Numbered from the stretch's first letter, positions 1-64,000 are shown. The stretch is DNA of 64,000 nucleotides from Candidatus Scalindua sp. SCAELEC01 (GCA_004282745.1 SHMT01000027.1:1-64000), one strand, 5' to 3'. The notes: generated from the letters alone by a model not told the origin. Numbers and translations are program-made.

Positions 1-95
1 CCACCTTCACCCAGAAGAGAGGTGGGTGGCGGAGAAGGGAATAAAAAATACTCCTTAAGGTGAGCTTTATTACAATTAAATCTATGCTTTTCCTT

Positions 96-126
96 ATTTT
101 TACCCACACATTCTGTAAAAGAGCCA
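96..126 (-). repeat. ISL3-like terminal inverted repeat, left copy
   Basis: On the minus strand the segment starts GGCTCTTTTACAGAATGTGT and continues GGGTAAAAAT. It matches 783-813 at all but a few positions in opposite orientation. The GGCTCTT...TGTGGGTA pattern resembles ends of ISL3-family insertion sequences as I remember them. The outer tip points into the gap, so the element body would run left out of the window. No transposase is visible. Confidence 0.4.
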
Positions 127-782
127 ATAATACTAATGTAAACCGCAATAATCGTACCTGTCAGTCATAAAATTGTGGAGTTGTGAAAATGGTTATCAAT
201 CTATTGAGAGGAGTAGGGTATCGGAATGGTGGCTTATTTTCCAACCTTACTGAGAAGAGGGTGGTGGACAATTAATGAGTACCTCATTTTCTCGTTGTGT
301 CCGTTTAAAGTAAAATTTTAAAAAAATAAATTCAAGGACTTTGCTGAAAACCTAACTCGTACTGACACTTTCTACTTTAATGTACTTATCGTCATAAATA
401 TCGGAAAATTTAATCAGAAATTTCGCATTTGGGGGAATTTTATAATGCGAAAGCACTGGGATAAATTTTACACGGTGTGCTGAGATAAAATATATTCTGA
501 AGATTAAAAGTATATACCAATAAAGGAAACACTTATATATAACGATCTAATATAGTGAAGATTTTCTTATCCATAGCGGAACTGTTTTGGGATTAGATAA
601 TGAGATAATGATAGAATAGGGGATCTGAATTGAGGAATGCTGGGAAGAAAAGAGGGTTTTAAAATAGATGAATAAGCAGATAAAGCTGGGAATCAATAGC
701 TTAAAGGTAATGATAGCTCAGTTAAAAATCAAACCTAAGTAGAATGCAGTGGAAACAATTAGTATACAGTAATCTTTAAAAC

Positions 783-813
783 TGGCTCTTTGACAAAATT
801 TGTGGGTAAAAAT
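783..813 (+). repeat. ISL3-like terminal inverted repeat, right copy
   Basis: Begins TGGCTCTTTGACAAAATTTG and continues TGGGTAAAAAT, the inverted partner of 96-126. Its outer tip also faces the gap, so the body would extend right, toward the HAD gene, where no transposase exists. It is best read as a solo end left by decay or excision. Confidence 0.4.
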
Positions 814-895
814 CTTGAATAAGTATGTTATAAAAATTATCATCCTTTTCCAGATTTTGTAGATATAATGATTAATGTTAATGGTGAGCATTTCA

Positions 896-2929
896 TTACT
901 TTTTTATAGAATTTATAATTACAGACTCCAACCATTTTAGCGGTGCACTTGAAATGAATTTGTAGAACATTTTAAATATCAGGCGCGTCCACGTAGCCTT
1001 CGTTAGAGCTAAACTCCCCTGTATCCAGAGATCATTCGGCCTTACAATATTGACATTACGTAACAGCGTGATAAAATCCAGAAGTTGATACGGCGTACAA
1101 ATGATCTGATATTCTTCATCCTCTTTCTTTACTTGTTGAGCAGTATAAGGGAACAGAGAAACTTTTTCCGCTAGTTTTGGGATAGGTTTATTGAGAAATA
1201 TATAGAAGTTTTCTAAACATTCTCTATAGAGAAATTGTGTAGGAATATTTTCAAAGCAAGGATTGTTCATAAGGTTATGGCTAAAGCTGACCATAGTTTC
1301 TTGCAATTCAACAAGACTCCAACTGTGTATTCTCGTTAAGTCTTCCGGAATAAAAACAGGTCGAAATTTCCCCCCCACTTCTTCAAAGCCATAAGTACAT
1401 TTGTGGGTAGCACTCGTTAATACCTCCATGAGAGTGTCCATCTCATTCCGTACGTTTTTATATTTGTTGTCTGTTTGTTCCAAAAAACTTCTGTAGTTAT
1501 CTATATCTGCATATATTGGACGAGAATATAGATCAAAAAAATAAACAGTAAAACTTTTTTCTCTGGCACTATTTTTTTTAAATATACGTCGGAGTGCGCT
1601 GGGTAGTGTACCTTGCCAACCGATATCTACAAGTGCGTATTCAGTATCTTCAAACAATCCTTCTTGACGTAAATATCCGGAAAGCAAAATAAAGTCATTA
1701 TCTGCAATTTTACGGATTCTGTTGATAACCTTTTCATCTGTAAACAGTTTTTTTGCTTTACCTAAGTTTAAGAGTGTTATATTTTCGTCCGGCTGAAGTC
1801 CGGTTTCTCGCATTTTTTCTGTCAACCACTCAGTTTGAATGCCATCTAGCTTTAATCTACACAATAGTCTATTAAGTGTAAGTTTTTTACTAAATGTAAA
1901 GAACTTACACTCTTCTGATACTCTACCGTAATCCAGAATTGAGGGTAATAACCACGAGTGTCTGGATGCGTAGAGATACCTGAGGTCAAGATCAAAGTTG
2001 TACCGATTGCGCACTAATTCAGCGATTCTAATCAAAATTTGACCATCACGGGCAAGAAAGTATAATCTCTTGATTCCGTTACTGGATGCCTGTTTCATCA
2101 CCCAATGAACATAAGCAAAGAGTGCCGGGCCACCAACATATGCACCTAAAACTGATATCTGATCTTCTACACCATCACTTATTGAGCACAAATAAGCATG
2201 TTCAGACGCTGTTCGGATTATGCCTTTGAATATATCAGACCTATCTATTGACGGAAGCCAGGTAGTATTTGGTAATTTCTGTTTATAATATACAGATTTA
2301 ATTCCTAGGTGTAACGGCATTAAATAATCATGGCCATAATTATCGCCAATATGGAGAAGTTCTTCTGGCGCAACCTTTTCTTTTTCTAATACGTGTTTAA
2401 ACAAATTCCCTGACTTTTTACGCTTGCCTACAGCACTAGACAAATACAACTGATCCTGCGAATATATGATTTTCATATCCGTCAAGAGCTCGTAAAGAAA
2501 TTCAAAAGGAAGATACATATCGCTTGTGAAAATGACTCTTTTACCGTGTTTATGATTTAGAGATGCTAGAAACTCAACTATTTCGGCATTGGGATAAATT
2601 AGTCTCCTTTCCTGTCGCATCTCTTCTGCACAAAGAAAGGAGCATGTCTGATCATCCAAATGCAGTATTCTTCCCAGCATGCGGTATATATCTCTTAAAA
2701 GAATATCCTCCTTCGAGCTAAAGAGGTGTACATTTAAGCGACATAATTTTTCTGCTAAAATACGATGAATTATAAATCGCTTGGGTGAGATTCCGGTATA
2801 CTTGTATGCTTCTAAGCCAACAAAATAAAACAGATGGGTCGGTTGATTGACGTGACGCAGAAGTACCGTATCAAACAGATTAAAAGAGAAAACTTTGGAT
2901 TGACTAGATAAAAAATTGTCTAATTGCAT
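896..2929 (-). CDS. HAD-superfamily protein (COG5610-like), nucleophile Asp replaced
   Basis: A 677-residue protein of the large HAD-like hydrolase type often found in polysaccharide loci. HAD landmarks are visible: motif I region SFNLFDTVLLR (residues 15-25), motif II FTSDMYLP, a Lys-rich GKRKKSG segment for motif III and HIGDNYGHD for motif IV. The first position of motif I, normally the nucleophilic Asp, is Asn17 (codon AAT), so phosphatase chemistry is doubtful. The C-terminal two thirds carries an IGWQGTLPSAL segment typical of this long family, function unknown. The start is set by AGGA six bases upstream. It is the distal gene of the EPS chain. A structural or glycan-binding role is possible. 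Confidence 0.7.
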   Translation of the reverse strand: MQLDNFLSSQSKVFSFNLFDTVLLRHVNQPTHLFYFVGLEAYKYTGISPKRFIIHRILAEKLCRLNVHLFSSKEDILLRDIYRMLGRILHLDDQTCSFLCAEEMRQERRLIYPNAEIVEFLASLNHKHGKRVIFTSDMYLPFEFLYELLTDMKIIYSQDQLYLSSAVGKRKKSGNLFKHVLEKEKVAPEELLHIGDNYGHDYLMPLHLGIKSVYYKQKLPNTTWLPSIDRSDIFKGIIRTASEHAYLCSISDGVEDQISVLGAYVGGPALFAYVHWVMKQASSNGIKRLYFLARDGQILIRIAELVRNRYNFDLDLRYLYASRHSWLLPSILDYGRVSEECKFFTFSKKLTLNRLLCRLKLDGIQTEWLTEKMRETGLQPDENITLLNLGKAKKLFTDEKVINRIRKIADNDFILLSGYLRQEGLFEDTEYALVDIGWQGTLPSALRRIFKKNSAREKSFTVYFFDLYSRPIYADIDNYRSFLEQTDNKYKNVRNEMDTLMEVLTSATHKCTYGFEEVGGKFRPVFIPEDLTRIHSWSLVELQETMVSFSHNLMNNPCFENIPTQFLYRECLENFYIFLNKPIPKLAEKVSLFPYTAQQVKKEDEEYQIICTPYQLLDFITLLRNVNIVRPNDLWIQGSLALTKATWTRLIFKMFYKFISSAPLKWLESVIINSIKK

Positions 2930-3041
2930 AGTGGATCCTGTTTAACAAGTGTTAACACTGCAATACCCAATAGATAGTTTACAGATGAAACGTCTCCAGT
3001 AAGCTAGCCTGTTGTCTCTTAAAATAGTCATCAACACATAT

Positions 3042-5984
3042 CTATCTGAGGTAAATTTTTAACTGTTCTGCAAGAATTCGAATATGGGGTTCGGCGAGTA
3101 TATCCTGTCGGTTGCAGGGTATCTCATGAATGGGTGAATCACAATCAGTGAACTCCCTCCAACCCAGCGATGGTTCATATGCAATACGACGAGATTGTTT
3201 GCGCGCGGTAAAGAAAACAACTTGACCGTTGTATTGTTTTGGACAGTATTTGTTAAAGGCCTTATCATTCTCTCTTGCTACTACCTCAAGAATATGGGTC
3301 ATAGAATGTTTATGGTTACTTTTATGTATTCTTGTTAGTAGTAGTTTGCTCAACTTACGAAGCCTTGACTGGACGATAACTTTTCCTCTCTTAACACTTT
3401 CAGATATGTAAGACATTTTGTCCTTGGAGCTAAATTTTGCAAACCTTTCTTTCTCAAGGATGATTCTATCATCCAGCTGAAAGATGAGGTGGTGAAGAGA
3501 CGTAATACCAGGAAGCGATTTTGGGTAGCCTGGAGCTGGAGCCTGGATCATTACTACAAGGGCAATCGCTTGACCGTCCGCTTTGAGTTGTTGAGCAATC
3601 TCCATGGCCATCACTCCACCAAAGCAGTATCCCCCTAGATAATAGGGTCCCTTGGGTTGAACCCTTTTGATCTCCTGTATGTATTGAGTGGCCATCTCCT
3701 CTATAGTGCGGTTTTCTACAATGCTGCCGCTCAGGTTTTGATCTTGCAGGGCATACACGGGTTGGTGTTCACCCAAGTGATGAGACAAATCATAGTAACC
3801 AAGAACGTTACCACCGTGAGCGTGCATAAGGAAAAAGGGTAATTTCGAGCCACCGGGATGAATCTCTACCAAAACATTCCAGGGAGTTGAATGTTTCTCT
3901 TTTCGAAGTATATAGGCTAATTGATCAATGGTTGGCGCCTCAAAAAGGGTTGACAGGGGAAGTTTTTGATCAAAAACCTGCTCTAGTTTGGCAAATATGC
4001 GAACGGTATCTAAAGAGGTACCTCCCAAATCAAAATAGTTGTCGTAAATACCTACCTGTTTAACCCCAAGAAACTCTTGCCAGATATTGGCGATGGTTCG
4101 TTCGATTTGATCTGTAGGTGCTACATAGTCAACCTGCAACGCTTCTCTCTGTTTTTGAGATCGAATATCAATTATTTTTTGTATCTGCTCTGCACTGTGT
4201 AAATTTATAGCGATGTTGTTCATCTGTTTGGATCTCGTTTGAATGTCAGACGGTTGTTTTTCTGAGACCTGATATTTAGTATCTTTCTTGATCGATTGAT
4301 TATCAGATGTATATTTCTTGGAGTTTGGAGTGTAGGTAATTGACTTTGCGTACTCAGTTGGTAGTCTGAACTGGAACCCCTCTTCATATGGCTGCTTATA
4401 GCTTGAACCTATCTCTTCCAAAAAGTTGAGGGCCGGTTGATTCCTCTCCGTCGGGGTGTAGTGAACTTCAACATAGTCAAGCGCACGCTCATGAGCTATC
4501 TCTCCTAATCGGTTCAGCATCCTATGCTCAACTCCCTTCCCTAACACACGACAACTTAACAAAAAAGTGTCCACCCGTATATGGCGACCACAAGTTTCAA
4601 AAATAATAACCCCAACCAGGCCATAGTCCCCAAAACGGTCGCTAACCTCAACGACGATGGATTCTGCTGTATCTCCTTGATAGATTTTTTTGATCTCGGT
4701 TTCAGAGTATCTGATAGTGGTAAAATTAAATTGGTTTGTTCGCTGTGTAAGTTGTGACATTCTGGTAAGTTGGGAGAGCTTTGGTCTGGATATTTCAATT
4801 TTTAATTCAAGACCGGCCATAAAACTTTCTAGAGACAAAGAGTCCTGAAAGTAACGTTCTCGCTCCCTGTTTTCGCTGTACATGGCTGTTCGTTGTTTAT
4901 CCTCTTCCGTGATCTTCAAATGGTCAAAGGCCCAAACATGTTTAAGAAATTGATGGATTTTTTCCGGTTCACGGGGAAGCAGAAGTGTTAAAACCTGTGG
5001 ATAGGTTGATTGCACTTCGGCGCACTCAACAGGATTGTCGTCAACAAAGATAAAACTATCCAACCCAAGTTGCAATTCATCTGCCAAGGATTTAATATTC
5101 TCTGATTTGGGTTTCCAATTGATACGCCACGATACAAGATGATCTCGGCTAAGGGGTATCTCAGGACGTTGAGCAAAGACTTCCATCACGTCTTTTTGAC
5201 TATTTTTACTGCACAGACAGAGCAGCATACCGGCCGCATGCTGCTCAACCATAAACTCCTGTAACTTTTGCCTGGAGGTATCTATTTCAATTCCGTATGG
5301 TCCATCTTCACCACAGACGCCTTTCCATATGGTCTGATCGCAATCCAGCACAACCACCTTATATGGAGTGCTTATTGTGCTGTAAAGCTTTCGTGCTACC
5401 ATGCTACCCAGCCCGGTGTAGAAAGTCTGAGTATAGGGAACATGACCAAGTCTATTACTGTCAGGATCGTAGTACGTAGAGACTGGATAGGTACCCATCA
5501 ATTCTGATGACCTCACCAAGTATACGTTTTCAATTTCTTCCAATCCGGACAACATCATATATTCCATTTGTTTAAAGTAAGCTTGTAGCGTACCAGTAGT
5601 AACAACCGCAGGAGATTCTGGACAAACGACAACAAGATACGGTGTGGAGGAGTGTTTTACGGCAGACTTTAATGCAAGAACAAGGTTGGCTACATTTTCT
5701 TTGATCCTTTCCCTTCCCAGATCTTCTTTTGTCGCTAAATTATATTCAGTGTTCTGATTCCCTAGTAGCCAATCTTCAAAGCGAACAAGGATAACATTCA
5801 TTCCATTTTTTTGCTTATTAAGCAGACTAACGGAATCTAGAAGTTGTTGAAAGACTTGGTTATAAGGAGCAAATTGAATATCGAATGAAAGCTCTAGTTC
5901 TTGAGCCCAGAAGTTGAGAGACTCTGCTATTGGTTCACTTGTAAATGTAGCTGAGATAGTAAGCGTTATTTTAGGATTATTCAG
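3042..5984 (-). CDS. FkbH-type HAD-IIIC / GNAT-like / ACP / thioesterase fusion
   Basis: Four-part carrier protein. FkbH proteins load a glyceryl unit from 1,3-bisphosphoglycerate onto a carrier thiol. Here the HAD core (LDCDQTIWKG, later FVDDNPVEC) follows an FkbH N-terminal domain and precedes a GNAT-like domain, an acyl carrier domain with phosphopantetheine Ser in DLGGTSLD and a C-terminal alpha/beta-hydrolase thioesterase. The first ATG is at 5801, but clear FkbH sequence (ATFTSEPIAESLNFW, APYNQVFQQLLD) continues 61 codons upstream to a CTG at 5984 with AAGGA seven bases before it and a stop two codons upstream. I therefore call a CTG start, about 980 residues. The thioesterase nucleophile is Cys (GYCFGG), and Arg sits where the catalytic His is expected (PCNRQDIL). 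It probably prepares an acyl or glyceryl decoration of the glycan. Confidence 0.75.
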   Translation of the reverse strand: MNNPKITLTISATFTSEPIAESLNFWAQELELSFDIQFAPYNQVFQQLLDSVSLLNKQKNGMNVILVRFEDWLLGNQNTEYNLATKEDLGRERIKENVANLVLALKSAVKHSSTPYLVVVCPESPAVVTTGTLQAYFKQMEYMMLSGLEEIENVYLVRSSELMGTYPVSTYYDPDSNRLGHVPYTQTFYTGLGSMVARKLYSTISTPYKVVVLDCDQTIWKGVCGEDGPYGIEIDTSRQKLQEFMVEQHAAGMLLCLCSKNSQKDVMEVFAQRPEIPLSRDHLVSWRINWKPKSENIKSLADELQLGLDSFIFVDDNPVECAEVQSTYPQVLTLLLPREPEKIHQFLKHVWAFDHLKITEEDKQRTAMYSENRERERYFQDSLSLESFMAGLELKIEISRPKLSQLTRMSQLTQRTNQFNFTTIRYSETEIKKIYQGDTAESIVVEVSDRFGDYGLVGVIIFETCGRHIRVDTFLLSCRVLGKGVEHRMLNRLGEIAHERALDYVEVHYTPTERNQPALNFLEEIGSSYKQPYEEGFQFRLPTEYAKSITYTPNSKKYTSDNQSIKKDTKYQVSEKQPSDIQTRSKQMNNIAINLHSAEQIQKIIDIRSQKQREALQVDYVAPTDQIERTIANIWQEFLGVKQVGIYDNYFDLGGTSLDTVRIFAKLEQVFDQKLPLSTLFEAPTIDQLAYILRKEKHSTPWNVLVEIHPGGSKLPFFLMHAHGGNVLGYYDLSHHLGEHQPVYALQDQNLSGSIVENRTIEEMATQYIQEIKRVQPKGPYYLGGYCFGGVMAMEIAQQLKADGQAIALVVMIQAPAPGYPKSLPGITSLHHLIFQLDDRIILEKERFAKFSSKDKMSYISESVKRGKVIVQSRLRKLSKLLLTRIHKSNHKHSMTHILEVVARENDKAFNKYCPKQYNGQVVFFTARKQSRRIAYEPSLGWREFTDCDSPIHEIPCNRQDILAEPHIRILAEQLKIYLR

Positions 5985-6144
5985 CTTTTAGTCCTTAATT
6001 AATAATAATCTTAGATTTTACTTTGATTTTGCAGTTGGTATTTACTATTTTTTAATAAGCGTTTATAAGGTTCTTAAGTAACCGCTAATAATATTCCTAT
6101 ATATGTTTCCAAACAACTTTTGCTCCTGTTAGCTTTTATTCTGT

Positions 6145-6312
6145 TATACTCATCTCATTATGGTTTTCAGATAAAATTCGGTATAGAATTGAGCGAGTAA
6201 AGTCCTCGGCACCTTTTGTCCGGGGATAACGGCCCGCCTGAACGATATGTCGGGCAGGCAACCAAGATTTGGTTTCTATTAAAACCGAAAACTAAATCGG
6301 TTTTAGTTTATC
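6145..6312 (+). repeat. Interspersed inverted-repeat element, family R1, copy a
   Basis: Begins TATACTCATCTCATTATGG and ends CGGTTTTAGTTTAT. Related copies with the same two ends lie at 31416-31536 and 52740-52903. The inner part contains a G/C-rich hairpin (CCCGCCTGA...TCGGGCAGG). No coding potential. It occupies the gap between the FkbH fusion and the amidotransferase, so it would be transcribed within the EPS message. Confidence 0.65.
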
Positions 6313-6325
6313 ATAGCTTCCTCTC

Positions 6326-8212
6326 CTACTGTGAATCAAGAAAACAGCGATGCCAAAGTTCCAGACTGATCAATCCCCATAAATGATGGTAATGTTCAGT
6401 TGTACCCGATTCAAATTCTTTGATTAGCTTTTCAACATACACATAATTAAACAGACCTCGCTTATTTATTGCAGCCGGTGATAATGTATCATAAATCAAG
6501 GGGCGTGCTTCATTTTCCATCCATTTATAAATAGGGATAGGAAAACCCTTTTTCTTTCTGTCAATAATTATTTTTGGTAATAATTTACGGCCAGACTTTT
6601 TTAATAAATACTTACGAGTCAGATTTTTCAGTTTTAGATTTGGTGGAAGGGAAGCTGCAAACTCAACAAGTTTGTGGTCTAAAATTGGGATACGTGCTTC
6701 CAGTGATGCTGCCATACTTAGCTTGTCAGCCCGAAGAAGAAGATAGTCAGGCAGCCATAGTTTAGTGTCAACATAGAGCATACGATTTAATGGTTCGGTA
6801 GCATCCGTGCGGGCTAGTTGCTGTGCAAACGCTTGATTCCCAGCTATGCCATTGAACTTGTTTTGTAAGTCAGGTGTTAATAACGCTTGTTTGCTATCAT
6901 GATTAAATAAAGGGAACCATGTAGCAAATCTTTGCGCTTCGTCGACTTGACAGAGTGCATTGAGCGCTATCCTTTGACGACGTAAGCCAGTGGTACGGTT
7001 ATTTACCATCTGGGCTAGTGATTTGATTGATTTGGGTATAAGTCGGAAGAGAGGAGAGAGTCGTTCTCCGGAATAGCGGGCGTACCCGGCAAATAATTCA
7101 TCTCCTCCTTCTCCTGTTAGGACCATCTTTACGTGTTGTGAAGCCAATTTTGAAACCATATATGTGGCGACAGTTGCCTGATCTGCTATCGGTTGATCAA
7201 GATGCCAGATAACCTTTTCAGCCATATCTACAAAATCTCTTGCTGTGATAATAATTTCGTGATGATCAGTTTTATACTGTTGTGCAATCAAACTGGCATA
7301 TGGTAGTTCATCAGTAATTCCATTCTCCTGCTTGAAGCCGACCGAAAAAGTTTTGACAGGTTTGTCCATAATCTGGCTCATAAGGGCCACGATGGTGCTA
7401 GAGTCAATGCCCCCACTAAGAAATGCTCCAAGAGGGACATCACTTCGTAAGCGCAACTTTATAGATTCACGAAGCAACTCCTCAAGTTGCTCGGCGTAGA
7501 CCTCTTCACGCTGCCGGGGGTGGTCATTATTAGTAAAGGAGAGGTCCCAGTATTGGCGGATATTGATCCCATGCGAATCGCAACTTAATGTATGGCCAGG
7601 TGGAAGCGATTTAATACCTTCGAACATTGTTTGTGGGGCCGGTACATATTTGAGTGACAGGAAATTATTCAATGCATCCAAATCCAAACTGGCTTTAACT
7701 TTGGGATGTCGCAGGATAGATTTTATCTCTGAGCCAAATACCAATTGTTTTCCTATGACCGTATGGTAGTAAAGGGGTTTAATTCCCAATCGGTCACGGG
7801 CAATGAACAGACGACGGTGGCGTTTGTCCCACACTGCAAAGGCGAACATCCCCCTCAGTTGGTGAACACACTCCTCACCCATATCCTCGTACAGGTGAAC
7901 AATAACCTCTGTATCACTGGCAGTAGTAAATGTATGACCACGCTTTTGAAGCTGCTCTCGAAGTTCGAGGTAGTTATAGACTTCTCCATTGAATACCGTA
8001 ACAATAGTTTCATCCTCATTATAGATAGGCTGCTTTCCACGGGCCAAATCAATGATGCTCAGTCTCCGCATTCCCAAAGCCAGGTTTCTGTCAAAATGAA
8101 ACCCCTCGTCGTCTGGTCCTCGATGACGAATAATGTCAGCCATACTTTTTAATAGTTCACCATCAATGGTTGAGCTATTGTCATGCAGGTAAATTCCGCA
8201 TATTCCACACAT
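6326..8212 (-). CDS. asnB: Asparagine synthase-type glutamine amidotransferase (EPS-associated)
   Basis: 628 residues. The N-terminal class II glutaminase domain begins MCGICGIY, with Cys2 as nucleophile after Met removal. The synthetase domain has the pyrophosphate loop LSGGIDSST near residue 265 and a GEGGDELFAGY segment. It would transfer glutamine-derived ammonia to an adenylated carboxylate: either aspartate or, as in XrtA/PEP-CTERM EPS loci where such a 630-residue amidotransferase is standard, an unknown carboxylate on the glycan or carrier. Its position between an FkbH carrier fusion and glycosyltransferases favours the EPS role. The ATG has AAGG eight bases upstream. The gene symbol reflects homology only. 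Confidence 0.85.
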   Translation of the reverse strand: MCGICGIYLHDNSSTIDGELLKSMADIIRHRGPDDEGFHFDRNLALGMRRLSIIDLARGKQPIYNEDETIVTVFNGEVYNYLELREQLQKRGHTFTTASDTEVIVHLYEDMGEECVHQLRGMFAFAVWDKRHRRLFIARDRLGIKPLYYHTVIGKQLVFGSEIKSILRHPKVKASLDLDALNNFLSLKYVPAPQTMFEGIKSLPPGHTLSCDSHGINIRQYWDLSFTNNDHPRQREEVYAEQLEELLRESIKLRLRSDVPLGAFLSGGIDSSTIVALMSQIMDKPVKTFSVGFKQENGITDELPYASLIAQQYKTDHHEIIITARDFVDMAEKVIWHLDQPIADQATVATYMVSKLASQHVKMVLTGEGGDELFAGYARYSGERLSPLFRLIPKSIKSLAQMVNNRTTGLRRQRIALNALCQVDEAQRFATWFPLFNHDSKQALLTPDLQNKFNGIAGNQAFAQQLARTDATEPLNRMLYVDTKLWLPDYLLLRADKLSMAASLEARIPILDHKLVEFAASLPPNLKLKNLTRKYLLKKSGRKLLPKIIIDRKKKGFPIPIYKWMENEARPLIYDTLSPAAINKRGLFNYVYVEKLIKEFESGTTEHYHHLWGLISLELWHRCFLDSQ

Positions 8213-8473
8213 AGTTTGTTACCTTAGAAATCTTTCTTAATTAAAAATAAGTCTATTAAACCCTATTTGAGAGAACCTTCTACTAAAGTCTGTACAAAAT
8301 GTATAAATATTATCATTTGACATCTTACCTATGTACATAAAATTTGACTGAAAATTGACAGTTCTAAAATAGTGTAAGTGTGCTATTAAGAGCTAGTAAT
8401 ATAGGAGTGGATGGTCAGATTGAAAATATTGATCAATTTAATAAGTTTTGATACTCTACATTTTTATTAGTGA

Positions 8474-9466
8474 TTACTTAATTCTATCAAACTCTTCGGG
8501 GTAGCTATCAGGGTTTAATGGTTTAAGCAAAAAACCTCTTACCGTGCCATCGGCAATGAGGAGTCGCAGTAATAAACTAAATATTGCTCGATATAAACAT
8601 CTTTTTCTAATCGTATCAACAGTAATTATGAGAGTCATGAGTACTAGCCATGCAGCAAACCAAATAAATTGTTCCTTTAAAAGAAATATCAGAAGACTAA
8701 TTACGCCTGCTAGCATTCCTAAAATAGGTATAAGACCGTATCCTCGTTCCCTAAAATATGTCCAAAATGTATCTTTACCAAGATGGTAGCGAATATTTTG
8801 GCCTGCACCTAAAAATAGATCTCTCCGCCACCGGTTTATTTGTGTTGTTAATTTATTATCTGGGTCGGAATAGTGATATACAATTGGATAGTTAAGTTGA
8901 ATGATACGATATCCTGCGTGGCGAATACGAATGCATAAGTCTGGCTCTTCATCAGAGTAGAGATATGGATTAAATGAGCCAACTTGTTCCAGAACTGAAC
9001 GCCGAAAAATCGCTGCTCCTCCACTATACGGAATTTCGACCATTGTAAATGGATTGACTTCTGCGTTATGTGGCTTTTTGTTAGACTCTGTTTTTTTGGG
9101 TAGATTAATGAGTTCTCCAGTAATAGATGCAACATCGGATACTGTCTTGAAGATATCAATTGCGTTTGCTAACCATCCGGGATATAGTTCCATATCACCA
9201 TCTAAACATAATATCAGTTCACTATTAGTATGCTTAATGCCCATATACCGACCGGCTGCCGGGGTAAGATGATGTTCCGGGCGTAATCGAAGTATTTTTA
9301 TCGGGTAATGAGAGGCGACATCAACAGTATTATCTGAAGATGCCGAATCTACTAAAACAATTTCAGAAGCTTCAAGAGAAGAAGTTTCAAGTAATATCGA
9401 CTCGATGAGACGACCAATATTCCATTCCTGGTTTTTGCTAATCAAAACAACACTGAGTTTGTTCAT
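8474..9466 (-). CDS. Family 2 glycosyltransferase with C-terminal membrane segments
   Basis: 330 residues with a GT-A fold: N-terminal LSVVLISKNQEWNIGRLIES, acidic VLVDSASSDNT, and LDGDME as the DXD-type metal/nucleotide-sugar site. Two or three hydrophobic helices follow near residues 245-290, so it probably acts at the inner face of the cytoplasmic membrane on a lipid-linked acceptor. AGGA precedes the ATG. Donor and linkage cannot be read from sequence. The neighbouring GT4 gene (81 bp downstream) probably acts in the same pathway. Confidence 0.8.
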   Translation of the reverse strand: MNKLSVVLISKNQEWNIGRLIESILLETSSLEASEIVLVDSASSDNTVDVASHYPIKILRLRPEHHLTPAAGRYMGIKHTNSELILCLDGDMELYPGWLANAIDIFKTVSDVASITGELINLPKKTESNKKPHNAEVNPFTMVEIPYSGGAAIFRRSVLEQVGSFNPYLYSDEEPDLCIRIRHAGYRIIQLNYPIVYHYSDPDNKLTTQINRWRRDLFLGAGQNIRYHLGKDTFWTYFRERGYGLIPILGMLAGVISLLIFLLKEQFIWFAAWLVLMTLIITVDTIRKRCLYRAIFSLLLRLLIADGTVRGFLLKPLNPDSYPEEFDRIK

Positions 9467-9546
9467 AAACTATTTTCCTGTTTTAAAGAGAAAAACGGTA
9501 TAATCTTTGCCTGTTTTTCATTAATTCCTTTACTAAGCAATGTTTG

Positions 9547-10701
9547 TTATTTACATAGCCTAGTGAGAACATTCATTGTTCTAACGGTATTTCGTGGTGA
9601 AAAAGTGTCTATCGCGATTTGACGGTTTTGTTTTCCCAACCGTCTACATAAAGATTCTGAGTTATAAACTTGCGAAATTGCTTGTGCCAGACCCTCTACA
9701 TCATTTTCGTTTACTAATATTTCTGGAATAATTCGAGGGATTTCAACATGGCGAGTTGTAATTACCGGCTTACCACAGGCCATTGCTTCAATTAACACAT
9801 TTGGAAATCCTTCTGCAACACCAGAATCATCAACGCGGCAGGGAAGACAGAACACATTACAAGTTCTGTAAAGTGCCTTTAATGCAGTACCACTCAGTTT
9901 TCCAAAGAATGCAACTTGTTGCTCGATACCCAAATCTAAAACCATTTGCTTGACGTTCACTGATCTCTCGGAGCCGTCACCACCTACTACCCAAATCTCA
10001 AAATCATCATTATTAAGCTGCTTTACCGCCTTAAATAGAATGTCATGACCTTTACGTTTAACAAAGAATCCCACAATAAGAATGGTAAACTTCTTTTTGG
10101 GTTTATATTCATCAATATCCACACTATACCTTATTACCTCTATTTGAGAAGGTTCAATATTAAAATGTTTTGAAATATATTCACGGTTAAAGTCCGATAC
10201 TGTAATGATTTGATTACAAGATGAAAGCGCATGTTTAAAGAGAAGAGGATTAGGGTTTTGATAAAGCTCATAAGCATGGATTGTAACAACCAACGGTTTA
10301 TTCAATATTTGTTTGCAAAAATACCCAATAAAAAACTTTCGATCTCCAAAAGTACTATAAATTATATCCAACTGCTTCATTTTATCGGAAAAATAAAAAG
10401 CGATGGCAAAATCAATAAATGATTTATATAAAAGTGCTTCCCATAGTATTTTTAAATATTTGACCGGCGACTTGATAAAGAAGTAAGGCTGCATCAGTAT
10501 AACGTAGATGGGATTCCATTTATGAAGTGCCCACTCTTCGTGGGCGTTGTATAGCCCCAGATTGAATTTTGTGGAAAAGAGGCTGATAGACGCGCCGTAT
10601 CGAGCGAGATAAACTATTTCCCTATAGATAAAGTGTTCCAATCCATTTTTCATCGAGGCAATAATTCCTATCTTTAAACCTTTTCCGTTTGAACTCTTCA
10701 T
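9547..10701 (-). CDS. Family 4 glycosyltransferase
   Basis: 384 residues from the ATG at 10701 (AGGA eight bases upstream). GT-B fold: N-terminal KIGIIASMKNGLEHFIYRE and, in the C-terminal domain, EGFPNVLIEAMACGKPVITT, the E-x7-E retaining-GT4 signature. It is a paralogue of the enzyme at 20347-21531: both start with a near-identical K-I-x-x-I-x-S-M-K-x-G-L motif and share the order of all major blocks. The frame stays open 97 codons further upstream, but that stretch has no GT counterpart in the paralogue and is described separately. Confidence 0.85.
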   Translation of the reverse strand: MKSSNGKGLKIGIIASMKNGLEHFIYREIVYLARYGASISLFSTKFNLGLYNAHEEWALHKWNPIYVILMQPYFFIKSPVKYLKILWEALLYKSFIDFAIAFYFSDKMKQLDIIYSTFGDRKFFIGYFCKQILNKPLVVTIHAYELYQNPNPLLFKHALSSCNQIITVSDFNREYISKHFNIEPSQIEVIRYSVDIDEYKPKKKFTILIVGFFVKRKGHDILFKAVKQLNNDDFEIWVVGGDGSERSVNVKQMVLDLGIEQQVAFFGKLSGTALKALYRTCNVFCLPCRVDDSGVAEGFPNVLIEAMACGKPVITTRHVEIPRIIPEILVNENDVEGLAQAISQVYNSESLCRRLGKQNRQIAIDTFSPRNTVRTMNVLTRLCK

Positions 10702-11026
10702 ATATGCATTCCTGTTTTGTATTAAAATAATAAACTGAATATTATAAGTAAACTCTATTATGAACTTTTTGAACTTTAGGTACTTACGCTGTATCACACT
10801 ATCAAGATGTCTGAAAACCGGGACACTCGAACGATGAATTAAATCAAAAATGAATCTAAACTCTTCTGTTAGGTTTCGGTCATGACAATTGGAACGATTG
10901 ATAAACATTACTCGTCTGTCTTTTAAAGGAGCAGTCATATACCGGCGAAGCAGATTACGAGCTTTTCTTTGGATACAACTTGTTAACCACACCAGTTTGA
11001 GAATCTTGTACTAAAGCGGCACTCAT
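10702..11026 (-). pseudogene. Possible gene remnant fused in frame ahead of the GT4 gene
   Basis: An ATG at 11026 with a strong GGAAG ribosome site lies 18 bases after the dehydrogenase stop, but its frame closes after 23 codons (MSAALVQDSQTGVVNKLYPK...). A second frame then stays open for 97 codons into the GT4 gene, with basic, protein-like sequence (IQRKARNLLRRYMTAPLKDR, later RSNCHDRNLTEEFRFIFDLI). A well-signalled start with a broken frame suggests a frameshifted or internally deleted gene. No family recognised. It could also be an unusual GT4 leader. Confidence 0.35.
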
Positions 11027-11043
11027 TTTATCCACTTCCTTTC

Positions 11044-11961
11044 TCAATTAAATTGCGCAATAATTCTGAGAATATGTTGTCCGATTTGCCTTTGTGAATC
11101 TATTGTCATCGCCCCTATATGAGGTGTTAATACGATATTGGTGAGTTGAGAAAGAGGTGATATTTTGCCCTCACCTTCTTGGTTGTGCACATCTAATGCC
11201 GCACCTGCGAGACCACCAGGTTGAGTTAAATATTGATACAATGCACTTTCATCCAGTACGCCGCCTCTAGCAAGATTTACTAAAAATGAACCATCCTTCA
11301 TGAACGACAATTCTTTGGAACTTATTAAATTACGCGTTGTCTCTTTCAGTGGAACATGAATGCTTACGAAATCTGAGGTTTTCAGGACAGTTTCCATATC
11401 AACAAGATCAAATCCATGGTCTCTGAAATGTTTTCCATTAATAGAAGCAGGGCTTTCTACACAGCCCAGTATGTTCATACCCCATGCTTTACCGAAACCC
11501 CCTACCCGCGTTCCAATATTGCCCGCACCAATTATCCCAAGGGTTTTTCCAGTTAATAAATGTCCATCTAATTCATTTTTTGCCCATCTGCCTTTTCTTA
11601 ATAAAGTATCAGCGACCACAATCTGCCGCGCAAGAGAGAGCATCAATGCAAAAGACATCTCTGCAACAGCAACGGCTCCTGGACCGGGAATACGTTTAAG
11701 AGGTATGTCCTGTTGCTTTAGGTATGCAAGGTCAATGTTGTCCAGGCCAGATCCGGCACGTATTATCAGTCTTAGTTTCTTTGCTGCAGCAAGTATTTCC
11801 CTATTCAGGCTAATACCACTACGAAAAATAAGGACCTCCTGATTACAAATTATTGTTCGAAGTTTTGCTTCATTCGCATTAAAAGCCTTAGTGACATTGT
11901 GCTTATCTTCTAACGTCTGTAGTGCATCTTTATCAATAGAACTCGCTACGAGTATTTTCAT
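11044..11961 (-). CDS. D-2-hydroxyacid dehydrogenase, SerA-like (short form)
   Basis: 305 residues. The Rossmann motif GIIGAGNIGTRVGGFG lies in the middle. Catalytic landmarks of D-isomer dehydrogenases are present: Arg in NLARGGVLDESAL, Glu in DVHNQEGEG, His in LTPHIGAMT. It lacks the C-terminal ACT domain of full phosphoglycerate dehydrogenases, as many EPS-locus homologues do. It may oxidise 3-phosphoglycerate or glycerate, which would tie in with the FkbH carrier fusion, whose family uses a glycerate-level precursor. That link is inference. GGAGGA directly precedes the ATG. Confidence 0.8.
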   Translation of the reverse strand: MKILVASSIDKDALQTLEDKHNVTKAFNANEAKLRTIICNQEVLIFRSGISLNREILAAAKKLRLIIRAGSGLDNIDLAYLKQQDIPLKRIPGPGAVAVAEMSFALMLSLARQIVVADTLLRKGRWAKNELDGHLLTGKTLGIIGAGNIGTRVGGFGKAWGMNILGCVESPASINGKHFRDHGFDLVDMETVLKTSDFVSIHVPLKETTRNLISSKELSFMKDGSFLVNLARGGVLDESALYQYLTQPGGLAGAALDVHNQEGEGKISPLSQLTNIVLTPHIGAMTIDSQRQIGQHILRIIAQFN

Positions 11962-12297
11962 TCATCCTCCACATTCAAGAAAGTAATTCTTATTAAATTA
12001 AGAGTATTACATTTAGAATCCAAATAAGCATCATTCTAGTTACAACAATTAATCTAGATAAAGCCAATCTATCAAAAAGGAACAGTACTTTTTTGTATGA
12101 TTTTTCTATTCAGTTCAAAATAATTCATTGAATTGTCACTTGGAGTCACTCATTATACATAAGAATGTTTCCGACTCGAATAAAGTCACATTTAAATATA
12201 TTCTTTCTAAATATTCATGATACAAGATATTTAACTGCCTTTTGGTTGTTGCCATTCCTTTTTTACTTTTTTCCTTTAAGAACGTTTAATTGTTGAA
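11962..12297. other. Gene-free spacer in EPS chain
   Basis: About 335 AT-rich bases between the SerA-like gene and the ATP-grasp gene. No open frame, no convincing terminator and no repeat from the families seen elsewhere. It could hold a promoter for the distal genes, but I cannot point to a good -35/-10 pair. Confidence 0.5.
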
Positions 12298-13506
12298 TTA
12301 TGGGGACTTCCTTTTAGCTTTCTCTTTACGGTTAAAGAATATCTTGACGACTCTGAGCAAATCACTTAAAAATGGAACTGGGTCTGTGATTGAAAAAAGA
12401 GCAAATATTTTTTTTCCTCTATAGGAATTAATCCATTGTATTAGAGAAAGATCTCCCCTCCTCCAATAATGGATGCTTGACATAAAATCTTTTCTTAAAT
12501 AAACCCATTTGATGCCCGATACTCTCTTTTTCAGATTGCAGGGCAAAGGCTTATTGACTGCATCACAATAAACAGAATATAAAAGTTCAACACCACTCGC
12601 TTCAGCAATGGCTGAACGTGCAGTTGGGCGACCGATATTGGGTTCCAAAATATAATATTGTCCTGTACGAGGGTCCTGTTTGAATTCAACATAACCGAGT
12701 CCCTGAAAATTAACCGTTTTGAATAACCTAATAGATTCCTGCAAAACAGTATCGTTATGACACTCCTGTCCAAGGCAAGTTTCCCCTGTCCGTGGTGGCC
12801 ACTGGCGGATTTTTTTTGATACAAATGAAGCCACTGGTTGTGAGTCTCTGTTAAAATAACAATTGCATGAATAGAGGTTGCTGTCTGTGCCTTCAATCCA
12901 CTCCTGGACTATTAATGAATCCACGAGAGAACTGTAGTTTTCAAATACATCATAAAGCTCACTTCTATGAGATACTTTGAAAGCTTTGATGTATGTTTTC
13001 TGCACCCATTGAGGCAATTTGCTTGACGGTGGTTTTACAACGTACGGGAATTGGAGTATTGAGAGTGCGTACTCCAAATCTTCTCTTTTCTCCACAAAAA
13101 CTGTTTTTGGAATGAGAATGCCATGTTTATCCGCATATTGATAAAAGCGTACCTTATCCATCAGTATTTCAACTGTATCATGATCAGGAAGAAGAACATG
13201 ATAAAATTCTTTCAATTTATTCCTGTGTTGCGATATCATCAATACACTTCGGTCCATACAGGGAAATAAAACGGCCTTTTCCTTCAGTTTTGGACCAATA
13301 CTAGTCAGAGTTTCTATAAAATCAACATTCATTGTGTCAGCAATGTATATTTCTTTACAGGCATTTGTTTTACACCCTACCGAATTGCGATCCTTAGCTA
13401 TGCCAATGACGTAAATACCGTATTGAGCAAGGGTCCTGGCGACATAAACTCCTCGCAAATCATCCATGCCAACGACAATAGCACTAGCAATATTATTTTC
13501 TCTCAT
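12298..13506 (-). CDS. ATP-grasp ligase (carbamoyl-phosphate-synthase-like, COG3919 type)
   Basis: About 402 residues from the ATG at 13506; a TTG three codons upstream is an alternative. The N-terminal domain (SAIVVGMDDLRGVYVARTLA) is the pre-ATP-grasp fold. The ATP-binding part includes YVVKPPSSK, VQEWIEGTDSNLY and a metal-binding YILEPNIGRPTARSA. Such enzymes join an acylphosphate to an amine. In EPS loci of this type they stand next to FemAB proteins, as here (13694-14830), suggesting a joint role in attaching amino acids or amides to a lipid-linked glycan or precursor. The substrate is unknown. Confidence 0.75.
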   Translation of the reverse strand: MRENNIASAIVVGMDDLRGVYVARTLAQYGIYVIGIAKDRNSVGCKTNACKEIYIADTMNVDFIETLTSIGPKLKEKAVLFPCMDRSVLMISQHRNKLKEFYHVLLPDHDTVEILMDKVRFYQYADKHGILIPKTVFVEKREDLEYALSILQFPYVVKPPSSKLPQWVQKTYIKAFKVSHRSELYDVFENYSSLVDSLIVQEWIEGTDSNLYSCNCYFNRDSQPVASFVSKKIRQWPPRTGETCLGQECHNDTVLQESIRLFKTVNFQGLGYVEFKQDPRTGQYYILEPNIGRPTARSAIAEASGVELLYSVYCDAVNKPLPCNLKKRVSGIKWVYLRKDFMSSIHYWRRGDLSLIQWINSYRGKKIFALFSITDPVPFLSDLLRVVKIFFNRKEKAKRKSP

Positions 13507-13693
13507 GTTTTTCAACTAGTTATCGAAAGGTGGATAAAAGATTACCCCATACCGTTTACATATAATGATGGGACCTATTGGTTACCGCCTGTATTCGATA
13601 TATTCAATAAAAGGTAATACTCATGATATGTATAAAGAGACTTCTTCCAATGAAATGAAGGTATGTCATTCCATTGCGATAATAATTTGTTTC

Positions 13694-14830
13694 TCATCGT
13701 GTTCTCATCCAATTAAGTAATTTTTTTATTGTAGAGTTTTCGTGCATAAACAAGCTTGCGAATTGATAGATAACTCGATAAGACCAGTTGGGAATATACT
13801 CATAAGGTTTTGGGTTCCAAACTAAATCTCCACCGAATCCAAGTTTGAATCGGTGAGTGTTGCTTCTGTAAGATTCTGGAAGAGGCTTGCCATCCATTGC
13901 AAGATTGGCAGCTTTTGGATCGATACCTTCAAAATCATAATATCTGAACCCCTGAGACTTTGCCCATTTAATTGCAGTCCAGTGTATGAACTCGTTAGGT
14001 TTCAGGTTTTTCATTTTGCCAAACCAGGCTCCTCTCTTATATATAACGGTATCACCGAAGGCGATAAGCAAAATGGCAGATAAATCAACTCCCCGATATT
14101 GAGTAATAAAAAGTTTAATATTTTTAGTTGGCATAAAGCAATTCCAGAGCTTCAGAAAAAATTCTTCTGATTCTGTTGAAAAATTTTGTCTTGCTGCGGT
14201 TGATAAAAGCAAACGGTGGAAAGTTTTTAGATCTTTAATATTTCCCTCCCTGACAGTAATTCCCTGGCGTTCCGCTTTTTTCAGATTATATCGTGTCTTT
14301 TGTTTCATCCGTGAAAGGATTTCATCCAGTTCCAGTTTTAAATCTACCACTACAGTCGAAACTGAAGCGAAAGAGATCCTCGATTCACAAAATCCTAAAC
14401 CGAAAAATTTGTCAGTATAGTCATATTGGCAGAGAGGGGGCTGTACGATTAAATGTCGAACCCGAAGCAATTTAAGTAACTTTTCCAACTCTTGCATAAG
14501 CAGGATAAATTGTTCAGATCGGAAGTCTTTGAAAATTGGTCCTTTGGGAATATATGCAGTTGAGCCAGTAAATTTTATTGGAAGAGATCTGTACAACATT
14601 TGCGCACCAGCAATAATTTCTCTAGTATCTTTGAGAACAATAGTAACAGATTTCCAGTTTTGTACAGTTTTTGCTCTTGCCCAATGGCTGCTTTGGACAT
14701 GATTTCCCCCTTCAATACTAACAAATTTGTCCCAATCTTCACTATTTACGTCAGGGGAAATGGCGACAGAATACTGTTTTTTTTCTTTCTGTTCTGGTAG
14801 TGTAATTTCAAATTTATTACTTAGTTTCAT
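13694..14830 (-). CDS. FemAB-like GNAT aminoacyltransferase
   Basis: About 378 residues from the ATG at 14830 (GAAGGG nine bases upstream); the frame also allows a TTG 13 codons earlier without a ribosome site. It contains paired GNAT-like halves of the FemAB/peptidyltransferase type: SRMKQKTRYNLKKAERQGIT is the basic helix before the second half, and FEGIDPKAA with FKLGFGGDLV closes it. Family members move an amino acid from aminoacyl-tRNA onto muropeptides. EPS-locus members probably modify a glycan or lipid carrier. A second, divergent family member is at 16909-17952. Confidence 0.8.
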   Translation of the reverse strand: MKLSNKFEITLPEQKEKKQYSVAISPDVNSEDWDKFVSIEGGNHVQSSHWARAKTVQNWKSVTIVLKDTREIIAGAQMLYRSLPIKFTGSTAYIPKGPIFKDFRSEQFILLMQELEKLLKLLRVRHLIVQPPLCQYDYTDKFFGLGFCESRISFASVSTVVVDLKLELDEILSRMKQKTRYNLKKAERQGITVREGNIKDLKTFHRLLLSTAARQNFSTESEEFFLKLWNCFMPTKNIKLFITQYRGVDLSAILLIAFGDTVIYKRGAWFGKMKNLKPNEFIHWTAIKWAKSQGFRYYDFEGIDPKAANLAMDGKPLPESYRSNTHRFKLGFGGDLVWNPKPYEYIPNWSYRVIYQFASLFMHENSTIKKLLNWMRTR

Positions 14831-15275
14831 ACTTGGAACCCTTCTCGGGTGACATGTTCCTTGATTCAACTCAAACGGTTTGATTCTTTATAGGTATCAA
14901 TTCCCCCAGCCCAATTCATTTAAACTATGGTTGAGAAAATTCAGACTCTTCTCTTTTTTGTATTTTGATCATTCATACAGCAATAAAGTATTGTGGCACA
15001 TATTTTTTACATCGAGTAATAATGCACTGTTGGATCAGAGTAATTAGAAAAGGGTAGGATCTCAATCCGTTCCGTTTTATAATCTTCGAAATAGCAACGG
15101 ATCATTCCATCTATTGGAGAACCAGAACCATCAACCAGTATATAAGCTTTGAGACAGAATACATAAGTATAAAAAATAGTATTAGTCCATACTTTTGAAT
15201 GAAAGACATCGCTTATGCGATGTAGTATTACCTGTTGCTGGAAATGATTGTGCAGGACAGCAACACAAACTATTT
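14831..15275. other. Gene-free spacer
   Basis: About 445 bases between the FemAB-like gene and the methyltransferase gene. No open frame over about 30 codons with coding character, no repeat from the families described here and no clear terminator. I see nothing definite. Confidence 0.5.
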
Positions 15276-15920
15276 TTATAGAGAATTTTTTTTCCTAGCT
15301 GCGACAAGAATCTTTGGGCTTATGTGATAACGACGTTCCAACTGGAGCACATCTTCAATTAAAGCAGTAATACCGACAAATACGCTATTACTCGTTCGGG
15401 TGAAGGGTTGCCAGTTATAGCCAGCAACTCCATCTATGACAAACCCATACCTCGTAATTGACTCGAATACTTCAAGATAGCTAAAGTCAGCCGATGGATT
15501 CTGCAGGTATTCTGTACGACCAACAATTTGCTTTAGCAACCACTTATAGCTTCTCTGATTCAAAAAGTCAAAAATCAATAAACCATTGTCAGATAGTACG
15601 CGATTGCACTCTTGGAGGAACATTGAGTAATCTAAAAACTCAAAACATTGGATTGCTAATATACAGTTAAATTTACCATTAGCAAATGGCAGGTGTTCTG
15701 CATTAGCCACACTAAGTGGGATATCTTTTGATTTTTGTTGCAATACAGATAGTGCTTCACTGTTTAGATCGAGTCCAATTATCTGAAAACCTTTATTATG
15801 TAATGGCAGAGTAAAGTAACCTATACCACAAGCAATATCAAGTATGGAGTATGGCTTTACTGCACTTTCAAGATAACGTTTAATAAACTTATTCTCGTGA
15901 TAGGAAAGATAACGCCCCAC
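15276..15920 (-). CDS. Class I SAM-dependent methyltransferase
   Basis: 214 residues from a GTG at 15920. Motif I is SILDIACGIGYFTLPL, the acidic strand-2 end is IIGLDLNSEAL and motif II/III is AEHLPFANGKFNCILAIQCFEFL, as in the Methyltransf_11 group. It probably methylates a small molecule, sugar or lipid of the EPS pathway. The GTG has no good ribosome site. The frame stays open about 30 codons further (residues ...FTPEYSRDTT ahead of VGRYLSY) with AAAGGA upstream of rare ATA/ATT codons, so translation may begin earlier at a non-standard codon. Confidence 0.75.
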   Translation of the reverse strand: MGRYLSYHENKFIKRYLESAVKPYSILDIACGIGYFTLPLHNKGFQIIGLDLNSEALSVLQQKSKDIPLSVANAEHLPFANGKFNCILAIQCFEFLDYSMFLQECNRVLSDNGLLIFDFLNQRSYKWLLKQIVGRTEYLQNPSADFSYLEVFESITRYGFVIDGVAGYNWQPFTRTSNSVFVGITALIEDVLQLERRYHISPKILVAARKKNSL

Positions 15921-16908
15921 GGTTGTATCTCGTGAGTATTCTGGTGTAAAGGTTTTATTTTGTTTTGTGTTGATAATGTGAATGAGTATTCCTTTAGCTA
16001 ATTTTGTATTGAACTATTTAGTTCGCATCTTGGATTGGGTGTAATATTATTGCTTGGGGTAATTCTCGGACGTCTTGGCTAAATTCTTGCGAGTAATGCG
16101 GCCAGTCAACCTATAATCCGTCAGGTACTGGTATATTGATATAGAGATAAATTCCTGTTTCATGTTCCTGAAAATAGCTAATCATTCTGACAATAACTGG
16201 AGTGGTAATAAAATGCCATTCAATCCCAAGAAATCATAATGGAGTGTCCCCCTTTGAAGTATAGTGGTAGTGCTAGAGAACATAAAAAGTGTAACCTCTT
16301 GTTAAAGCGACTGATGTCCACTGATAGCTAGACCAGTAAATAAACATTAAGGCTGTGGCGAATCTTAAAACTCAACTAATAACAGTAACTCCCAGAGCCA
16401 CATTTTCTGGTTTATGGCAAGAGTGTAGGCAACAAAATGTCATTAAGAAAAATGAGAAATAAGCATTATGGACTAACGCTGAATTTCCAAACACAGGTCA
16501 TGAAATCTATTTTTTGGTTGATCACAATTGCTATGGCAAATGCTTTCTAGTGACCAAAAAGAATATTAAGAAAAGAGAAATCAATTTACATCTAACAGCT
16601 TGAACATAATTTCCCTCCCCTACAGAAGCAAGAAGAATTCGCCCCATTCTTCATTGTCGACATCAGTAGTAATAGAGGTTGAATTTTTTTCTATTTGTTG
16701 TTCGTGTGTTGAACATCCGAGTTCTCTTTTGAGTTTCATAATGAGTCTTTTTCCGGCAGCGTTTTCAGTTGTTGCAACTCACTGTTATATTTTGGTCTAT
16801 TTGATGTTGATAAGAAAGTAATTCAATTTTATTATCAGAAATTAATCTGAAAATAAATGTCTAATTTTCATTGACACATTCCGCATTGCAGAAAATAGTA
16901 ACCTAAAA
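15921..16908. other. Nearly 1 kb gene-free gap
   Basis: The largest empty stretch inside the EPS chain. Open frames are short and interrupted. A plus-strand fragment near 16490-16590 reads protein-like for about 40 codons (EIYFLVDHNCYGKCFLVTKK). A minus-strand stretch near 16620-16740 reads MKLKRELGCSTHEQQIEK but lacks a ribosome site. These could be remains of a lost gene or transposase. None is assignable. Confidence 0.45.
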
Positions 16909-17952
16909 TTATGTAAAGTATCTATAAAGTAAATTACCTGCTTTTTCTGTAATTTCGTTGGGAACAGATTCATCGGTAAAAAGGTCTGTTAATTGAGGTA
17001 GCAAGTTGCGTATTTGTGTGTCTCTTTTGCTGACCCCACCTTCAGGAGTGAGCCGTAAAAAAGAGATAGTTTTTTGATCAGTGGCATATTTTTGTTTATA
17101 GCGTATCAATCCATCCTGCCCCGAATCACTTAATCCGAGGTCGAGGAAATTTAGACCCATCTCTTTTGCGTATTTTATTCCCTCCCACATTAGTAAATCA
17201 TTGGGTCGCATACTTTGTGTGTCTGATAACGATGCGTTGAATTTATAATAAAGCCGGTCTTTCCATTTTAGATAAAAAACACCTCCTATTATTTTATTTT
17301 CAAGTTCAGTGAGCATGAGGGCGCCTTGACCAGGAACAATAAAGTTTCTCCAAATATTTTCTAGAAAACAAAATGACTGTGCCAAAAGCCGGTATTTGTC
17401 TTTTCTGATTTTAAGATGGAGTTCAAAGAAGGCTCTCAGGTCAGACTCTTCAGAAGCAATGCGGACAGAAACTCCATCTTTCTTCGCTTTACGTATAGCA
17501 CGGCGGCTTGAACTATGGATGTTGTTAAAAATAGTTTCTAGGTCTTCTGTCAGGTCGAGACCATGCCAATTAGCACGATTAATAAGTTCGAACCGACTGT
17601 CTTCAAGGGGAACAGTCGTATGAAGACAACGCACTGTCAACGGACTTTTCTCTGATATTAATATGTTCGTCAGGGTTGTCCATTGACTCATATCTTTCAC
17701 GATAGGATCACAGTAGTCTGAAAAAGGGAGTGAAACAATGCGGGGAGAGAACATATCATTAATTTTGATATAAGGTATTCCAGCAAGAGGCCTATTCTCT
17801 TCATTTACCAATAAGATGGCTCGTGCGGTAAAGTTATATGTTGTTACGAGTACCTCTAACCATCTCGGAGAATGGAAAACATCGGATTGGCATTCATCAA
17901 TCAATTGCATCCAAAGACTTGATGTCAAAGGATTAACTTCTATTGTTTTCAT
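16909..17952 (-). CDS. GNAT/FemAB-like acyltransferase (Acetyltransf_6 type)
   Basis: 347 residues. The C-terminal GNAT-like domain has ALMLTELENKIIGGVFYLKW, a YYKFNASLSD strand and LNFLDLGLSDSGQDGLIRYK, the block typical of FemAB-related proteins of EPS loci. The N-terminal half carries the matching basic segment SSRRAIRKAKKDGVSVRI. It may acylate or aminoacylate a sugar on the lipid carrier. AAGGAATAAAGAA precedes the ATG, and the next gene upstream (GT4) stops only 27 bases away, so the two are probably co-translated. Confidence 0.75.
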   Translation of the reverse strand: MKTIEVNPLTSSLWMQLIDECQSDVFHSPRWLEVLVTTYNFTARAILLVNEENRPLAGIPYIKINDMFSPRIVSLPFSDYCDPIVKDMSQWTTLTNILISEKSPLTVRCLHTTVPLEDSRFELINRANWHGLDLTEDLETIFNNIHSSSRRAIRKAKKDGVSVRIASEESDLRAFFELHLKIRKDKYRLLAQSFCFLENIWRNFIVPGQGALMLTELENKIIGGVFYLKWKDRLYYKFNASLSDTQSMRPNDLLMWEGIKYAKEMGLNFLDLGLSDSGQDGLIRYKQKYATDQKTISFLRLTPEGGVSKRDTQIRNLLPQLTDLFTDESVPNEITEKAGNLLYRYFT

Positions 17953-17979
17953 TTCTTTATTCCTTAATTTTTTCTATTT

Positions 17980-19173
17980 CTACAAAAATAGTTGTTTGTA
18001 TACGTTAATTAAATTATTCTCCTGGTGACACCATGATAAGTTTGCCTCAATGCGTTCTCGTCCAATCTTACCTAACAGCTTTTGCTTTTCAGGTTCATCG
18101 ATAAGCCGTATAATCTGGGCAGCAAAATCGGACTCACTGTTTGGTTCTGCATATACGGCCGCATCTCCTGCAGAGACTCTATGTTCCGGAAGGTCAAAAG
18201 CAATAATTGGCTTACTGAAGGCCATATACTCAAGTAACTTTATCATTGTAGAGCGATCATTGTAGCTGTTCGAGGGTTCTGGGGCGACGCAGATATCAGC
18301 GCCCATCAGATATTGCGAGACCTCATTATGTTCAATCCAACCGGTAAATATTAAATGATCTAAAATTTGCAATTCTTCTGCGAGTACTCGAAGGCTTTTG
18401 TATGCATCTCCATCGCCGACAAGAGTACAGAAAAAGTCATTTCGGCTATATTTTTTTATCATGCAATGCAATGATCTAAGTAAATAATCAACCCCATCAT
18501 GAAATCCCATGTCTCCTACATAGCATAAGGCTGTTTTTCCATTTTTCTCCTTTGATACATAATTTAATGTTGGTAATTCATCAAGGATAGGGCCATTTCT
18601 GACGACGGTTACAGACGATTCAGTCAAGTAATTCCGTTCAATGCCCAGTCTCTTATAAGAGTCATTTGTCGTAATAACGTGATCGGCAATTTTGCATGAT
18701 AGTCTCTCAAACATGAGTAATGATTTGTAAACCAGTCTGCTCCCTTGACCGCCAAAGCGTGCATAATACATTTCAGGGGAAAGATCGTGCTGATCGAAAA
18801 CAAACTGTTTCCCGATGATCTTATAACAAACCGCAATGAGGACGAAGAGGTCAGGTGGATTGTGGGCATGTATAACATCAAATCCATGGCGAAAGAGAAC
18901 AAGCAAAGAGAATAAAGAAGCCGTTATTAATGAATAACCGTACTCAATTATATAACCAAAAAAACCAGCGGACAGAGGCGGAGGAGGATATCGATAAACT
19001 TGCACATTATTAATTCTCTCGTTCCATTTTTGACCCATTTTCATAGGACAAATAACAATAACAAAAAATCCAGATGTTGTTAAGGAAGTTGCTTCGTTTC
19101 TTACTCTAAAATCTTGAGGATATGTGCTATTTTCAAGTAGCATCAGAATGCGGTTTATTTTTTTGCTTTTCAT
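17980..19173 (-). CDS. Family 4 glycosyltransferase (WbuB-like)
   Basis: 397 residues of GT-B fold. The N-terminus RILMLLENSTYPQDFRVRNE and an internal FDVIHAHNPPDLF are typical of WbuB/EPS GT4 enzymes. The C-terminal domain has VGDMGFHDGVDYLLRS, LIFTGWIEH and a donor-binding segment ICVAPEPSNSYNDRSTMIKL in which Glu positions of the E-x7-E motif are less regular. The ATG overlaps the stop of the toroid-protein gene by four bases (ATGA), indicating translational coupling. Donor unknown. Confidence 0.85.
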   Translation of the reverse strand: MKSKKINRILMLLENSTYPQDFRVRNEATSLTTSGFFVIVICPMKMGQKWNERINNVQVYRYPPPPLSAGFFGYIIEYGYSLITASLFSLLVLFRHGFDVIHAHNPPDLFVLIAVCYKIIGKQFVFDQHDLSPEMYYARFGGQGSRLVYKSLLMFERLSCKIADHVITTNDSYKRLGIERNYLTESSVTVVRNGPILDELPTLNYVSKEKNGKTALCYVGDMGFHDGVDYLLRSLHCMIKKYSRNDFFCTLVGDGDAYKSLRVLAEELQILDHLIFTGWIEHNEVSQYLMGADICVAPEPSNSYNDRSTMIKLLEYMAFSKPIIAFDLPEHRVSAGDAAVYAEPNSESDFAAQIIRLIDEPEKQKLLGKIGRERIEANLSWCHQENNLINVYKQLFL

Positions 19174-20321
19174 TTGGTAAGTTCCATTACATCATATGAG
19201 CATTTTACCCTGAGAAGGATATGGTTAAGTATCATTGAGAGATACCGAGGATAGGAACGATTGTCTCTCAAAATTCCATAATTGGCTTTTGAATGGAATT
19301 TTAGACCTTTTTCAGGTGAAAGTAATGAAATCATCCTTTCGAATGTCAAATCTGAAACACTGCGATAATCACCAATATCTAAATCTGTCGCTAAACTGAG
19401 AGCAGCCCCAACTGCGGTACTATAATATGCCACATCCGGAAGTTCATGATAACAATCATACCAGACTGCACCAGTTGGTGTGACACTTCTTGAAATAAAT
19501 TTTGCCAATTTTTCAAGTACTGGCCAAATAGCGTTATCTTTGGTTAAATTATGATACTTTGCAAGATTGAGAAATTGGAATGCATTATATTGATAACATA
19601 AAAAGTGAACACGGTCCCTTTTGTCAGAACATTCCGGGCTGGCAACAGCGTAGGGAAGTTCCCCTGAATCCAACTGAACATCAATAAGCCAGTTAACCAT
19701 ACCTTCACATGTTTCAAGATAAGTTTTATCATCTGTTGCTTTCATAAGCATGGCAAACATACAGAGGGTTGAGGCAGAATTGTTTGGTACCATAGATGTT
19801 CCCTTGTCATAGAAATAATTTATTGCCAACATCCCGTTTTTCTTTTGAAAACCGATACGGTTCACAGCAAAATCGTACCATTTTTTTGCTGCAACTAAAT
19901 AACGTTCATCTCCTATCCGGTAGAAGGATTCTAATAAACCCATAGCAGCATAGTCACCTTCAACTGTGGCTATTCTGTTTTTCCATTCCAGATTAGGATA
20001 CTCCCAATATCCATCTGGGGTCTGCGCTGATAACAGATAATCTGTACAAGCCTTTGCTGTTTCTCTGCATTTTTCGTTGTCGGCTAAATTAAGATCAATC
20101 ATCATCCAGTTGTTAAAAATCCAATATTTTTGAGCCTGAGCGTAAACAAGGTTATCATTCCAGGGGATGAAGTGTAGATAACCCTTGATGAAACGTCCTA
20201 TCCGTGCATTGTAACGAATGCCCGGATCCGGTCCTATAACAACCTGATCGTTCCAGTGCGCCTTGAGCATATACTGATAGAGTTCAATAGCTGCTTGTTT
20301 TAGTTTTTGTTCCGAATCCAT
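19170..20321 (-). CDS. Alpha/alpha-toroid (six-hairpin) protein of EPS locus
   Basis: 383 residues, almost all helical, with repeated Trp/Tyr-Gly hairpin pairs (SAQTPDGYWEYPN, GLLESFYRIGDERYL, QLDSGELPYAVASPE) typical of alpha/alpha-toroid glycosidases, epimerases and C5-epimerase C-terminal domains. No signal peptide, so it is probably cytoplasmic. Acidic residues in the hairpins could be catalytic, but I cannot name a family. Between two GT4 genes and coupled to one, it may act on a lipid-linked sugar as epimerase or trimming hydrolase. GGAG precedes the ATG. Confidence 0.6.
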   Translation of the reverse strand: MDSEQKLKQAAIELYQYMLKAHWNDQVVIGPDPGIRYNARIGRFIKGYLHFIPWNDNLVYAQAQKYWIFNNWMMIDLNLADNEKCRETAKACTDYLLSAQTPDGYWEYPNLEWKNRIATVEGDYAAMGLLESFYRIGDERYLVAAKKWYDFAVNRIGFQKKNGMLAINYFYDKGTSMVPNNSASTLCMFAMLMKATDDKTYLETCEGMVNWLIDVQLDSGELPYAVASPECSDKRDRVHFLCYQYNAFQFLNLAKYHNLTKDNAIWPVLEKLAKFISRSVTPTGAVWYDCYHELPDVAYYSTAVGAALSLATDLDIGDYRSVSDLTFERMISLLSPEKGLKFHSKANYGILRDNRSYPRYLSMILNHILLRVKCSYDVMELTK

Positions 20322-20346
20322 TAGAGCTCCTGATTTGTAAATTTGT

Positions 20347-21531
20347 TCAATGTACCAGGTCTGTGTCTATTGTTGTTAAATTGCTGGTTTTTACCGGTTT
20401 AAGGGCATATTTTTTTAAAATATTTTCGAGGTCAGTGTTGTTTCTTTCAGAAAATAATTCCTTAGCACGCTGCCTATTACTTTGTCCTAATTCAAAACGT
20501 AGTTTTGTTGAGTTACAGATACTGACCAATGCTGCCACGAGCTGTTCAACACTGTTCTCATCCACCAGAATAGATTCGACAGCTTCTGGTATGCCTGCAT
20601 GTCGTGTGCTTATCACGGGCTTCCCGAAAGCCATCGCTTCAGCAATAACATTTGGGAACCCCTCACAGTCACCATATCTATCAGGGTGTGAAGGTAAACA
20701 AAAAACATCACACTCTCGATAGAGTGCCAATAGAGCAGTATTGCGTTGTGGCCCGAAGAATGCAACCTGTGATTCGATGCCCAACTCTTTCACAATTTTA
20801 TGACAATCGACATTGAGAACCCAACTAACTTTATCGCCTACAACCCATACTTCTATATCGCTGCGATTCAAAGTTTTGATGGCCTTGAAAAGTATTTCAT
20901 GGCCCTTTTTTTCTGCAAAATAACCGACGATTAAGATCTTAATTTTACGTTGAGGCTTGTATGTATTAAGATCAAGGATTTGTCTTACAATATCAATTCT
21001 CTCCGGAGAGATTCCGAATTTGTTAACGAGTAGTGATTTGTTATGCTCAGTAATTGTGACAATCCTATCGCAGTAATCAAGCGACTTCAAAAACATTGTT
21101 GGATTAGGGTTTCTGTATAATTCATAGGCACGTATTGTAACAATTAACGGGATATTTGTAATGCGCTTAAGATAGTAAGCGGTGAAAATTTTGTGATCTC
21201 CAAAATAGGAAAAGATGATTTCTGTATCCGTGAGTTTGTCACTAAAGCTAACACCGACGAAGAGATTGATCAACGATTTTGACTCAAGAGCCTCTTTTAG
21301 TAGAAGAAGATATAGTCTTGGACGATTTAAAAAACAGAAAAACTGACACCAGAAAATCCGGAAATAGCTGATTGGAATTACTTCCCATTCAGACAATGGA
21401 TTGTATAGTCCATCTCTGCAGTGCAAGGTAAAAATACGCACTTTATGGCCTTTTTTCATTAAGGCATGAATATCCCTGAATATGAACTGTGTTAGTCCGT
21501 ATTTCATACTGGTTATTAATGCAATTTTCAA
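20347..21531 (-). CDS. Family 4 glycosyltransferase, TTG start
   Basis: 394 residues. It starts at TTG (21531) with GGAG six bases upstream; protein MKIALITSMKYGLTQFIFRD. GT4 signature EGFPNVIAEAMAFGKPVIST in the C-terminal half. Clear paralogue of the gene at 9547-10701: shared order of YELYRNPNP-like, VDCHKIVKELGIESQVAFFG-like and CNVFCLP-like blocks. The pair probably arose by duplication within the locus and adds related sugars at different steps. It follows the flippase gene by about 200 bases. Confidence 0.85.
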   Translation of the reverse strand: MKIALITSMKYGLTQFIFRDIHALMKKGHKVRIFTLHCRDGLYNPLSEWEVIPISYFRIFWCQFFCFLNRPRLYLLLLKEALESKSLINLFVGVSFSDKLTDTEIIFSYFGDHKIFTAYYLKRITNIPLIVTIRAYELYRNPNPTMFLKSLDYCDRIVTITEHNKSLLVNKFGISPERIDIVRQILDLNTYKPQRKIKILIVGYFAEKKGHEILFKAIKTLNRSDIEVWVVGDKVSWVLNVDCHKIVKELGIESQVAFFGPQRNTALLALYRECDVFCLPSHPDRYGDCEGFPNVIAEAMAFGKPVISTRHAGIPEAVESILVDENSVEQLVAALVSICNSTKLRFELGQSNRQRAKELFSERNNTDLENILKKYALKPVKTSNLTTIDTDLVH

Positions 21532-21739
21532 ATATAGCTCCGGAACAAGACTTCCTTTTCTTTTATTTGATCATAGTTTTTCTGAGGAGACAGAAATAAC
21601 TAGGACGATTTCCCTTAAATTTATGTTTTCTTATGCGTTTTGGACAGATTCAATATATCCGCTAATATTCAACATTCAAATATTACTATTAAGAACAATT
21701 GAGATATCAATCGTTCTAACTATTTTGCAGAATACTACT

Positions 21740-23245
21740 CTATTCGACTTTTAGTGTAAGATAACGGACTTTGAGTTGGTCAAGATTACCTATTGTTATA
21801 AAGAGAATAATTGCAAAGACGATAAGATAAATTAGACTTCCTATTATTCCTCTGACAAAGATGTTAAGTTCAGGAAAAGAAAAGAACATAATTGCCATAG
21901 TGGTAACAGCAATAGCAGGCTTCCAGAACATGTGCGGTAATGACAAGCTTGAAAGAATTCTTGTTGTGTGCACATAATGCTGGACAAAATTTACACCACT
22001 TACAATGAGTGTAGTTAAAGCACCACCTACGACACCATATCGACTTATCAATATGAAACCTGATACAAACATAGTGAACATATTTATTAAAAGAATCTGT
22101 AAAGTTACTTTTTCTTTTAAACTCGCTATTAGTGCAATGCCAAGAACTTTTGAAATGGCTCTAAAAATAAGTCCCCATACAATTATCTGAAGAACAACAG
22201 TAGACTGAGAAAAATTTTTGTTACCGTAAATCAGTAAAAATAGTGAATCGGCAAAAAAGAACAGGGCAACAGTAGTTGGCAAAACGACTGCCAACAACAC
22301 TTCCAGCACACGCGCACTCCTCAATTCTAACTTTTCTATACCCGCTTCAAAACTCCTGCACATGGCAGGATACACGCTGACTGCAACACTTTCAAAGAGA
22401 AGTGCAATTGGTACCATGAGCTGGCTTGCCGCACAATATATGCCCACTCCTAACTCACCGGTAAATTTAGACAAAAGGATAATGTTAAAACAATTCATCA
22501 CCGCACACACACCATCTATACCTAAGAACGTAAACGATGCTTTTGTCATGTTTAGACAATATCGTAAGTCAACTCTTTCTCCAGTTCTATTTATCTGCTT
22601 CAGCAGAAACCATAGTTTGAGAAAAAGATTAATTATATGTGAGAAGAAGAGAAGGAATATTAGCTGCTTGAGAGAACCTCCAGTCCAGAGTAAAAGGAAT
22701 ACAGATGATAATTTAAGCACATTAACCGCCAAGTTAGAGTATGTGATGTACTGCATCTTCTCCTGTGCCTGGAACAAGGAATCACAGATGTGTGACAAAG
22801 TGAAAGGAATCAGTCCTAAAGAGAGAATGATAATCGTAAAACTCATAGCGGAAGAGTACTCCATAATCCATACAAATATCCCTAGAATTGTAATTGATAT
22901 AATTGATGTCAGTGATACTACAAAGCTGGCGTTGACGAGGAATTTTTCTGTTTTGTCATGGTTTTTTGCAACTTCCCTTATTACAAATGACTTTAATCCT
23001 GCTACTGAAATAATCTGGAAAGTGTTAAAGAGATTAAGTGCAAGGGCCAACTGTCCAAACTGTAGCGCACCAAGAAATCTGGCAACAAAAATGTAAATTA
23101 CAAAGGTAGTAATTCTATTACTTATATCGCTTGCCAGGATAGATGCGGCATTTGTTGTAATACGACGTACTCCGCTTCGTAGATCTAGTTTTGAGATGTT
23201 TTCTTCGGAGTTTTTTTTATCCATGAAATTCATTAAAGGCCTCAT
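21740..23245 (-). CDS. wzx: Wzx-type polysaccharide flippase
   Basis: 501 residues with about 12-14 predicted membrane helices over the whole length (e.g. VVSLTSIISITILGIFVWIM, VVLPTTVALFFFADSLFLLI). N-terminal TNAASILASDISNRITTFVI resembles the MATE/PST flippase start. It would flip undecaprenyl-linked repeat units across the cytoplasmic membrane. Its ATG overlaps the preceding stop by one base (TAATG), so it is coupled to the polymerase/ligase gene. Later in-frame ATGs at codons 5 and 8 are possible starts. Confidence 0.85.
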   Translation of the reverse strand: MRPLMNFMDKKNSEENISKLDLRSGVRRITTNAASILASDISNRITTFVIYIFVARFLGALQFGQLALALNLFNTFQIISVAGLKSFVIREVAKNHDKTEKFLVNASFVVSLTSIISITILGIFVWIMEYSSAMSFTIIILSLGLIPFTLSHICDSLFQAQEKMQYITYSNLAVNVLKLSSVFLLLWTGGSLKQLIFLLFFSHIINLFLKLWFLLKQINRTGERVDLRYCLNMTKASFTFLGIDGVCAVMNCFNIILLSKFTGELGVGIYCAASQLMVPIALLFESVAVSVYPAMCRSFEAGIEKLELRSARVLEVLLAVVLPTTVALFFFADSLFLLIYGNKNFSQSTVVLQIIVWGLIFRAISKVLGIALIASLKEKVTLQILLINMFTMFVSGFILISRYGVVGGALTTLIVSGVNFVQHYVHTTRILSSLSLPHMFWKPAIAVTTMAIMFFSFPELNIFVRGIIGSLIYLIVFAIILFITIGNLDQLKVRYLTLKVE

Positions 23246-24708
23246 TATGCTTGAACTCGACCTTTCAATTCAGAACGTTCTGATTTGAGACTATTAAATA
23301 TAGCTAGTGATAGCGCACAACAAATCCAGAATACCTGAATAGTAGGTCGTTTTTGGAATGTATCGAAATTCATATGAACCATATGCCCTACAATTGCGCA
23401 TGAGAGCGCCAGACCAACAGGAGCAAGGAGAGGGTCCTGAGTCTGCCAGGATTTCCAGCTGTTACGAATGGATGATCCGAGAAACCATAGGAATGCAACA
23501 AGACCTCCGGTTCCTATTTCTGCCCAAACCAGCAGGTATTTGTTATGTACTGCATACAGCCACATTCCCCTCAAATCACCGGTAATATAATCCTTCATGA
23601 TGATTGTAAAGTTGTTGACTCCCACTCCAAGGAGAGGATTTGCAACTATGATTTGTAACGCAAGTTTTATCAGTGGTATGCGTGATAAGGCCGCTCCATC
23701 ATCATCTCCAAAGATCCTGTCAATAAGCACTTGATGGAAACATAGTGCCACGAGTATTGTGACAATAACGAGTACAATTGGAACAAGTAGTGGAAGCCAA
23801 CCTCGATACCAGCTAACAAAAATAAATATGGTGATAGATAAAGTAAATGCCAGAAAACCGCCACGTGAAAAAGTCAAAATTAATGCGACTGTTCCCAAGC
23901 AAAATGAAACAATGCCCAGCCATTTAAAAGAATTTCTTACATTAGCAAGAATCATGCTTAATGCTGGAACGAGTAAAAGAGCAAAATAACTTCCGGCAGT
24001 ATTAGGTCCACCTACTGTTCCGCCTATTCGTAATCCTTTATCAACTCTTGCTGACAATCCTGCAATTTCGATAGTATGTCCGATCTTGTACAGCAGGATA
24101 AAAATAGTACCCTCTAAAACCACTCCAATGAATAACAATCCTAAAATAAATTTAATATCCTCACGGCTTTTTACGGTACCAATAATATAAACGAACAACA
24201 GAAACTGCTGAAGAAGCATGAAGTTTTTAAACAAGGATAATTCTGTATCCCTGGCAACTACAATTGAGAGTAAACAAAATCCAATGTATACAGTCAGCGG
24301 CCTGATGCTGTAATAAAAGTTGTTTACACGTGAATCATTGTCTCGATTTCCTGAAGTTTCCAGGAACCACAAAGTATAAAGAGCAAGAAGAGCAATTGAT
24401 GTAATTGATAAGTTCCACCCTCCCAATGCACCAAATTCAGCAACTTCATCCCGGTAGCCTATGTTAATATCAAATTGAAATGGTATATCGAATAGTATAA
24501 GTGTTAGTAGCGATTTCCGTATGTTGCCATACAGAATTACAACGAAAAGAAAGAGTAAGGCAAGGGAAACAAGCACTATCCACTGTGGGGGGAGTTCCGC
24601 TGTTTTTATTGCCCCAACTCCTGCTACCATCGACAGTAAGCTCAGGATGATCCATTGTAAAACAGATCCCCGGAATTTTGAACTCATATTAAGAGATCGC
24701 ATATGCAT
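23245..24708 (-). CDS. O-antigen ligase/polymerase-like membrane protein (Wzy/WaaL family)
   Basis: 487 residues with roughly 12 hydrophobic helices and a large periplasmic loop late in the protein: the segment LLGVGVNNFTIIMKDYIT...YAVHNKYLLVWAEIG matches the Wzy_C (O-antigen ligase) pattern with its conserved H-N. It should polymerise repeat units or ligate them to an acceptor on the periplasmic side. With Wzx and Wzc in the same chain it completes a Wzx/Wzy-dependent pathway. Immediately upstream of and overlapping the flippase gene. Confidence 0.8.
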   Translation of the reverse strand: MHMRSLNMSSKFRGSVLQWIILSLLSMVAGVGAIKTAELPPQWIVLVSLALLFLFVVILYGNIRKSLLTLILFDIPFQFDINIGYRDEVAEFGALGGWNLSITSIALLALYTLWFLETSGNRDNDSRVNNFYYSIRPLTVYIGFCLLSIVVARDTELSLFKNFMLLQQFLLFVYIIGTVKSREDIKFILGLLFIGVVLEGTIFILLYKIGHTIEIAGLSARVDKGLRIGGTVGGPNTAGSYFALLLVPALSMILANVRNSFKWLGIVSFCLGTVALILTFSRGGFLAFTLSITIFIFVSWYRGWLPLLVPIVLVIVTILVALCFHQVLIDRIFGDDDGAALSRIPLIKLALQIIVANPLLGVGVNNFTIIMKDYITGDLRGMWLYAVHNKYLLVWAEIGTGGLVAFLWFLGSSIRNSWKSWQTQDPLLAPVGLALSCAIVGHMVHMNFDTFQKRPTIQVFWICCALSLAIFNSLKSERSELKGRVQA

Positions 24709-24783
24709 ATGTGAAAGGCTGGCGACATCTTTTATCTCTGTTTACCATTAATCTTAAGCAAAATGAGGTTCTACGAGCTCTTA

Positions 24784-25881
24784 TTATTTAAATTCTTTAA
24801 GTATACTTGTTACGTAATTGATCTGATCATCATTCAATTCCGGAAACATGGGCAGTGAAAGTATTTCATTTGCATATTGTTCTGTAACCGGGAAGTCACC
24901 CTCTTGATAACCAAGGTCCGCATAGGCCGGTTGCAAATGAATGGGGATGGGGTAGTGAATGCCAACCGAAATACCATTTTGCTGGAGATAGGTAAGAATC
25001 TCATTCCTGTGTTGAATACGAATCACAAAGAGATGATAGACATATTCGGCAAAATCAGCATTAACAGGAAGAGTTGCCTTTGAATCCTGCAACAATTCGT
25101 TATATCTTGATGCGTGACGTCTCCTTGATTCATTCCACTCGTTTAAGTATCTTAATTTGGTTCTTAATACTCCGGCTTGCAAAGTATCAAGTCGGCGATT
25201 GTACCCCTTAATCAGGTGATGGTATTTTTCCTTTTGTCCGTAGTCACGGAGGAGTTTGAGTTTGTCTGCAATTTGAGGATCATTTGTGACTACCATCCCT
25301 CCATCACCAAAAGCACCAAGGTTTTTACCTGGGTAAAAGCTAAATGCCGCAGCATGACCTATCGAACCGACACTTAAGTTTCTATATTTGGCACCATGTG
25401 CCTGGCATGCATCTTCGATAACCAATAGGTTGTGTTCTTTTGCAATAGCTAGGATCGCATCCATATCCGCAGGTTGCCCATAGAGGTGAACGGGCATAAT
25501 CACCCGTGTCTGTTCACTAATAGCTCCCTCTATCTTCTCAACATCGATATTATATGTTTCGGGGTTGATATCAACGAGAACGGGCGTTGCTCCGGTACTG
25601 GAGATAGCAAGAGCTGTTGCAATAAAAGTATTCGCTACGGTGATTACTTCGTCACCGGTGCCAATATCGAATGCACGTAGTGCCAATTCTAGTGCAGAAG
25701 TACCGGAATCAACACCTATAGCAAATTTGGTTGTACAAAATTCAGCAAATTCCTGTTCAAAAAGAGTGACATCCTCGCCCATAATAAACTGTGCATTACC
25801 CATAATATTTTCTATTACGGGCAATATCTGATTCCTAATTCCTTGATATTGTGAAACGAGATCAACAAATGGGACTTTCAT
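24784..25881 (-). CDS. DegT/DnrJ/EryC1/StrS sugar aminotransferase
   Basis: About 365 residues from the ATG at 25881 (AGGAAA upstream); a TTG five codons earlier would overlap the previous gene. PLP-dependent: FYPGKNLGAFGDGGMV holds the internal-aldimine Lys, preceded by VIEDACQAHGA. It converts a 3- or 4-keto nucleotide sugar to the amino sugar. The adjacent Gfo/Idh/MocA oxidoreductase (25893-26945) would supply the keto sugar, a pairing known from WbpB/WbpE and FdtA/B-type 3-amino sugar routes. The exact sugar is unknown. No acetyltransferase is adjacent. Confidence 0.85.
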   Translation of the reverse strand: MKVPFVDLVSQYQGIRNQILPVIENIMGNAQFIMGEDVTLFEQEFAEFCTTKFAIGVDSGTSALELALRAFDIGTGDEVITVANTFIATALAISSTGATPVLVDINPETYNIDVEKIEGAISEQTRVIMPVHLYGQPADMDAILAIAKEHNLLVIEDACQAHGAKYRNLSVGSIGHAAAFSFYPGKNLGAFGDGGMVVTNDPQIADKLKLLRDYGQKEKYHHLIKGYNRRLDTLQAGVLRTKLRYLNEWNESRRRHASRYNELLQDSKATLPVNADFAEYVYHLFVIRIQHRNEILTYLQQNGISVGIHYPIPIHLQPAYADLGYQEGDFPVTEQYANEILSLPMFPELNDDQINYVTSILKEFK

Positions 25882-25892
25882 ATAATTTCCTT

Positions 25893-26945
25893 TCAAGCGA
25901 CCGTTAATTTATTTTCAACATTAATGTGATCATCTTTACTCAATCTCACTAATCTACCATCATTTCTGAGTGAAGTATCAGCTGCTTCTAAGACTTTGAC
26001 TACTTTCAAACCGTTTAGACCATCAGTTTTTGGTGAAACATGATTCTCAATACAATCTATAAAGTGCTGGCACTCTACTCTGAGTGGCTCAACCTGGTGC
26101 AAATAGGGTGAAATCGTATCACCATACTGAAAACTGGTCTGATATTCACCATATGAGTCAGAATAGGGAATAGTTTCAACACGCTTATTGTAAATTTTTA
26201 TTTTCTCAAGCGGTTCCATGTCATCGTAGACAGCCATCTTTTTTTCACCAACAACTGTCAATAATCGCGTCTTGTTAGGATTCAGCCAGCTCACATTGAT
26301 TATGGCCATACACTTGGGCTCAAAATGCATTGTAAGTGTGCAGACATCATGAACATTTTGAGTAAGATACGCTAATCCTTGACAATTAACCGCAACTGGA
26401 GTCTTACCGATAATGTCTAACATGATTGAGATATCATGTGGGGCCAGATCCCAGAGGGCATTAACATCCTGACGAATTGGGCCAAGGTTGAGTCGTTGTG
26501 AGATTAAATAACAGATATTACCAAAATCGTCATTGACGACAAGTTGTTTCAATTTTTTTACTGCTGCATTATGGAGAAAGAGATGACCAACGAATAAAAT
26601 GAGATCATTTGTTTCGGCTATTTCAATAAGCTCCCTGCAATCTGTTCCGGTTGTGGCCATCGGTTTTTCAACAAAAACGTGAAGTCCAGCTTCCAGTGAC
26701 TGTTTAGCAATTGAAAAATGGGTTTTTGTCGGTGTTACAATAATAACGGCGTCAACAAGATCTCTGTTTAACATTTCATCAATATTGTTGGTTGTGAAAA
26801 CATTTGGAAGTTTAGTCCGTACCTGTTGCAGTCGTTCATTGTTTACATCACAAATTGCCGTGATTTCAGAATTTGCCAGATCAGAAAATGTTCGAATAAA
26901 GTTCGGTCCCCAGTATCCGAGTCCTATTATGCCGATTCTCAACAT
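25893..26945 (-). CDS. Gfo/Idh/MocA-family NAD(P)-dependent oxidoreductase
   Basis: 350 residues. The N-terminal Rossmann domain starts LRIGIIGLGYWGPNFIRTF (GxGxxG). The family EKP motif is HVFVEKPMAT, and the C-terminal sheet domain carries DLAPHDISIMLDI. It probably oxidises a UDP-linked sugar at C3 ahead of the aminotransferase gene, which begins 11 bases after its stop. AAAGGAG precedes the ATG. Cofactor preference cannot be read reliably. Confidence 0.85.
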   Translation of the reverse strand: MLRIGIIGLGYWGPNFIRTFSDLANSEITAICDVNNERLQQVRTKLPNVFTTNNIDEMLNRDLVDAVIIVTPTKTHFSIAKQSLEAGLHVFVEKPMATTGTDCRELIEIAETNDLILFVGHLFLHNAAVKKLKQLVVNDDFGNICYLISQRLNLGPIRQDVNALWDLAPHDISIMLDIIGKTPVAVNCQGLAYLTQNVHDVCTLTMHFEPKCMAIINVSWLNPNKTRLLTVVGEKKMAVYDDMEPLEKIKIYNKRVETIPYSDSYGEYQTSFQYGDTISPYLHQVEPLRVECQHFIDCIENHVSPKTDGLNGLKVVKVLEAADTSLRNDGRLVRLSKDDHINVENKLTVA

Positions 26946-27153
26946 TTATTTGCTCCTTTTCTCTATTTATTGTATTGGAAATACCGATTCTAAATTCAAT
27001 AATTCAGATGTTAACACTCATTTGGTTGAAGCTAATATTCAAAATGGAATAAAGCTACGAATTGATCAATCCGGCAAGACCGTTCACCATCTCTTGTCTG
27101 TGCCGGCACGGACGAGAAATAATCATTCTGGCGGGAACGGGTGTTCGTAAGAA

Positions 27154-27888
27154 TTACTTCTTCCTGCTTAGCCAGGCATGGCTGATGATTGCGGGAATTG
27201 TCAGAAGTAAGATTTTTATATCGAGCTTGAATGAGAGATGTCTCACATATTCGATATCATAGCGTATCATTTCGGTGAAGGTGGTAGAATTTTTACCATT
27301 AATCTGCCACAAACCAGTGAGGCCTGGTAAAACGTTTAGTCGGACACAATGCCAAAGCTTGAATTTCTCAACAGCATAAGGTAGTTCCGGTCTTGGCCCA
27401 ACCAGGCTCATCTCTCCCTTTAATACGTTGAAAAGCTGCGGTAACTCATCAATGCAGCTGTTCCTTAATAAATTACCAAAAGGAAAAATTCTTGGATCGT
27501 TTTTGACTTTAGTTAGTACAAGATCGTTTTCAAACTCTTCGCAAATTTGGTTCGCGTGCAGAGAACTATCAGCATTTATATACATTGTGCGGAATTTCCA
27601 TATTATAAAGGGCTTACCGATATACCCGGTTCTCACCTGTTTAAAGAAAACAGGACCAGGAGAGACGATCTTTATTAATAGATAAGTAACAACGAAAACA
27701 GGGAGAAAGAGAATAATCAAAAATGATGCTCCAATGAGATCAATTAAGCACTTCCACAGAGGGATTTGTGAGACTAAAAAGTGTTCCAGGCTTTGGGGAT
27801 TCTCAACAAAAACATACCCGGAAATATTGTCACAAGTTAAAAGAACAGAAGAGTCGTTTTGTCCGTTGCCTTTGTAAACGTTGTTCAT
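27154..27888 (-). CDS. Initiating sugar-phosphate transferase (WcaJ/PssY type)
   Basis: 244 residues. One membrane segment (LIGASFLIILFLPVFVVTYL) precedes the conserved bacterial sugar transferase domain: VSPGPVFFKQVRTGYIGKPF, IWKFRTMY, LPQLFNVLKGEMSLVGPRPE, and LPGLTGLWQINGK. It transfers a sugar-1-phosphate from a nucleotide sugar to undecaprenyl phosphate, the first committed step of the repeat unit. It lacks the extra N-terminal helices of full-length WcaJ. Its ATG overlaps the stop of the degenerate GGDEF gene by four bases, so both are made together. Confidence 0.9.
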   Translation of the reverse strand: MNNVYKGNGQNDSSVLLTCDNISGYVFVENPQSLEHFLVSQIPLWKCLIDLIGASFLIILFLPVFVVTYLLIKIVSPGPVFFKQVRTGYIGKPFIIWKFRTMYINADSSLHANQICEEFENDLVLTKVKNDPRIFPFGNLLRNSCIDELPQLFNVLKGEMSLVGPRPELPYAVEKFKLWHCVRLNVLPGLTGLWQINGKNSTTFTEMIRYDIEYVRHLSFKLDIKILLLTIPAIISHAWLSRKK

Positions 27889-28340
27889 GATGTTGTATCA
27901 CTGTATTGTGTGGAAACTTTCATTAAAAAACCAGTTTTTCGTTGATCTTTTTGCTGGTTGTAAGGCCAGATTGATGGATAAGCAAACACTTTAACAATTA
28001 TGACGTCTGATCTGTTTTTTATACTTTTTTGAATTACTTCAGCAAATCTTGCTGCATTTTTTGCGGAAGTATAAGGCAATACTATACCGATTTGGTTTTC
28101 AGTAAACCAGCCTACCCGATCGATAGAACGCAGTCTGGACTTTAGAAAATAGCAAAGATCATCAATAAAGACTTGAGTCTTGATGATATGTTCGATTTCG
28201 AACACAATCATTGAAAAATTATGAGAACTACGATCAGATCTTGACTGTTCTTGCATAATGATATTTCTCATCTCATCAATTTTAAACAGATTGAGATATT
28301 GATTTGAATTCAATAAGTTTTTCAGGTTATCCTTCTTCAT
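27885..28340 (-). CDS. Degenerate GGDEF-like domain protein
   Basis: 151 residues. The order of elements follows a GGDEF domain: strand FSMIVFEIEHI, helix LCYFLKSRLRSIDRVGWF, then FTENQIGIVLP in place of the (G/S)GDEF active-site loop, and a final helix NAARFAEVIQKSI. The catalytic Gly-Gly-Asp/Glu-Glu-Phe residues are absent, so no diguanylate cyclase activity is expected. Such remnants may bind nucleotides or partner proteins. The four-base overlap with the initiating transferase gene suggests it regulates or scaffolds that enzyme. Family assignment is by eye and moderate. Confidence 0.6.
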   Translation of the reverse strand: MKKDNLKNLLNSNQYLNLFKIDEMRNIIMQEQSRSDRSSHNFSMIVFEIEHIIKTQVFIDDLCYFLKSRLRSIDRVGWFTENQIGIVLPYTSAKNAARFAEVIQKSIKNRSDVIIVKVFAYPSIWPYNQQKDQRKTGFLMKVSTQYSDTTS

Positions 28341-28511
28341 AGCTGTGCATCACCTTTCCATATTTTTACTAAAAGTTGAAAAAAATATAATTTATCAATG
28401 AGATCATGATTGTTTTTGTTAAACAAATTACTTGTATCAAGTCCATCCGTCATTGCCCCAGATACTTAAAACGGTATCTTTTTCAAATGTAGCGTTAGAA
28501 TGGTGTATATA

Positions 28512-31229
28512 CTAATAATAGATTTGTCCTTTTTTTACCTGATTCAGGACAGTACCAATGATCTTGGTTTGGGACTCTTTTATGCAATTTACCGCAGCAT
28601 TGGTATCCTTGATAGATGCCTGACCAGGCTTGATTACAAATATAACCCCGTCAACCATCGAAAACAGTGGCTTAAAACTATTCAATGTATCCAGTATTGG
28701 GGGAGCGTCGACAAGGATTACATTAAAGTGTTGTTTTAGGATGTCCAAAAACTTTGAAAGAAGCGTAAAGAAGAGTAAGCTACCAGATTTTTCACTCCCT
28801 CTGCCTGCCGGTAAGAGCGATAGATTTGGTTCATTTAACGATACCACATGGGATAATATCTCGTCTTCCAGATAACGGTTCCCTCCCATGCACCCCAAAC
28901 GATTGATAATTGGTACGTAATCCTCCCAGAAATGGATTTTTTTGTCTTCGTAGCTCTTAATACTTGCCGGTTCAAAAGAGAAAGAGCCCTGTTTCCAACT
29001 GAAAAGTTTTTGAAGTTGTTCTTCCATCTGTAGCTTAATTGGTCCATGCAATTGATTTTGATTTATATAACCTGCATTAAGGAGAATATACCCTAACGGC
29101 AGGCCAGTACGCTGATTTCGCTCCAGGGCATCTTTCAACTGACACTCTGTAATGACACCACCATTCAAGAGCATGGTTCCTAATCTATTGGAGCAAGGGA
29201 CATCACGGTTTTGCAGGTGAAGGAAACAGCCCTTATCAAAAACGGCCGTCATAGTCTGAGAATCGTTTGTAATAGTAAGTCTACCACTCTGTTTATTTAG
29301 GGCAATGAGGGAAAACAGGTCGTCGACACTGTAACTATCCAGTGTCCCCTCTTGTATATTGAGAGATAGGACTTTTGATATGGCCCCAAGAAGCCCTTTT
29401 TCCATACTACCATTTATCCCAAACATATCATGGAGAGATGGCCGCTGTACGTCAGCGTCTACCATGAGGACTCGTAGACCTTGCCTCGCTAAGTTTATGG
29501 CAGATCTTGCAAGTACCGAGCTTTTCCCTTCACCGGAGGTAGTGCTCTCAACCATCAGTATCTGACCTGACTTATCCGTCTGCATTAACGAAAATTTAGG
29601 GAGAAGATTGGTCATAATGTCATATTGGTAATAGTTTCGGTCATATCTTCGCTCACCGAGAAGAGACTCGTCTGTCAGTAACGCAGGAATCTTCTTTAAT
29701 TTAAGGGATTTGTCGTAGGGGATTATTCCGAGTACTGACATATCCAGATGCCTTGAGACATCTTCAGGCGTTTTCACGGACTTGTCCATATACTCTAAGA
29801 AAAAAGCAAGACCCACACCAAAAACCAGAGAAAAAATTATCGATAAAAGTATGTTTAAAGCCTTTTTGGGTTTTATGGGAGACCGTGGCAACTTAGCCTC
29901 ATGAATGATACGGATATTGCTCCTTCTCGTATCACCAATCAGGCTGGTTTCTCTCACCTCTTTGAGAAGGATGTCATAGATATTTTGGTTGCTCTCAGCC
30001 TCTCGCTTTAACACATCATAGTTAATGGTCTTTTCATTAAATGAGAGTTCCTCCTGCTTATAATTATCCAATTCGTTTTGGAGCACGTCTACTTTAGATA
30101 CAGCCCTATCAAGCTCCGCTTTTGTTGCTATTTTAATCTGCTGTACCTCTAAAATTATATCCTTTTCCAATTTATTAAGTCTTGAATTTATTTCAAGTGT
30201 CTTCGGGTGTTTGGCCCTATAGATAGAAGCCAACTTAGTTTTTTTAGCCTTAAGATCAACCAGTTCAAGACGGAGTTTCTGGATAACGGTATCCTCCTTA
30301 AATTCCGGCAGGGAAAAAGGATTTTCTCTGCCGAGAGAGAATGTTTGGAGCTGGTCATATGCAGTCTTTTTTTTCATCATCTCTGCATTGGCTTGAATAA
30401 GAAGGTAATTCAGTTCCACAAGTTTATGAGATACGATGTTTTCCCTGTCCATAAAGGATACTATGTTGTACTTTTTCTTATAATTGTGGATTGCAAGTAC
30501 AGACTCCTCTACCTTCTTTTTCTGCTCCTCAAGTTGTATTTTTAGCCAATCTATTGTCTTCTGAAATTCTCGATATTGTAATTCGATATTTTTTTCAACA
30601 AATGCATGAGCATGTGCGTTGGCAACACGAACAGCCATCTCACGTGTAGGCCCTTTAAAACTGATGTTAACGAGGTAGCTTGTCCCTATAGGCTCTATAT
30701 TTATATTTGACCTATACCATTTCGCCACCTCATCCATGACAAAAGCACTATCTGATGTTTGCATCTCAATTGGGTCTTTTGAGTCAATGTTCTCTGGTAA
30801 TTTTTCACTACTATTTGATTTTGCAAATGGCGGAGTTGAGAAAATCGCTTTTTCAACATCAACGCCATAAATGGCATCAAACTCTTTCTTTAGATCTAGA
30901 TTTTTAATAACTTCGTGTACCAGATCAGGGTTTGATAATAAATGAATCTGGGTCTCAAAATCATCTTCTATAGTCCTATACTCTCTAGACATAGCACTCT
31001 CTAAACTTTGCTCAGATAAGAAAGGTCTCTCTATCTCTAACTGAGTTGTTGCCATATAGACTGGAGAAGTAGTAAATGAATATATTGAGACAAGAGACAC
31101 TGTGACAAGGAACAGTGTGATTATTAACCACTTGTGCTTTTTTATGACATTAAGCCTGTCTGTTAAGTGTATTTGTTGCGTTAATTGTGATGGCTCACGT
31201 ACTGAATTGCGGTTTGAATTCTGATTCAT
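28512..31229 (-). CDS. Wzc-type tyrosine autokinase with inserted DUF4388/MshEN-like module
   Basis: 905 residues. N-terminal Wzz domain with a first membrane helix (HKWLIITLFLVTVSLVSIYS), long coiled-coil region (about 190-430), second helix near 465-485 (LSIIFSLVFGVGLAFFLEYM), then a BY-kinase: Walker A SGEGKSS near 570, Walker A' LMVDADVQRPS near 590, Walker B VILVDAPPI near 838. Between A' and B a block of about 165 residues (630-796) interrupts the kinase. It resembles DUF4388 and contains two 24-residue MshEN-type motifs (RLGTMLLNGGVITECQL..., then PLGYILLNAGYINQNQL...) five residues apart. The C-terminal Tyr cluster is reduced to GQIYY. It likely controls chain length and export. Confidence 0.8.
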   Translation of the reverse strand: MNQNSNRNSVREPSQLTQQIHLTDRLNVIKKHKWLIITLFLVTVSLVSIYSFTTSPVYMATTQLEIERPFLSEQSLESAMSREYRTIEDDFETQIHLLSNPDLVHEVIKNLDLKKEFDAIYGVDVEKAIFSTPPFAKSNSSEKLPENIDSKDPIEMQTSDSAFVMDEVAKWYRSNINIEPIGTSYLVNISFKGPTREMAVRVANAHAHAFVEKNIELQYREFQKTIDWLKIQLEEQKKKVEESVLAIHNYKKKYNIVSFMDRENIVSHKLVELNYLLIQANAEMMKKKTAYDQLQTFSLGRENPFSLPEFKEDTVIQKLRLELVDLKAKKTKLASIYRAKHPKTLEINSRLNKLEKDIILEVQQIKIATKAELDRAVSKVDVLQNELDNYKQEELSFNEKTINYDVLKREAESNQNIYDILLKEVRETSLIGDTRRSNIRIIHEAKLPRSPIKPKKALNILLSIIFSLVFGVGLAFFLEYMDKSVKTPEDVSRHLDMSVLGIIPYDKSLKLKKIPALLTDESLLGERRYDRNYYQYDIMTNLLPKFSLMQTDKSGQILMVESTTSGEGKSSVLARSAINLARQGLRVLMVDADVQRPSLHDMFGINGSMEKGLLGAISKVLSLNIQEGTLDSYSVDDLFSLIALNKQSGRLTITNDSQTMTAVFDKGCFLHLQNRDVPCSNRLGTMLLNGGVITECQLKDALERNQRTGLPLGYILLNAGYINQNQLHGPIKLQMEEQLQKLFSWKQGSFSFEPASIKSYEDKKIHFWEDYVPIINRLGCMGGNRYLEDEILSHVVSLNEPNLSLLPAGRGSEKSGSLLFFTLLSKFLDILKQHFNVILVDAPPILDTLNSFKPLFSMVDGVIFVIKPGQASIKDTNAAVNCIKESQTKIIGTVLNQVKKGQIYY

Positions 31230-31940
31230 GATTTTGTCGGTAAAGGGACTAAAGGGGTTATTACAAAGGGTGAATTAAGTGGATCAAAGCACTGGGTGTA
31301 GAAAACAATTGATAGTATTCTCGTATATTAAGAGGTACTTCTCCCCAACCACTAAACACAGCTCCGCCCTCTGGGTTACCTACTAAGAGGTAACTTATAT
31401 CAGGTTCATTTCATGGATACTCATCTCATAATAGTTTTCAGATAAAATACGAGACAAGATTGTGCGAGTATAAGTGCAACGAAGATTTGGTTTCCGGCCC
31501 GCCCGGCCGGGTAAAACCAAATCGGTTTTAGTATATTCAAAAACGGCTAAAGTTGTTTTAAGGCAATAAATCTTGAATATTGTTACGCAAACATTTGGCC
31601 AGCAAATTCAGAAAGGTATAAATATTTGGACGAAAAGATATAAAGGGTTTAGATAGCGAAACATAGATTAAAAATTTTATTTTATGAAGATACAAAATCT
31701 CCTGATTATACCGTTGGATTATGTTTACCAAATCACACAATTTTTTTTATGTTGATGTAACATGTAAAAATATATAGAGTTATATAATTCAACAAAAACT
31801 GACAATTCATTAAGGGTGCTAATTCGTATTGTATAGCTTTATAAATACTCCCTTTAACTACTATCATGATTTTCTAAGTACTGTTTGCCTAATAAAGGGT
31901 CTTCCTTACGATTCCAAATAATATAACATTGAGAAAAACC
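31230..31940. other. Long untranslated leader between terminator and kinase gene
   Basis: About 710 bases separate the leader terminator from the kinase ATG. It contains repeat R1 copy b (31416-31536) and otherwise AT-rich sequence. A 60-codon minus-strand frame at 31558-31740 has no ribosome site and no recognisable family, so I do not call it. If transcription reads through the terminator, this whole stretch would be mRNA leader. Confidence 0.5.
31416..31536 (+). repeat. Interspersed element family R1, copy b
   Basis: Starts GGATACTCATCTCATAATAG and ends AAATCGGTTTTAGTATATTC. Shorter than copies a and c (about 120 bp), with the same ends and the same central GCCCG...CGGGTAAAACC hairpin. 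It lies in the untranslated leader ahead of the tyrosine kinase gene. Confidence 0.65.
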
Positions 31941-31998
31941 AAAAAAAAAAGCCTTACGCCTAGAGTATTTTTATAAATACATTCGGCGGTAAGGCTTT
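31941..31998 (-). terminator. Intrinsic terminator at end of candidate riboswitch
   Basis: On the minus strand AAGCCTTACCGCC (31997-31985) pairs with GGCGTAAGGCTT (31960-31949) with one bulged base, followed by a run of ten T. The loop holds a further GTATTT/AAATAC pairing. The 5' arm overlaps the 3' edge of the candidate aptamer, so aptamer and terminator pairing are partly exclusive. That is the standard arrangement of a transcription-controlling riboswitch. Confidence 0.85.
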
Positions 31999-32077
31999 CT
32001 TTAGAGATGTTTCCGTATTCTCTATAAGACCCTTTACTCTGTGCCCCCTGATCTCTCAGGGTTTACCTTTATCGAAG
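31985..32077 (-). ncRNA. Candidate cyclic-di-GMP-I-like (GEMM) riboswitch aptamer
   Basis: On the minus strand: AAAGGTAAACC, then a perfect 6-bp hairpin CCCTGA-GAGA-TCAGGG with a GNRA loop (32061-32046), then GGCACAGAGTAAAGGGTCTT, then a second perfect hairpin TAGAGA...TCTCTA (32024-32002). The order and spacing match the cyclic-di-GMP-I pattern GGCAAACC / GNRA hairpin / ACGCAAAGCCACGGGTCTA / second helix. By eye about 17 of 23 bases after the first hairpin agree with the consensus I remember, but ACGCAAAGCC is altered. The downstream terminator and EPS kinase gene support a regulatory role. Ligand not proven. Confidence 0.5.
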
Positions 32078-32141
32078 TTTATAACGTTATTAATGAGAAG
32101 AAGATTATTTTTTAATCACCAGTTTGTGATTAGCGCCCGTT

Positions 32142-32169
32142 ATTCTAACGAATGATGTTTTTCTGTCAA
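32142..32169 (-). promoter_or_regulatory. Sigma70-type promoter of the riboswitch/EPS leader
   Basis: TTGACA (32169-32164) and TAGAAT (32147-32142) are separated by 16 bases on the minus strand, a near-consensus pair. Transcription would start near 32135, followed by a small hairpin (TAATCAC...GTGATTA) and then the aptamer about 55 bases later. Confidence 0.65.
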
Positions 32170-32469
32170 TATGACAAAGTAGGACAAATTAAAAAAAATT
32201 TTGATAGAGAGAAGCCTTACAACTGCTTTTTGGACGACAGTTGTATTACTACTCTTCAAATATCCTTTGAAAGGTACTGTGTGAAAACAATATTACGTTG
32301 TTCGCTCTTTTAAATTGTTAATGGTTATTTTGCATTATTCCTGTATCGTTACTTTAAATCGATTCGATTAAATATAAAGCGGAAGGGGGAATTGGTATTT
32401 TTTCGGAATGACAGTATATTAATACATGTAAATATTTTTGGAATGATGGGGTATCGAAAGGCTAATTTC
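32170..32469. other. Gap downstream of the lyase-like gene
   Basis: About 300 bases with no gene. On the minus strand an inverted pair ACAACTG...CAGTTGT (32244-32219) followed about 25 bases later by a run of T could be a weak terminator for the lyase-like gene just upstream, separating it from the leader promoter. Confidence 0.4.
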
Positions 32470-33324
32470 TCATTTAACGAGTCGTAAATTAGAAGGAGGA
32501 TCGAGAGGTTCTCCAAGTTGAGGTCCGATACGAGTTGTACTTATCGCAGTATCGTCAACATACACCGTAAAAGGCATGGGGCTTATCTTGTCGCCATAGG
32601 CGTTAATGCTCCAGCGGTTGTCGCCATCCGGGTATTTTGTCTTAACCTTATCCATATCGTAAATCTGTACACCGTCCTGCCAAAAGCTAATTCGTCCCGT
32701 ATACCCACTTGATTGTTTAAGATATACCTCAATGTGAATCCACTGATTTTCTGGTACGTCCTTTACTGTCTGATGGTAATGTTTTAGGACTTTATTCTCA
32801 TCTTCAGTAGGTCCGGCCATAACACCTTGCCAGGTCAACATGAAATACATTGCGCCGTTGTTACGATTGCGTAACTCAAGTACCCAAACAGGATTGTTTT
32901 TCGTGGGACTTTGCGACTTAAATTGGATAACGTTTGCCCAGTTGTCGATGACATAGTGGGTGGGGAAATAAAGCCAGGAGCTATAGTAAAAGCTATCACC
33001 GGTTCTACTCTCAATATATCTAAACTGTCGACATCCCCCATCCGGATCCCAAGATCCTAATGACATCTTCACAGAATATTCACCTGAATGGCTCTGCTCA
33101 GAGGTTACTCCTTTGGGTGGTCTCAGACAATCTCCATTGTCATAAGATCCCCACCATTGAGACCCAGCAGGTCCTTCCTCATCCCATTGAGAGAGGTCCC
33201 CGGTTTCGTGATCCGCAGACCAGACAATATGTGCACCGAAAGAGACAGTCGGTAGTGTAAAGCAGTGAATCAGCAAAAGATAGAGTAGCGTATATGCATT
33301 AATACCCAAATGTTTTGTTCCCAT
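32470..33324 (-). CDS. Secreted polysaccharide-lyase-like protein (concanavalin-type fold)
   Basis: 284 residues with an N-terminal signal peptide (LLYLLLIHCFTLPTVSFGAH, cleavage probably after the last Ala/Gly region). The mature part begins WSADHETGDLSQW and has sheet-rich segments QWIHIEVYLKQSSGYTGRIS, FWQDGVQIYDMD and VYVDDTAIST, the pattern of heparin-lyase-like / PL-type jelly rolls. It may cleave or bind the polymer made by the locus, which often includes such a lyase. Catalytic residues cannot be fixed by eye. A strong TAGGAG ribosome site lies seven bases before the ATG. Its 5' leader holds a 9-bp inverted repeat (33354-33391). Confidence 0.6.
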   Translation of the reverse strand: MGTKHLGINAYTLLYLLLIHCFTLPTVSFGAHIVWSADHETGDLSQWDEEGPAGSQWWGSYDNGDCLRPPKGVTSEQSHSGEYSVKMSLGSWDPDGGCRQFRYIESRTGDSFYYSSWLYFPTHYVIDNWANVIQFKSQSPTKNNPVWVLELRNRNNGAMYFMLTWQGVMAGPTEDENKVLKHYHQTVKDVPENQWIHIEVYLKQSSGYTGRISFWQDGVQIYDMDKVKTKYPDGDNRWSINAYGDKISPMPFTVYVDDTAISTTRIGPQLGEPLDPPSNLRLVK

Positions 33325-33742
33325 GAGATAGCTCCTAAATTAGATAAGGGGATGCCTATTAGGGGATTAATCCATTTAATCGCTAATAGGCCAGCGCAAG
33401 AATTTACCAAATTACACTGTTAGCCTTAAAATGCATTGAACACTTTTCTACTGATCATGAACTGATTCACACTGAAGGCATTTCTCAGCAGATTATACCT
33501 TCTTTAATGATAAAAAATTTGTATCTTTATTATCGTGCACATTAAAATAAAATCAAATATATTTCATCGATATTTTCATTTTTTTGTCAACTCTTTCACT
33601 TTAATATGTTTGACAACAGAATGGTAAAACCTACAATTAATAACTATCATCTCTTATTATTGGAGAGATATTTAAATTAAAAACTGCTTCAGATTAAATT
33701 CAATCTTTTATTTATTAAACGGATTCAAAGGAGTTCAAGTAG
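33325..33742. other. Divergent intergenic region
   Basis: About 420 bases between divergently transcribed genes (lyase-like, minus; peptidase, plus). It contains a 9-bp inverted repeat GCCTATTAG...CTAATAGGC (33354-33391), transcribed in the lyase leader, and the plus-strand promoter at 33610-33637. No small gene seen. Confidence 0.55.
33610..33637 (+). promoter_or_regulatory. Sigma70-type promoter for the fused peptidase gene
   Basis: TTGACA (33610-33615), 16-base spacer, TACAAT (33632-33637). The predicted start near 33644 gives a leader of about 100 bases before the ATG at 33743, which has AAAGGAG upstream. Confidence 0.55.
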
Positions 33743-36700
33743 ATGAATTGTCAATCATTACGTTGCTTTGCACAAACGGTTTTTTTTATTCTGATCGCGT
33801 CAACGATAACATTTGGAGAGGTAAAACACGATATTAAGATTAAGCTAGATCCAGAAAGTCATCGGGGTGAGGTCGTTGATAAAATTACCTTGCCTTCTGC
33901 ATCATGGAAAGCGGAATCAATCAATTTCACGATTCACCAGGGGCTCAAACCTGAAATTTTAGAAAAAGATGTCATTTTAAGAAAAAACTTTGGTGCCGAA
34001 GTCAGTCGATTTTTTAGCAGTAATCCATCGCTTAAACAAAGCACTATTCAGATAGAGCTTTTTGAGGTCAGGTTGCCTCCAGGGGTCAACCAGTTTACCC
34101 TCAAATATGAGGGTGAGATTTATCATCCTGTGAAGGAGTATGGAGAGGAGTACGCCCGCAGCTTTAGCGTATCACCCGGCATAATTTCAAAGGAAGGCGT
34201 ATTCTTAAGCGGGTCCAGCTTCTGGTATCCCCATTTTGAAGATCAACTGGTAACGTTTCGTATGGACGTGGAGTTACCGGCAGGCTGGTCATCGGTCACG
34301 CAGGGGGTACGTATAAAGCATGATACCGGTACAAACAACCGGCGTGATGTCTGGGAGACGGACAAACCTCAGGAGGAGATTTATCTTATATCCGCTGAAT
34401 TTACCGAATATGGGCAGGCTGCAGGGGCAGTTGATGCCATGGCATTTTTGCGACAACCTGATTCCCAACTCGCGCAAAAATATCTCGATACCACCGCACA
34501 GTACCTTGAGATGTATCGAAAACTCCTTGGACCGTATCCCTACAAAAAATTTGCGCTCGTAGAGAATTTCTGGGAAACAGGATATGGCATGCCCTCTTTC
34601 ACATTGCTAGGCCCCAAGGTAATCCGTTTTCCTTTTATCCTCCACTCTTCATATCCCCATGAGATTTTACATAACTGGTGGGGTAATGGCGTATACACTG
34701 ATTATGAAAAAGGGAACTGGGCTGAGGGGCTAACTACGTATCTTGCCGATCACCTCATAAAAGAGCAGCGTGGTATGGCTGTTGAATACCGTCGTTCTGT
34801 TTTACAAAAATACACAAACTATGCAAAGGGTAACAAAGATTTTCCTCTGACGGAATTTCGATCGAGGCATAGCGCCGTTACAGAGGCGGTAGGATATGGT
34901 AAGACCATGATGCTGTTTCATATGCTGCGTCAACAATTTGGTGATAAGGCCTTTGTCAAGACCCTCCATCAATTTTTTCGAAAATATCAGTTTAAGGTGG
35001 CTTCCTTTGATGATGTTGAAACTACCTTCAATACCGCTAATGAAGAACAGATAAAACTTTTGTTTGAACAGTGGGTGAAGAGGACCGGAGCTCCATCCTT
35101 GAGAGTCGGTCAGGCTATGACAAAACCGCAAGGTGACGGTTACGTTTTGTCAGCCACCCTTGAACAAATTCAAGATTCAGAACCCTATCGGCTGAAGCTG
35201 CCAATTGCCGTTCACATGGAAGGTGTCGAAAACGCATATCAGTCGAGTGTTGATATCAATGAGAAAGAGTACCAATTGAGGCTCAACCTTCCTAAAAGAC
35301 CAATACGGCTGGACGTTGATCCGGAATTTGACATATTTCGTACGTTAGACAATAATGAAACTCCACCTGCCATAAGTCAGGTATTTGGTGACGAAAAGGT
35401 ATTGGTCCTCATACCTGAAGCTGCAGCAGAACCAATTCGACAGGGGTATCAGGATCTGGCAAATGTTTGGAAGAGAGGTCGCTCAGTGAATCTAGAGATT
35501 ATGCTTGATAGTGAGTTGGAGGAGTTACCAACAGATCATACCGTGTGGGTGTTTGGTTGGGAGAACCGTTTCCGTCACATAGTAAAAAAGGCCCTGTCTG
35601 ACTATGGTTACGAAGATAATGATAGACAAATTGAGATCGAAGGTACCGATCTTGATCGTAAGCGCCACTCTATTGTCGTGATAGCACGACACCCCTCCAA
35701 CAGCGCACATGCACTGGCCTGGCTTGCTACCGATAATGAGGCTGCTATACCGGGATTGGGAAGGAAGCTTCCTCATTACAATAAGTATAGTTACCTCGCT
35801 TTTACCGGTGATGAACCTGACAATGTATTGAAGGGACAGTGGCCCGTAATCAATTCACCGATGTCGGTTGCCGTTAGGCAGAGTGATGGTAAAAAAGTGG
35901 AGTCAACGATTGCTAAACTTGCACCACGTGCTGCTCTGGCTCAATTGCCTCCCGTTTTCTCTGAAGCGAGAATGTTGGATGATATCAAATACCTCGCTTC
36001 TGAAGAATTAAAGGGAAGGGGCCTTGGTACTCCCGGGTTAGATAAAGCAGCCGACTATATTGCAAAACAGTTTGCTCATGCCGGAATACAGCCCTATGGA
36101 GATGGTCCAGATGGTTATTTTCAGATTTGGACTGAACAGGTAGACAATCCTGAGCGTACGGTTACGATTAAAAATGTTATTGGGATACTTCCGGGTGTAA
36201 ATCCAGAATGTGAGGGTCAAAGCGTGATAATTGGCGCACACTACGATTCTCACGGACTCGGTTGGCCTGATTGTTTTCAAGGAAACGAGGGGAAAATACA
36301 CCCAGGTGCTGATGATAATGCCAGTGGTGTTTCTCTCTTATTGGAATTGGGGCGTTTACTTGGTAAAAAATGGCAACCTGAACGCACGATCATATTCGTA
36401 GCTTTCAGTGCAGAGGAGGCCGGAAAGCTTGGTTCTCTCCATTATGTTAAAGAGGCAAAGAGATATCCTATTTCTCAGGCTATGGCGATGATTAATCTTG
36501 ATACCGTCGGCCAACTAGGCACCGACGCTCTTACCATATTTGGTAGCTACTCTGCACGTGAATGGGTACATATCTTTCGCGGAGCAGGTTACGTAACCGG
36601 TGTACCAATAAAACAGTCAACCATTGATACCGGAAACGGTGATGAGTTGAGTTTTCTTGAAGCCGGTGTGCCCGCCGTGCACTTCTTCAGTGGTGCACGA

Positions 36701-37144
36701 GATAACTACCATCGCCCCACTGATACTGTTGATAGGATCGATACAGCAGGTTTGGTTAAAACTGCGGCTGTCCTGAAGGAAGTTGTAGAGTACCTTGCAT
36801 CAAGACCTGAACCGCTCACGTCAACACTCACGACAGTTTCAGGTAGTGCTTCCATAAACACAAAGCAACCCCATACGACAAGGAGTGTCTTCCTGGGAAC
36901 CGTTCCAGACTTTGCTTATCGTGGGGAAGGCGTTCGCTTAAGCGGTGTGACTCCTGAGTCACCGTCCGCTGAAGTAGGCCTTCAGGAGGGAGACATCATT
37001 ACTCGAATCGGAGAGAAGGTAATCAAAGATCTGCAGACCTATTCTCATATCTTAAAGTCGTTGCAGGTAGGTAATGAGATTACGATTGTTTTTCTGCGTG
37101 ACAATATTGATCACTCGGTCACAACGAAGGTGGTTGCCAGATAG
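33743..37144 (+). CDS. Secreted M1 aminopeptidase - M28 peptidase - PDZ fusion
   Basis: 1133 residues. Signal peptide (TVFFILIASTITFGE), then an M1-type gluzincin domain with HEILHNWWGN and the third zinc ligand Glu in WAEGLTTY 18 residues on. The exopeptidase GxMEN motif is altered to YGMPSF. The second half is an M28 domain: IIGAHYDSHG, GADDNASGVSLLLELG, FVAFSAEEAGKLGS and HFFSGARDNYHRPTD supply zinc ligands and general base. A PDZ domain ends the protein (GVRLSGVTPESPSAEVGLQE...GDIITRIGEK). It probably degrades peptides in the periplasm or outside. The terminal PDZ may position substrates. Two unrelated zinc peptidases on one chain is unusual. Confidence 0.8.
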   Translation: MNCQSLRCFAQTVFFILIASTITFGEVKHDIKIKLDPESHRGEVVDKITLPSASWKAESINFTIHQGLKPEILEKDVILRKNFGAEVSRFFSSNPSLKQSTIQIELFEVRLPPGVNQFTLKYEGEIYHPVKEYGEEYARSFSVSPGIISKEGVFLSGSSFWYPHFEDQLVTFRMDVELPAGWSSVTQGVRIKHDTGTNNRRDVWETDKPQEEIYLISAEFTEYGQAAGAVDAMAFLRQPDSQLAQKYLDTTAQYLEMYRKLLGPYPYKKFALVENFWETGYGMPSFTLLGPKVIRFPFILHSSYPHEILHNWWGNGVYTDYEKGNWAEGLTTYLADHLIKEQRGMAVEYRRSVLQKYTNYAKGNKDFPLTEFRSRHSAVTEAVGYGKTMMLFHMLRQQFGDKAFVKTLHQFFRKYQFKVASFDDVETTFNTANEEQIKLLFEQWVKRTGAPSLRVGQAMTKPQGDGYVLSATLEQIQDSEPYRLKLPIAVHMEGVENAYQSSVDINEKEYQLRLNLPKRPIRLDVDPEFDIFRTLDNNETPPAISQVFGDEKVLVLIPEAAAEPIRQGYQDLANVWKRGRSVNLEIMLDSELEELPTDHTVWVFGWENRFRHIVKKALSDYGYEDNDRQIEIEGTDLDRKRHSIVVIARHPSNSAHALAWLATDNEAAIPGLGRKLPHYNKYSYLAFTGDEPDNVLKGQWPVINSPMSVAVRQSDGKKVESTIAKLAPRAALAQLPPVFSEARMLDDIKYLASEELKGRGLGTPGLDKAADYIAKQFAHAGIQPYGDGPDGYFQIWTEQVDNPERTVTIKNVIGILPGVNPECEGQSVIIGAHYDSHGLGWPDCFQGNEGKIHPGADDNASGVSLLLELGRLLGKKWQPERTIIFVAFSAEEAGKLGSLHYVKEAKRYPISQAMAMINLDTVGQLGTDALTIFGSYSAREWVHIFRGAGYVTGVPIKQSTIDTGNGDELSFLEAGVPAVHFFSGARDNYHRPTDTVDRIDTAGLVKTAAVLKEVVEYLASRPEPLTSTLTTVSGSASINTKQPHTTRSVFLGTVPDFAYRGEGVRLSGVTPESPSAEVGLQEGDIITRIGEKVIKDLQTYSHILKSLQVGNEITIVFLRDNIDHSVTTKVVAR

Positions 37145-37166
37145 TGGTAGTTTTCGTTCTACCACT
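37143..37166. terminator. Short hairpin at the peptidase stop codon
   Basis: AGTGGTAG/CTACCACT pair across an 8-base loop, overlapping the TAG stop. There is no T run, so it is at best a weak or RNA-stabilising element rather than a classical terminator. Confidence 0.35.
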
Positions 37167-37223
37167 GGGTATTTGTTCAAGCGCTAGATAATATGATTGC
37201 CTTCGTATTACAATCGGACAGTC

Positions 37224-37259
37224 GCCCAGGAAAGAATAACATGTTGTTCTTTCCTGGGC
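37224..37259. terminator. Perfect 13-bp palindrome between convergent genes
   Basis: GCCCAGGAAAGAA and TTCTTTCCTGGGC pair perfectly around a 10-base loop, between the plus-strand peptidase and minus-strand TolB-like gene. Without a T tract it may stop or shield both transcripts. Its arms resemble the ends of the element at 51368-51581, so it may be a collapsed copy. Confidence 0.5.
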
Positions 37260-37337
37260 CCCTAGTACTTTCTTCATAACCGTTAATTCTGATTACAAAT
37301 CAGGATAGTTTAGTAATTTTGTTACAATACAATCGCC

Positions 37338-38402
37338 TTAATCAATCCAGTCGGCAATAAATATGTTTGTTTCGCCGTGCTGAGAGTTGTTACGATTAGA
37401 GGCAAAAACAAACTTTTTCCCATCATGGCTGAACATGGGGAATCCGTCGAATGTGGGGTTGTATGTTACGCGCTCGATCTCCTTCGTTTGAACATCAACC
37501 ATGTACAGTTCAAAGTTTCGTTTTTTTGGGTCATCCATATTGGAGGCAAAGATAACTTTCTTACCGTTCGGGTGGAAATAGGGGCCAAAGTTTGCGGCGC
37601 CATTCTTGGTTAACTGAATTGGATTGCGTTCTGTCAGATTCATGATATAGATTTCAAGTTTGCTTGGTCTAATCAGTCCATCATTAAGAAGGCTTCTATA
37701 GTCTTCCAGTTCTTCCCCTTGAGGCCTTGAAGCACGCCAGCATATCCACTCACCATCAAGAGAGAAGAAGGCCCCCCCATCGTAGCCGGGGATATCAGTC
37801 AGTTGCTCGATATTTGTGCCATTGGGATCCATTAAGAATAATTCAAGATCTCCCGTTCGAACCGAAGTGAAAATGATTTTATCCCCTTTGGGTGAATAAA
37901 CGGCCTCTGCATCATACCCTGATGTCTCGGTTAGGCGGGTAAGATTGTTCCCGCTCATGTCCGCCTTGAAAATATCGTAACTTTTGTGGAGCGCCCAGAC
38001 ATAACCCCGAGACATATCAGCTTTTGGTGGGCATTCATCTCCTCCCAGATGGGTTGAAGCATAAATTATTGATCTGCTATCAGGGGCGATAAATGAACAG
38101 GTAGTAGCCCCTTTGCCCGTTGATAGCATCTTCACTTGAGAACCATCGATATTCATGGTAAAGATTGCGTCACACTCCATCTCATTGCGTGTTGATTGAA
38201 AAATGAGTTTTTTTGCATCATAAGAGAAATAAGCTTCAGCATTTTCACCCCCGAATGTTAGCTGCCTTATGTTTTTAAAATGCTTTTCACCTTTAAAAAT
38301 GTTTACATGGTCTTGAATGTCAGAGACTGAAAGGGTACTCCTATCATGAGCGCATCCTATAAGAGCCAGGCATACGAGTATTGAGACAATAAAAGCCTTC
38401 AC
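37338..38402 (-). CDS. TolB-like beta-propeller lipoprotein (PD40 repeats)
   Basis: 354 residues. Lipoprotein signal: hydrophobic VSILVCLALIGC with the lipobox Cys. The rest is a run of WD40/PD40-like blades, each with a Y/A-x-F/Y-S-x-D/P-G-K core and an I-F/Y-x-M-D turn: FSYDAKKLIFQSTRN, YSPKGDKIIFTSVRTGDLEL, FSLDGEWICWRAS, FHPNGKKVIFASNMD, FSHDGKKFVFASNRN. Such propellers bind proteins or peptides at the membrane. It is not the Tol-Pal TolB itself by context. A separate 90-base gap precedes it on the promoter side after the rhodanese gene. Confidence 0.8.
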   Translation of the reverse strand: MKAFIVSILVCLALIGCAHDRSTLSVSDIQDHVNIFKGEKHFKNIRQLTFGGENAEAYFSYDAKKLIFQSTRNEMECDAIFTMNIDGSQVKMLSTGKGATTCSFIAPDSRSIIYASTHLGGDECPPKADMSRGYVWALHKSYDIFKADMSGNNLTRLTETSGYDAEAVYSPKGDKIIFTSVRTGDLELFLMDPNGTNIEQLTDIPGYDGGAFFSLDGEWICWRASRPQGEELEDYRSLLNDGLIRPSKLEIYIMNLTERNPIQLTKNGAANFGPYFHPNGKKVIFASNMDDPKKRNFELYMVDVQTKEIERVTYNPTFDGFPMFSHDGKKFVFASNRNNSQHGETNIFIADWID

Positions 38403-38493
38403 GGTTTTCTCCTAAAAACGTTTTGGAAATAGATAGCCTTAAGCTAATATCTTATTTTTTTGCATGGTACAGAACTCTCTCTGAAATTGCTCC

Positions 38494-38868
38494 TCATCCC
38501 TCTTTAACTGGATATCCTGCTTTAACCCAACCACCATATCCTCCATCCATTGAAGAGACATCTAAATATCCCATTTTTTGTAAAGAATCTGCAGCCAATG
38601 CCGAACGAAACCCCCCTCCACAGTAGAGGATAATTTTAGATTCGGTATTTGTGATAATTTTTTCGATATCTCTCTCAATTACCCCTTTACCGATATAAAT
38701 GGCATTAGGTATGTGTCCCTTTTTCCACTCACTCTCTTCTCGGACGTCTACTAAAGAGAAGGTATCTCCACGCTCTACTTTTGCTTTTACCTCATCAATA
38801 GTTATTTCATTAATCCTGCTTTTGGCATCATCCACGATATTCAAAAATCTCTCTGCATGTCTCTTCAT
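38494..38868 (-). CDS. Rhodanese-like sulfurtransferase
   Basis: 124 residues, a single rhodanese domain. FSLVDVREESEWKKGHIPNA is the CH2 motif, and the active-site loop is YCGGGFRSA with the catalytic Cys. A closing GGYGGWVKAGYPV is typical. Cytoplasmic, no signal peptide. It transfers sulfane sulfur to an acceptor thiol or detoxifies it. It lies upstream of and on the same strand as the TolB-like gene with a 90-base gap. A functional link is not apparent. Confidence 0.85.
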   Translation of the reverse strand: MKRHAERFLNIVDDAKSRINEITIDEVKAKVERGDTFSLVDVREESEWKKGHIPNAIYIGKGVIERDIEKIITNTESKIILYCGGGFRSALAADSLQKMGYLDVSSMDGGYGGWVKAGYPVKEG

Positions 38869-39112
38869 AATAAGTCTTAAATCCTTAATAAAATTTGCAT
38901 ACTGGATAAGAACATTGAAGAAGTTGTTTCGATCTTCAAACTATTTACTGTATAGATTAAACAGGATTTTGTTTATGTCAACAAATAATATTCACTTTTA
39001 AATCTGGTCACAATGTTTTTAATTGAAATTGTTGTGAGTGGGAGTAAAATGTACTCTTAAAAGTAAATCATGTATCTATAACGAATTAGAAAAAAGGGAA
39101 GGATATTTTACC

Positions 39113-39319
39113 ATGAAAATTTCAATTGAAAGCCAGTCAATGATCAAAATGATTCCGGAGAGTGAACACGAGAAGGAGGGTCTTGATGCCTTATGGAAGA
39201 TCATCATACGCTGTAATGAAGACAGCAAGGTTCTCTGCCCAATTGGCTCCTACATACCTTCGAAAGATGATGGCGCAAGTTTTACGGTACAGGATCAGTT
39301 CTTTCCAAAATCATCATGA
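39113..39319 (+). CDS. Small hypothetical protein
   Basis: 68 residues from the ATG at 39113, which has GGAAGGA nine bases upstream; the frame is open earlier but without a ribosome site. Sequence MKISIESQSMIKMIPESEHE, later CPIGSYIPSKDD, has no signal peptide and no recognisable motif except two Cys. It precedes the BioA gene by about 140 bases on the same strand and may share its transcript. Family unknown. Confidence 0.5.
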   Translation: MKISIESQSMIKMIPESEHEKEGLDALWKIIIRCNEDSKVLCPIGSYIPSKDDGASFTVQDQFFPKSS

Positions 39320-39456
39320 CCGGTGGTTCGTAGTTGCGCCACTTTTCGATTTCAGTTCTTATGCTGTTGGGTCGGGGAATATAGCAGGCGATGATCTTGG
39401 TCTAATACCTTTGCGGAGAGAACTATTTACAGATTTTTGATAAATTCACGAAAACG

Positions 39457-40755
39457 ATGCAGGTACGTTTGAAATTTGAAGAGGTGGATCTATTAGCGTT
39501 TGATAAAAAGCACATTTGGCATCCATATACTTCAATTGAGAATCCGTTACCGGTATACCATGTAGCTTCCGCAACAGGTGTTAGATTAAAGTTGGCCGAT
39601 GGACGAGAGTTGATAGATGGAATGTCTTCATGGTGGTCTGCAATACATGGCTATAATCATCCTGTTTTGAATGCAGCAGTACTGAAACAGATAAAAAAAA
39701 TGGCTCATGTGATGTTTGGAGGTATCACTCACGAACCAGCGGTTTGTCTCGCCGGTTTACTCGTCGACATTACACCCCCTCCGTTACAGAAAGTTTTCTT
39801 TTGTGACAGTGGATCGGTTGCAGTTGAAGTAGCGATAAAGATGGCACTTCAATACTGGTATACAAAGGGGAAGCGGGAGAAAAGTAAATTATTGACCATT
39901 CGTTCTGGTTATCACGGTGATACCTTTAAAGCTATGTCTGTGTGCGATCCTGTTCTTGGAATGCATCATATATTTCAGGATGCCTTTCCGAAGCAATATT
40001 TTGCAGATACCCCCCGCTGTAAATTTGAAGAGGTGTGGAGAGAAGAGGACATTGACTCTTTTCAGAGGCTTATTGAGACAAACTGCACAAATATCGCAGC
40101 CGTTATCCTGGAACCGATTGTTCAGGGTGCAGGGGGTATGCGATTTTATTCTCCCAACTACGTGAAAAAGGTACGATTGCTTTGCGATCAACATAACGTA
40201 CTGTTGATCTTAGACGAGATTGCAACAGGTTTTGGAAGAACAGGAAAGCTTTTTGCGTCTGAACACGCCGGAATTTATCCAGACATTATGTGTGTTGGCA
40301 AGGCCTTAACCGGCGGTTACCTGGGACTCGCTGCCACACTGACTACAGATGATATCAGCGAGGTTATCTCTTCTGGTGATCCGGGGGTCTTTATGCACGG
40401 ACCTACTTACATGGCAAACCCTTTAGGCTGTGCGGTTGCCGTGGAAAGTGTGAGACTTCTGTTGGCTTCTCCCTGGCGGGAAAGGGTGCAAGGTATTGAG
40501 CAACAGATGAAGCGTCAATTATCGGTTTGTGCCGATTGTTCTGCTGTGCAGGAGGTAAGAGTACTGGGCGCTATAGGTGTTGTTGAAATGAAGGAAGATG
40601 TGGACGTTGCCCGGCTACAAAAGGAGTTTGTAAATAAAGGGGTTTGGGTGAGACCCTTCAGGAACCTGGTCTATATAATGCCGCCTTACATCATCAAGGA
40701 AGAGGATTTGTCCCTCCTCACCAAAACGATAGTAGAAATAGTAGAGGGGTTGTAG
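39457..40755 (+). CDS. bioA: Adenosylmethionine-8-amino-7-oxononanoate aminotransferase
   Basis: 432 residues, class III PLP aminotransferase of BioA type: IWHPYTSIENPLPVY at the N-terminus, SSWWSAIHGYNHP, the PLP-phosphate loop FFCDSGSVAVEVAIKMALQY, LILDEIATGFGRTG and the Schiff-base Lys in IMCVGKALTGGYLGLA. It makes 7,8-diaminopelargonate from KAPA using S-adenosylmethionine in biotin synthesis. No other biotin gene is in the window. The following IlvD gene starts 44 bases after its stop, suggesting a shared transcript. The ATG has no clear ribosome site. Confidence 0.9.
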   Translation: MQVRLKFEEVDLLAFDKKHIWHPYTSIENPLPVYHVASATGVRLKLADGRELIDGMSSWWSAIHGYNHPVLNAAVLKQIKKMAHVMFGGITHEPAVCLAGLLVDITPPPLQKVFFCDSGSVAVEVAIKMALQYWYTKGKREKSKLLTIRSGYHGDTFKAMSVCDPVLGMHHIFQDAFPKQYFADTPRCKFEEVWREEDIDSFQRLIETNCTNIAAVILEPIVQGAGGMRFYSPNYVKKVRLLCDQHNVLLILDEIATGFGRTGKLFASEHAGIYPDIMCVGKALTGGYLGLAATLTTDDISEVISSGDPGVFMHGPTYMANPLGCAVAVESVRLLLASPWRERVQGIEQQMKRQLSVCADCSAVQEVRVLGAIGVVEMKEDVDVARLQKEFVNKGVWVRPFRNLVYIMPPYIIKEEDLSLLTKTIVEIVEGL

Positions 40756-40798
40756 TGTTCGTTAGTTGAGTTATAATTTTAAAGTTCAGGAGAGATTG

Positions 40799-42646
40799 AT
40801 GGGTAAATTGAGAAGTTGTACATCTACTGAAGGTAGATTGATGGCCGGTGCCAGATCATTGTGGAGAGCTACGGGGATGAGAGAGAGTGATTTTGGTAAG
40901 CCCATTATTGCTATTGTTAACTCATTTACCCAGTTTGTTCCTGGTCATGTTCATCTGAAGGATGTTGGGCAGCAGGCTAAAGAAGTGATAGATGCGAGTG
41001 GTGGGTTTGGCGTTGAATTTAATACAATTGCGATTGATGATGGGATTGCGATGGGGCACGATGGTATGCTCTATTCTCTCCCCTCGAGAGATTTGATTGC
41101 CGATTCGGTTGAATACATGGTTAACGCTCATTGTGCAGATGCAATGATCTGTATTAGTAATTGTGACAAAATAACTCCCGGGATGATGATGGCGGCAATG
41201 AGAGTGAACATCCCCGCAATCTTTGTTTCCGGTGGTCCTATGGAGGCAGGTGCATCTGGTGAAAACAAACTGGATCTCATTGATGCAATGATGTCGGCAG
41301 GGGACGAGACCGTCTCGGATGAAGAGGTGAAAAATATAGAAGAGAATGCATGTCCTACCTGTGGGTCCTGTTCTGGGATGTTTACGGCTAATAGTATGAA
41401 TTGCCTGAACGAGGCGCTTGGTCTGGCCCTTCCCGGTAATGGAACGATAGTGGCAACCCACAAAAAAAGGTGGGAACTCTTTAAAACGGCAGCGGTTCGC
41501 ATCGTTGATATGGCAAAAAGATACTATTTTGATGGAGATGAATCGGTACTTCCAAGGTCAATTGCGACAAGAGAATCTTTTCGGAATGCAATGGCTCTGG
41601 ATATTGCAATGGGAGGATCGACAAATACCGTTCTCCATATCCTGGCTGTTGCACAGGAAGCAGGCGCTGAATTTACTATGAAAGATATCGACCAAATATC
41701 TCGATATGTTCCAACACTTTCGAAAGTTGCACCTTCATCACACTATCATATTGAGGATGTCCATCGAGCGGGTGGAATAATGGCAATTCTTGAGGAACTC
41801 TCGAAAAAGGAGGGAATTCTTGATATCAGTTGTATGATGGCAAGCGGAATGACACTTGCCGAACAGATTGAGAAGTACAGTTTTCGATATAAGAAAAATA
41901 GTTTCTCTGAAGAGTTTTATAAAGCTGCTCCCGGTGGTGTGAGGACGACGAAGGCGTTTTCGCAAGAGAGAATGTATGACACACTTGATACGGACAATAA
42001 AACGGGTTGCATCCGTTCTCTGGAGAATGCGTATAATCAGGATGGTGGGCTTAGCGTCCTTTATGGAAATATTGCAAAGGATGGTTGCATTGTAAAGACT
42101 GCTGGTGTAGATGAGAGCCTTTTCACGTTTAAAGGCCCGGCAAGGGTATTTCACTCGCAAGATAGTGCGTGCGAATCACTTTTAGGAGACAAGATTAAGG
42201 CCGGTGATGTAGTGCTGATTCGATATGAAGGTCCAAAAGGTGGTCCCGGCATGCAGGAGATGCTCTATCCTACTACCTATATAAAATCGAAACATCTTGG
42301 GGAAGAGTGTGCGCTTATTACCGATGGACGTTTTAGCGGGGGGACTTCAGGACTGAGTATTTGCCATATTTCTCCTGAAGCTGCGGCCGGAGGTGCTATT
42401 GGGTTGGTAGAAGAGGGGGACATGATTAAAATAGATATTCCCAATCGGAAGATTGATGTAGATATTTCTGACACGGCTTTAGATGAGAGACGTAAAAAGA
42501 TGGATTCTCAAGGCGAGGGGGCCTGGAAACCTGGCAAGAGAGCACGAAAAGTATCGCAGTCTCTTCAAGCGTATGCGGCGATGACAACGAGCGCAGATAA
42601 AGGTGCGGTACGAGATATTCGTCAATTACTGAGCGGAAAATCGTGA
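40799..42646 (+). CDS. ilvD: Dihydroxy-acid dehydratase
   Basis: 615 residues from the ATG at 40799 (AGGAG seven bases upstream); an earlier in-frame start at 40766 lacks a ribosome site. Typical start [20 protein letters not shown]. Cluster and metal ligands appear in [11 protein letters not shown] and [21 protein letters not shown]-terminal [20 protein letters not shown] matches the family. It dehydrates dihydroxy acids to 2-keto acids in valine, isoleucine, leucine and pantothenate synthesis, using an Fe-S cluster. Other ilv genes are absent here. Confidence 0.93.
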
Positions 42647-42750
42647 AACATGCATGTTTCGGTTGAATCTAAATTCGCTGTTTCTCTCTTGCGGGGGTGC
42701 ATTCTCACAAAATATGCTCTGCGAAATCCCTTTTTATAGAAAACTGAACT

Positions 42751-44178
42751 GTGAATGTACTTCTCATTATAACCAATCGCTACCGCAGACCAATTCCCGT
42801 TATTCCTCTTGGTGCATGTATGGTTGCAGAGCATTGTGCACTTTCAGGTCATCAGGTTCGAACGTTGGATTTAATGTTTGCACGAGACCCTTTGGGGACT
42901 TTGCGTTCAGTACTCGACAGGATACAACCCGAGGTTGTTGGGATTTCCTTTCGTAATATTGACAATAATGATATGCAACAACCTGTTTCGTTCTACAGGG
43001 AGTTGATACCACTTGTAGAAACCGTTCGAAGAAAATCATCTGCGATGATTGTCCTCGGTGGAGCGGCCGTAAGTGTTATGCCGGAAGCATTACTCCGGTT
43101 TACCGGGGTGGATTACGCTGTTTTAGGTGATGGAGAGATAGTATTTCCACAACTGTTAGCTGCGCTTTCAAAAAAAGATATTCCGAATGATATTCCCGGT
43201 GTAGCATGGCTTGATGAAACTGGTTTTAGAAGTAACACCGGCTTTAGCGAACGGTTCATGGGGGACAGTTTGTTACCGGATTTTCATCGTTGGGTCCATA
43301 TGCCGTCTTATCTCTCTCGATTTTCTCCGGTACCGGTACAAACGAAACTTGGATGCCATTTTCAATGTGTGTACTGTACTTATAGAAAGATAGAAGGCAG
43401 CGAATACCGTCTTTGTGATCCTGATACTCTTGTCCGGGAGATTGTAGATCTTGGGAAAAGGGGGGTGAGAGATATTGAGTTTGTTGATAATGTCTTTAAT
43501 TCACCCTATGATCATGCAATGGCATTGTGTGATACTATTGCGAAGTTTCAAACGAGTATACGTTTTCAAACCGTTGAGTTGAATCCTCTTTTTGTAGACG
43601 ACAAACTTATAGAAATAATGGAGAAAGCAGGATTTGTTGGCATTGGAATTACGGTTGAGAGCGCAGCTGATCCCGTTCTTGAACGTTTGAAAAAGGCCTA
43701 CTCTGCAAAGGAAGTGTATCGGACCGCTGAGGTTGTCAAACAGCACAAGGTACCCTGTCTCTGGATCTTTCTATTCGGTGGGCCAGGTGAGACTGAAGAG
43801 ACCGTACAAGAGACCCTCAACTTTGCGGAAAAGTGTATCGGAGAGAGAGATGTTGCACTCTTTATGATTGGCCTACGCATATATCCCGGTACGGAACTTG
43901 AAGAAATCGCAAGAGCTGAAGGGCTCTTAAGCGTCTCACCCCTCGAAATGCTTGAACCAATATTTTATCTTTCCCCAAATGTTCATATAGAGTGGCTCCG
44001 GGAAAAAATTCAGATGAGTATCGCAACACATATGAATTTTCTCAATCCAAGGGCCATGGGCCTTCCATTCCTACCGGTAATGAACTATCTGGGGTATTGG
44101 TTGGGGGTTAAACCTCCACTTTGGAAACGAACACGTTACATTAGAAGGGGACTGAGATGGTTAGGTATGGATTTATAA
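42751..44178 (+). CDS. B12-binding radical SAM enzyme
   Basis: 475 residues from a GTG at 42751. The N-terminal cobalamin-binding-like domain starts MNVLLIITNRYRRPIPVIPL and lacks the classical DxHxxG, as in many family members. The radical SAM core has CHFQCVYC (Cys-x3-Cys-x2-Cys) for the 4Fe-4S cluster, EFVDNVFN and WIFLFGGPGETEETVQETL. Such proteins methylate or rearrange unactivated carbons in lipids, hopanoids and antibiotics. It sits between IlvD and a type III PKS; action on a polyketide or lipid product of that neighbour is a plausible inference. No strong ribosome site is seen. Confidence 0.82.
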   Translation: MNVLLIITNRYRRPIPVIPLGACMVAEHCALSGHQVRTLDLMFARDPLGTLRSVLDRIQPEVVGISFRNIDNNDMQQPVSFYRELIPLVETVRRKSSAMIVLGGAAVSVMPEALLRFTGVDYAVLGDGEIVFPQLLAALSKKDIPNDIPGVAWLDETGFRSNTGFSERFMGDSLLPDFHRWVHMPSYLSRFSPVPVQTKLGCHFQCVYCTYRKIEGSEYRLCDPDTLVREIVDLGKRGVRDIEFVDNVFNSPYDHAMALCDTIAKFQTSIRFQTVELNPLFVDDKLIEIMEKAGFVGIGITVESAADPVLERLKKAYSAKEVYRTAEVVKQHKVPCLWIFLFGGPGETEETVQETLNFAEKCIGERDVALFMIGLRIYPGTELEEIARAEGLLSVSPLEMLEPIFYLSPNVHIEWLREKIQMSIATHMNFLNPRAMGLPFLPVMNYLGYWLGVKPPLWKRTRYIRRGLRWLGMDL

Positions 44179-44370
44179 TTTAACCCGTTATACTCTAACC
44201 GATCATAAGGGGGTGTGGGTCTCAAGAAAGATCGTGAGAACTTCCCATTTGTAAATTACGAGAGAGGGATCTGTTTATTCACTGTTTTTCTCGATGTGCG
44301 TCGGAAAACGTAATTAATATATTATTTGCAGACGTATGACCTTATCTGAAAATTGTGCAAAGAGAGTTTA

Positions 44371-44553
44371 TATACCCATAACAAATTGGTTTTCGGTTTT
44401 CAGAACCCGATTTCGCATGAAATTTAGACTTTTCTCAATCTCAAAATCCTCGACTTAGTATTACTAAGCCTCTGGTTTTGTTCAATCGAAAAATCAAAAT
44501 TTCAAGTAAACTCCGTCCCAGAAATACCTAAAACCATTTTGCGATGGGTATAC
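44371..44553 (-). repeat. Interspersed element family R1-long, copy f
   Basis: Begins TATACCCATAACAAATTGG and ends CATTTTGCGATGGGTATA. It is the reverse complement of the element at 49301-49484 over its full 183 bases with moderate divergence: both contain TGATTTTTCGATTGAACAAA (one strand) and GAAATCGGGTTCTGAAAA. It ends about 10 bases before the type III PKS start codon. Confidence 0.7.
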
Positions 44554-44562
44554 CAGAAAATT

Positions 44563-45618
44563 ATGAATAGTACAAATGTGTCCATTGCTTCCCTAACTGT
44601 TGCAACACCACCTTTGCTAATAAACCAGAGAGAAGCTGAAGTATTTATCAGAGAGCATTATTCAGATATGTTAGGACCAAAGAGTTTGTCAAAATTGGCG
44701 AAGATCTTTGCGCATCCAAGTATTAAGAGACGGCACATTGCAGTTAAAGAGATTGACTCTCTCGTGGATGAAGATCCGGACAGACGTATTGCTCGTTTTA
44801 CGAAGTGGGCAGTTGCACTTTCGGCTCAGGCGGTCAAGGAGGCCATTGATCAAGCAGGTATAACGACAGATGATATAACCGGGTTGGTAGTCAATACCTG
44901 TACCGGTTACATTTGTCCCGGCATTTCAACGTATCTAATAGAGGAACTGGGATTATCCAGTCAGACTCGAAGCTACGATCTGGTTGGAAGTGGCTGTGGA
45001 GGGGCGATTCCTAATCTACAGATTTCCGGAGATATGATAAAAGGGGATAGAGAGGGAATTGTTGTAAGCGTATCGGTAGAGATTTGCAGTGCCACTTTTC
45101 AGATGGCAGACAATTTAGGTTTGATTGTTTCTAATGCGATTTTTGCTGATGGTGCTGCCGCATCCGTTCTTTGGGATCGTCCTGGGAAGTTGGAACTCAT
45201 TACCTCTAGGAGTAGGTGTGTGCCTGAATATCGAGAAGATATTCAATACATATACCGAAACGGACAATTACATAATCAGCTTTCTTTGCAATTAACAGGG
45301 TTTGCAAGCAAAACCGTTGCTAGTGTTGTGAAGGATCTGCTAAAAACGAGAGGGTTGTGCCTGGATGATATTGATCACTGGGCTATACATCCAGGTGGAG
45401 AAAATATCATTAGCGCGGTAAGGGATGAACTGAGAATTGATGAAACAAAATTGGAGGCGACGCGCAACATTCTGGCCAGATATGGGAACATGTCATCTCC
45501 GACAGTCTTATTTGTATTACGAGAGCTTTTGCTTACGCGTATTAAGTCAGGTGATTGGTGTATTATGGTAGCGTTTGGAGCCGGGTTGAGTGCTCATGGA
45601 TTCCTCTTGAAAGCGTAG
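44563..45618 (+). CDS. Type III polyketide synthase (chalcone/stilbene synthase family)
   Basis: About 351 residues from the ATG at 44563; a TTG eight codons upstream lies inside the repeat and is less likely. Catalytic triad: Cys in DLVGSGCGGAIPNLQ, His in HWAIHPGGENII, Asn in ARYGNMSSPTVLFV. FADGAAASVLW and a closing VAFGAGLSAHGFLL are typical. It condenses malonyl-CoA units on an acyl-CoA starter to make pyrones, resorcinols or similar. The neighbouring radical SAM enzyme may tailor the product. The start has only a weak ribosome site. An unrelated repeat fills the upstream gap, so its promoter is unclear. Confidence 0.88.
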   Translation: MNSTNVSIASLTVATPPLLINQREAEVFIREHYSDMLGPKSLSKLAKIFAHPSIKRRHIAVKEIDSLVDEDPDRRIARFTKWAVALSAQAVKEAIDQAGITTDDITGLVVNTCTGYICPGISTYLIEELGLSSQTRSYDLVGSGCGGAIPNLQISGDMIKGDREGIVVSVSVEICSATFQMADNLGLIVSNAIFADGAAASVLWDRPGKLELITSRSRCVPEYREDIQYIYRNGQLHNQLSLQLTGFASKTVASVVKDLLKTRGLCLDDIDHWAIHPGGENIISAVRDELRIDETKLEATRNILARYGNMSSPTVLFVLRELLLTRIKSGDWCIMVAFGAGLSAHGFLLKA

Positions 45619-45765
45619 GGGTCAGGAAGAAACAACTTGAAATTTCCGCTCGTCTCCTCCAGAAATATTGTTACCCGTCAGATTAAACTCTAAGTAAATG
45701 TTGTAAAGGGCGAGATCTTTCAATATAATACAAATTAAAACAAACCAAGATTATGACAACTAATT

Positions 45766-46422
45766 ATGAAATTAAGAAAGAAGACAGATTTGGAAAATAT
45801 CAATAAAGAGTTTGCCGATAAAGACAGCAAAGAGAGAATCTTGTGGGCATACGAAACTTTTAAAGAGAGACTGTTCTTGACAACGAGCGGTGGAGAGACT
45901 TCAGCAGTTTTACCTAATTTAACAAGAGACGCATTGGGATTTTGCCCACCTATAATATTTGTAGATGTTGGATATTTCAATGATTGCACGCACAATATGA
46001 TAAAATATCTCGAAAATGAAGGGTATGAGGTGAAAATTTATAAAAGCATTATGTCCCCAAAAGAGATTGATAAGAAATACCCAAATTGGAGTGATCCGGG
46101 TTCTCTCTATTTTGATGATGTGGTGTCTATGATCAAACATGAGCCTCTCAATAGAGGGTTTAAGGAATTAGACGCTCAAGCGTGGTTGGGAGGAGTCATG
46201 AGTTATGAGACAGAAGAGAGGAAAGAAAAAAAATTTGTTCAGTTTAATAAAGGTTTATGTCAAATACTCCCTATTTTAGATTGGGATTATTGTAAAATTA
46301 GCAAATATCTGGTATTGAATAAGTTGCCGATAAATAAAAACCATTACGATATTACCAAAGGTCCTGATCAAAAAAGAGAGTGTAATATATGGAAAGAGTG
46401 TGGGATCTATCGAAATATTTAA
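45766..46422 (+). CDS. PAPS/APS reductase-like PP-loop protein
   Basis: 218 residues. N-terminal-half PP-loop TTSGGETSAVLP, then IIFVDVGYFND, LPILDWDYCKISKYL and a C-terminal KRECNIWKECGIYRNI that resembles the ECGxH catalytic tail of phosphoadenylylsulfate reductases, with Cys kept but His replaced by Tyr. The paired Cys motifs of APS reductase [4Fe-4S] clusters are not obvious. It may reduce PAPS or be a divergent adenylyl-group enzyme. No sulfur-assimilation genes adjoin. It follows the PKS by about 150 bases on the same strand. Confidence 0.7.
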   Translation: MKLRKKTDLENINKEFADKDSKERILWAYETFKERLFLTTSGGETSAVLPNLTRDALGFCPPIIFVDVGYFNDCTHNMIKYLENEGYEVKIYKSIMSPKEIDKKYPNWSDPGSLYFDDVVSMIKHEPLNRGFKELDAQAWLGGVMSYETEERKEKKFVQFNKGLCQILPILDWDYCKISKYLVLNKLPINKNHYDITKGPDQKRECNIWKECGIYRNI

Positions 46423-46478
46423 TAGTCAGATCTACTGAGTTGATTTTCCTCCCCTAAATCCCATTCATAATATGCTTC

Positions 46479-46934
46479 ATGCCGAAACTTCCAAGAAAAT
46501 TACTCTTATTACTGCAATTTAATCATCTCACCGAGGTTGGGGCGGTAGTTATTTATCATATTCAGGCGAAAGTGGTACAGGATAAGACCTTAAAACAACA
46601 ACTTCAACAATTTGGTAAGGATGAGAACTCCCATAAAAGGGAACTCGATAACATTTTCACAAAATACGGTAGTCGATCTTTACCACTTGAAAAGATAACA
46701 CGGTTGGTGTGTACAATTTTTGCTTTACTGAGTACTATTGCTGGCCAAAATTTAATTGTCATAACGGACATGCTCCTTGAACAAATGGGTATTCAAATGT
46801 ATAGAAAACAGAAACGTCTCTTAGTAGATTTGGTTGATAACGAAACAATTGAAAAATATAATGTAATCATTAAGATGGAAGAAGGTCACTTGAGGTGGTT
46901 AACCGAATGGAGGAGAACGTGTCGGAGTAGATAA
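46479..46934 (+). CDS. Ferritin-like diiron protein, COQ7-like
   Basis: 151 residues forming a four-helix bundle. Candidate metal ligands fall in the order expected of COQ7/demethoxyubiquinone hydroxylase-like proteins: Glu in HLTEVGAVVIYHIQA, E-x-x-H in KDENSHKREL, Glu in DMLLEQMGIQMY, and E-x-x-H in MEEGHLRWL. It would bind two irons and activate oxygen or scavenge peroxide. Whether it hydroxylates a quinone-like substrate is unknown. Nearness to a type III PKS and radical SAM enzyme makes a small-molecule substrate conceivable. It starts 57 bases after the PAPS-reductase-like gene. Confidence 0.65.
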   Translation: MPKLPRKLLLLLQFNHLTEVGAVVIYHIQAKVVQDKTLKQQLQQFGKDENSHKRELDNIFTKYGSRSLPLEKITRLVCTIFALLSTIAGQNLIVITDMLLEQMGIQMYRKQKRLLVDLVDNETIEKYNVIIKMEEGHLRWLTEWRRTCRSR

Positions 46935-46961
46935 AAAACCAATATTAAACAGTATTTTGCA

Positions 46962-47056
46962 ATGGGTATATATTACCACCGCAAATTGATTTTCAGTTTT
47001 TTTAGAACCGATTTCACCTGAACTTTACCATCTCTCAATCACAAACTCCTGTCATT
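46962..47056 (-). repeat. Truncated R1-long element, copy h
   Basis: Starts AATGGGTATATATTACCACC, then TTGATTTTCAG and AACCGATTTCACCTGAA, matching the left half of copy f (44371-44553) and then breaking off. It lies just after the COQ7-like stop codon. Confidence 0.5.
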
Positions 47057-47123
47057 AAATTTAAAAGATTATTCGTCATCAGGCATAATCTGGATATGAT
47101 AACGCCTTTGAAGGGACTCTAGT

Positions 47124-48950
47124 ATGTCGGACATTGCGTTTAAAGCGTTTATTTTGGCAATTATCAGCGCATGCTCTCTTCCCTTGGGAGCCATCACATC
47201 TGCATTCTGGAAACCAGGGGACCGTGTACTGGCCTTTCTGATGGCGTTCGGCGGTGGAGCACTTCTTGCAGCGCTTACTATAGATCTTGTGGGATCAGCC
47301 CTGGTGAAAGGTGAGTTCTATTCGCTCGCATTGGGATCTCTTATCGGTGGGGCACTTTTTATTGTCTTAAACCAAATAATAAATAATCATGGTGGTTTTT
47401 TACGGAAATCTTCGACAACCATCTACTATCTGCAGAGACAGAGGAGAGTTAGGTTTCAGAGGGTGTTGTCACACATAGGTCTACTACCGGTTTTCAGGGA
47501 TCTTCCACGAAATGAAGTACGGAGTCTTGCTGAGTCAGTGGTCACTCGTGAGTACCCAAAAGGTAGCACGCTCTATAGCCGGAACGACCCAAGTGAAAGG
47601 TTGTACATCATTGAAGATGGTGAGGTTGAACTCCTCGATCCTCAGAAAAATATGGGACCACTGAGGACGCTTCACAAGAATGATTCGTTTGGACGTATGG
47701 CTTTTTTTACGGGTGCTCCCCACCAGACGGTGGCAGTAACTAAAACGAATATTCGTGTATGGACCCTTACACGGCAAGAGTTTAATAAGTGTTTACAGGG
47801 TTCCCCGAAACTCAAAAATGCCCTCCGTCTGTTCCTTCAAGGTCAGGATATCATTCGGTATCTGCAAGAACGTCACGGAATGGATTATGAGGGAGCAAAA
47901 GGGTGGGCGATATCTGCAGTAGAAAGTTTGCAGAAAGAAGGAGTTCTGTTAGAGGCGGTACCATTAGTACGGCGTGATGATGAATTTAAACGCATTGTCA
48001 ACAAAATACGACGTGTCCCCTTTTTTTGTGGGCTTGAGATGGAAGACATTGAGGAAATAGCCACACGTGTGATTTCCAAGAATCATGAGAAAGGGTATAC
48101 TTTTTTCCACCAAAATGAGTATGCAGACCGCATGTACATCATTGAAAGTGGTGAAGTGGCCCTCATAGATCCGGGGAATAGGACTCGGGAGTTACTAAAA
48201 TTACATCCGCATGACGCCTTTGGTACAATGTCTTTCCTCTCGGGAGCCTGTCACACGGTTACGGCAATTGCTACCGATGATACAACCGTTTGGATCCTTC
48301 GTAGGAGAGATTTTCGTGAACTTCTCATGAAATCCAAACACCTTAACCGGGCCATTCAGGATTTTCTGCAGCGTGAAGAGATGCATAATTATTTGGAACA
48401 GCGGCAATATCTTGGTCATGAAAATGCAACTAAGTGGAGCCGGAAAGCGGTTCGCAGTATTGACACGGGAGGATTTACCCCTTCAACATTTGAGATGTCA
48501 CAAGCCGTAAAACAGCACCCCGGTGCTCCTGTCGCAATTTGGTTAGGCATTATGCTGGACGGTATCCCAGAATCTCTCGTTATTGGATCAAGTATGATCC
48601 ACTCCCATTTAAGTCTCTCTCTGCTGGCGGGCCTCTTTCTTTCCAATTTTCCCGAAGCACTGTCCAGTTCTGTTGAGATGAAGGAGCAGGGATACAGATT
48701 TACTAAGATATTAACGATGTGGACATCTCTCATGGTAATGACCGGGATCGGTTCGGCATTGGGAAGTATTTTCTTTACGGGAGCCTCACCAGCCCTTTTC
48801 TACCTAGTCGAAGGGGTCGCTGCCGGTTCAATGTTAACGATGGTTGCGGAAACCATGTTGCCTGAAGCCTATTTCAAAGGCAGTTCGGTCGTTGGCATCT
48901 CCACACTCCTTGGCTTTCTCGCTGCGATATTTTTCAAGACTCTCGAATAG
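47124..48950 (+). CDS. ZIP-like metal transporter split by two cyclic-nucleotide-binding domains
   Basis: 608 residues. N-terminal membrane helices (FILAIISACSLPLGAI, FLMAFGGGALLAALTIDL) are of ZIP type. They are followed by two cNMP-binding (CAP_ED) domains near residues 120-245 and 290-420, each with a jelly-roll core (YPKGSTLYSRNDPSERLYII, KGYTFFHQNEYADRMYIIES) and a phosphate-binding-like GxMxFxxG segment. The C-terminal half resumes ZIP helices with LDGIPESLVIGSS and SNFPEALSSS, in which the usual His of HNxPEG is Asp/Asn. GAAGGGA precedes the ATG. It may be a nucleotide-gated metal carrier or a sensor using a ZIP scaffold. Confidence 0.75.
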   Translation: MSDIAFKAFILAIISACSLPLGAITSAFWKPGDRVLAFLMAFGGGALLAALTIDLVGSALVKGEFYSLALGSLIGGALFIVLNQIINNHGGFLRKSSTTIYYLQRQRRVRFQRVLSHIGLLPVFRDLPRNEVRSLAESVVTREYPKGSTLYSRNDPSERLYIIEDGEVELLDPQKNMGPLRTLHKNDSFGRMAFFTGAPHQTVAVTKTNIRVWTLTRQEFNKCLQGSPKLKNALRLFLQGQDIIRYLQERHGMDYEGAKGWAISAVESLQKEGVLLEAVPLVRRDDEFKRIVNKIRRVPFFCGLEMEDIEEIATRVISKNHEKGYTFFHQNEYADRMYIIESGEVALIDPGNRTRELLKLHPHDAFGTMSFLSGACHTVTAIATDDTTVWILRRRDFRELLMKSKHLNRAIQDFLQREEMHNYLEQRQYLGHENATKWSRKAVRSIDTGGFTPSTFEMSQAVKQHPGAPVAIWLGIMLDGIPESLVIGSSMIHSHLSLSLLAGLFLSNFPEALSSSVEMKEQGYRFTKILTMWTSLMVMTGIGSALGSIFFTGASPALFYLVEGVAAGSMLTMVAETMLPEAYFKGSSVVGISTLLGFLAAIFFKTLE

Positions 48951-49300
48951 TACATCTTTTACCCGGCACAAATTTTTTCTGTTTTTTTAACAGTTGTCAT
49001 AATCGGTTTTAGTATAGCGTAAAATATGATCTAAATTAGTTGTCGACTAATGTTGAATTAGTCATATAAAATTGAATATGCGTAAAGATAAACAAGGTTT
49101 ATACTTAGATCTGATTTAACCTGAATATGCGGTTTTAAATCAACATGCTTGGGCAAGCTTACGTTCTCATAGTTGTTTTTTTTTCATTACAAATACCGTG
49201 CTATTATTGCCTTACAACAGGTTAATTGAATAAAAATTAATTCGGTATGGTATTTGTTATTTTAGGAGTACTGCATGTGGACCCACATGAACTTGTCAGC
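48951..49300. other. Gene-free spacer after the ZIP-like gene
   Basis: About 350 AT-rich bases. A partial R1 right end (ATAATCGGTTTTAGTATAGC, about 48999-49018) lies just after the stop codon. No gene or clear promoter seen. Copy g of R1-long follows at 49301. Confidence 0.5.
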
Positions 49301-49484
49301 TATACTCATCGCGAATTGATTTTTGGAATTTCTGGGCAGGAGTTTGCCTGAAATTTTGATTTTTCGATTGAACAAAACCAGAGCCTTGGTGCTATCAAGG
49401 CGAGGATATTGTGATTGAGAAAGATCTAAAGGTCTGGTGAAATCGGGTTCTGAAAAACGAAAACCAATTTGCGATGAGTATATA
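49301..49484 (+). repeat. Interspersed element family R1-long, copy g
   Basis: Begins TATACTCATCGCGAATTGAT and ends CCAATTTGCGATGAGTATA. Terminal 14-15 bases are inverted repeats of one another. It aligns over its full length with the reverse complement of 44371-44553. It contains no open frame and lies about 50 bases ahead of a small secreted-protein gene. Confidence 0.7.
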
Positions 49485-49536
49485 TAGCTATCTTTTGACG
49501 CAAACTTGCTTTGTTAACGTTTAAGGAGATTAAATT

Positions 49537-50019
49537 ATGTTTCAATGTATCACAAAGGCATTCGTATTGTTATCAATTATGCTCATTACCATGAGTGGAG
49601 AGGCTGCCGATAAGAAACCAGAAAAAAACAGGTCAAATCAGTCGGAATACTCTGTTACTGTTCCTCTTTGTAGTGATGGTAGTCTGTCTGAGATGAAATG
49701 GAGAAAGGGGTCACCGTCTTTAAATCAGAATGCATTTTTATTTGATCAACAGAGAGGGGACGAATATTGGCATGCCATAATCAATAATACTGCGAAAGGG
49801 ACCTGGAGAAACTTTAACAATTCAGATGCAAAAACCGCAATCAGGCAACTATTGGGAGACGATGCTGACCAATTAAGTGATCTGTCCGTTGTACAGGTAA
49901 CGTACCATAAGGAAGTTGCTACAGATGGAGAATCGGCAAAACTTACTTTTACCTCTGCAAAAATCTATAAAAAGGAGACAGCGGCTATCGAGTTGCTTCA
50001 CGAGAAGGTGAAGTCGTAG
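49537..50019 (+). CDS. Secreted protein of unknown function
   Basis: 160 residues. Signal peptide FVLLSIMLITMSGEA, followed by a charged linker (DKKPEKNRSNQSE) and a soluble domain containing VPLCSDGSLSEMKWRKGSPS and LTFTSAKIYKKETA. One Cys in the mature part. No family recognised. AAGGAG seven bases before the ATG makes the start secure. It stands alone between repeat elements. Likely periplasmic or extracellular. Confidence 0.65.
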   Translation: MFQCITKAFVLLSIMLITMSGEAADKKPEKNRSNQSEYSVTVPLCSDGSLSEMKWRKGSPSLNQNAFLFDQQRGDEYWHAIINNTAKGTWRNFNNSDAKTAIRQLLGDDADQLSDLSVVQVTYHKEVATDGESAKLTFTSAKIYKKETAAIELLHEKVKS

Positions 50020-50033
50020 GTTTTACCCGTGAT

Positions 50034-50198
50034 CAGTAGCGTCGGTTAGGTTTTTGCGTTGGCGGTTTTTGTCATACCCGAACGCTTTTATCGGGTATCC
50101 AGATACTCGTTTCATCCTAGATTCCCGCTAAAAACATGCGGGAATGACTGTATTTGGGCAATAAGTTACTCACGCAAAAACCTAACCGGACGCTACTG
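50034..50198. mobile_element. Short inverted-repeat element family M2, copy 1, with 9-bp target duplication
   Basis: 165 bp. Ends CAGTAGCGTC...GACGCTACTG form a terminal inverted repeat of about 26 bp, one base imperfect. It is flanked by exact 9-bp direct repeats ACCCGTGAT (50025-50033 and 50199-50207). No open frame. Near-identical to 60563-60728. This is a MITE-like passenger that needs a transposase from elsewhere. Confidence 0.85.
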
Positions 50199-50339
50199 AC
50201 CCGTGATGAGTATAAAAAAGATAGATTTGCAAAGATAATTACGGTAGTATTTTTACAACAACATTGATTGTAAAAATACAAAGTGTTTTGACCTACTTCC
50301 ATGCAGTATACTGTTTAGCTGTTTACAAGTTTTATTTTA

Positions 50340-50494
50340 TTGGTCCAAATCGGCCATTTTCGCTTGCCTGTACCTATTCTGGCAGGCATGCCAGAATCGA
50401 CAATCTAGGATACAGGAACCTCTGGATACCCGACAAAACGTTCGGGTATAGAAAATTGCTGCGGAAGCAAAAACTTAACCGGACACTACTGCCT
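50340..50494. repeat. Diverged remnant of element family M2
   Basis: Reverse-complement reading starts CAGTAGTGTCCGGTTAAGTT, then CCCGAACG, GGGTATCCAGA and ATCCTAGATT, all in M2 order. The far end is degraded, and an extra TGGCAGGCATGCCA palindrome is present. It lies 20 bases ahead of the PlsC start. Confidence 0.55.
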
Positions 50495-50513
50495 TCCACT
50501 CGAATTAGTCCCG

Positions 50514-51173
50514 ATGCGTAGAGTTATTACAAAAACAATACAGTTATCATTACATTGGCCCTTTTTAATAATATTTCGTATATTCTTAAATTTTAAGGTT
50601 GAGGGAAGACACAACCTCTTAAAAGTCGGCGATTCTTTTATTCTTGCAGTCAATCATGTCTCGTATTTAGACCCCATTGCGGTTTCAGTCGCTCTTCCGT
50701 TTCGGTCAAAATATTTCCCACTTTTTTACATGGCGGATGATTATTTTTACAAGGTACTATTCTTTTACCGTTTTGTTGGTGGGATTCGTGCCAGAAAGGG
50801 TGTGGACCTGGAATTATCCAGTAGAGAATTAATCTATAAATTAGAGTGTGGTGAAAGAGTTGTTATTTTTCCTGAAGGGAGTATAAGAAGAGAGAAAAAA
50901 GTTAGACCGCGTAGGGGAATTTCATATATCGCTGCTAAAAGCGGTAAATGTATTGTTCCACTTAAAATAGAGTCTAATCTTGACGGCACTATCAGTGTCT
51001 TTGGGGGGAAGATATTTGATCTTCTCACAGGGAGACATTGGGTAAAAATGGTTTTTGGAAAACCCTTCAGAATTAATGAGACAATTGGGAAGGTGCCGGA
51101 AAGCCTTTCTGAATTAAGGTTAGCATCTAAAGAGCTATTTCACAGAATAGAAACGGCTAATAGCGGTATCTGA
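50514..51173 (+). CDS. 1-acylglycerol-3-phosphate acyltransferase-like (PlsC family)
   Basis: 219 residues. One N-terminal hydrophobic segment (LHWPFLIIFRIFLNF), then the acyltransferase motifs NHVSYLDP (H-x4-D), RKGVDLELSSRELIYK and FPEGSIRR (acceptor phosphate site), ending with IVPLKIES. It would transfer a fatty acyl group to lysophosphatidic acid at the inner membrane, or to another lipid. The ATG has no ribosome site and follows closely a decayed M2 copy, so expression signals may have been disturbed. Confidence 0.8.
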   Translation: MRRVITKTIQLSLHWPFLIIFRIFLNFKVEGRHNLLKVGDSFILAVNHVSYLDPIAVSVALPFRSKYFPLFYMADDYFYKVLFFYRFVGGIRARKGVDLELSSRELIYKLECGERVVIFPEGSIRREKKVRPRRGISYIAAKSGKCIVPLKIESNLDGTISVFGGKIFDLLTGRHWVKMVFGKPFRINETIGKVPESLSELRLASKELFHRIETANSGI

Positions 51174-51206
51174 AATCTGTAACACTTTCTACGAGGAACA
51201 TTCATC

Positions 51207-51271
51207 GATAGTCGGTTTTGAGAACCCGATATCACCTAAATATCCGAAAACCATTATGAGATGAGGATACT
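51207..51271. repeat. Partial R1 element, copy e
   Basis: Contains GTCGGTTTTGAGAACCCGAT and, at the right end, AAAACCATTATGAGATGAGG, i.e. the two R1 ends without the centre. It lies just after the PlsC stop codon. Confidence 0.5.
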
Positions 51272-51367
51272 ACTTTTTTTCAATAACAAGGTCCTTTTAC
51301 ACTCTGAACGGTGACAACATGAGAGATGCAAGATGTCGAGACAACTATAGCGAGACCAGTAAGTACT

Positions 51368-51581
51368 AAGGGTCCAGGAAAGAATGACTTGTCGTTCTTG
51401 CCTGTCCGAATGGCTGGTAGGCCGGGCGGGCATCTCATTTTCAGGTCACCTTCGACCGCTCTTCACTCGCAGGATCCTCGCTGTAGCTCAGGCTACGCTT
51501 GCGGTCCTGCTCGATCAGATCGACCAAATCTGATCTAAAACTGAGCGCCATAAAACAACAAGTTATTTTTTTCTGGACCCT
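51368..51581. mobile_element. Short inverted-repeat element family M4
   Basis: 214 bp. AGGGTCCAGGAAAGAATGAC at the left and its imperfect reverse complement (ending TTTCTGGACCCT) at the right form a terminal inverted repeat of about 30 bp. The interior is markedly more G/C-rich than the flanks (CTCAGGCTACGCTTGCGGTC). No coding capacity. It is MITE-like. Its arms resemble the 37224-37259 palindrome. Confidence 0.65.
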
Positions 51582-51689
51582 AAGAAAAATGGTACAAGTT
51601 CCGATAATGACAAACAGTACAATAGGAAGTATGAATCAATGGCGGCATTGAAAAACTATTTTTCAAAAAATTAATTAAGGTGAAGCGAA

Positions 51690-52187
51690 ATGAATACCAA
51701 ATTAGTTGTTATGACTCTGTGCGTAATGGTCATTACGGTTTTTACAACAGGTTGTTTGACTACGACACAAAAAAGTGCTGCAGTAGGGACTGGATCCGGG
51801 GCTGCTGCAGGAGCAATTATAGGTGCTCTGACAGGTAATGCAGGTATGGGTGCTGCAATTGGTGCAGGAACGGGTGCAATAGGGGGTGCATTAGTAGGTG
51901 ACCATTTGGACAAGAGAAGAGAAGATGCGGAATATGCGCAATTAGAGAGACAGCTTCAGTTGGAAAGGCAATCCAGCTCGGGTCAGGGACGGAACTATGT
52001 AGAGGGGCATTTTGAGTATGTTAAAAAAAGAGAGTGGGTAGATACATCAAAGAAAGAGAGGGTGTGGGTTGCGGAGCAGTATGATGGTAGTCGGAGAGTT
52101 GAAGGACACTATGAGGAGCGGTATGTCCCTTCCGGACAATGGCAGGAGTATGAAGAGAAGACGTGGATTCCGGCCCATTACGAATAA
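51690..52187 (+). CDS. Lipoprotein with glycine zipper and YxxGHxE-type tail
   Basis: 165 residues. Lipobox TTGC after a hydrophobic VVMTLCVMVITVFT. A glycine-zipper segment (GSGAAAGAIIGALTGNAGMG, continuing to GGALVGDHLD) is able to insert in membrane or self-assemble. A tail has two related blocks (NYVEGHFEYVKKREWVD and RRVEGHYEERYVPSGQWQEY) rich in aromatic and charged residues. Probably an outer-membrane structural or stress lipoprotein. AAGGTGA precedes the ATG. Resembles in outline the lipoprotein at 53076-53498, which lacks the tail. Confidence 0.8.
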   Translation: MNTKLVVMTLCVMVITVFTTGCLTTTQKSAAVGTGSGAAAGAIIGALTGNAGMGAAIGAGTGAIGGALVGDHLDKRREDAEYAQLERQLQLERQSSSGQGRNYVEGHFEYVKKREWVDTSKKERVWVAEQYDGSRRVEGHYEERYVPSGQWQEYEEKTWIPAHYE

Positions 52188-52253
52188 CATATTTACCGAA
52201 TAAAATGATTTATCAAACTTTTGGCTTTATAGTATGTATACTAAAACCGATTC

Positions 52254-52709
52254 TTATGAACGAGGAATAACCAAAACAGGACATGGCGAAAGACGAACGA
52301 TACGTTCGGCTACACTTCCCATAAGGAGGTGTTGAACGCCGGTCCTTCCATGCGTTGATATTACTATAAGATCAACGTTGTTCTCCTTTGCAAAGCCGAT
52401 TATCTCCTGATACACGGCCTTTTTAGGCTTAACCACGACAGTCTCAATCGATAAGCCGGGAAAATGTTTTTTTGCTAACTCTTTCATTTTTTCTGATGCT
52501 TGTCTCTGCAGTTTTTCCAGCAGTCCTTTTTTATCAGAGATAGCCAATCCGTATTCAAACGTGATGTTTGCTTGCCCCAAGACATCAATTATTTTAAGAA
52601 GAGTAATTTTTGCCTTTTCTTTTCCCATTAGCTGAAGTTGCTCCTTCGCATAAGCAAATGCAGATTCGGATCCCTCTGAAAAATCAGTTGTCACGAGAAT
52701 ATGTTTCAT
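52254..52709 (-). CDS. Universal stress protein, UspA family
   Basis: 151 residues. [20 protein letters not shown] is the family start, and the ATP-binding tail [20 protein letters not shown] (G-2x-G-9x-G-S) is intact, followed by CPVLVIP. Stand-alone Usp domain, probably a nucleotide-binding dimer acting in stress response. A very good AGGAGG site is upstream of the ATG. A second family member is at 54666-55106. A partial R1 end (about 52226-52250) abuts its stop codon. Confidence 0.88.
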
Positions 52710-52739
52710 AGAGTTAACTCCTCCTGTCTATCATTATTT

Positions 52740-52903
52740 TATACTCATCTCATAATGATTTTCGGATAAAATCCGAGATAGAATTGAGCGAATAAAGTCC
52801 TCGGCGTCTGGGGGATACCTTCACCAAGATTTGGTTTCCAGCCCGCCCGTCCTGTCAGCCGTTCGGACGGGTAAAACCGAAAACCAAATCAGTTTTAGGA
52901 TAT
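52740..52903 (+). repeat. Interspersed element family R1, copy c
   Basis: Starts TATACTCATCTCATAATGAT and ends AAATCAGTTTTAGGATAT. Same layout as copy a, including GAGATAGAATTGAGCGA and a G/C-rich central hairpin (CCGTCC...GGACGG). It lies in the gap upstream of the UspA gene (minus) and the next lipoprotein gene (plus), so it may sit within the divergent promoter region. Confidence 0.7.
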
Positions 52904-53075
52904 CTTTCTTCCACGCTATTAATACTATGAATAATTGACGCAAGTGTCAAGAAAGATGTTTATACATGTTTAGGTAAAAGATCATTGCCGTATGGGGAAC
53001 AATATTTATTAAAAGAAGAGAAAATGTGTTATACTGAGATTAAGAGAAATATTAAAGCTATAGAAAGGATCCACA

Positions 53076-53498
53076 ATGAGTAACAATCTTAGGAGAGTAG
53101 CTTTCTTTATGAGCACCTTATTCCTCTTTGCGGGATGTGCAATGCAACGGCCGGTACTCTATCCGAATAGTCAGCTTAAAGCAGTAGGGGAGACAGTTGC
53201 AAAACAAGATATTGATCTATGCATAGACCTTGCTGCCTCTTCCGGAGTTAAGACAAAACCAGGAAAAAGGTTAGTTGGTACCACCGCGACCGGATCGGTT
53301 TCAGGTGCTGCTATTGGAAGCGCCGCTGGTGCCGTTGCCGGCCATGCAGGCCGTGGTGCAGCATCAGGTGCTGCTGGAGGAGCTGCAGGTGGTATTGTAT
53401 GGGGCCTCTTCCGTGCAAAAGAGGTAGATCCGATACAGAAAAGGTTTGTTGAAGAGTGCCTAAGATCCAAGGGGTATAACGTTATTGGATGGAAATAG
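53076..53498 (+). CDS. Glycine-zipper lipoprotein
   Basis: 140 residues. Signal VAFFMSTLFLFAGC with lipobox Cys. A long Ala/Gly zipper (SGAAIGSAAGAVAGHAGRGA, then AGGAAGGIVWGLF) is followed by a C-terminal KRFVEECLRSKGYNVIGW. The last block, with Cys and the KGY(x)VxGW ending, is typical of small outer-membrane glycine-zipper proteins. Membrane-associated, function unknown. AAGGA is upstream of the ATG. Confidence 0.78.
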   Translation: MSNNLRRVAFFMSTLFLFAGCAMQRPVLYPNSQLKAVGETVAKQDIDLCIDLAASSGVKTKPGKRLVGTTATGSVSGAAIGSAAGAVAGHAGRGAASGAAGGAAGGIVWGLFRAKEVDPIQKRFVEECLRSKGYNVIGWK

Positions 53499-53707
53499 AA
53501 TGCAAGCATGATCATACCCTTTTATGCTACGCAGGCAACAGCGTATCCCAATGACAAGACAGACCATGAGTGTGTGCAATGCGGCAAACCTGCTTAAGGT
53601 GTCATAGTGTGGCATAACTTGTCATGGTTTGTCATGTTGACAAGAGGAAGTCACTTGTATTAGAATCTCTTTCTCTGTTACTGAAATGTTTCTATTGGAC
53701 TATGTTA

Positions 53708-54151
53708 ATGAAAATGAGGGCTTTCATTTTTGATGATAATGAGCTGGTACGTTCTTTGGTCTCCTTGATTTTAGAAAAAAGAGGATACGAAGTATTTGCC
53801 TTTTCTGATGCAACCTTGTGTCCTATTTTTCTCAGGAATGATTGCCCCTGTCCATCCGAACATACCTGTACTGATATTATTGTTGCGGATATTAATATGC
53901 CAAATATTACGGGACTGGATTTTATCGAAAATCAGTTAAATTTCGGATGTAAGGTTAGAAATTTTGGCGTTATTTCCGGTAATTGGACAAATGCACGGAT
54001 AGAGCAGGCAAAGAGGTTAAACTGTCAAATATTTGAAAAACCAATTGACTTTGAACATTTTGAAAAGTGGTTGGATGATTGCGAGAGGAGGTCAGATCCA
54101 GAAAGAAAATTGTCTGACTGGTTTCAAGAGAGAGATAAAGAAAACGAATGA
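53708..54151 (+). CDS. Stand-alone response regulator receiver domain
   Basis: About 147 residues from ATG 53708; starts at 53702 or an earlier in-frame ATG at 53624 are possible, none with a strong ribosome site. The receiver fold is MRAFIFDDNELVRSLVSLIL (acidic DD pair), phospho-acceptor Asp in IIVADINMPNITG, Ser/Thr in GVISGNW, and Lys in IFEKPIDF. No output domain, so it works by binding a partner or in a phosphorelay. A four-Cys-like insertion (CPIFLRNDCPCPSEHTC) between alpha2 and beta3 is unusual. Confidence 0.75.
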   Translation: MKMRAFIFDDNELVRSLVSLILEKRGYEVFAFSDATLCPIFLRNDCPCPSEHTCTDIIVADINMPNITGLDFIENQLNFGCKVRNFGVISGNWTNARIEQAKRLNCQIFEKPIDFEHFEKWLDDCERRSDPERKLSDWFQERDKENE

Positions 54152-54187
54152 TGATGGTATCCTTTGCACCAGCGCTTGTAACCAAGT

Positions 54188-54355
54188 TTACGTAAAAGTG
54201 ACTTTCTCTCTATGACCTTGTTCACCCTCTGCGCTTTTTGGCACAACTCCTGCCTTAACCTCGTAAAAATCCTCGACAGATGTAATAAAATGTGTCTGTC
54301 CAATGATAATGTTTACTCCCTCAGGAATCTCCATTTTTATCTGTTTAACCTCCAT
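54188..54355 (-). pseudogene. Remnant of adenosine-specific kinase (N-terminus only)
   Basis: From the ATG at 54355 the protein reads MEVKQIKMEIPEGVNIIIGQ, then THFITSVEDFYE, which is the start of the adenosine-specific kinase family (normally about 160 residues, with VEDLYEAL...). Similarity ends after FYE, and the frame runs about 25 more codons to a stop. The usual C-terminal GIAFCEASG region is missing. Element M3 copy 1 begins 13 bases upstream of the ATG. Confidence 0.6.
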
Positions 54356-54367
54356 TTTAATTATATA

Positions 54368-54512
54368 GTGTCTGAACGAAAACCCTGTGTGTGAATGAAA
54401 AGTGCCCGGGTACAAGGCGCGAAATAATTACGTAACCGGAACGTACAATTGTACTTGAGGATTTCGAAATTGTTGCAGCAACGTAGTAGATGGGTAGTTT
54501 TCGTTCAGACAC
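54368..54512. mobile_element. Short inverted-repeat element family M3, copy 1
   Basis: 145 bp. Ends GTGTCTGAACGAAAAC and GTTTTCGTTCAGACAC are perfect inverted repeats of 16 bp. The core has TACAAGGCGCGAAATAATTA and an ACGTACAATTGTAC palindrome. Copies 2 and 3 lie at 55498 and 57719 in the same orientation. No open frame. It sits next to a decayed kinase gene. Confidence 0.8.
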
Positions 54513-54665
54513 GATATATTAGAATTTTTATGTTTTGACAAGTGACAAGTTGGTAAACATCATGGAAATCAATTGACAGGAGACGAAGAAAGAAGTAGAT
54601 TTATAAGGTAATATGATAATGTACGATACTATGTTTTTTGTATACTATGAAATTTGGAGGAAAGA

Positions 54666-55106
54666 ATGAACATTTTAGCGGCAATTGACTTATCCGATGC
54701 ATCTCAAAAGGTTTTAGATCAGACAAAGAGGTTGGCGTTGGCTTTGTCTGCAAAAGTATGGATACTCCATGTTACAGAATCGGGACCAGAGGTCGGACGC
54801 TTAAATCTAGGACCGGAAATGGTTCGCGAACAAGCTGCCCAGGAATATAACAAAGAACATAAGGATTTAGAAGAACAGGCAGAGACTCTTCAGAAGGCTG
54901 GGATTGAGACAACGCCGCTTCTTATCCAAGGTGCAACGGTTGAAATAATTCTAAAGAAGTCGAAAGAGTTGAAAATTGATTTCATTATTGTTGGTTCTCA
55001 TGGACATGGTGGAGTATACCATTTAATATATGGCAGTGTCTGCGAAGGAGTTTTGCAGAGCTCTCAGTGTCCGGTCCTCATAGTACCGGTTCATGACCGT
55101 GCTTAA
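54666..55106 (+). CDS. Universal stress protein, UspA family
   Basis: 146 residues from the ATG at 54666, which has GGAGG six bases upstream. MNILAAIDLSDASQKVLDQT at the start; ATP-binding tail VGSHGHGGVYHLIYGSVCEG with G-2x-G-9x-G-S; then CPVLIVPV. Differs clearly from the other Usp at 52254-52709, so not a recent duplicate. Single-domain Usp, likely cytoplasmic nucleotide binder in stress adaptation. The flanking DNA is full of short mobile elements. Confidence 0.88.
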   Translation: MNILAAIDLSDASQKVLDQTKRLALALSAKVWILHVTESGPEVGRLNLGPEMVREQAAQEYNKEHKDLEEQAETLQKAGIETTPLLIQGATVEIILKKSKELKIDFIIVGSHGHGGVYHLIYGSVCEGVLQSSQCPVLIVPVHDRA

Positions 55107-55497
55107 GAAACGGTTAAGTTATTGTCGTCAAAATTTTCTGAGGTTAAAAAACCAGTCCTACATAAACCTTGAAAAGTAAAAAGTGTCTACCCACCCCAGC
55201 TCTCGTCCGAACCGGCACGGGCGGGCGACAAATCAGTCACTTAAGGCACTTCAACTTGGTTTTGTACCCTACACTTCTTATCAAATATTATCAAGAGGTG
55301 AAGATTTTGCCGAAGGCTTGACTTGATCCTACATAACTCTCTGCGTTCTCGGCACCTGCGTTAAGGTAAAGTGACTTTTTTCTGTTCTCCCAAACGGTAA
55401 AAAAGTAACTCAGGAGTACAGAAATTGCGGGAAAGGATTAAGAAATAAATAGAAGAGTTGCCTTTGTAGGTTTTTTCCTCAGTTCATTCGTTACACA
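55107..55497. other. Gene-free spacer after the second UspA gene
   Basis: About 390 bases without an open frame of coding character. It holds a G/C-rich island near 55195-55230 (CCGAACCGGCACGGGCGGGC) unlike its AT-rich flanks. No terminator or promoter called. Confidence 0.45.
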
Positions 55498-55642
55498 GTG
55501 TCTGAACCAAAATCCTGTGTTTGACTGAAAAGTGCCTAGGTACAAGGCGCGTAATAATTTCGTAACCGGAACGTACAATTGTACTTGAGGATTGCGAAAT
55601 TATTGCAGCAACGCAGTAAATGGGTAGTTTTCGTTCAAACAC
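55498..55642. mobile_element. Short inverted-repeat element family M3, copy 2
   Basis: 145 bp, same length and order as copy 1, with GTGTCTGAACCAAAATC at the left and a right end GTTTTCGTTCAAACAC. Core palindrome ACGTACAATTGTAC is conserved. About 15 scattered differences from copy 1. Confidence 0.8.
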
Positions 55643-55701
55643 TACATAGAGTGTCATCATGTATTAGTTCTACCATAATTTGCGCTTCACTACAAAGCAA
55701 C

Positions 55702-55872
55702 TCATAGTTTCCTCTCTTCTATTGATTCATTAATTGTTTCGTGTGCACAATCAAATCCTCTGTTACGGACATCCTCATTTATTACATGTGCTAAACTGGA
55801 TATCTTAAACTTTCGTAAAGTATCCATTGATTTCATTATTTGGTTCTCGTTCAAATTTGTACTATGTTTCAT
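55702..55872 (-). CDS. Possible small protein, unknown
   Basis: 56 codons from the ATG at 55872: starts MKHSTNLNENQIMKSMDTLR, later FKISSLAHVINEDVRNRGFD and INESIEERKL. The hydrophilic helix-rich composition looks protein-like, and the frame is closed cleanly by TGA. No clear ribosome site and no family recognised. An antitoxin-like or degraded regulatory protein is possible. Confidence 0.35.
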   Translation of the reverse strand: MKHSTNLNENQIMKSMDTLRKFKISSLAHVINEDVRNRGFDCAHETINESIEERKL

Positions 55873-56394
55873 TACTCAGTTAAAGAGTAATAGAACAATA
55901 ATACTTGTCATAGTGTGTCATATTGACAAAAACGGCAATTTGTGATAGGTAGATATTAAAATATATAAGTGGTAACCTGAATACGGTATTAAATTGTAAG
56001 AATCCGATAAAAGCACGCTCTTGAATCTAAGAGCACGCAAAGTGTAGGGCCTTTAACGAGCAGAGTAAAAGATAGTCTTACTGTCGGAGATAATTCACTG
56101 CGAATATCTTTGGTAGTAGGGTTTTTTATTTCGACAACTTTATTAAGAGAGGAGGGAGTGGAGAGAATGGAGCGTTTGCGAATTACCCCCAGTGAAATAG
56201 TTAGACGGAATGATTTAACCCTGAAGGAATAGACTCCTCGTGGGATAAATGATCTCCCATTGCTAGTCACATTCCATAGGGCAGGCGGGGTGATTGGTGA
56301 TTAAAGACTGACAGATAGGTCGTTAATCATCTGATGTGTTGTTTCTTTCGTACATTCTTTTTTTTAAAAACTTATTAATTAAAGGGAATAAAAG
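55873..56394. other. Spacer before the DUF1566 gene, with a repeat
   Basis: About 520 bases. A minus-strand frame at 55989-56270 runs across the direct repeat at 56190-56290 and lacks a ribosome site, so I do not call it. No promoter stands out. Confidence 0.45.
56190..56290 (+). repeat. Direct repeat, upstream copy (DUF1566 flank)
   Basis: About 101 bp, starting AGTGAAATAGTTAGACGGAA, then ACCCTGAAGGAATAGACTCC and ending CCATAGGGCAGGCGGGG. It matches 57336-57436 at roughly three quarters of positions, with the same order of blocks. The hairpin present in the downstream copy is imperfect here. Confidence 0.7.
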
Positions 56395-57306
56395 ATGGAA
56401 AGGAAAGTAACGAGACTTATAATGATTGCAGGTTTTTTCTTATTAGTATTTGTATTATCATCAACGAATATGCGGGCCTGGGCATCAGACCCGGCGATTG
56501 TAGAGCCACCACCGGGATCGACATTAACATCGGAAATTGTACTCTTCCGCTGGGACTTCGGAACCCAGGAAGACCTGTACCGGATCCATGTAGGAACAAC
56601 AGGTCCGGGCAGTAAAGACATTATGAAACGAAATGCCCTCCCGGTAAGAGAGTATGCCGTACCGGGGATCCCCCTGAACGGTAATCCGGTATATGTAAGA
56701 CTATGGTGGAGGATTGCAGGCCATTGGAAAAGAGCCGACTACGTATATCAGACAACGGGTGGTGGTGGCCCCAGCGGTCCGGCTCCGGCTCCGGTGCCGC
56801 GGACAGGACAGGAGGCGACCTTCTACCAGGATGACGACGGCGAATTGATGATGGGTGTCTCCTGGCCGAACCCACGTTTTACGAAGAATGGAGACGGTAC
56901 TGTCACAGACAATCTGACTGGTCAGATATGGACCGAAGATGCAGACTTGGTACCAGGTTTAGCAAGCTGGACAGGAGCAATGGACACTTGCGCCGCATTA
57001 GCAGACGGAATAAGTGGTCTAACAGACGGTTCAGCAGCGGGTGACTGGTACTTACCAAATATTCGGGTACTACACAGCCTAGTTAATTATGGAATAAGTA
57101 CACCGGCAGTGTCAAACACATCAGGCACAGGGAAATGGACAGCAGGCGATCCATTTAACAACGTGCAGTCGGCCTTCTACTGGTCGTCTACTACAAGTGC
57201 TTCCGATACTACCGTTGCATGGGGCGTGAACCTCAACAGTGGTAGCGTGGGTAACGGCAATAAGCCCATCGGCGGACGCGTATGGTGTGTACGAGGCGGA
57301 CCATGA
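56395..57306 (+). CDS. Secreted DUF1566 (Lcl-type) protein; candidate variable protein of a diversity-generating retroelement
   Basis: 303 residues. Signal peptide (LIMIAGFFLLVFVLSSTNMR), a fibronectin-like N-domain (SDPAIVEPPPGSTLTSEIVL...), a Gly/Pro linker (TGGGGPSGPAPAPVPRTGQ) and a C-terminal DUF1566 C-type-lectin-like fold (FTKNGDGTVTDNLTGQIWTE...). The last about 45 residues read FYWSSTTSASDTTVAWGVNL then NSGSVGNGNKPIGGRVWCVR. From 57204 to 57285 nearly all codons at exposed positions end in C or T (TCC GAT ACT ACC GTT, CTC, AGT GGT AGC, GGT, GGC, CCC ATC GGC, CGC), as expected when AAY codons of a template are mutated at adenines. No reverse transcriptase or template is in the window. 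Confidence 0.75.
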   Translation: MERKVTRLIMIAGFFLLVFVLSSTNMRAWASDPAIVEPPPGSTLTSEIVLFRWDFGTQEDLYRIHVGTTGPGSKDIMKRNALPVREYAVPGIPLNGNPVYVRLWWRIAGHWKRADYVYQTTGGGGPSGPAPAPVPRTGQEATFYQDDDGELMMGVSWPNPRFTKNGDGTVTDNLTGQIWTEDADLVPGLASWTGAMDTCAALADGISGLTDGSAAGDWYLPNIRVLHSLVNYGISTPAVSNTSGTGKWTAGDPFNNVQSAFYWSSTTSASDTTVAWGVNLNSGSVGNGNKPIGGRVWCVRGGP

Positions 57307-57335
57307 TTATTTGGTTATTTGAATAATTTGATCGC

Positions 57336-57436
57336 GGTGAAATAGTTTTAATTGGATGATTTCACCCTGAAGGAGTAAACTTCCCGTGGGATTCATTATC
57401 CCACGGGGATCGTTACATTCCATTGGGCAGGCGGGG
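57336..57436 (+). repeat. Direct repeat, downstream copy with perfect 10-bp hairpin
   Basis: Starts GGTGAAATAGTTTTAATTGG, continues ACCCTGAAGGAGTAAAC, ends CCATTGGGCAGGCGGGG. CCCGTGGGAT (57383-57392) and ATCCCACGGG (57398-57407) form a perfect hairpin with a 5-base loop about 75 bases after the DUF1566 stop. In diversity-generating retroelements a hairpin downstream of the variable region aids mutagenic homing. Here that is only a possibility. Confidence 0.7.
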
Positions 57437-57494
57437 GAAATAATTTAAAAATATCCAAGAGATTGTGTTTTGGAAGAGAGAATTGGTAAGAGAG

Positions 57495-57540
57495 AAAAAA
57501 GTTAGTGCAGGGGGATATTCTCCCTGCACTAACTTTTTTT
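57495..57540. terminator. Strong bidirectional intrinsic terminator
   Basis: GTTAGTGCAGGG (from 57501) and CCCTGCACTAAC (to 57533) pair with a loop of about 9 bases. The stem has a run of A on the left and seven T on the right, so it can terminate transcription from either side. It probably ends the DUF1566 transcript. Confidence 0.85.
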
Positions 57541-57718
57541 GAAATGTTTTATTTAACGCAGACGCTGAGGTCACAGAGGGTTGTGATTATAGATGTAAAT
57601 TAGGAAAGGCGTTATTCATCTCTCTTCGGAACGGGTATTGGTTTACTGAATGGGTTGAACCCTAGATACCGATCTATTCGATTGACATCACAGAATGGGA
57701 AAGCTAGAATCATACACA
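57541..57718. other. Spacer between terminator and M3 copy 3
   Basis: About 180 bases. It has no open frame. ACGCAGACGCTGAGGTCACAG near 57558 is a short G/C-rich island like those found in other decayed repeats. Nothing else definite. Confidence 0.4.
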
Positions 57719-57863
57719 GTGCGTGAACGAAAACCCAGTGTTTGAACCAAAACTGCCCAGGTACAAGGCGCGAAATAATTACGTAACCGGAGCGTACTCA
57801 AGTACGTGAGGATTACGGAATTTTTACAGCAATGCCGTAGATGGGTAGTTTTCGTTCAAACAC
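57719..57863. mobile_element. Short inverted-repeat element family M3, copy 3
   Basis: About 145 bp. GTGCGTGAACGAAAAC at the left and GTTTTCGTTCAAACAC at the right. The core palindrome has become ACGTACTCAAGTACGT. More diverged from copies 1 and 2 than they are from each other. Same orientation. It lies about 130 bases before the TlpA-like gene. Confidence 0.75.
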
Positions 57864-57995
57864 TATATAAATTGAGCGTAATACATAAAGATGATAGAAG
57901 GGTTTTCGTCTGGAAATGAATATGGCGATGACAGGAAATCAATTCAAGCATTAAAAAATATCTGAGGATTTTCCTAGAACCAAATCTAATCTTGG

Positions 57996-59474
57996 ATGAG
58001 ACGTAACTTACCGGAAAATTGTTACAGTATGATGATAGCTATTCTTAAAGGAATAAAGAGTAAAACAACGTTTTTCACAAGTCTGAGTGTTTTTTTTATT
58101 CTGATTTTTCTTACATCTCCCAACGATACAACAGGGTCACAACCAATCCTTACCATAGAGGGAACCGTTACGAATATCCCACCAAGTTTGCCCAATAGTA
58201 TCTATCTCTATTCATACTATGGTAATGAGCTGACCGAGGAGGCCTCCTCTCCCGTAAATGAGCAGGGAGTGTTCCGGTTTGAAATGAAGAGCATTTTGCC
58301 GCAAGGATTATACAAAATAGGTCTTGATCAGACGAATGCTGCATCTCTTGTCATTTCAGGAGAAGAGTTCATAAGCGTAAAGGCAGACTATGGGGAGTTG
58401 AAGAACGATACTATTGCGGTAACCAATTCGAGGGAAAATGAGGCGTACCGGGTCCTGTTGGATGAGTGGAAAAGAATGGGGAGTAAGATGGTACGTCTCA
58501 CTGTTGAGAAGTCTCAGATTTCAACCGTAGATCCATTTTTTGTACGAAAAACGGAGACCATAGAGGATAACGTGAGATTAATTATGCAGGAGCATAATGT
58601 TAATCTCCTCTCCATAAAGGAGACCTACCCAGGAACCTTTATGTCAGATGTTCTCGTTGGTTTATCCCGTATACCGCTCCGCATAGACCATCCCGATTTA
58701 AAGGATAGATACGATAATGAGAGGGCGTTTATGCATGACTATTTTTTCGAATTTATTGGTTTTGGCGAGGAACGAATTGTTTTTACCCCATTACTAGCAA
58801 AAAAGTACTTTACCTATCTCGATCAATACACACATCACACGACGCAGGGTTTTAAGGAATCGGTAGATTTCCTGTTAGCGAAAGCAGAGGATAACAGTAC
58901 CGTTTATGAATTCACGATTCAATATTTGATGGATACTTTTCGTGAAAAGGGCCTTCCGAAGTTAGCGGAGTATGTATTGGATGCGTATGAAGAGGGGTGT
59001 CACAACCCTCTCTCCACGAAAACCGCAGATAAGATCGAAAAGCTTAAACGACTGAGAGTGGGTCAGGTTGCTCCTGAGATAGTTTCCGAGAATCCTGATG
59101 GAAAGACGATTCCTCTCTCTTCTCTCATCGGGAAAAAAGTGGTGATGGTTTATATCTGGGCATCCTGGTGCGAAGGTTGTGAAGCGGAAAATCCCCACAT
59201 TGTGAGTCTGTACAATACCTTTAAGGAGAGAGGTCTTGATATCTATGCGGTAGCACTGGATAAGGAGAGGGAAGAGTGGCTGAGGGCGATAAGGAAGCAC
59301 AAATTTACCTGGACAAACGTCTCGGATCTCCGGGAGTGGGAATCAGAAGCAGTTGAGACGTACCAGGTGAACAGGACACCAACCATATATCTCCTGAATA
59401 GAGAGGGAAGGATTATGGCCAAGAACCTGAGGGGTAGAGAGCTTGAGATGAAGGTAACGGAACTTCTCAAGTGA
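57996..59474 (+). CDS. TlpA-like thioredoxin-fold lipid/cell-envelope protein
   Basis: 492 residues. A signal/anchor (FFTSLSVFFILIFLTSP) near residues 27-43 makes it exported. Starts at 57996 or at 58029/58032; neither has a ribosome site. The N-terminal domain (ILTIEGTVTNIPPSLPNSIY) resembles DUF4369. The C-terminal thioredoxin-like domain has VYIWASWCEGCEAENPHIV, a CEGC redox motif, and a cis-Pro in VNRTPTIYLL. It should reduce or isomerise disulfides, or handle metal or haem-related steps, outside the cytoplasm. The long middle region is helical and of unknown role. Confidence 0.8.
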   Translation: MRRNLPENCYSMMIAILKGIKSKTTFFTSLSVFFILIFLTSPNDTTGSQPILTIEGTVTNIPPSLPNSIYLYSYYGNELTEEASSPVNEQGVFRFEMKSILPQGLYKIGLDQTNAASLVISGEEFISVKADYGELKNDTIAVTNSRENEAYRVLLDEWKRMGSKMVRLTVEKSQISTVDPFFVRKTETIEDNVRLIMQEHNVNLLSIKETYPGTFMSDVLVGLSRIPLRIDHPDLKDRYDNERAFMHDYFFEFIGFGEERIVFTPLLAKKYFTYLDQYTHHTTQGFKESVDFLLAKAEDNSTVYEFTIQYLMDTFREKGLPKLAEYVLDAYEEGCHNPLSTKTADKIEKLKRLRVGQVAPEIVSENPDGKTIPLSSLIGKKVVMVYIWASWCEGCEAENPHIVSLYNTFKERGLDIYAVALDKEREEWLRAIRKHKFTWTNVSDLREWESEAVETYQVNRTPTIYLLNREGRIMAKNLRGRELEMKVTELLK

Positions 59475-59483
59475 ATGGTTCCA

Positions 59484-59530
59484 GTTTTATCTCGGATATT
59501 GTCCGAAAACCATTATGAGATGAGTATATA
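59484..59530. repeat. Solo R1 end, copy d
   Basis: Reads CGGATATTGTCCGAAAACC then ATTATGAGATGAGTATATA, the reverse complement of the R1 left terminus, with no second end. It lies between the convergent stops of the TlpA-like gene and the desaturase-like gene. It may serve as a shared 3' hairpin. Confidence 0.55.
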
Positions 59531-59540
59531 AAAGTATCAG

Positions 59541-60449
59541 CTACTTTTTTTGTCTCTCCGGGACGTGTGAACGCTTGTTAAACGGGTACAGTATCTGCCC
59601 GAAGAATGTTTGAGGAAAAAGGTCATCATGGTGAAAACCTAATTCGATATCTCTTCCACTTTTCGGTAGGTAAGCTGTCCGGAAGAGATAATCCCACAAG
59701 CTCAGGGATATACCAAAGTTTACGCCATACCTATTGGGTAACTTTTTTGCGTGGTGCCATATGTGCATTACCGGATTGTTGAGCAAATATTTGAAAGGTC
59801 CGTAAGTGATTTTCAAGTTTGCGTGGTTGAGGTGGCCGATAAGGAGTGCAATGAGATGAATGGTAAAAAAATCTTTTACTCCAAAACCAATCAAGGATAA
59901 CGGAATATATTGCAGGCTTTTATATATGACCGTTTCCATCCAGTGAAAGCGTAAGTGGGAAGCAAATCCGAGGATTTTTACGGAATGGTGTACTTTGTGA
60001 AATTCCCAGAGCAGTGAGGACCGATGAAGCAGACGATGTATATTCCAGTGGACGAAATCTGCAAGGAAAAACATGGTAATTAGCTGTACCCATTTGGGAA
60101 ATTGTGATATTTGGATTGAAGGAATATCACTCATTCCAAAAATTCCAATCAAGTCATTGAACAGTTCAACTCCTGTACTTGATAGTGCATAATAACCAAT
60201 GAGGGGAAAGAGGAATGAATTGAAGAATAGGTAGAACCCATCTAACCAAAAGTCTTTTCTCAATACTGCCTGACCCCTTCGCCATGGAGCGGCAAGTTCC
60301 ATGACCCATACGATAATTGATAAACCAATTAGCCAGTAAAAATAGCTCTTGTACCAAGGAGCGTAATTGGAAGAGAATAGAATTTCTGTACGAAGGTTAT
60401 GCCAGTATCCGGTAAATGCAGAGAGAAAAATTTCGATGTATTTTTCCAT
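59541..60449 (-). CDS. Fatty acid hydroxylase / sterol desaturase superfamily membrane protein
   Basis: 302 residues with about four or five membrane helices. The superfamily histidine clusters are present: HWNIHRLLHRS, HKVHHSVKILGFASHLRFH, LIGHLNHANLK and HIWHHAKK, which bind a diiron centre for O2-dependent hydroxylation or desaturation of a membrane lipid. The C-terminal WDYLFRTAYLP is typical. Substrate unknown. In anaerobes such genes are puzzling, so if the host is an anammox bacterium this enzyme may use another oxidant or have another role. Start by ATG at 60449. Confidence 0.85.
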   Translation of the reverse strand: MEKYIEIFLSAFTGYWHNLRTEILFSSNYAPWYKSYFYWLIGLSIIVWVMELAAPWRRGQAVLRKDFWLDGFYLFFNSFLFPLIGYYALSSTGVELFNDLIGIFGMSDIPSIQISQFPKWVQLITMFFLADFVHWNIHRLLHRSSLLWEFHKVHHSVKILGFASHLRFHWMETVIYKSLQYIPLSLIGFGVKDFFTIHLIALLIGHLNHANLKITYGPFKYLLNNPVMHIWHHAKKLPNRYGVNFGISLSLWDYLFRTAYLPKSGRDIELGFHHDDLFPQTFFGQILYPFNKRSHVPERQKK

Positions 60450-60562
60450 GAGTCTCAGGGCCTTCAGGAAGAGATTGTTAACCTGGCAAGCCGTATCTAT
60501 TTTATTGCCCGGTAAATACTACAAACAAACAAAATACCAAAATCAAGATTCCTATTGTTTTC

Positions 60563-60728
60563 CAGTAGCGTCCGGTTAGGTTTTTGCGTAGGCGGCTTTT
60601 GTCATACCCGAACGCCTTTATCGGGTATCCAGATACTCGTTTGATCCTAGATTCCCGCTAAAAACATGCGGGAATGACGGCATTGGGGCAATAAGTTACA
60701 CGCGCAAAAACCTAACCGGACGCTACTG
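60563..60728. mobile_element. Short inverted-repeat element family M2, copy 2, with 9-bp target duplication
   Basis: 166 bp, nearly identical to 50034-50198. Perfect terminal inverted repeats start CAGTAGCGTCCGGTTAGG. Flanked by exact 9-bp direct repeats ATTGTTTTC (60554-60562 and 60729-60737). The intact ends and target duplication point to fairly recent mobility. Located upstream of the desaturase-like gene start. Confidence 0.88.
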
Positions 60729-60995
60729 ATTGTTTTCATTAATATTTAATAGTTGTCTACATCATATAACCTTCTCTGGCTGGTATCGAGTATAATTTGT
60801 TACACGAGGAAAATTTTCCACCATCCATGGGTCGGATGAATGGGTACCGGAGCACAAAAAAAATTTAATAATTCGTAAGTTATCTGTTAAAATCCTGTAT
60901 ACTATACCCATCCATTCCAATGAGTATAAGTACTATTAACTCCAATTGGTTCGTATCTCTCAATCTGAAATTCTCACCTTTTAAGGTCTCTAAAC
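60729..60995. other. Gap before the M16 peptidase gene
   Basis: About 265 bases. It contains R1-like fragments (TATACCCATCCATTCCAATG from about 60902, then TCTCTCAATCTGAAATTCTC) but no complete copy. No convincing promoter or ribosome site upstream of the M16 ATG. Confidence 0.45.
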
Positions 60996-63644
60996 ATGAA
61001 AAACTATTGTCGATGCTTTCTTCCGGTACTCTTTCTCTTTATTGTAATATTTCCCTTGATGTCTCGTGCTGACGATCTGAAAGATCTGACAGTGTCTCTG
61101 TTAGCAGAGACTCAAGGTGCCTCGGTGTTCTATCTTGATAATGGGATGGAGGTCATTCTCATAGAGAACCACGCGAGTCCTATGATTACGGCATTTACCA
61201 TTGTCAAAACGGGAAGTCGTAATGAAGATGCCGCGACAAACGGATCTGCCCATTTTCTTGAACATCTGCTCTTTAACGGTACAAAGAATCGTACACAAAA
61301 GGAGCTTTATGATGAAATGGATTTTTATGGTGGTTATAATAATGCCCATACCGGTCCCGACTTCACCAACTACATGATCCTCATGCCGAAAGAGTACATC
61401 GAGCAGGGAATGGACATTCAGGCTGATATGCTGTTTAATTCTACTTTGCCTCCTGAGAAATTTGAAAAAGAGCGGGGAATCGTTATCGAAGAGATTGGGA
61501 AAGATGCGGACTCACCAACACATCAAGTCACCAACCATTTTATCCGGACAGTTTTCATGGGTACCCCTTATGAACGCCCTGTACTTGGAACGGTCTCCAC
61601 AATCTCTCATCTGAAACGTAATGACGTACTGACATACTACCGAAACTGGTATGTACCGAACAATATGACATTGATGGTAATCGGGGATTTTACCACCTCA
61701 GAGATGGTAGAATTGGTTAAGGGGAAGTATGGCCCATATCCTGCGGGCCGTCTCCCTGAAGAGAAGTCGATACTATTAAAACAACCAAAAACCGTTCGTA
61801 TTGCTCGCGCAAATGGCATAGGGAAATTTCCTGACGATCGACAATATCTCACGATGGGTTATCTGTTGCCTGCCCCGGTCTCAGATGAATTTTTTTCACT
61901 TCAACTGTTAGCTGAGTTTCTTGGTGGCAAAAAGGACTCAATACTCGATATTTTGTTTAAGCAAGCAGAGAATAAAAATCTGGTTAACTCAATCAATGCC
62001 AGCATTACGTTTAATGGTGATTTTTCAACATTACAGATTTCGGCCCAACTTCCTCTTTCCGTTGATGTCGATGGTATTGTGGATCTGATATCTCACGCTG
62101 TACAAGAGATGGCGAGTACCCCTGTTCCGATAAACGATATTCAACCTCTTTTAGTAGCTAAGGCCACGCATGAGATTTACTTGCAGGAAAAACTGCACTA
62201 CTACGCCATGATGAAATCTGGCTACCTTGCTGCTGGTGGATACGCCTTTCTGCGTAACTATATGGACAGTATCATGCTCGTGACACCCCAATCCATTCAA
62301 GATGTTGCGTTAAAATATCTTAAATCACAGTTACCTGTTGTAACCTTACTGTCTCCTCCTTTTAAACAGACAGATGTGCCTACTGGACAAAAACAGAATC
62401 ATTACCACAGAGAAAAACTGGATAATGGTATGACCGTTGTCGTAAAAGAGAACCAGGATAGCCGTGTTATTGGCATACATCTATTAGCAAAAGAGAGAAG
62501 TCTCTGTGAGGGGAGAGAAAGGTGGGGTATGGCAGAGATATTACAGAGAATGTTACTTGAAGGCGGAACGGTAACGCATCCCAGGGAAAAATTGTATCAA
62601 TCACTCGAAACCATTGGTGCGGAAGTCAAGCTGTATGACAACCCCAACATTCCCTATGATGATTACTACAATTCTGCTCGATTTGTTTATGTACGATTGA
62701 AGGTGATAGATTCCTTTTTCGAAGAGGGGATCAAATTACTTGCAGAAATGGTAACCCAACCCCTCATTACCAAGGATGCTTTTGAGCTTTCAAAGAAGAG
62801 TGTGCTCTCTCTTTCATCCACAACAGCCTCAAGCACACCAAAAGTTGCAAAAAGATTATTATATGATAATCTTTATGTCGAAAATCCCGGTTTTGGCTGG
62901 ACACTTGGCAACGTAAACGACATAGCAGATTTCAGTTTGAGCGATGTAAAAGAGTTACGTGATAAGCTCTACAATCCTTCAAACCTTATTTTAACTATTT
63001 CCGGTAATCTGCCCACCAGTAAAACCATGAATCTGGTTAAGAGGTATCTGGGTGGAGAGTGGGGGGAAACCGAATGGCAACCACCTGAGCATACGCCTCA
63101 GATCAAGGAGCTTGGCAAGACAATACGACATAAAATCGGCAAGTCACAATCTTATATTATTCTTGCAAATACGTGTGATGTTGAAGAGGAGGACCAACCG
63201 GCCCTTCATATTCTGAGTAGCCTGTTTTCAGATAGACTGGCATTCAATCTACGGGAAAAGCAGGGTCTTGCCTATTCCATCAGTACGTACTTCCCAAAGT
63301 ATAAGGATGCACATTGGTATCGGATTGTAATGGGAACACGACCTGAAAACATTGAAAAAGCGATTGACTGTATTCGAAAGGAGATCCAATCAATACAGCA
63401 GACATCCTTCGACAGTGACGAGGTCCAGAAAACAATCAATGCGGCTATAGGGCGCCGAGGGATGCGACGTCTGGATCGTGTGAGCCAGGCATACTACATA
63501 AGCATGGAAATTCTTGATGGCAATTTACCTGAAGCGGACGATGAATATGGTGAAAGGCTAAAGGCCGTTACCGTGGAGGATATAAATCGCCTGGCACCAA
63601 AAGTTTTTGAAGATGATGATTATTTGATCGTAATCGTTGAGTAG
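60996..63644 (+). CDS. Secreted M16 zinc peptidase, two-domain (pitrilysin-like)
   Basis: 882 residues. Signal peptide FLPVLFLFIVIFPLMSRA, then an active M16 half with the inverted zinc motif HFLEHLLFNGT (HxxEH) and the distal Glu in VIEEIGKDADSPTHQV. The second half (from about residue 470, YHREKLDNGMTVVVKENQDS) repeats the fold without the motif, as usual in M16B-C pairs, and ends with LREKQGLAYSIS, the conserved R-x(8)-Y segment. It degrades small peptides in the periplasm or outside. Neighbour to a decayed integrase on its 3' side. Confidence 0.85.
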   Translation: MKNYCRCFLPVLFLFIVIFPLMSRADDLKDLTVSLLAETQGASVFYLDNGMEVILIENHASPMITAFTIVKTGSRNEDAATNGSAHFLEHLLFNGTKNRTQKELYDEMDFYGGYNNAHTGPDFTNYMILMPKEYIEQGMDIQADMLFNSTLPPEKFEKERGIVIEEIGKDADSPTHQVTNHFIRTVFMGTPYERPVLGTVSTISHLKRNDVLTYYRNWYVPNNMTLMVIGDFTTSEMVELVKGKYGPYPAGRLPEEKSILLKQPKTVRIARANGIGKFPDDRQYLTMGYLLPAPVSDEFFSLQLLAEFLGGKKDSILDILFKQAENKNLVNSINASITFNGDFSTLQISAQLPLSVDVDGIVDLISHAVQEMASTPVPINDIQPLLVAKATHEIYLQEKLHYYAMMKSGYLAAGGYAFLRNYMDSIMLVTPQSIQDVALKYLKSQLPVVTLLSPPFKQTDVPTGQKQNHYHREKLDNGMTVVVKENQDSRVIGIHLLAKERSLCEGRERWGMAEILQRMLLEGGTVTHPREKLYQSLETIGAEVKLYDNPNIPYDDYYNSARFVYVRLKVIDSFFEEGIKLLAEMVTQPLITKDAFELSKKSVLSLSSTTASSTPKVAKRLLYDNLYVENPGFGWTLGNVNDIADFSLSDVKELRDKLYNPSNLILTISGNLPTSKTMNLVKRYLGGEWGETEWQPPEHTPQIKELGKTIRHKIGKSQSYIILANTCDVEEEDQPALHILSSLFSDRLAFNLREKQGLAYSISTYFPKYKDAHWYRIVMGTRPENIEKAIDCIRKEIQSIQQTSFDSDEVQKTINAAIGRRGMRRLDRVSQAYYISMEILDGNLPEADDEYGERLKAVTVEDINRLAPKVFEDDDYLIVIVE

Positions 63645-63649
63645 TGTTT

Positions 63650-63939
63650 GCCAACCTGGTCTATCCAGAACCAAAAAGGTTTGGATTCAATGGGCTCGGA
63701 GTCAGCTCTGTAAATGATCCTGTCCCGTTTTTTTAGCGTTCTAAATACCAGGGTTTTCTGAGAAGTATGCAAGCTTTTGGTTAATGCACAAGGGCTTCAC
63801 AGATTCTGCACCCTGTGTAATGAAGGACAAAGCAGAATGTACGGATCTCGCGCCGTGCGTTTTTGGCAGCGTTAAGAAAGTCCTCTCGTTCTTTTGAGGT
63901 AAGATAAAGTCTCTGTCCTTTTGAATCGATTAACTTCAT
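63650..63939 (-). pseudogene. Frameshifted tyrosine recombinase (phage integrase) remnant
   Basis: The frame from ATG 63939 reads MKLIDSKGQRLYLTSKERED, then HYTGCRICEALVH and stops at 63781. HYTGCRI-EAL is the catalytic Arg block of integrases. In another frame from about 63792 it continues ALTKSLHTSQKTLVFRTLKK, then RDRIIYRADSEP, the next conserved strand, so a two-base insertion (or one-base loss) near 63790 broke the gene. The C-terminal R-H-R-Y catalytic region is missing. It sits at the window edge, so a larger element may lie beyond. Confidence 0.7.
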
Positions 63940-64000
63940 AATTGTGCGTTTTGTTACAATACTTATAGAAAGTGTAACAATAACAACTATAAAAACACAA

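Follow-up and report, generated by a model that had tools for sequence, protein, structure and literature searches.

Can a second messenger act directly on the ATPase core of a polysaccharide co-polymerase? The question is raised by a gene of the anammox bacterium Candidatus Scalindua sp. SCAELEC01, found in a 64,000-nucleotide stretch of its genome (the window), which a sequence-only reading had taken to encode a tyrosine autokinase with a DUF4388/MshEN-like, possibly cyclic-di-GMP (c-di-GMP) binding sensor spliced into its ATPase core. Control of polysaccharide making by c-di-GMP is well known in synthase systems (BcsA PilZ); in Wzx/Wzy systems the accepted co-polymerase switch is tyrosine phosphorylation, and in BY-kinases phosphorylation of the tyrosine tail is thought to drive assembly and disassembly of the ring.

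The gene and its protein

The open reading frame at 28512..31229 lies on the minus strand, starts with ATG and encodes 905 amino acids; a plus-strand reading was rejected, as it contains stop codons throughout. Its features, in window positions, are the following.

28512..31229, minus: PCP-2/BY-kinase-type gene with an inserted PATAN-MshEN module (ORF, Pfam/NCBIfam, fold match to CapAB/Wzc/Etk/BceF)
30897..31175, minus: Wzz domain, residues 19-111 (Pfam PF02706, 38.9 bits, cut-off 25.5)
29799..30011, minus: GNVR domain ahead of the second membrane helix, residues 407-477 (Pfam PF13807, 56.8 bits)
29517..29549, minus: Walker A, ESTTSGEGKSS, residues 561-571 (sequence; conserved in the family)
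29439..29471, minus: Walker A', VLMVDADVQRP, residues 587-597 (sequence; both Asp conserved)
28830..29390, minus: insertion, residues 614-800, between Walker A' and Walker B (alignment)
28956..29351, minus: DUF4388 (PATAN) match, residues 627-758, with MshEN nested inside (Pfam PF14332 and whole-genome scan)
29028..29186, minus: 53-residue MshEN-type c-di-GMP motif pair (NF053729, 5htl structure match, relaxed motif found twice)
28698..28724, minus: Walker B, NVILVDAPP, residues 836-844 (sequence; conserved)
28515..28562, minus: short C-terminal tail with two Tyr only (...KKGQIYY; sequence)

The Wzz and GNVR domains and the membrane helices all belong to one chain (domains by Pfam, helices by sequence reading only), and the P-loop domain is matched in two pieces, residues 556-617 and about 800-901, with DUF4388 between them (Pfam and NCBIfam). 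The combination of Wzz, GNVR and split CbiA/AAA matches therefore points to a fused Wzc-type protein and, by its domain content, the 905-aa product is a Wzc-type polysaccharide co-polymerase/BY-kinase-type protein. It resembles the BY-kinases (PCP-2) Wzc, Etk and CapAB in its Wzz-GNVR-kinase layout, Walker A, A' and B motifs, predicted kinase fold and location in a polysaccharide cluster, but differs from them by an insertion of about 168 aa, the absence of both EX2RX2R and NPxELL, and a tail poor in Tyr. An AlphaFold model of the cytosolic part (pLDDT 79) matches CapAB, BceF, Etk and Wzc (Foldseek E down to 6e-12), with TM-scores, normalised by target, of about 0.7-0.78; since the full cytosolic model still matches BY-kinases, the insertion is predicted to leave the core intact.

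The inserted module and its putative ligand

Between Walker A' and Walker B the alignment places 187 residues of the 905-aa protein where canonical BY-kinases have 18-19. DUF4388 (PF14332) matches this insertion with 73.5 bits against a cut-off of 25 (E=2e-20), and the NCBIfam c-di-GMP motif model NF053729 matches residues 682-728 with 49.5 bits against a cut-off of 38 (E=2.6e-13). Of the two profiles put forward by the sequence-only reading DUF4388 was borne out and T2SSE_N was not, as the Pfam MshEN/T2SSE_N model gave no match up to E=1 in the protein. The proposed layout of two 24-residue motifs with a five-residue spacer lies exactly at 682-705, 706-710 and 711-734; motif I is RLGTMLLNGGVITECQLKDALERN, the spacer is QRTGL, and motif II is PLGYILLNAGYINQNQLHGPIKLQ. 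These are the only two fits to the relaxed MshEN motif (PMC5013675) in the whole protein, at the correct pitch of 29 residues, and just 26 of 20,000 shuffles contained even one such 24-mer.

For the insert AlphaFold predicts PATAN strands and four helices (pLDDT 80). The top Foldseek match of this model by probability is c-di-GMP-bound MshE (5htl; rmsd 0.9 A over 53 columns, 36% identity, probability 1.00), for which the E-value is only modest (0.086) because the match is short. As modelled, the insert contains the four-helix MshEN_N fold; with profile matches, alignment and predicted fold in agreement, the placement of a DUF4388/MshEN module in the ATPase core has held. MshE and PilF GSPII share with it the 53-residue motif pair and the predicted four-helix bundle (at most 0.9 A from 5htl), but there the module is the N-terminus of a secretion ATPase, whereas here it is nested in PATAN inside a MinD-like P-loop ATPase and carries N24 and P1 variants. 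Stand-alone PATAN-MshEN proteins from other Planctomycetota align with the module (about 180 aa) over its whole length; in the DUF4388/PATAN-MshEN proteins of that phylum (e.g., L042-L055) it heads ordinary multidomain proteins, unlike its splicing into a kinase core here. The main text of Wang et al. (2016) gives REC, HD-GYP, CheA and Ser/Thr kinase among the partners of MshEN, and BY-kinase is unlisted there (PMC5013675).

Binding of c-di-GMP has to be judged against the strict consensus, Arg1 and Gln24 in both motifs, from which each motif departs at one position, motif I having R and N and motif II P and Q. Both departures had been noticed beforehand and turn out to be family-wide, N24 of motif I being present in 19 and P1 of motif II in all of the 22 aligned members; almost throughout the fused clade, motif I has N (or S, H, C) at position 24 in place of the phosphate-contacting Q. 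The family keeps the contact positions R1, L2, G3, L17 and L21 of motif I and L2, G3, L17 and Q24 of motif II. Leu residues and the LG backbone provide the main hold on the guanines in MshE, and changes of Arg9 and Gln32 cost about fivefold in affinity or less (PMC5013675), while PilF GSPII-B, in which position 1 is Lys and Leu, binds with an affinity of 6 nM (PMC11731258). P1 in motif II and N24 in motif I are therefore compatible with binding, and on motif and predicted fold together the insert probably binds c-di-GMP.

The replacement of Q24 in motif I and R1 in motif II, together with an extra and invariant Pro (P730) within the fourth MshEN helix, would also suit a dead sensor on a live scaffold, i.e., a non-binding module kept for structure or docking, be it for ring stability or as a dock for the sugar transferase or Wzx/Wzy. 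Such non-binding MshEN folds exist in XpsE (PMC5013675) and in PilF GSPII-A, which is near consensus and does not bind even with its motif restored (PMC12002112), and in the split relatives from Desulfobacterota described below the motif is largely eroded yet the module stays, which argues for a value of the module beyond ligand binding there. XpsE, however, has lost eight key residues, compared with two deviating positions here, both of tolerated kinds, and the best-conserved residues of the protein in the anammox-type clade include those at the ligand-contact positions. NF053729 matches 22 of 22 family members, whose mean pairwise identity is 0.77 in the MshEN stretch against 0.62 in the P-loop/A' stretch; 14 of the 53 MshEN columns are invariant, and conservation across the cytosolic domain of this clade peaks in that stretch. 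As a c-di-GMP riboswitch and PilZ fusions nearby (see below) also weigh against a dead sensor, we hold that explanation to be improbable. Our preferred reading, with a probability of roughly 0.6, is that the gene encodes the co-polymerase of a Wzx/Wzy-type exopolysaccharide cluster, which would be gated directly by c-di-GMP via the inserted module.

Relatives, kinase hallmarks and origin

The host genome has four DUF4388 genes, all of them inserted kinases (the gene at 28512..31229, L005:7934-10573, L006:6429-9167 and L007:9189-11858), in addition to an ordinary insert-free BY-kinase with ESYRALR (contig 17, L012) and a 488-aa GNVR protein. The search for other inserted BY-kinases, which had been recommended, also recovered relatives in three phyla, as judged from MAG titles: Planctomycetota (the anammox order), Desulfobacterota and Nitrospirota. 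The named relatives are from Scalindua, Jettenia, Brocadia, Loosdrechtia and Anammoxibacter, and further ones are from four MAGs labelled Proteobacteria, Deferribacteres, Desulfobacterales and Nitrospirae. In the host phylum, represented by 392 genomes, matches over the full length (>520 bits) occurred only in the anammox order, in at least 14 of its 36 sampled genomes, a count by which near-universality in anammox bacteria was rejected; the next-best match in the phylum had 78 bits and covered the module alone. The inserted kinase was further present in at least 12 of 96 genomes of one order of Desulfobacterota and in at least 8 of 345 genomes of that phylum, and in Nitrospirota it was found only in the two seed genomes. 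It should be noted that these genome counts are minima, as a limited number of candidates was scored per genome.

The genome is a draft in 104 contigs with 4.7% contamination, which could point to an assembly or gene-fusion artefact. Against this stand the four full-length paralogues, none with internal stops, and the orthologues in independent assemblies from several genera and three phyla, with an insert of 186-193 aa in every member compared with 18-19 aa in canonical proteins and 37 in L012 by the same alignment. Since independently assembled genomes share the insert, an assembly artefact was rejected, and we give an origin by artefact a negligible chance.

As to the tyrosine autokinase claimed for this locus, the BY-kinase-type fold and the Walker motifs stood, while kinase activity was weakened. 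The octamer-interface motif EX2RX2R is absent in the 905-aa protein and in 22 of 22 aligned clade members; it forms half of the BY-kinase octamer contact, and both trans-autophosphorylation and polysaccharide synthesis have been described as requiring it (PMC3795738). In the fused anammox-type clade the NPxELL segment is also gone and the tyrosine tail mostly lost, with the Walker motifs retained; tail Tyr number two in the 905-aa protein, 0-6 across the clade and 2-6 in most anammox members, and two members, L023 and L025, have none at all. With no EX2RX2R and only two tail Tyr the protein may therefore be an ATPase/co-polymerase and not a tyrosine kinase. Genuine tyrosine autokinase activity is thus doubtful from its sequence, and the fused clade as a whole would seem to have lost the tyrosine-kinase role.

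If c-di-GMP, through the module, only tuned the trans-autophosphorylation of a true tyrosine autokinase with an otherwise normal BY-kinase cycle, this would be a sub-case that partly overlaps with the preferred reading and does not fully exclude it. The intact Walker A, A' and B motifs and the tail Tyr of most anammox members are in keeping with such activity, as is L084 from Desulfobacterota, an almost canonical kinase (EAYRTLNTN, Tyr-rich tail; all kinase hallmarks save the second Arg) with a near-complete MshEN motif (K-L-G...Q / P-L-G...Q); the loss of EX2RX2R in every anammox-type member, of NPxELL, and of all tail Tyr in L023 and L025 nevertheless makes it unlikely. Phosphorylation-independent BY pseudokinases are known in EcpK and HfsB, which are alike in BY-kinase fold, Wzx/Wzy pathway and eroded phosphorylation features (PMC12004946). 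EcpK is a separate scaffold protein with its Walker motifs lost, whereas the 905-aa protein keeps these motifs and has a putative c-di-GMP sensor. The sequences of the fused clade fit a place between BY-kinases and pseudokinases, with Walker motifs intact, phosphorylation hallmarks lost and the c-di-GMP module conserved beside the nucleotide site.

Many of the Desulfobacterota copies are split, with a separate Wzz/GNVR gene beside a kinase of 415-440 aa that carries the same insertion. These split kinases have mostly kept EX2RX2R, NPSELL and the Tyr-rich tail and their MshEN motifs are mostly eroded, the reverse of the fused clade, where the sensor motif is kept and the kinase hallmarks are lost. 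As essentially one tree split is behind it, this inverse pattern of kinase hallmarks and MshEN quality is only suggestive. The Desulfobacterota inserted BY-kinase L087 combines some kinase hallmarks with a near-complete MshEN motif, and position 1 of its motif II is Leu, as in the very tight binder PilF GSPII-B.

In a tree built from the kinase part alone, the fused clade sits on a long branch with 100/100 support. The anammox copies fall into a single clade (98/95) that lies within Nitrospirota and Desulfobacterota copies, a position that suggests transfer of the inserted kinase into the anammox lineage. The inserted kinases are not all united on this tree, but the AU test does not reject their descent from one insertion event (p=0.29).

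Riboswitch, cluster and proposed switch

Upstream and downstream of the gene the following features were found.

32142..32169, minus: promoter-like TTGACA-16-TAGAAT just ahead of the aptamer (consensus scan 11/12, which alone is no proof of function)
31981..32077, minus: c-di-GMP-I riboswitch aptamer, about 750 nt upstream of the start codon (Rfam RF01051)
31940..32003, minus: intrinsic terminator hairpin and T-run re-using the aptamer 3' strand, a predicted expression platform (fold, sequence)
27885..28340, minus: degenerate GGDEF-like protein, the next gene after the kinase, GGDEF signature lost (PF00990, 15.3 bits, below cut-off)
27154..27888, minus: initiating sugar transferase (Bac_transf) of the polysaccharide cluster (Pfam, 207.9 bits)

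The terminator fold has -26.7 kcal/mol (z -5.8) and competes for the aptamer 3' strand, so that ligand should block termination and the element should be an ON switch. The stretch between riboswitch and kinase is free of sizeable genes, but the leader is about 700 nt long; we infer the link between the two from the layout, from which we lean towards a c-di-GMP ON switch for the inserted-kinase gene. A survey of 457 kb of the genome beyond the window, of which 400 kb were sampled elsewhere and 57 kb surround the paralogues, yielded no other c-di-GMP riboswitch; at an upper density of 3 per 400 kb, the probability that chance alone would put one no more than about 850 nt ahead of one of the four genes, on its strand, is roughly 1%. 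The riboswitch was not found at the loci of the other three paralogues or of the nearest and most other relatives; as it is missing from most relatives' loci, it is no fixed part of the system. The only exception is Brocadia L019:1722-1829, where a c-di-GMP-I-GGC riboswitch of the same terminator design is followed by a CapD gene and then the inserted kinase. Within the leader, 31480-31540 (minus) reads by eye as a strong G+C-rich hairpin with no T-run.

The identity of the ligand can be weighed on the same element. Against the variant family RF03167 the aptamer scores 54.4 bits, just under the gathering score of 59, and MshEN binds cGAMP, more weakly (PMC5013675), both of which would allow another cyclic dinucleotide, e.g., 3',3'-cGAMP, as the ligand. 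The RF01051 score of 56.6 bits against a gathering score of 35, and the many GGDEF and PilZ domains of the genome, leave this alternative very little weight. Above cut-off the genome holds 10 GGDEF domains, 13 PilZ domains and 14 MshEN motifs, so c-di-GMP is very likely made and read in the host.

Several other genes of these neighborhoods may be recorded. A region related to the GGDEF-like protein at 27885..28340 is fused to a sugar transferase in Anammoxibacter (L024:7817-9028). WecA/MraY-type Glycos_transf_4 transferases with a C-terminal PilZ (L006:2832-4265 and L014:1915-3348) lie upstream of inserted-kinase copies, and a STAS-like and PilZ protein (L006:967-1776) lies upstream of one copy. 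Upstream of the riboswitch is a polysaccharide lyase-like protein (PF14099; 32470-33324, minus); 33743-37144 (plus) encodes 1133 aa that read like an aminopeptidase (HEILH...) with M28-type peptidase and PDZ domain. In the polysaccharide region a 919-aa protein with carrier (PP-binding) and thioesterase domains (3042-5801, minus) is adjoined by an asparagine synthase (6326-8212). Group II introns occur several times in the host genome sample (L105, L109, L110) and once near the Brocadia L017 kinase.

Under the preferred reading the product would be an inner-membrane PCP-2 protein with a PATAN-MshEN sensor in the Walker A'-Walker B loop of its P-loop ATPase/BY-kinase domain. A rise in c-di-GMP would lead the MshEN bundle to bind its ligand, the change would be relayed via the stalks of the insertion to the nucleotide site and/or the ring contacts, and the altered ring assembly or ATP turnover would in turn alter chain length or export; c-di-GMP would probably also turn the gene on through the riboswitch. 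If the module binds, allosteric gating of the ring or the ATPase is likely. A bolder version, which we put forward tentatively and at somewhat less than even odds, is that in the anammox-type clade ring assembly and disassembly are switched by direct c-di-GMP binding in the ATPase core and no longer by tyrosine phosphorylation; the protein would then be a phosphotyrosine-independent, second-messenger-gated co-polymerase for Wzx/Wzy export, with the riboswitch controlling the same gene.

A functional parallel is NfrB, a c-di-GMP-activated glycosyltransferase in which MshEN controls an exopolysaccharide pathway, but which is not a Wzc-type co-polymerase (PMC8669469); the 905-aa protein has a weak profile match to NF008411 (NfrB). 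A 2025 review of c-di-GMP control of polysaccharide making names synthase systems only (PMC12220298). In the openly licensed literature searched, no description of this protein or of a BY-kinase with this insertion was found, in line with the earlier statement that no such BY-kinase was known. In sludge studies cited in PMC11224092 the EPS of anammox granules correlates with c-di-GMP.

The inserted kinases, present in at least three phyla, are a natural case of a P-loop kinase interrupted midway by a sensor domain. If the preferred reading is true, a c-di-GMP receptor in the ATPase core of a co-polymerase would join c-di-GMP control and Wzx/Wzy export, and would offer a one-protein test of the effect of a second messenger on chain length. 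The finding also bears on the EPS of anammox granules.
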